In this document: piece by piece, positions 1 through 15,350 of the stretch
How positions within the stretch are numbered: position 1 is the first letter of the stretch
Layout of the letters: the number at the start of each line of letters is the position of its first letter
DNA from: Nitrososphaerota archaeon
Lineage (GTDB): Archaea; Thermoproteota; Nitrososphaeria; Nitrososphaerales; UBA183
Length of the DNA: 15,350 nucleotides
Assembly (NCBI GenBank): GCA_029784825.1
Contig: JAFMAU010000047.1
Coordinates: 1 to 15,350 of the forward strand
Reading direction: 5' to 3'
Translations under genes and position numbers: made by a program
The notes under the pieces: model-generated
Seen by the model: the letters and a program-made list of their open reading frames with translations, nothing else
The model's database searches: none
What the model was told of the DNA's origin: nothing

Positions 1-107
1 CTTCCAAAGGCTGGCCGGCTGCGTGCGACTTGCTCATCATGGTCACAGGATGAACGTGGTCTAGCCTTCTCACGGTTGAAACACTGAAATCCTTCAATCG
101 GCTTCGG

Positions 108-124
108 CCCGAAAAAGAAGCGGG
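108..124 (-). terminator. possible hairpin/T-rich terminator after the small membrane gene
   Basis: On the minus strand, about 36 bases past the stop codon at 160-162, a CCCG...CGGG inverted repeat (arms 121-124 and 108-111) encloses a pyrimidine stretch with five consecutive T. Archaeal terminators are often just T-rich tracts, so this could end the transcript of the membrane gene. The stem is only four base pairs, so this is a weak call. Confidence 0.3.
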
Positions 125-159
125 TGGAGCTGCCCGATGCTTGATGGCGCTCCTGCTCA

Positions 160-483
160 CTACGCCTGGCCCTTGATTGTGTATTTGGCGATGAGCGCCC
201 AGATGCCTCCGATGGCGACTAGGACTCCGCCCAGACCGCCCGCGAGGAAGCCGAGCACGGCTAGGACTATGTCGATGGCTTCGTCTTTGACCCGATTCGA
301 TGCGACCAACGCCACCACACCGACTATCACGGTGAGTAAGGGCGTGGTATTGGCAAGGGCGTTACCAAAGGTTCTGAACGAGGTGATGTTGGCTCCCAGG
401 GCGGTGGCCCCGAGGGCGATGGCTACTATTCCGCCGATCAGCAGTATCGCGCGGGAAAGCGAGTATGCATCCTCTTGATTCAT
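160..483 (-). CDS. small hypothetical membrane protein (107 aa)
   Basis: I do not recognise the family. The protein is about 107 residues if it starts at the ATG at 483 (reading MNQEDAYSLSR). An upstream ORF extension to 591 adds a basic stretch that does not look like part of the protein. Three hydrophobic segments are visible, at about residues 10-32, 44-62 and 67-98. The last is very glycine-rich (AGGLGG) and may be a hairpin of two short helices. A short basic tail (KYTIKGQA) follows. A GGGGGTG stretch lies about 10 nt before the ATG and a TATA-like box lies about 30 nt upstream, which supports this start. No catalytic motif is visible. It is a single-gene unit facing away from the phosphate genes, so context says nothing about its role. 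Confidence 0.7.
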   Translation of the reverse strand: MNQEDAYSLSRAILLIGGIVAIALGATALGANITSFRTFGNALANTTPLLTVIVGVVALVASNRVKDEAIDIVLAVLGFLAGGLGGVLVAIGGIWALIAKYTIKGQA

Positions 484-509
484 TCTCTGTTTTTCACCCC
501 CATGGTGCC

Positions 510-517
510 GTTTATGC
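510..517 (-). promoter_or_regulatory. TATA-like box for the small membrane gene
   Basis: The minus strand reads GCATAAAC, centred about 30 nt upstream of the ATG at 483. Archaeal TATA boxes sit about 26 nt before the transcription start, so transcription would begin around 487, just before the start codon. This would give an almost leaderless message and would leave the GGGGGTG stretch (about 493-499) outside the transcript. Confidence 0.4.
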
Positions 518-686
518 CTCAGCTGCAGATAATGCAACATCTTTGAACGAATAGTTGGACGTGACATCAAAGACATGTGTGAAATCTGCAATGTTCAGGT
601 TCGGGCGAGCGGCCTGGCTGACCTGGCGTCTCAGGGAGATGTCCGCTCGGGCCTCGCGCCGATGCGAATTCCCGGGGGTGTACTGT

Positions 687-1724
687 CTATAGTGTCAGCG
701 GCTCCGCCACATTAAGATCGATGGCGATCTCAGCGATGTCAGACCCGTACTCCGCCACCCTCCTGATCCCCTCGAGCATCAGCTTGGTAGACGCAACCTG
801 GGCCCCGCTCATCCTGGGTGCCAACACCTCGCCGCTCAGTTTCTCTTCCATCCGTCCTACTTCCTTGGCCTTCGCAATCGCCTCCTCCGCGAGTTTCTCA
901 TCTAACCTTAGCAAGGATGAAATCGAACTGTCGAACACCTTCCTTGAAAGGGCCGCCATGTCCTGGATCTTTTTCGCCGCGGGTTCGGAAAGCGTCAGCA
1001 GGTTCTCAGCCTGTGCGGCTATGCCTGCCGCGTGGTCAGCGACTCGCTCCGCGCTCTTCACAGCGAGTCTATACCCAAGACAGTCCCTGGTTGAGGTTAG
1101 ACCGATCTCCTGAATCACAGATCTGTCCCTTACTGCTACGTTGAGCTGCCTTAGCAGGAAGTGATAGAACCTGTCCACCTCGTCGTCCCTCTCAATCACT
1201 TCTTCAGCCAGCTCCCTGTTCCCTCCCTGAAGTATCGCGACAGCGTCCGTGAGCATGCCGCCCGCGATTATCGCCATCCGCTCGAACGCCTTCTTTAGCG
1301 GGAGCTCGACATATCCCGAGAGGCACTGCGCCAGAATGGCTCCCTGCGACTCCTCTATGATTTCGACCCCGACCAGCTTCCGTCTGATCCCCTCTCGTAT
1401 GAAGCCGCGGAGCGATGAATCTCCCCTCCCAAGCGTGATTCTCACGGTATCATAACCGGCGAGATAGTAAGAAATGAAATGCCGGAGGAGGAAGTCCTTG
1501 TCCAGCCCCTGTGCTTCCAGTATGGCTCCCGGGTGCTGAACCGCCCTGATGTCCTTCCTGGGAACTATAAGGAGCGAGGAGTCAGGCTGGACCTGCACCG
1601 CGACCGGGTCCTTTGCCTGGAGTCCAACGTCCTTCACCCAGTCTTTGGGGAGAGATACCACGTAGCTGTCTCCTCCTGTCTTCTGAATCTTCCTGAACTC
1701 CTGCCTCTTGGCGTCAGCTACCAA
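687..1724 (-). CDS. AbrB-PhoU phosphate-response regulator
   Basis: This is a predicted DNA-binding regulator of phosphate uptake. Residues about 9-55 form a SpoVT/AbrB-type swapped-hairpin domain (EFRKIQKTGGDSYVVSLPKDW, then VGLQAKDPVAVQV). The rest (about 125-335) is two PhoU-like three-helix repeats; the second ends with a PhoU signature-like stretch, RRVAEYGSDIAEIA. Archaeal proteins of this architecture are annotated as phosphate uptake regulators. The start is the TTG at 1724: an in-frame stop lies five codons upstream (1737-1739), there is no earlier start, and a TATA box centred 29 nt upstream predicts a leaderless transcript beginning there. It diverges from pstS across a 263-bp control region and probably represses or tunes the pst operon and itself. 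A second PhoU without the DNA-binding part closes that operon. Confidence 0.9.
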   Translation of the reverse strand: MVADAKRQEFRKIQKTGGDSYVVSLPKDWVKDVGLQAKDPVAVQVQPDSSLLIVPRKDIRAVQHPGAILEAQGLDKDFLLRHFISYYLAGYDTVRITLGRGDSSLRGFIREGIRRKLVGVEIIEESQGAILAQCLSGYVELPLKKAFERMAIIAGGMLTDAVAILQGGNRELAEEVIERDDEVDRFYHFLLRQLNVAVRDRSVIQEIGLTSTRDCLGYRLAVKSAERVADHAAGIAAQAENLLTLSEPAAKKIQDMAALSRKVFDSSISSLLRLDEKLAEEAIAKAKEVGRMEEKLSGEVLAPRMSGAQVASTKLMLEGIRRVAEYGSDIAEIAIDLNVAEPLTL

Positions 1725-1736
1725 CTTGCCGGTAGC

Positions 1737-1774
1737 TCACAATACACACTATATACCGATTCCTTATCACAATA
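1737..1774. repeat. direct repeat TCACAATA flanking the regulator TATA box
   Basis: The octamer TCACAATA occurs at 1737-1744 and again at 1767-1774, exactly 30 bp apart. The TATA box of the AbrB-PhoU gene (1749-1757) lies between the copies. Near-identical sites at about three helical turns are what an autoregulatory operator would look like, but no protein is known to bind here. Confidence 0.45.
1749..1757 (-). promoter_or_regulatory. TATA box of the AbrB-PhoU gene
   Basis: The minus strand reads GGTATATAG, centred about 29 nt before the TTG at 1724. That spacing places the transcription start within a few bases of the TTG, giving a leaderless mRNA. This agrees with the in-frame stop immediately upstream. 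Confidence 0.6.
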
Positions 1775-1915
1775 TGTCATTGGGTGCGTCGACGCGACGC
1801 GGAACGGTGATTTGAAACGCGTGCGAGAAGGCTCGTGGGGTTGGCCAGGTCTTCGAAGTCAGCTTGGCCTGTGCGTGTGGGTGTTCACCGCTGCTGATTC
1901 TGTCAGGAGAAACAA

Positions 1916-1941
1916 TACTCTATTGTCTTCAATATAGAGTA
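1916..1941. promoter_or_regulatory. 8-bp inverted repeat, candidate operator in the pst control region
   Basis: TACTCTAT (1916-1923) and its exact reverse complement ATAGAGTA (1934-1941) are separated by 10 bp, so the half-sites are 18 bp centre to centre. The element lies 46-72 bp upstream of the pstS ATG, just before the pstS TATA box. Its right arm is itself TATA-like. The position and symmetry suit a dimeric regulator such as the adjacent AbrB-PhoU protein; the binding partner is inferred. Confidence 0.5.
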
Positions 1942-1944
1942 ATT

Positions 1945-1964
1945 CGGCGACCGATAAATCGCCG
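1945..1964 (+). promoter_or_regulatory. pstS TATA box enclosed by a 6-bp inverted repeat
   Basis: CGGCGA (1945-1950) and TCGCCG (1959-1964) are perfect inverted arms around the spacer CCGATAAA. GATAAAT (1953-1959) is the likely TATA box. Its centre is 26 nt before 1982 and 32 nt before the ATG at 1988, so pstS mRNA would have essentially no leader. A protein holding the two arms would cover the TATA box and block TBP. Confidence 0.5.
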
Positions 1965-1987
1965 CTGAATCTTGGTCTCGATTGAAA

Positions 1988-3196
1988 ATGACATCATCGA
2001 CGAAAGCCATAGGAAAGAGACGCGCGATTAGCAGTGCGATACTGAGCGTCGTGGTCGTTGTACTGATGGTGGCGGCCGCGGGAGCCGGATACTTCGCCGC
2101 AGGCATGGCCACAACTACGGTCACATCGACGGTGTATTCGACGACCACCGTATACGCTGGGACAACCACCAGCAGCGGCGTCGAACCATCACTACCGGCC
2201 TCCTTGCCAGCTGCGACCATTTCAGAGACAGGTTCGACCCTGCTCTACCCGCTCTTCAACTACTGGGTGCCGGGTTTCAACTCCACATACTCGAACATCC
2301 AGATCAACACAGCAGGCACCGGGAGCGGCATTGGCATCTCAAGTGCGGCGAAAGGAACCGTCGAGATAGGTGCATCTGACGCTTATCTTCTGCCCGCTCA
2401 GATGAGCCAGTACCCGAACCTCCTCGACATACCGCTCGCGATATCTGCACAGATGATCAACTACAACATCCCAGGACTGTCGGCTTCGACCCATCTCAAC
2501 ATGACGGGGGGAATCCTCTCGTCCATATACAACGGGACCATCAGCTACTGGAACGACCCGGCGATAGCCGCCATCAACCCGGGCGTTACCCTGCCTCACC
2601 AGATCATCCATCCAATCCATAGGTCAGACGGGAGCGGCGACACATTCATCTTCACGACCTACCTCTCTGACACCTCACCCTGGTGGGCGAAACATGTCGG
2701 CTTCGCCACTTCAGTGTCCTTCCCAGGCATCCCCACCGCAGCGGCCTACAACGGCAACGGAGGGATGGTCCAAGGATGTGCACAGACTCCATACTGCATA
2801 GCTTACATCGGCATCAGCTTCCAGTCAAACACCGAAGCTGCAGGTCTCGGATATGCCTACCTTCAGAACAGGGCAGGCAACTTCGTAGACATCACACAGG
2901 CTAACATCCAGGCAGCAGCTTCCCAGATGGTCACTGCGACCCCGCCAAACGAGGCCATTTCGTTGGTCTACGCGCCGGGAGCAAACTCGTACCCCATAAT
3001 CAACTACGAATACGCCATCGTATCAAAGACTCAGGCTGACGCCAACACGGCGCTTGTCGTCAGAACGTTCCTGAACTGGTGCGTTATGCCGGAACACGGC
3101 AACGCTGCCTCCTACCTGAACAAGGTGGGTTTCGTGCCCCTGCCAAGCTCAATCGCATCTCTCAGCTACGCACAGGTCGCGCAGATAGGCCCATAG
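1988..3196 (+). CDS. pstS: phosphate ABC transporter, substrate-binding protein PstS
   Basis: This is the extracytoplasmic phosphate receptor that hands phosphate to the PstCA permease. A basic N-terminus (GKRR) is followed by one hydrophobic segment (about residues 14-39) with no lipobox cysteine, so the protein is probably membrane-anchored. A Thr/Ser-rich linker (about 41-65) is a likely glycosylated stalk. The binding domain shows the PstS phosphate-contact blocks: ETGSTLLYPLF (80-90), TGSGIGISSA plus IGASDAYL (111-134), and RSDGSGDTF (212-220). The length of 402 aa is normal for PstS plus stalk. I chose the ATG at 1988; a TTG two codons upstream (1982) is possible. It is the first gene of pstSCAB-phoU and probably the most highly expressed. 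Confidence 0.95.
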   Translation: MTSSTKAIGKRRAISSAILSVVVVVLMVAAAGAGYFAAGMATTTVTSTVYSTTTVYAGTTTSSGVEPSLPASLPAATISETGSTLLYPLFNYWVPGFNSTYSNIQINTAGTGSGIGISSAAKGTVEIGASDAYLLPAQMSQYPNLLDIPLAISAQMINYNIPGLSASTHLNMTGGILSSIYNGTISYWNDPAIAAINPGVTLPHQIIHPIHRSDGSGDTFIFTTYLSDTSPWWAKHVGFATSVSFPGIPTAAAYNGNGGMVQGCAQTPYCIAYIGISFQSNTEAAGLGYAYLQNRAGNFVDITQANIQAAASQMVTATPPNEAISLVYAPGANSYPIINYEYAIVSKTQADANTALVVRTFLNWCVMPEHGNAASYLNKVGFVPLPSSIASLSYAQVAQIGP

Positions 3197-3210
3197 GCCT
3201 AGAATAGGCC
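3185..3210 (+). repeat. triple ATAGGCC repeat between pstS and pstC
   Basis: ATAGGCC occurs at 3185-3191, 3193-3199 and 3204-3210, spanning the pstS stop codon and the 19-nt gap to pstC. Each copy contains the self-complementary GGCC, so the RNA can form a small GGCC/GGCC hairpin. No Shine-Dalgarno sequence is visible before the pstC ATG. The repeats may mark a processing or pausing site that keeps pstS mRNA above permease mRNA; this is an inference. Confidence 0.35.
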
Positions 3211-3215
3211 CGCGA

Positions 3216-4217
3216 ATGAAGTCAGAAAATGGCGCGAGGAGGAAATCGGATAGGGTCTACGGTACCGCCTCCGCACTGCTGGGAAGCAGCGCGCTCCTTT
3301 TCCTTTTTCTTATTCTTGTTGTGCTGGCGGTGTTCAGCTATCCGTCTATCGTAGTGAACGGGTCGAAGTTCTTCAGCAGCGTGACGTGGAATCCGGGTAT
3401 CTCTACAGAACTGGTGAACATCAATGGCTTTCCGGCCATGTCAGGCGCTTCGTACGGAATGCTTGTCTTTGTCTCGGGCACCCTGATATCGTCAGCGCTC
3501 GCTCTGCTGATCGGGGCCCCTCTAAGCATCGGCGTGGCGGTGTTCCTCGCTACCCTCGCCCCAAAGCGCCTTTCGAAATCCCTGTCCTTCTTCGTTGAAC
3601 TCCTCGCCGGAATCCCGAGCATCGTGTTCGGCTTCTGGGGGATGATTGTCCTCGGCCCTCTGCTGGTAAACGTCATCGAGCCAGCCCTGGCCCAGTATCT
3701 GGGGTTCATCCCTGGATTCGGGGGCCCAGTCTACGGCTACGGACTCCTGGCCTCGGGGGTCATCCTATCCTTGATGATAGTCCCGATAATAGCGGCGATC
3801 AGCAGAGACGCCATGACGCAGACTCCGGTCGAGTTGAAGGAGGCAGGGATGGCGCTCGGGATGACGAACTGGGAGGTGACGCGGAAGATAGTGTTGCCCT
3901 ACGCGAAGACGGCGATTATCGGGTCTCTGGTCCTCGGGCTTGGAAGGGCACTGGGCGAGACCATGGCTGTAGTCATGGTGTCGCAGTCAGCGTTGAACAT
4001 CCTACCAGGGAGCATCTACTACCCGATTAACACCCTTTCAGCCTTCATGGCCGTGAGCTTCGACAGCGCTTTCACCGACCCTTCTGGAATGGAAGTCAGC
4101 GCCCTTGTCGAGCTGGCGCTGGTATTGTTCGTTATCACCACAGCGGTAAACGTTGTCGCGCGCCTGCTTATGCGGCATGGCTTCATCTCTAGCGCAGAGC
4201 ACCTAGTCCAGGTATAG
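3216..4217 (+). CDS. pstC: phosphate ABC transporter permease PstC
   Basis: This is one of the two membrane subunits of the phosphate importer. At 333 aa with six predicted membrane helices (near residues 23-45, 80-110, 120-150, 170-195, 230-255 and 285-315), it has the usual PstC size and topology. The conserved cytoplasmic EAA loop that docks the ATPase reads KEAGMALGMTNWEVTRKIVLP, followed by LGLGRALGETMAV, which is characteristic of PstC. The block ELLAGIPSIVFGFWG is also typical of the family. It starts at the ATG at 3216, 19 nt after pstS. Its stop overlaps the GTG of pstA by one base (TAGTG), so translation of the two permease subunits is probably coupled. Confidence 0.95.
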   Translation: MKSENGARRKSDRVYGTASALLGSSALLFLFLILVVLAVFSYPSIVVNGSKFFSSVTWNPGISTELVNINGFPAMSGASYGMLVFVSGTLISSALALLIGAPLSIGVAVFLATLAPKRLSKSLSFFVELLAGIPSIVFGFWGMIVLGPLLVNVIEPALAQYLGFIPGFGGPVYGYGLLASGVILSLMIVPIIAAISRDAMTQTPVELKEAGMALGMTNWEVTRKIVLPYAKTAIIGSLVLGLGRALGETMAVVMVSQSALNILPGSIYYPINTLSAFMAVSFDSAFTDPSGMEVSALVELALVLFVITTAVNVVARLLMRHGFISSAEHLVQV

Positions 4218-5170
4218 TGAGAAAAATGGGCGTAAGAGATTCGGCTGACGGCGCACAGGCGGGGGGATCAGGCTCCCGGGCAGGCCGCACTGCGCACTGG
4301 GGAGCAGCCCCTCCGGCGAACTACCGACGCAGGAGAATCCTGAACTACGTTATGACAGCTGCTGCCGTCGTCAGCATCTCAGTGGTCATGGTACCGCTGG
4401 CGGACATAGTCTACATGTTCGCCTTGAGGGGGCTTGAAGTGATCTCCTGGGAGAAGCTCACTACGATCACCGTCGGCACCGGCGTCGATTTCGTGGGGGG
4501 TGGCATCGCCAACGCCATAGCCGGTACCGGGCTCCTGGTCGGGCTGGCGACTCTGATTACCGTCCCTCTGGGGCTCGTAGGCGGGATCTACATGGCCGAG
4601 TTCTCGAACAACAACAGGCTGTCAGAAGCGCTCAGGTTCGCCTCTGACGTCATGGCCGGCAACTCCTCAGTGGTAGTCGGGTTCGCCGGGTACCTGGTCT
4701 TCGTCCTGTACTTCGGTTGGGGATACTCCGCGCTGGCGGGCGCACTGACCCTCTCAATCCTGATGTTCCCCTACGTGTTCCGGACTACCGAGCTTGCGCT
4801 GCGCAAGGTCCCCAACGACATTAGGGACGGCGCGAAGGCACTCGGCAGCACGAAGAGCACGACGATAAACAGGCTCACGCTCAGATTCGCGATGCCGGGA
4901 ATCCTGACAGGGATACTCCTTTCAGTGAGCATAGCCCTGAGCGAGACCGCCCCGCTGCTCTTCACGGCCTCTTTCTCCAACTATCTCCCGACTTCGAGCC
5001 TGGTCCACAACCCCGTGGGATATCTCACATACGTGGTGTATGTCTATTCCCTGCTGCCGTCGAGCAGCGCCCACGACCTGGCATATCTGTCGTCCTTCCT
5101 GCTGATTGCAACAATATTTACCATCAACGTAGTTGCAAGGGTGGTGCTCGGGAGGATGTCGAAGGTATAG
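4217..5170 (+). CDS. pstA: phosphate ABC transporter permease PstA
   Basis: This is the second membrane subunit of the phosphate importer and partner of PstC. About 40 polar, glycine-rich N-terminal residues precede the first helix (from about residue 45). Six membrane segments follow. The EAA loop reads RDGAKALGSTKSTTINRL, followed by IALSETAPLLFTA, the PstA version of the conserved ending. MAGNSSVVVGFAGY matches the family block that is usually GxPSIVxG. The protein is 317 aa from the GTG at 4217, which overlaps the last base of the pstC stop. An ATG three codons later (4226) is an alternative. pstB begins directly after its stop codon with no gap. Confidence 0.94.
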   Translation: MRKMGVRDSADGAQAGGSGSRAGRTAHWGAAPPANYRRRRILNYVMTAAAVVSISVVMVPLADIVYMFALRGLEVISWEKLTTITVGTGVDFVGGGIANAIAGTGLLVGLATLITVPLGLVGGIYMAEFSNNNRLSEALRFASDVMAGNSSVVVGFAGYLVFVLYFGWGYSALAGALTLSILMFPYVFRTTELALRKVPNDIRDGAKALGSTKSTTINRLTLRFAMPGILTGILLSVSIALSETAPLLFTASFSNYLPTSSLVHNPVGYLTYVVYVYSLLPSSSAHDLAYLSSFLLIATIFTINVVARVVLGRMSKV

Positions 5171-6034
5171 ATGATGAACGAGGCAAACCACGTCCTGCAC
5201 CCAGCGGCTGGCGGGGGGATGGACGCCCCTGGGCAAGAGGCGTCCCGAACCAGGCAGAAATCTGACCCCTACACAGACCAAGGAGGCCTGATCAGGCTGG
5301 TGGGGCTGAGCGCGTTCTATGGCGCCCAGAAGGTGCTAAACGAAATCTCGCTCTCCATCGCACGCAACCGGGTCACCGTTTTCATGGGGCCGTCGGGTTG
5401 CGGAAAATCGACACTTCTCCGCACGATAAACAGGATGAACGACGGAGTGTCCAGCTTCAGGGTGACCGGCCAAGTCCTCCTCGACGGCGTGGACGTCTAC
5501 TCCAGGAGCGTGGATCCCATATTGCTTCGCACAAAAGTCGGAATGGTGTTCCAGAAGCCGAATCCGTTCCCCATCTCGATATACGACAACGTCGCCTTCG
5601 GTCCGAGGATCCACAAGCTGACGAGTTCCAAGTCGGAGCTCGACCAACTGGTCCGAGACAGCCTTGAGAAGGCAGCCCTATGGGAGGAGGTCAACTCGCG
5701 GCTGAACAAGAGCGCGCTCGAGCTTTCCGGCGGCCAGCAGCAGCGGCTCTGCATCGCCCGCGCGCTCGCAGTCAAGCCTGACGTCATCCTGATGGATGAA
5801 CCGGCTTCGGCTCTCGACCCAGCGTCTACCTCTAAGATAGAAGAGCTGATGGTTGGGCTCCAGAGAAACTACACAGTGGTCCTCGTCACACACAACATGC
5901 AGCAGGCAGCGAGGGTAGGGGACATGGTGGCGTTTCTATACAGGGGCGAAATGGTCGAGTTCGGACCCGCTGACGAGGTCTTCCAGAACCCCAGGGACCC
6001 TTTGACCGAGAAGTACATCCGGGGGACGCTGTAG
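5171..6034 (+). CDS. pstB: phosphate ABC transporter ATP-binding protein PstB
   Basis: This ATPase powers phosphate import. All ABC motifs are intact: Walker A GPSGCGKST (73-81), Q-loop FQKPNPFP (from 127), signature LSGGQQQRL (185-193), Walker B VILMDEP (205-211), D-loop SALD (213-216) and switch His241 in VTHN. FQKPNPFP and EFGP are PstB hallmarks. The reading from the ATG at 5171 carries about 38 extra residues before the ABC fold; PstB proteins are usually near 250 aa. A start at the ATG at 5219, preceded by a GGCGGGGGG stretch, would give 271 aa. The gene abuts pstA, so coupling is likely whichever start is used. Confidence 0.95.
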   Translation: MMNEANHVLHPAAGGGMDAPGQEASRTRQKSDPYTDQGGLIRLVGLSAFYGAQKVLNEISLSIARNRVTVFMGPSGCGKSTLLRTINRMNDGVSSFRVTGQVLLDGVDVYSRSVDPILLRTKVGMVFQKPNPFPISIYDNVAFGPRIHKLTSSKSELDQLVRDSLEKAALWEEVNSRLNKSALELSGGQQQRLCIARALAVKPDVILMDEPASALDPASTSKIEELMVGLQRNYTVVLVTHNMQQAARVGDMVAFLYRGEMVEFGPADEVFQNPRDPLTEKYIRGTL

Positions 6035-6051
6035 TTGGTGGTCGGGTAGCA

Positions 6052-6675
6052 TTGAGACTCATGGATCTGGGGTTGGACCAGCTCAACTCGACCCTGATAG
6101 AGATGGCCAACCTCTCGCAGGCTGCCGTCGCGGCGTCGATCGAAGCATATGTCAAGGGAGGGAAGGGCGCGGAGGTGAAGGAGATGTCCGACCGCCTGCA
6201 GGGGCTCCATCGCCAGGTCAGCGACCTCTCGGTAGAGATGATCGCGAGGTACCAACCCGTGGCTTCAGACCTCAGGTTCCTCAAGGCATGCCTCGAGATC
6301 TCTTACGGCTTCTTCCGGTATGGGAGATACGCGCTTGACATCACCGAGGTTCTCGACATCTTCGGAGACCTCAGAAAATGCGACCACGGATTCGTCGAAA
6401 CGACGGCACAAAAGACACAGGAAATGATCAGGATGAGCGTAGAAGCGTTCTCCAGAAGGGACGTGGAGACGGCGAGGAAGATAGTGGCGCTCGACGACGC
6501 CGTCGATGAAAGCTATAGGCATAACCTCAGGATGACGCTCGAAGCCAAAGGCAACATCAGATGCTCCCTCTCAGCCACGCTGATACTCAGATATCTCGAA
6601 AGAATCGCTGACCACGCGACCTACATCGGGGAGACGGTCGAGTACATTGCGACTGGCGTTGAACCAGTCGGCTAA
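6052..6675 (+). CDS. phoU: phosphate signalling/transport accessory protein PhoU
   Basis: This is a 207-aa all-helical protein with two PhoU three-helix repeats. The signature RYLERIADHATYIGE (about 179-194) matches the family metal-binding E/DxxxD motif. PhoU proteins damp phosphate import and link the transporter to the regulator. It is the last gene of the operon, 17 nt after pstB. The start is uncertain: TTG at 6052 has a GGTGGTC stretch about 9 nt upstream, and the ATG at 6061 is three codons further in. Unlike the regulator at 687-1724 it has no DNA-binding domain, so it probably works through protein contacts. Its stop overlaps by 4 nt the stop of the convergent NAD kinase-like gene. 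Confidence 0.93.
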   Translation: MRLMDLGLDQLNSTLIEMANLSQAAVAASIEAYVKGGKGAEVKEMSDRLQGLHRQVSDLSVEMIARYQPVASDLRFLKACLEISYGFFRYGRYALDITEVLDIFGDLRKCDHGFVETTAQKTQEMIRMSVEAFSRRDVETARKIVALDDAVDESYRHNLRMTLEAKGNIRCSLSATLILRYLERIADHATYIGETVEYIATGVEPVG

Positions 6676-7478
6676 CTTCCGGACGCCTGGTCGAACGATA
6701 TCAGCCTGGTGACCTTCTTTCCCGCACCGATTGTGATTTCGTCCCCCAGCTCTACTTTCACCCCCGCGCGTCCGTCCGAAGCGCCGTAGAGCCTGGCATC
6801 CGCCATCCTGAACAGGGACAGCCGTATCTTGCTCTCCCATGGAACTCGATACCGTAACGGGCGAACCGTCGACCCTTCGCGTTCGGTGAAAGTCGGCGAC
6901 ACATGACAGACGCCCACTTCGTCCCCTGCAATGCTCGAGTGCGCCCGGGGGTCCATCGAGTCTCCTTTGATCCTGTCCAGGTAAGAGTAGTATCCTGATG
7001 CTCCTGCCTGCGTAGAAACCACGACCCCGTCGCCGATGGCCACTTCGTTGATGCTGATCCCTGGGCCGGCGACCACCACCTTGTACCTGATGCAGGTGCT
7101 GTCGCTCCCTCTCTGCAGGTAGACGTCGGTGAACACCTCGTCGAGGAGCTTCCCGTTCTTGGAGACGGCGAGTCTCTTGTGCACTTCGACCGAGTACTCT
7201 CTCTTCTTTATCCTCTGAAGGACGTCAGGGAGCTCGTCATAGGCTACCCTTGCCATGTGCGCCCTCGATCCTGTTACGCCGTTCGACCTTACTCCGACGA
7301 ACAGGAGCGGTATGTCCTCGGTCCTTCCGTAACGGCTGAACCGCCCGTCGCCCCCCACAACGATGCCGAAGTCAGCCCCCCTGTCTCCCACTTCGATACC
7401 CGCGCCTGCCACAAGTGCCTTGAGCTCATCGGGCGGGACCTTGGGAACCCCGCTGTCGAGCAAGAGCTTCGTTTTCAT
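6672..7478 (-). CDS. divergent NAD kinase-like protein
   Basis: This probably phosphorylates NAD to NADP, the only route to NADPH. The ATP-NAD kinase layout is visible: GGDG at 42-45 (here GGDGRF instead of the usual GGDGT), LLFVGVRSNGVTG in place of the I-G-I-N-x-G-x-x-G-F block, LLDEV where the family normally has an NE pair, and GDGVVVSTQAGASGYYSYL matching the GDGxIVSTPTGSTAYS loop. The 268-aa length is normal. The start is the ATG at 7478, sharing ATGA with the stop of the DUF72 gene, so translation is coupled. The substitutions fall in substrate-binding motifs, so activity may be altered; a relative of NAD kinase with another substrate is possible. The 3' end overlaps phoU by 4 nt, tail to tail. 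Confidence 0.72.
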   Translation of the reverse strand: MKTKLLLDSGVPKVPPDELKALVAGAGIEVGDRGADFGIVVGGDGRFSRYGRTEDIPLLFVGVRSNGVTGSRAHMARVAYDELPDVLQRIKKREYSVEVHKRLAVSKNGKLLDEVFTDVYLQRGSDSTCIRYKVVVAGPGISINEVAIGDGVVVSTQAGASGYYSYLDRIKGDSMDPRAHSSIAGDEVGVCHVSPTFTEREGSTVRPLRYRVPWESKIRLSLFRMADARLYGASDGRAGVKVELGDEITIGAGKKVTRLISFDQASGS

Positions 7479-8335
7479 CTGCCCGCCCCGGGATCCATGA
7501 ACTCGAGCATGCTCCTTTCCCCCTCGTCTCTGCTCCCCGTCTGGATGAACCTTGTCGCCCTGGCCCTGGCCTCGTCCTGTGAAGGCGTCGATGCCCCAAT
7601 CTTCTCCATCATCTTGAGCGAGTTTTCAACCGCGAACCCCTTGAAATGGTTGTTGAAGTATCCATACGTCTTCTTCACCCTGGCCGCCACCTCCTTCACC
7701 TTCGGGACCCATCCGTCCAGCTCCTTCTCAGAATATCTGTAGTTGTACCAAGGCCTGCTCCCCCTTCCATGCCAACGAATGAACGCGAAATCGGCGGTCA
7801 CCACCGTGTCAGGAGGCAGGAGCGGCTCGTCCACTATGACGTTGGCCACGTTCTTCCCCCTCAGGAACGACCACACTTCTTCCCTGAGCCAGGAGGGATG
7901 TCTGAACTCGACCGCGAAGGCGACGTCCTCTGGGGCCATACCAAGGAACGCCTTCAGGTTCCCGAAATCGGCTTCGTACGAGAAGCTCGGTGGCAGTTGG
8001 AGGAGGACTGGACCTAGCTTCCCCGTAGCCATGAGCGGTTTCAGCAGGCCCAGGAACCTGATGAGGTCTGATTCTACCCCGCGCCCGGGGTCGAGCTTTT
8101 TCTCGTGGGTTATCAGCTGAGGGAGTTTGACCGAGAAGACGAAGCCATCAGGCGAGTGCCTCGCCCACCCAAGCACCATGTCCTTTGAAGGATACGCGTA
8201 AAACGAGGAGTCGACCTCAACTGTCCGATATAGATTCGAATAGTAAGAAAGCTTGTTTGTGGAGGAGTTCGGGTAAAAGACCCCTGTCCACTCCCCATAG
8301 GACCACCCTGAGGTGCCAATGTAGACCTCGGACAA
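7475..8335 (-). CDS. DUF72 (YecE-like) family protein
   Basis: The N-terminal YIGTSGWSYGEWTGVFYP and the downstream VEVDSSFYAYPS, FVFSVKLPQLITH, LLQLPPSF, AVEFRHPSW and YGYFNNHFKGFAVENS are the conserved blocks of DUF72, a TIM-barrel-like family of unknown biochemical function. I place the start at the TTG at 8335 (286 aa). A TATA box centred about 29 nt upstream predicts a leaderless transcript there, and the family core begins three codons later. The longer frame reaching 8419 would add 28 unconserved residues and overlap mptA. The last four bases overlap the start of the NAD kinase-like gene, so the two form an operon, which hints at a shared redox or cofactor role but does not establish one. 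Confidence 0.88.
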   Translation of the reverse strand: MSEVYIGTSGWSYGEWTGVFYPNSSTNKLSYYSNLYRTVEVDSSFYAYPSKDMVLGWARHSPDGFVFSVKLPQLITHEKKLDPGRGVESDLIRFLGLLKPLMATGKLGPVLLQLPPSFSYEADFGNLKAFLGMAPEDVAFAVEFRHPSWLREEVWSFLRGKNVANVIVDEPLLPPDTVVTADFAFIRWHGRGSRPWYNYRYSEKELDGWVPKVKEVAARVKKTYGYFNNHFKGFAVENSLKMMEKIGASTPSQDEARARATRFIQTGSRDEGERSMLEFMDPGAGR

Positions 8336-8360
8336 GCGCGTATGCAGAGACGGAGCTGTC

Positions 8361-8368
8361 GATTTAAG
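8361..8368 (-). promoter_or_regulatory. TATA box of the DUF72-NAD kinase-like operon
   Basis: The minus strand reads CTTAAATC, centred about 29 nt before the TTG at 8335. It lies in the short gap between mptA and the DUF72 gene and supports an internal promoter and a leaderless TTG start. Confidence 0.5.
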
Positions 8369-8382
8369 TCTGGGTGGACTCG

Positions 8383-9129
8383 CTAGAACGACGGCATCCA
8401 GCCGGGTCTCGAGGACCAAGTCGCGATAGCGTCGTGGGCGTGGATCGATTCAAAGCAACGGCCGCTTATGAAGAGGGCATCAGGGAACCTGCTCACGCAC
8501 TCTCTGACGAGGTCCTCCGCGAAGCGAGGGTTCGTCTGGGCCTCAATGATCTTCTTGGCTTCCTCGAGCCGCTTCATGTGCTCTTTTGGAGTGGCGGAGA
8601 AGCATTCTGATATCCGCGAAATCACTTGCATGGAATTCAGCACCTTTTCGCTCTTCAAGACCACCGTCATCTCCGCCCTCTGCATGTGCCCGATACCAAT
8701 CATCTTCTTCGAGCAGGGGCACGCTGTCATCCCGAGCACCACGTATCGGTAGGAAATAGCGCCGCGCTGGGTCGCCCTCAGCGTCACCTTCGCGAACTGG
8801 TCTTCATATGGGAGCTCGAAGCTCGCCGTGACGCTCGAACCTGGCTGCGTCCTGTTCACCTCGCTGCAGATCCATCTCAGCCACTGCTCCATCCCTTTGG
8901 ACCTCCTGCCGTTCGCCGCCTTGACCAGACGGCTCATGTGGACGCCCCTATGCAGCCCGGTTGACGTCTGGACCGTTAGGTCAACCGGCAACGTAAAGTT
9001 GCCAGCTCTGCCTAGCAACCTGTAGTTCGTGATACCTGCGTCTATTGAGAGGCGGGACGACTCGGACTGGACATCGGCTGTGGCGTCTATGAAGTCGAGG
9101 GCGTCTGTTGGCCCTTCTTCGCTCCTCAA
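8383..9129 (-). CDS. mptA: GTP cyclohydrolase MptA/FolE2 type (GCYH-IB)
   Basis: This metal-dependent enzyme opens and rearranges GTP to a dihydroneopterin phosphate, the first step toward preQ0 (archaeosine in tRNA) and pterins. The family block GMTACPCS (133-140) contains the metal-binding cysteine. LHRGVHMSRL (59-68) is the other clear signature, and the GCYH-IB core follows. The length of 248 aa fits archaeal members of about 250-310 aa. The start is the TTG at 9129, with a TATA box about 28 nt upstream that overlaps the queC stop, so a leaderless transcript is likely. It follows queD and queC on the same strand, so precursor supply for archaeosine is the likeliest role. Confidence 0.88.
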   Translation of the reverse strand: MRSEEGPTDALDFIDATADVQSESSRLSIDAGITNYRLLGRAGNFTLPVDLTVQTSTGLHRGVHMSRLVKAANGRRSKGMEQWLRWICSEVNRTQPGSSVTASFELPYEDQFAKVTLRATQRGAISYRYVVLGMTACPCSKKMIGIGHMQRAEMTVVLKSEKVLNSMQVISRISECFSATPKEHMKRLEEAKKIIEAQTNPRFAEDLVRECVSRFPDALFISGRCFESIHAHDAIATWSSRPGWMPSF

Positions 9130-9153
9130 GGACGACCTGAGCGGCGAGTCTTC

Positions 9154-9161
9154 CTTTAAGT
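9154..9161 (-). promoter_or_regulatory. TATA box of mptA overlapping the queC stop codon
   Basis: The minus strand reads ACTTAAAG, preceded by an A-rich GGAAAAT that resembles a BRE. It is centred about 28 nt before the TTG at 9129. mptA can therefore be transcribed independently of queDC. Confidence 0.5.
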
Positions 9162-9803
9162 AATTTTCCTATGCGCGCTTGTAAGCGGGTCTGAAAGTCT
9201 CGCCTCCGAGAACGCCTGGATGCGCGATGCGCAGCCGGCGCAGCTCATGCAGTGCGACTGTCCATCTTTGTGGCAGCTCCATGTGAGCTCGAAGGGCACC
9301 CCCACCGCTGAAGCTAGCTTCAGTACCTCGGCCTTCGTCCTCCGCCTCAGAGGACGGAGTATCTGGAGCCTTTGCCTTCTCAGCCTGACGGAGCCTGCTC
9401 GAAGTGCCCCCTGTAAGCGTGAAAAGAACTCGTCGCTGACATCCTCGAAGACCTTGGCGTCATCCTTGTTGTGCCCCCCCACGATCACCGAAGCTCCGGT
9501 CTCCTCTGCATACGAGGCTGCGAACGAGTAGAATATCGGGTTCCTGAGAGGGATGTAGGTGGGGGGAAGCCCTTCGAACACCGTTTCAGGGATGTCGCTC
9601 GCTTCTCTGAGGTCGGGGAGACGGACGAACCTGTGCTCCCGTAACCCAGCCGCCTCCGCTAACGATCTCGCGGAGCTCAGCTCCCGCTTGGCGATTCCAT
9701 GATATTCGAAGGTGAGAGCACTGATGCGATACTTCGATCTGGTCAGAAACAGCGCGGTGGCGGAATCGATGCCTCCAGAGAGGAGGACTATCGCCTTCTT
9801 CGT
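9156..9803 (-). CDS. queC: 7-cyano-7-deazaguanine (preQ0) synthase QueC with a non-canonical start
   Basis: QueC converts 7-carboxy-7-deazaguanine to preQ0 using ATP and ammonia. The PP-loop SGGIDS is at residues 9-14, and the zinc site near the C-terminus is Cys177, Cys185, Cys188 and Cys191 (C-x7-C-x2-C-x2-C). At 215 aa it has the usual length. The reading frame is intact through the whole family, but it has no ATG, GTG or TTG before an internal GTG at 9581, which would delete the PP-loop. I place the start at the ACG at 9801-9803, exactly where the family has Met (then KKAIVLLSGG). The ATA at 9789-9791, which overlaps the queD TAG as ATAG, is the alternative. The 5' end overlaps queD by 16 nt. 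A sequencing error cannot be excluded. Confidence 0.82.
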   Translation of the reverse strand, partial: TKKAIVLLSGGIDSATALFLTRSKYRISALTFEYHGIAKRELSSARSLAEAAGLREHRFVRLPDLREASDIPETVFEGLPPTYIPLRNPIFYSFAASYAEETGASVIVGGHNKDDAKVFEDVSDEFFSRLQGALRAGSVRLRRQRLQILRPLRRRTKAEVLKLASAVGVPFELTWSCHKDGQSHCMSCAGCASRIQAFSEARLSDPLTSAHRKIT

Positions 9804-10645
9804 CTGTCCCGGGCACCGTCCTGGTGCAGTTTGGCGAGTATGTGGCTCCCCTTGTTGAGCCCCTCGTACACGTAGACGCCGACGGCTGTAACATTCGACG
9901 GCATCTTGGGCGCTATCCTTTCCAGGACCTCCTTTGCGAGGTTCTCGACCGTCGCCTCTCCCTTCATCAATATGGTTGTCTGCGCGGGAGCTTTGATGGC
10001 AAATTCGCCGTGGACCGTCTCGAACATGAGCGAGACACCTTTCGGGTCCATCGCCTTCACGTATTTCTCGTTGATGAAGAGCTTGTGGTCAAGGCTGCGC
10101 ACCGCTTCCCTCACGACCTGCTTTGCCAAGGCGAAGTCGACCACCATGCCTTCGACTGGGCGCCCAATGACCTCGACGAGTACGCTGGTGGTGTGCCCGT
10201 GCATCACCGAACACTTCTCGGTCTTGGGGAGGATGTGCGCGTAATCGAAGCTGAACGATGGATCGTCTAGGAATATGGTCTGGAGCCCCCTCTCCTCCCC
10301 GATCCCGAGGACTCTCACCCCGTGGTCGAACCTGTCGCTCCTGGTGGCTTCCCTCGTTACGACTATGCACTTTGACCCCTTGAGCTCGGCCAGGATCCGC
10401 GCATCAAAGTCTGGCTCGACGAAGACGAGGGTTTCCTTCACCTTGAAGTCTGCGACCAAGCCTTTCGGCCGCTGAAGTGTTACGTTCTCCTGATAAGTTA
10501 CCCCGATGCCGCCAAGTAGGTCTGCAACCAGCTGATGCGTGCTCGACCTTACCGTGCTCCCGCCGCTCCTGTACGCCCTCCGGTAAGCCCCCTCATCCAG
10601 CCGTTTCAGCCTCGGGGCGAGCTTCATGAGAACCTTCTCGCTCAC
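9788..10645 (-). CDS. queD: 6-carboxy-tetrahydropterin synthase QueD with an N-terminal extra domain
   Basis: Residues about 128-278 are a PTPS/QueD domain making 6-carboxy-5,6,7,8-tetrahydropterin from dihydroneopterin triphosphate. Zinc ligands are His137 (FDYAHIL) and His149/His151 (HGH). The catalytic Cys145 sits in C-x3-HGH, which is the QueD arrangement. GMVVDF and LDHKLFIN are also conserved. Residues 1-127 are an added domain: helices, then QLVADLLGGIGVTYQENV, LVADFKV and LVFVEPDF, resembling the alpha-beta pattern of PD-(D/E)XK-like folds but without a clear ExK. At 285 aa it is about twice the usual length. The start is the GTG at 10645, with a TATA box 28 nt upstream (leaderless). 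It is followed by queC. Confidence 0.9.
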   Translation of the reverse strand: MSEKVLMKLAPRLKRLDEGAYRRAYRSGGSTVRSSTHQLVADLLGGIGVTYQENVTLQRPKGLVADFKVKETLVFVEPDFDARILAELKGSKCIVVTREATRSDRFDHGVRVLGIGEERGLQTIFLDDPSFSFDYAHILPKTEKCSVMHGHTTSVLVEVIGRPVEGMVVDFALAKQVVREAVRSLDHKLFINEKYVKAMDPKGVSLMFETVHGEFAIKAPAQTTILMKGEATVENLAKEVLERIAPKMPSNVTAVGVYVYEGLNKGSHILAKLHQDGARDRRRRR

Positions 10646-10669
10646 GCTGGGAAGACGGGAAATGGCTTC

Positions 10670-10677
10670 GTTTATAC
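10670..10677. promoter_or_regulatory. single TATA element shared by queD (-) and tRNA-Gly (+)
   Basis: GTTTATAC lies between the two divergent genes. Its centre is 28-29 nt from both the queD GTG at 10645 and the tRNA first base at 10703, the correct archaeal spacing in both directions. No other TATA-like sequence is visible in the 57-bp gap. The BRE-like flank GGAAACAG is better on the queD side. Confidence 0.5.
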
Positions 10678-10702
10678 TGTTTCCGTCCGAGGGTCTTCGG
10701 GC

Positions 10703-10790
10703 GCGGCCTTGATCCAGTGGTTAGGATAGTGGCTTCCCATTCCCAAGGAGGAGAGAGCCACTCGCCCGGGTCCGAATCCCGGAGGCCGCA
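10703..10790 (+). tRNA. tRNA-Gly(CCC) with a 16-nt intron
   Basis: The acceptor stem GCGGCCT/AGGCCGC (7 bp, discriminator A) and D stem ATCC/GGAT with A14, G18, G19 and A21 are all present. So are the anticodon stem GTGGC/GCCAC and the T stem CCGGG/CCCGG. The anticodon CCC is at 10736-10738 after U33 (10735). The anticodon loop has 23 nt, leaving a 16-nt intron at 10740-10755 between positions 37 and 38. The splice region folds as a canonical bulge-helix-bulge: 4-bp helix TTCC/GGAG, bulges CA|T and AG|A, and an inner 3-bp stem with a CAA loop. CCA is not encoded. The T loop has C at position 55 instead of U, and the variable loop has only 4 nt. Confidence 0.93.
10740..10755 (+). other. tRNA-Gly intron, canonical 37/38 position
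   Basis: This 16-nt insert is removed by archaeal splicing endonuclease. Both cleavage points fall after the second base of a 3-nt bulge (CA|T at the 5' site and AG|A at the 3' site), separated by a 4-bp helix that includes anticodon bases 34 and 35. Confidence 0.85.
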
Positions 10791-10881
10791 CTCATCTCTG
10801 CAGTTTCGCTGTGTTGCAGGGTATCGAAGCCCGCGATGTAGAGTTACTCGCTGAACAACGGGACCTTCCCCTTTGGCCCCA

Positions 10882-11181
10882 CTACGTGCTGGCCAGGAAT
10901 GTGATCCCGTATGCTTCTGCTATCTTCCTTTCCACGCTCTGGGCGGTGACATAGCACGGCTTGGCGCCAACGTCGAAGGCCATGATGAAGAGGCCGATCA
11001 TCTCTTCGACTTGGTTAGAGCCGCGCTGCCGCATGCAGACGATCGACGTCTTTTCTCCACCTGCCTTTTCTGCCAAGAGATCGAACCGATGGACGACCCC
11101 GGACTTCCCGGGCAGGGACGCGTCGAGCCTCACCGTGTATCCCTCCCTCTTCAGGTCTTCGACGAAGCTGTCCAGCGACAT
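10882..11181 (-). CDS. small hypothetical protein, PD-(D/E)XK (Mrr-like) fold suspected
   Basis: This is a protein of about 99 residues. FVEDLKREGYTVRLDAS, then SGVVHRFDLLAEK and TSIVCMRQRG, follow the order seen in Mrr-type and Holliday-junction-type PD-(D/E)XK folds (helix, G-x-x-V, then G/H-x-x-D, then a beta strand). The second acidic/lysine half is CMR instead of an ExK, so the site is probably inactive or the assignment is wrong. The end (FDVGAKPCYVTAQSVERKIAEAYGI) also fits the helix-strand end of such domains. Start options are the ATG at 11181, the TTG at 11184 (GGGAGGG 9 nt upstream) and the GTG at 11211, which overlaps the CBS-gene stop as GTGA. It is an operon partner of the CBS gene; its function is unknown. 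Confidence 0.6.
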   Translation of the reverse strand: MSLDSFVEDLKREGYTVRLDASLPGKSGVVHRFDLLAEKAGGEKTSIVCMRQRGSNQVEEMIGLFIMAFDVGAKPCYVTAQSVERKIAEAYGITFLAST

Positions 11182-11207
11182 CAAGGGTTTCTGCCCTCCC
11201 GCCGGTG

Positions 11208-12065
11208 TCACGGTCGGATGCCCTCGACTATCTTCAACTCTCCCGCCTCCCATGGCTTCATCAAGATATCCCAGGGCGTGACCAAGCCCTTGCCTCCGTC
11301 GACGGTGAGGCAGTTGCCGCTGCCTGGGTCAACGAGTTGTGCCGCCCTACTAATCTGCATGCTGCCGTCCACGTCTACCGCCTCATGATAGCTGACCTCG
11401 CCGAGCGCCGCTTCAAGCATCTCCTCCGGGGACTCCTTCGCCAGGTTCAGCGTGCTTGGGCTGAACAGATGCGCGAGGATTTCTCTGTCGGAGACGAAGC
11501 GGTTCTGGTCCCCCACCCTGACCCGTCTCACCCTCCTGTTGTAGAACTCCCTGGCGACTTCTCTGAGAGTGGCATCGCTGGGAAGCGAGAAAACAGGCGA
11601 AGACGCAAGGTCTCGCACCTGGGAGCGGGTCTCCAACATTCCCTGCTGATACAGCAGGAGGATGTCGGAGAGCGTGATGAGACCGAAAGTTTCGTTCGAC
11701 TCGACGAGTGCATACCCAAACTTCGTCCTTCGGAAGGCTTCGAGTACGCCTTCAAGACCGTCGTCTGACCTCACGCTGTCAAGGAACATGGACGCGTTCT
11801 CGCACGGACGGAAGAGCGTCCTGTAGAGGTCCTTCGGCTTCGCCTCCAGCAGGGCCTTGAGGAGAGGATATCCGGCAAAAGCCATCCACTTCCCGCCTCT
11901 GGTAAGGTACCTTATCCCCCCCTCGGTGCTGGCTATCAGGAGGGCGTCCCTTCGGGGGAGACCGAGGAGTGTCCCCGCGACGACAGCAAGGGTACCCTTC
12001 TCGACTGTCGCGACCGGTCTTCCAAAGGTGGCAGGCATCGCTTCCTGCACCCTGAGCGCCTTCAC
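11208..12065 (-). CDS. CBS-domain protein
   Basis: This 285-aa protein appears to be made of repeated CBS-type units, which bind adenine nucleotides and usually sense energy state. Clear pieces are FGLITLSDILLLY, then the segment VRDLASSPVFSLPSDATLREVAREFYNRRVRRVRV with FVSDREILAHLF, and a final GLVTPWDILMK; the N-terminal 90 residues are a weaker unit. No catalytic domain is attached. I chose the GTG at 12065 because a perfect GGAGG lies 6 nt before it. A GTG at 12107 would add 14 very basic residues. Its stop shares GTGA with a possible start of the next small gene, so the CBS protein probably partners with or controls that product. Confidence 0.75.
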   Translation of the reverse strand: MKALRVQEAMPATFGRPVATVEKGTLAVVAGTLLGLPRRDALLIASTEGGIRYLTRGGKWMAFAGYPLLKALLEAKPKDLYRTLFRPCENASMFLDSVRSDDGLEGVLEAFRRTKFGYALVESNETFGLITLSDILLLYQQGMLETRSQVRDLASSPVFSLPSDATLREVAREFYNRRVRRVRVGDQNRFVSDREILAHLFSPSTLNLAKESPEEMLEAALGEVSYHEAVDVDGSMQISRAAQLVDPGSGNCLTVDGGKGLVTPWDILMKPWEAGELKIVEGIRP

Positions 12066-12355
12066 CGAACGCCTCCTTCGGTCAAACCGCTCGGCCCCCC
12101 TGGCCACAAAGGTTGTGCGGGGAGCAAAATCTCAGTCTGAATGCCAGCCGAAGAGTGGCCGTCGTTCGGTGAAAAGCGCTTCACTGGAAGAGCGGCGCCT
12201 CCATGGCTACCGCGACAGCCAGGGCATCGAGGATAAAGTGGTTTTTTGCGGCATGAGCGGTCACGGCACAAGTCTTCATACCCCGGTCATATAACCGATT
12301 CATCTCCGCTCGAGGAAGCGGCTCCGAGCGTGGAAAGAACCTCTTGTTACCCGGC
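12066..12355. other. intergenic region of about 290 bp with hairpins, no convincing gene
   Basis: A TATA-like GTTATATGA lies on the minus strand near 12287-12296. Downstream of it are inverted repeats TGGCT/AGCCA (about 12204-12221) and GTGAA/TTCAC (about 12169-12184), and a run of six T on the plus strand at 12242-12247. Small ORFs here (for example from the ATG at 12279, 32 codons, minus) have no recognisable features. A small structured RNA is possible. I see no tRNA, C/D box pair or known riboswitch. Confidence 0.3.
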
Positions 12356-13777
12356 CTACCTTTCAGCCCTTCGGCGGACCGCTTCAACCCATGCGAGGGG
12401 AGCTACAACACCAAGGGAGACTACGAGCGTCGCTCCTACGAGCCACGAATGCCCCAGGTATATCGCCCACACGCTGTCAAAATTCCCCGCTCCGAAGTTC
12501 GGCAGTACGTAACTCAGAAAAGGCGAAACGTAGAACGCCGTCGAGGGAGGGACAGCAGTGACGAACGCGGCCATGCCATTGATGACTGAACCGGCTGCGA
12601 ATAGGGCGTAGACAACCCAGATGCCCAACCCCCTCGCCCGCTCTACGACATACCCTGCGGGGAGGATCAGGAACGGAATCGCCGGGACCAGGAACCTCGG
12701 CCCGAAAGACAGGCCCCCGGAGGGGTCGTACCAGGCAGAATATGGTATCACAATCCCCAGGAAGATGGTCAACCAGAGGAGAGTGTCGCCCTTGACCCCC
12801 CTTCTCAGCGAGACAACATATCCGACGACCCCGAGGAACGCGAGCGGCGCAAACGCGAAGACACCGCGGGACAGGCTGGAGAAGTTGAGGGCGAGCCCGT
12901 ATAGCAAGGGGGTGGAGAACTTCCCGAAAACCGACTGGCCGACATAGGCGCTCTCCGTCGTCATGAAGGGGTTGCCGAAGATGGCGAAGTTGTATGCTCC
13001 GATTGCCACCAGGCTCGGCAAAACTCCCATCGCAAACGCCCCGGCGGCCTTCACCGAAGAGACCATCGAGTCACTCTTCTTGATGACCAGGAACGCGAAA
13101 AGGATGGGCACGACTATGGCATCAACGTAGTCGACTGTGAAAGCCAGGCCTGCTGCAAGGCCGCAAGCAAGGGCGGTGATGGCCGCGGAGCCATCGGCAC
13201 GCTCAGCCTTGAGCGCGAAATAGACCGAGGCGAGCACTAGCATCGCAGACACGTCGCTTTGGAAGAAATATGTCGCAAAGGGCCAACTTATGGTAGAGAG
13301 CCCGAACCCTAGTCCAAGGAGTAAGGATGTCGCCCGCCTGAAGTACAGCCCGGCTATCTTGTAGACGAAATACGAGGCGACCGCCCCCATTATGGACACG
13401 AAAGTCCCCGCCCAGAATAGGACCGGACCATACGCCGTATACGATCCGGCCAGAGAGAACCCCACGGCCATGAACGGCAACGCTAGGAATGCGGTGCCCG
13501 GCGCCAGAGCGGAGTAGTTCTGCCCGCCGTAATGGAAGTCATCTACCGTCCACGGAGGGGTGCTGCTTGCTTTTCCCAGAGAGACGGTGTGGTTGGTGAA
13601 AAGTGCGTAATCCAGTTGAGTAAGCGAAGTCGCGTGGTCAGTCGCCCAGACAACGTTCACGCTTATTTCAAAAACGACGAAGACGAACAGAAAAACGACG
13701 AGGCCATCCGTGATGTAACGACCCCAATGAATCCCTGATTCGTTCTTGCCCAAGCGGCAGCCCGTTACATCTTGCAT
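12356..13777 (-). CDS. polytopic membrane protein, GT39/PMT-like glycosyltransferase candidate
   Basis: This 473-aa protein has about 11-12 predicted membrane helices. The first begins near residue 23, followed by a long extracytoplasmic loop (about 45-95) where GT-C glycosyltransferases keep their catalytic acid; TQLDYALF and VDDFHYGG offer candidate Asp residues. A later loop reads YDPSGGLSFGPRFLVPAIPF, a motif common in archaeal PMT-like proteins that transfer sugars from dolichol phosphate. Function is inferred from this layout only. Start: ATG at 13777, but the only TATA box (13788-13795) is just 15 nt upstream, so transcription probably begins near 13765 and translation could start at the TTG at 13753. 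It appears to be a single-gene unit. Confidence 0.65.
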   Translation of the reverse strand: MQDVTGCRLGKNESGIHWGRYITDGLVVFLFVFVVFEISVNVVWATDHATSLTQLDYALFTNHTVSLGKASSTPPWTVDDFHYGGQNYSALAPGTAFLALPFMAVGFSLAGSYTAYGPVLFWAGTFVSIMGAVASYFVYKIAGLYFRRATSLLLGLGFGLSTISWPFATYFFQSDVSAMLVLASVYFALKAERADGSAAITALACGLAAGLAFTVDYVDAIVVPILFAFLVIKKSDSMVSSVKAAGAFAMGVLPSLVAIGAYNFAIFGNPFMTTESAYVGQSVFGKFSTPLLYGLALNFSSLSRGVFAFAPLAFLGVVGYVVSLRRGVKGDTLLWLTIFLGIVIPYSAWYDPSGGLSFGPRFLVPAIPFLILPAGYVVERARGLGIWVVYALFAAGSVINGMAAFVTAVPPSTAFYVSPFLSYVLPNFGAGNFDSVWAIYLGHSWLVGATLVVSLGVVAPLAWVEAVRRRAER

Positions 13778-13787
13778 GCCGCCCGAA

Positions 13788-13795
13788 CTTTAAGG
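13788..13795 (-). promoter_or_regulatory. TATA-like box upstream of the membrane protein
   Basis: The minus strand reads CCTTAAAG. Its centre is only about 15 nt before the ATG at 13777 but about 38 nt before the TTG at 13753, which favours the later start if this box is used. Confidence 0.4.
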
Positions 13796-13816
13796 GTTGG
13801 CGAAGCTCCGGCGCGT

Positions 13817-14281
13817 TCAACCGGAGATCGCTTTCAGTGCTTCGACGGCCTCGGTTATGTGTTGCTTGGGTCTGAGTTGAGAAGAGAAGGCATGTCTCAC
13901 AATCCCCTGCTTATCGATCACGAAGGTCACCCTCCCAGGGACGAGTCCGAAAGATGACTTCGCCCCGTACATCTCCCTGACCTTCCCCCCTACGTCCGCC
14001 AGCAGAGGGAATCTCGCCCCGCACTCCTGCGCGAAACTTCCATGGCTCTCTGCCGAGTCGGAGCTTATCCCCAGAATCTCGGCGCCAAGCTTCAGGATGT
14101 TGTCATAGTTCTCCCCGAATGCCTTCGTCTCCGCTGTACACCCCGCGGTGAAGTCCTTGGGGTAGAAGTAGATGACCACGTTCTTTGAACCCGCGTAGTC
14201 GTGCAGCGAGACCTTCCGCCCTTCCGGGCCCTCCAACGTAAAGTCGGGCGCGCTGTCCCCGACGCTGACTCGACCTGTCAA
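13817..14281 (-). CDS. bcp: peroxiredoxin, Bcp/PrxQ type
   Basis: This thiol peroxidase reduces hydrogen peroxide and organic hydroperoxides. The thioredoxin-fold start GDSAPDFTLEGPEG leads to the active-site motif YPKDFTAGCTAET, with peroxidatic Cys48 and Thr45. ILGISSDSAESHGSFAQE, FPLLAD and GRVTFVIDKQG are further family blocks. At 154 aa it has Bcp length. The PrxQ resolving Cys five residues after Cys48 is absent (position 53 is Lys); the only other cysteine is Cys87 (AQECGARF), so the enzyme is 1-Cys or uses Cys87. The start is the TTG at 14281, nine nt after the stop of the upstream small gene, with which it probably shares a transcript. A GGGACGGG stretch precedes it. Confidence 0.9.
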   Translation of the reverse strand: MTGRVSVGDSAPDFTLEGPEGRKVSLHDYAGSKNVVIYFYPKDFTAGCTAETKAFGENYDNILKLGAEILGISSDSAESHGSFAQECGARFPLLADVGGKVREMYGAKSSFGLVPGRVTFVIDKQGIVRHAFSSQLRPKQHITEAVEALKAISG

Positions 14282-14290
14282 ACCCGTCCC

Positions 14291-14626
14291 CTATGTGCCT
14301 TCGGTGATCTTTCTGAGCGAAATCGAACCGTTTCTGATGTCGAGCCCATAGACCTCGTTCACGTCTAGACGCATGCCAAGCATGTCGTACTCTGACTCTG
14401 ACAGCGTCATGATGATCTTGGAGTATCCCACTTCGCGCATCTGCGGCATCAGTCCCATCGACTGCAGCTGGGACACCATCCCCTGGACCACCCGCGCTTC
14501 ATCGTTGGCAGGGAACGTCTCAGGCCTCCTCGGGTCCCTGACTTCCACAAGCTCAATCTGTTTTGCAGGCATGCCCGTCAGGGGATCGGTCACCCCGCTT
14601 ATCCTGCTGACCTTCACGTTCCCCAT
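14291..14626 (-). CDS. small hypothetical protein (111 aa)
   Basis: I do not recognise the family with certainty. It is a 111-aa soluble protein with no signal or membrane helix. It has a basic beta-like start (NVKVSRISGVTDPLTGMPAKQIELVEV), a helical middle (ARVVQGMVSQLQSMGLMP) and a strand-rich end (YSKIIMTLSESEYDML, then GLDIRNGSISLRKI). The segment DPLTGxPxKxIELVEV looks like a conserved motif, and an arcadin-1-like protein (small partner of archaeal actin) is a possibility I cannot confirm. The ATG at 14626 has a TATA box 28-29 nt upstream, so the transcript is leaderless. The peroxiredoxin follows after 9 nt, suggesting one operon. Confidence 0.8.
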   Translation of the reverse strand: MGNVKVSRISGVTDPLTGMPAKQIELVEVRDPRRPETFPANDEARVVQGMVSQLQSMGLMPQMREVGYSKIIMTLSESEYDMLGMRLDVNEVYGLDIRNGSISLRKITEGT

Positions 14627-14651
14627 TACGCCTGTTGCGTTACCATGAGGG

Positions 14652-14658
14652 TATAAAC
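14652..14658 (-). promoter_or_regulatory. TATA box of the small protein-peroxiredoxin operon
   Basis: The minus strand reads TTTATAC in a GAGTTTATACCC context, centred about 29 nt before the ATG at 14626. This predicts a leaderless mRNA covering both genes. Confidence 0.6.
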
Positions 14659-14696
14659 TCAGCGTCTTTCGTTTTCAGAGCGTTTTCGAGCTGAAA

Positions 14697-15176
14697 CTAC
14701 TCGGGTGCCGCATCCGGCTGAGGTTGAGCCTGTTCCTGTTGCGTACCAGTCTCCTGCCCTTCTGCGGGAGGCATCTCCATTTCGCCCTCTGTCTGCTGGT
14801 TCGCCATTATTGCTTCTACATCCTCAGGTGAAAGTATCCTGGCCATGGAGAGGTTCACGAGAGAATTCGCAGAGGCGTCACCTGACAACCTCCCTATCCG
14901 CCCCCGCAGCTGCCTCCACTTCAGTTTCGTGTTTCCGCTCTTGGAGGTGTAGATAATCCCCAGGACGTCCTTCCCGTTGATGAATGTAATGTCCCGGATC
15001 TTCTTGAGGTCCACCTTGTCGACAGCCTCTACATAGATCGATCCTGTGTCTCCTGCCTTCTCGGGAAAGACCTCCGGGTCTCTAAGATATGACTCTGGGA
15101 TGAAGCTCCTGCAGGTGCTGTTGATCAGGAATCTTCTGAACCCTTCCAAGTTGCATGTGAGGTCGAGCTCTACCAC
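14697..15176 (-). CDS. hypothetical protein with an acidic Gln/Pro-rich tail (159 aa)
   Basis: The function is not recognised. Residues 1-125 look like a compact alpha/beta domain: MVELDLTCNLEGFRRFLINS, then GDTGSIYVEAVDKVDLKKI and KDVLGIIYTSKSGNTKLKW, then helices ending at EDVEAIMANQ. The last 30 or so residues are acidic and rich in Gln, Glu and Pro, so probably disordered. There is no signal peptide or membrane helix. The start is the GTG at 15176, with GGTGG 6 nt upstream and a TATA box about 39 nt upstream; this gene therefore probably has a short leader with a Shine-Dalgarno site. It lies 70 bp upstream of the 111-aa gene but has its own promoter. Confidence 0.78.
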   Translation of the reverse strand: MVELDLTCNLEGFRRFLINSTCRSFIPESYLRDPEVFPEKAGDTGSIYVEAVDKVDLKKIRDITFINGKDVLGIIYTSKSGNTKLKWRQLRGRIGRLSGDASANSLVNLSMARILSPEDVEAIMANQQTEGEMEMPPAEGQETGTQQEQAQPQPDAAPE

Positions 15177-15210
15177 GGTGCGCCACCTAGAGCCGCGGCG
15201 CGTTTCAGCG

Positions 15211-15219
15211 GATATAAAG
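15211..15219 (-). promoter_or_regulatory. TATA box of the 159-aa gene
   Basis: The minus strand reads CTTTATATC, centred about 39 nt before the GTG at 15176. The expected transcription start near 15189 gives a leader of about 13 nt that contains GGTGG. The region from here to 15350 contains no gene I can support. Confidence 0.55.
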
Positions 15220-15350
15220 TGATTCCTGTCTCATGTGGCGCCCATGAAAGCTAGCGTGGGTTCACACTACTCAAGATCTTCGACATCACTTGTTCCGTCA
15301 AGCTAATTCGGTCATCACCCACAAGCCCTGAACGCCTGGCTCAACATTAA

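Follow-up and report, generated by a model that had tools for sequence, protein, structure and literature searches.

Natural ACG start codons are described, in the parts of the literature available to us, in eukaryotes, in their viruses (AAV) and in plastids. Among these, yeast ALA1 has a natural ACG start and the ACG starts of plastids are partly edited to AUG. Prokaryotes also start translation at GTG, TTG and, rarely, at ATT, as in infC; these are likewise near-cognate codons accepted by the initiator tRNA, whereas ACG differs from ATG at the middle base. The available text of one study cites one GUC start in Halobacterium and reports, for a haloarchaeal reporter, that AUG was 5-37 times better than GUG while the product of UUG was undetectable (PMC4574771). 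In Sulfolobus, aIF1 favours discrimination against non-canonical starts, according to the accessible part of another (PMC6237735), and the portion available of a treatment of archaeal recoding (PMC8211752) leaves ACG unmentioned. Searches of an open-access library turned up no account of archaeal genes starting at ACG, and because most subscription papers lie outside that scope, this absence is no proof.

Here we analyse queC in a stretch of archaeal DNA of 15,350 nucleotides (the window) together with its relatives. Our analysis indicates, with a probability of roughly 0.86, that ACG truly functions as a start codon of translation in this Nitrososphaerales family and that queC starts at the ACG at positions 9803-9801 of the minus strand; the best reading of the sequences is that such a start is rarely used in the family. 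As in eukaryotes, their viruses and plastids, ACG would then take the place of AUG in a real gene. In contrast to those systems, the codon is found here in archaea, family-wide in metabolic genes, and alternates with ATG at one site. If this is true, ACG belongs to the start codons used by a group of uncultured archaea, and usual annotation omits it.

Start site of queC in the window

The identity of QueC rests on a match to Pfam PF06508 (E 1.1e-44, 152.9 bits against a cut-off of 22) covering profile positions 1-209 of 210. The PP-loop SGGxDS is present as LLSGGIDSAT and the C-terminal cysteines, for which we presume a zinc role, as WSCHKDGQSHCMSCAGC, which agrees with the intact QueC frame reported in the first-pass annotation. 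The frame lies on the minus strand, where it stays open between 10088 and a stop codon whose last base is 9156. The 95 codons in 10088-9804 include no ATG, GTG or TTG; an earlier count of more than 30 such codons was therefore correct in kind and too low. The codons leading from the ACG to the PP-loop (ACG AAG AAG GCG ATA GTC CTC CTC TCT GGA) are free of standard starts as well. With three of 61 sense codons serving as starts, a run of 95 start-free codons has a chance of about 1 in 100, so the mere absence of a start codon is only mildly unusual and the weight of the argument rests on conservation among relatives.

Read from the ACG (9801..9803, minus strand), queC extends over 9156..9803 of the minus strand and encodes 215 amino acids followed by the stop. 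In a phmmer alignment to the QueC of PDB chain 3bl5_A, residue 2 of this product (the K after the ACG) pairs with residue 4, and the alignment thus sets the ACG at the QueC start. A GGTG at 9814..9817 (minus strand), 10 nt before the ACG, is complementary to the CACCTCC of the 16S rRNA 3' end of genome G006 (GGATCACCTCCTTA), and it is possible that it serves as the Shine-Dalgarno element of queC. A hairpin before the ACG was considered and rejected: its CACC/GGTG stem is present in the fold of the window, but other distinct family sequences fold differently.

The gene upstream, queD (9788..10645, minus strand), has a GTG start, a TAG stop at 9790-9788 and a PTPS domain that spans residues 131-264 of its 285, while no Pfam family matched its first ~130 residues (10645-10256, minus strand). 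The overlap of queC and queD amounts to 16 nt if queC starts at the ACG. Downstream of queC is a gene of the GTP cyclohydrolase folE2 family (PF02649) at 8383..9129 of the minus strand.

The queC start codon among relatives

A search for queC over 101 genomes gave some match in 84, paralogues counted. The family set used here comprises 39 queC loci of at least 53% identity from 37 genomes including the window, with two copies each from G011 and G029; L001 and L034 were left out as copies of the locus of G001. The 39 loci are not independent, since the window and G001 do not differ in this region and a few further pairs come close to identity.

The initiator codon in this set is ACG in 36 loci, TCG in two and ATG in one. 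These are script scores re-read by hand, which assigned L032 and L119 to ACG and L024 to ATG. Seven loci of genus g7, L032 and L119 among them, have the ACG one codon nearer to the PP-loop, moved along with the start of the protein. In L024 an ATG, two codons on, comes straight after the locus's own ACG. The two TCG copies, L023 (G003) and L114 (G033), form a counter-point to an ACG start: TCG replaces the family ACG there with no other start nearby, and TCG is itself an unlikely start.

Upstream of codon -3 (GTC in the window), 32 of the 39 loci have no in-frame ATG, GTG or TTG at all. Five others (L013, L018, L027, L116 and L118) reach an in-frame standard codon only at about 144 codons or more upstream, L025 has one at -25 (an in-frame TTG 17 codons ahead of its ACG) and L024 has one close to the start. 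Of the 39 family loci, two (L024 and L025) have a standard start at a distance of 5-30 codons ahead of SGG, compared with 109 of 111 queC loci outside the family (32 from the same order and 79 from a wider set, leaving out L002, a low-identity paralogue). The two misses outside are L046 and L127. The queC of L127 (G075) has no standard in-frame start and reads TGA AGA GGC ATA TCT GAG AAG GCA, with ATG in place of AGA in its relative L126; ATA may be used as the start in L127.

An error of assembly or sequencing, or decay of queC, would also leave the gene without a start, and a point error turning ATG into ACG had been suggested earlier. What is known of the lineage comes from fragmentary assemblies, and coverage of L034 is given as 2.38. 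However, the queD-queC junction codons, with the same ACG, are identical in G001, a second assembly of the lineage and the nearest genome (it has 71% of the window's sampled 31-letter words), and the frame is intact up to the cysteine motif. Conservation of the ACG both in the family and in this second assembly excludes the point error, and the probability of error or decay in general is negligible. The comparison of queD-queC junctions proposed in the first-pass annotation has thus revealed a conserved non-ATG codon, the outcome that speaks for biology. The placement of the ACG at the initiator position of the family is borne out by the codon counts and by the alignment to 3bl5.

Relation of the queC start to queD

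In 35 family loci queC overlaps queD in a different frame, and the A of the ACG is a third base of queD. This base is A in 33 of the 35 overlapping loci against 12% of 2779 queD third positions, a count that leaves out L022, L024 and L025 (no queD there) and to which no probability is attached because the loci are related. In L029, queD shares the frame of queC and stops at a TGA, after which two codons precede the ACG. In L022 and L025 there is no QueD-like frame within the 75 upstream codons inspected. The ACG is retained in all three loci, where the queD overlap is absent. Coupling to queD is therefore possible yet not required, and it is not the cause of the ACG. The coupled translation which had been thought to be implied by the overlap survives as a possibility and not as a necessity.

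The same loci bear on a -1 frameshift shortly before queD ends, which would yield a QueD-QueC fusion and had been put forward as another route to QueC. The two frames are rightly related for such an event in the window and in 34 other loci. However, the overlap contains no slippery heptamer of the X XXY YYZ type, and a frameshift leaves three further genes discussed below (thiL, a nucleotidyltransferase and ahcY) unexplained. Because of the in-frame TGA before the ACG in L029 and the lack of a QueD-like frame in L022 and L025, frameshifting is not the general route; it is ruled out family-wide and we consider it highly improbable.

A start at the ATA (9791-9789), which forms an ATAG (9788..9791, minus strand) with the queD stop, was a further suggestion. 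Its position was given correctly, and many family members share the ATAG overlap. As a start, however, the ATA fails: it is not conserved, being GTA or GTC in several loci including L010, L011, L012, L017, L021, L022, L119 and L029, and starting there would deprive strand 1 of its conserved A-[IV]. We give this option hardly any credence, and the ACG remains the preferred start of queC.

Annotated N-termini of QueC

A database search found 745 homologs. Among the 120 listed, 112 are annotated from codon -3 (mostly as MLLSGGIDS) and six further inside, so that 118 begin at or after codon -3; the two starting upstream of the conserved strand are P0042 (MPTKEAIVLLSGG) and P0111. Their hosts are named Nitrososphaerales, Nitrososphaerota or Thaumarchaeota archaeon. 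Since gene-finding programs normally ignore ACG starts, most database QueC proteins of this kind would be without their front end. A stump of 141 aa is read from an internal GTG of the window (9156..9581, minus strand); the database protein P0007 has the same length and is 99% identical across 66% of the query.

The annotation would be right if QueC truly started at codon -3, at a GTG where one is present, and the codons upstream were merely queD overlap. Across the 39 family loci, codon -3 is GTC in 18 (the window among them), GTG in 16, GTA in three, GTT in one and GCG in one, and is thus not conserved as a start. Even the share of GTG is favoured by the list of loci, which was drawn from predicted proteins. 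In addition, the non-overlapping L022, L025 and L029 retain the strand (A-[IV]-V) that leads up to SGG, and the alignment to 3bl5 runs through this strand. A start at codon -3 is therefore very unlikely, and translation from the ACG is the reading followed below.

Candidate ACG starts in other genes

The ACG start appears not to be specific to queC. Judged from their start columns, a gene that we name thiL from its sequence, a sugar nucleotidyltransferase, more weakly a putative DUF2203-like gene and, in one sub-lineage, a gene presumed from its sequence to be ahcY behave alike.

Reading frames were compared between the whole contig of G006 (1,504,237 bases, 60% G+C) and 880 kb of G017 (62% in an 800-kb piece). 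In 457 gene pairs, with shadow frames filtered, ACG was aligned to ACG in four columns that lacked a standard start both upstream and within the eight codons that follow, while 0.54 such columns were expected from codon frequencies. Since the excess over expectation is larger still for several rarer codons, the test serves only to nominate candidates. An argC-like gene accounts for one of the four columns, which proved false, since an ATG follows. The remaining three candidates were traced in 61 genomes each and 30 loci were cut out for each. Automated choice of the start column in neighbour genes picked wrong columns in many clusters and was excluded from the counts. A one-sided scan turned up ACG in 2 of the 15 G017 cases and in none of the 18 from G006, as well as CTG in four pairs; the P-type ATPase of G017 is an ACG start candidate in the scan. 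Taken over 457-473 pairs, queC, the three shared genes and the two G017-only cases suggest that ACG starts about 1% of comparable genes, a rough figure because genes with any upstream standard codon escape the scan. Near the start of a gene at ~1341620 of G006 contig 1, which we take to be topoisomerase VI B-like, G006 is apparently one base longer than G017 and the frame is shifted.

The start column of thiL, which mostly lies one base past a TAG, holds ACG in 16 of 30 family loci, ATG in 13 and GTG in one. Each of the 16 ACG copies is preceded by a stop in frame four codons upstream, and the first standard codon lies 4 to 44 codons inside. The ACG is present in four genera (g1-g4), and on a quick ML tree the switches from ACG to standard codons or back number five, of which starred branches force at least three. 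A 31st family locus (L373, G035) has TTG two codons before the column and ATG one after; G013 and G036 were left out of the set. Outside the family, all 15 loci have ATG, GTG or TTG in the stretch between eight codons ahead of the column and one codon past it.

For the sugar nucleotidyltransferase (PF13562), the N-terminus was reached in 22 of 24 family loci. The start is ACG in 15 of these, CTG, TTG and ATG in two each, and one locus (L297) has ATG a codon on; a GTG lies 3-4 codons inside in five of the 15 ACG copies. Four loci of other families were readable, with TTG in two, GTG in one and no ATG, GTG or TTG near the start in L299 (G049, from another family of the order). The frame of L299 after a TGA is GAG AAG ACG AAG ACC CGC, and an ACG start may therefore exist outside the family too.

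The DUF2203-like gene has ACG in 22 of 28 family loci and ACG a codon on in L355 and L360, while ACG is absent in L357, L359, L361 and L362. This gene is weaker evidence, because in 13 of the 22 ACG copies a standard codon also lies no more than 30 codons upstream. A stop is present two codons before the ACG in L335, L345, L348, L350 and L356.

ACG in ahcY is confined to G017 and its near relative G014 (L389) among the relatives fetched; the other 19 of 20 have ATG (15), GTG (two) or TTG (two). G006 has TTG. A standard codon has recently turned into ACG in this gene.

Some orthologs of thiL, the nucleotidyltransferase and ahcY thus hold a standard start in the very column where others have ACG, which swaps with ATG, GTG, TTG or CTG. 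In the start columns of these three genes and queC, G fills the third position and T or C the middle one, with L297 as the exception; ATA, ATT and ATC were not seen there. Such natural swaps of ACG and ATG within one gene and its leader (thiL, ahcY) make the choice of start by archaeal initiation factors and initiator tRNA directly testable. They also allow one to ask whether archaea accept the near-cognates used by eukaryotes.

Possible route of initiation at ACG

We propose that the ordinary Met-tRNAi (anticodon CAU) would read ACG with an A.C mismatch at the middle base, the third-base G being paired normally. The ribosome could be placed on queC by the leader, or by re-initiation after the end of queD. 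In the available text on termination-reinitiation at overlapping genes (PMC10666635), the geometry described is one that both the 16-nt queD-queC overlap and the usual position of thiL one base after TAG would fit. However, the start here is ACG and is retained by queC copies without the overlap. Drift towards G+C in these genomes (60-62% G+C) may have turned ATG into ACG wherever initiation tolerated the change. By G+C alone, this content fits that of the Gagatemarchaeaceae, for which the accessible part of a published account gives 54-62% (PMC10640624).

The TCG copies of queC would be explicable if TCG relates to TTG as ACG does to ATG. Tolerant reading yields that relation, and so does C-to-U editing of the mRNA, by which start codons would be made before translation (ACG to AUG, TCG or CTG to UUG). 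Editing would account for the TCG, and each of the odd codons in the start columns of the four genes (ACG, TCG and CTG) is a single C-to-U step from AUG or UUG. However, the four genes display no common motif around the C, and T-to-C change in G+C-rich genomes combined with tolerant reading covers most of the observations. To our knowledge, no archaeal mRNA editing of this C-to-U kind is established. We consider editing unlikely and favour direct reading of the ACG.

Loss of aIF1 as a cause of the ACG starts was rejected, as SUI1 (aIF1) was found in 31 of the 37 family genomes searched. An initiator tRNA with an altered anticodon is another conceivable cause; scans of G006 and part of G017 did not find an initiator tRNA of any anticodon, and a further query mostly matched short T-arm-like stretches. 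In G006, a CAU tRNA with an intron adjoins the aIF1 (SUI1) gene (contig 1, 1349433-1349877), and T-arm-like matches lie near SUI1 in G011, G016 and G035.
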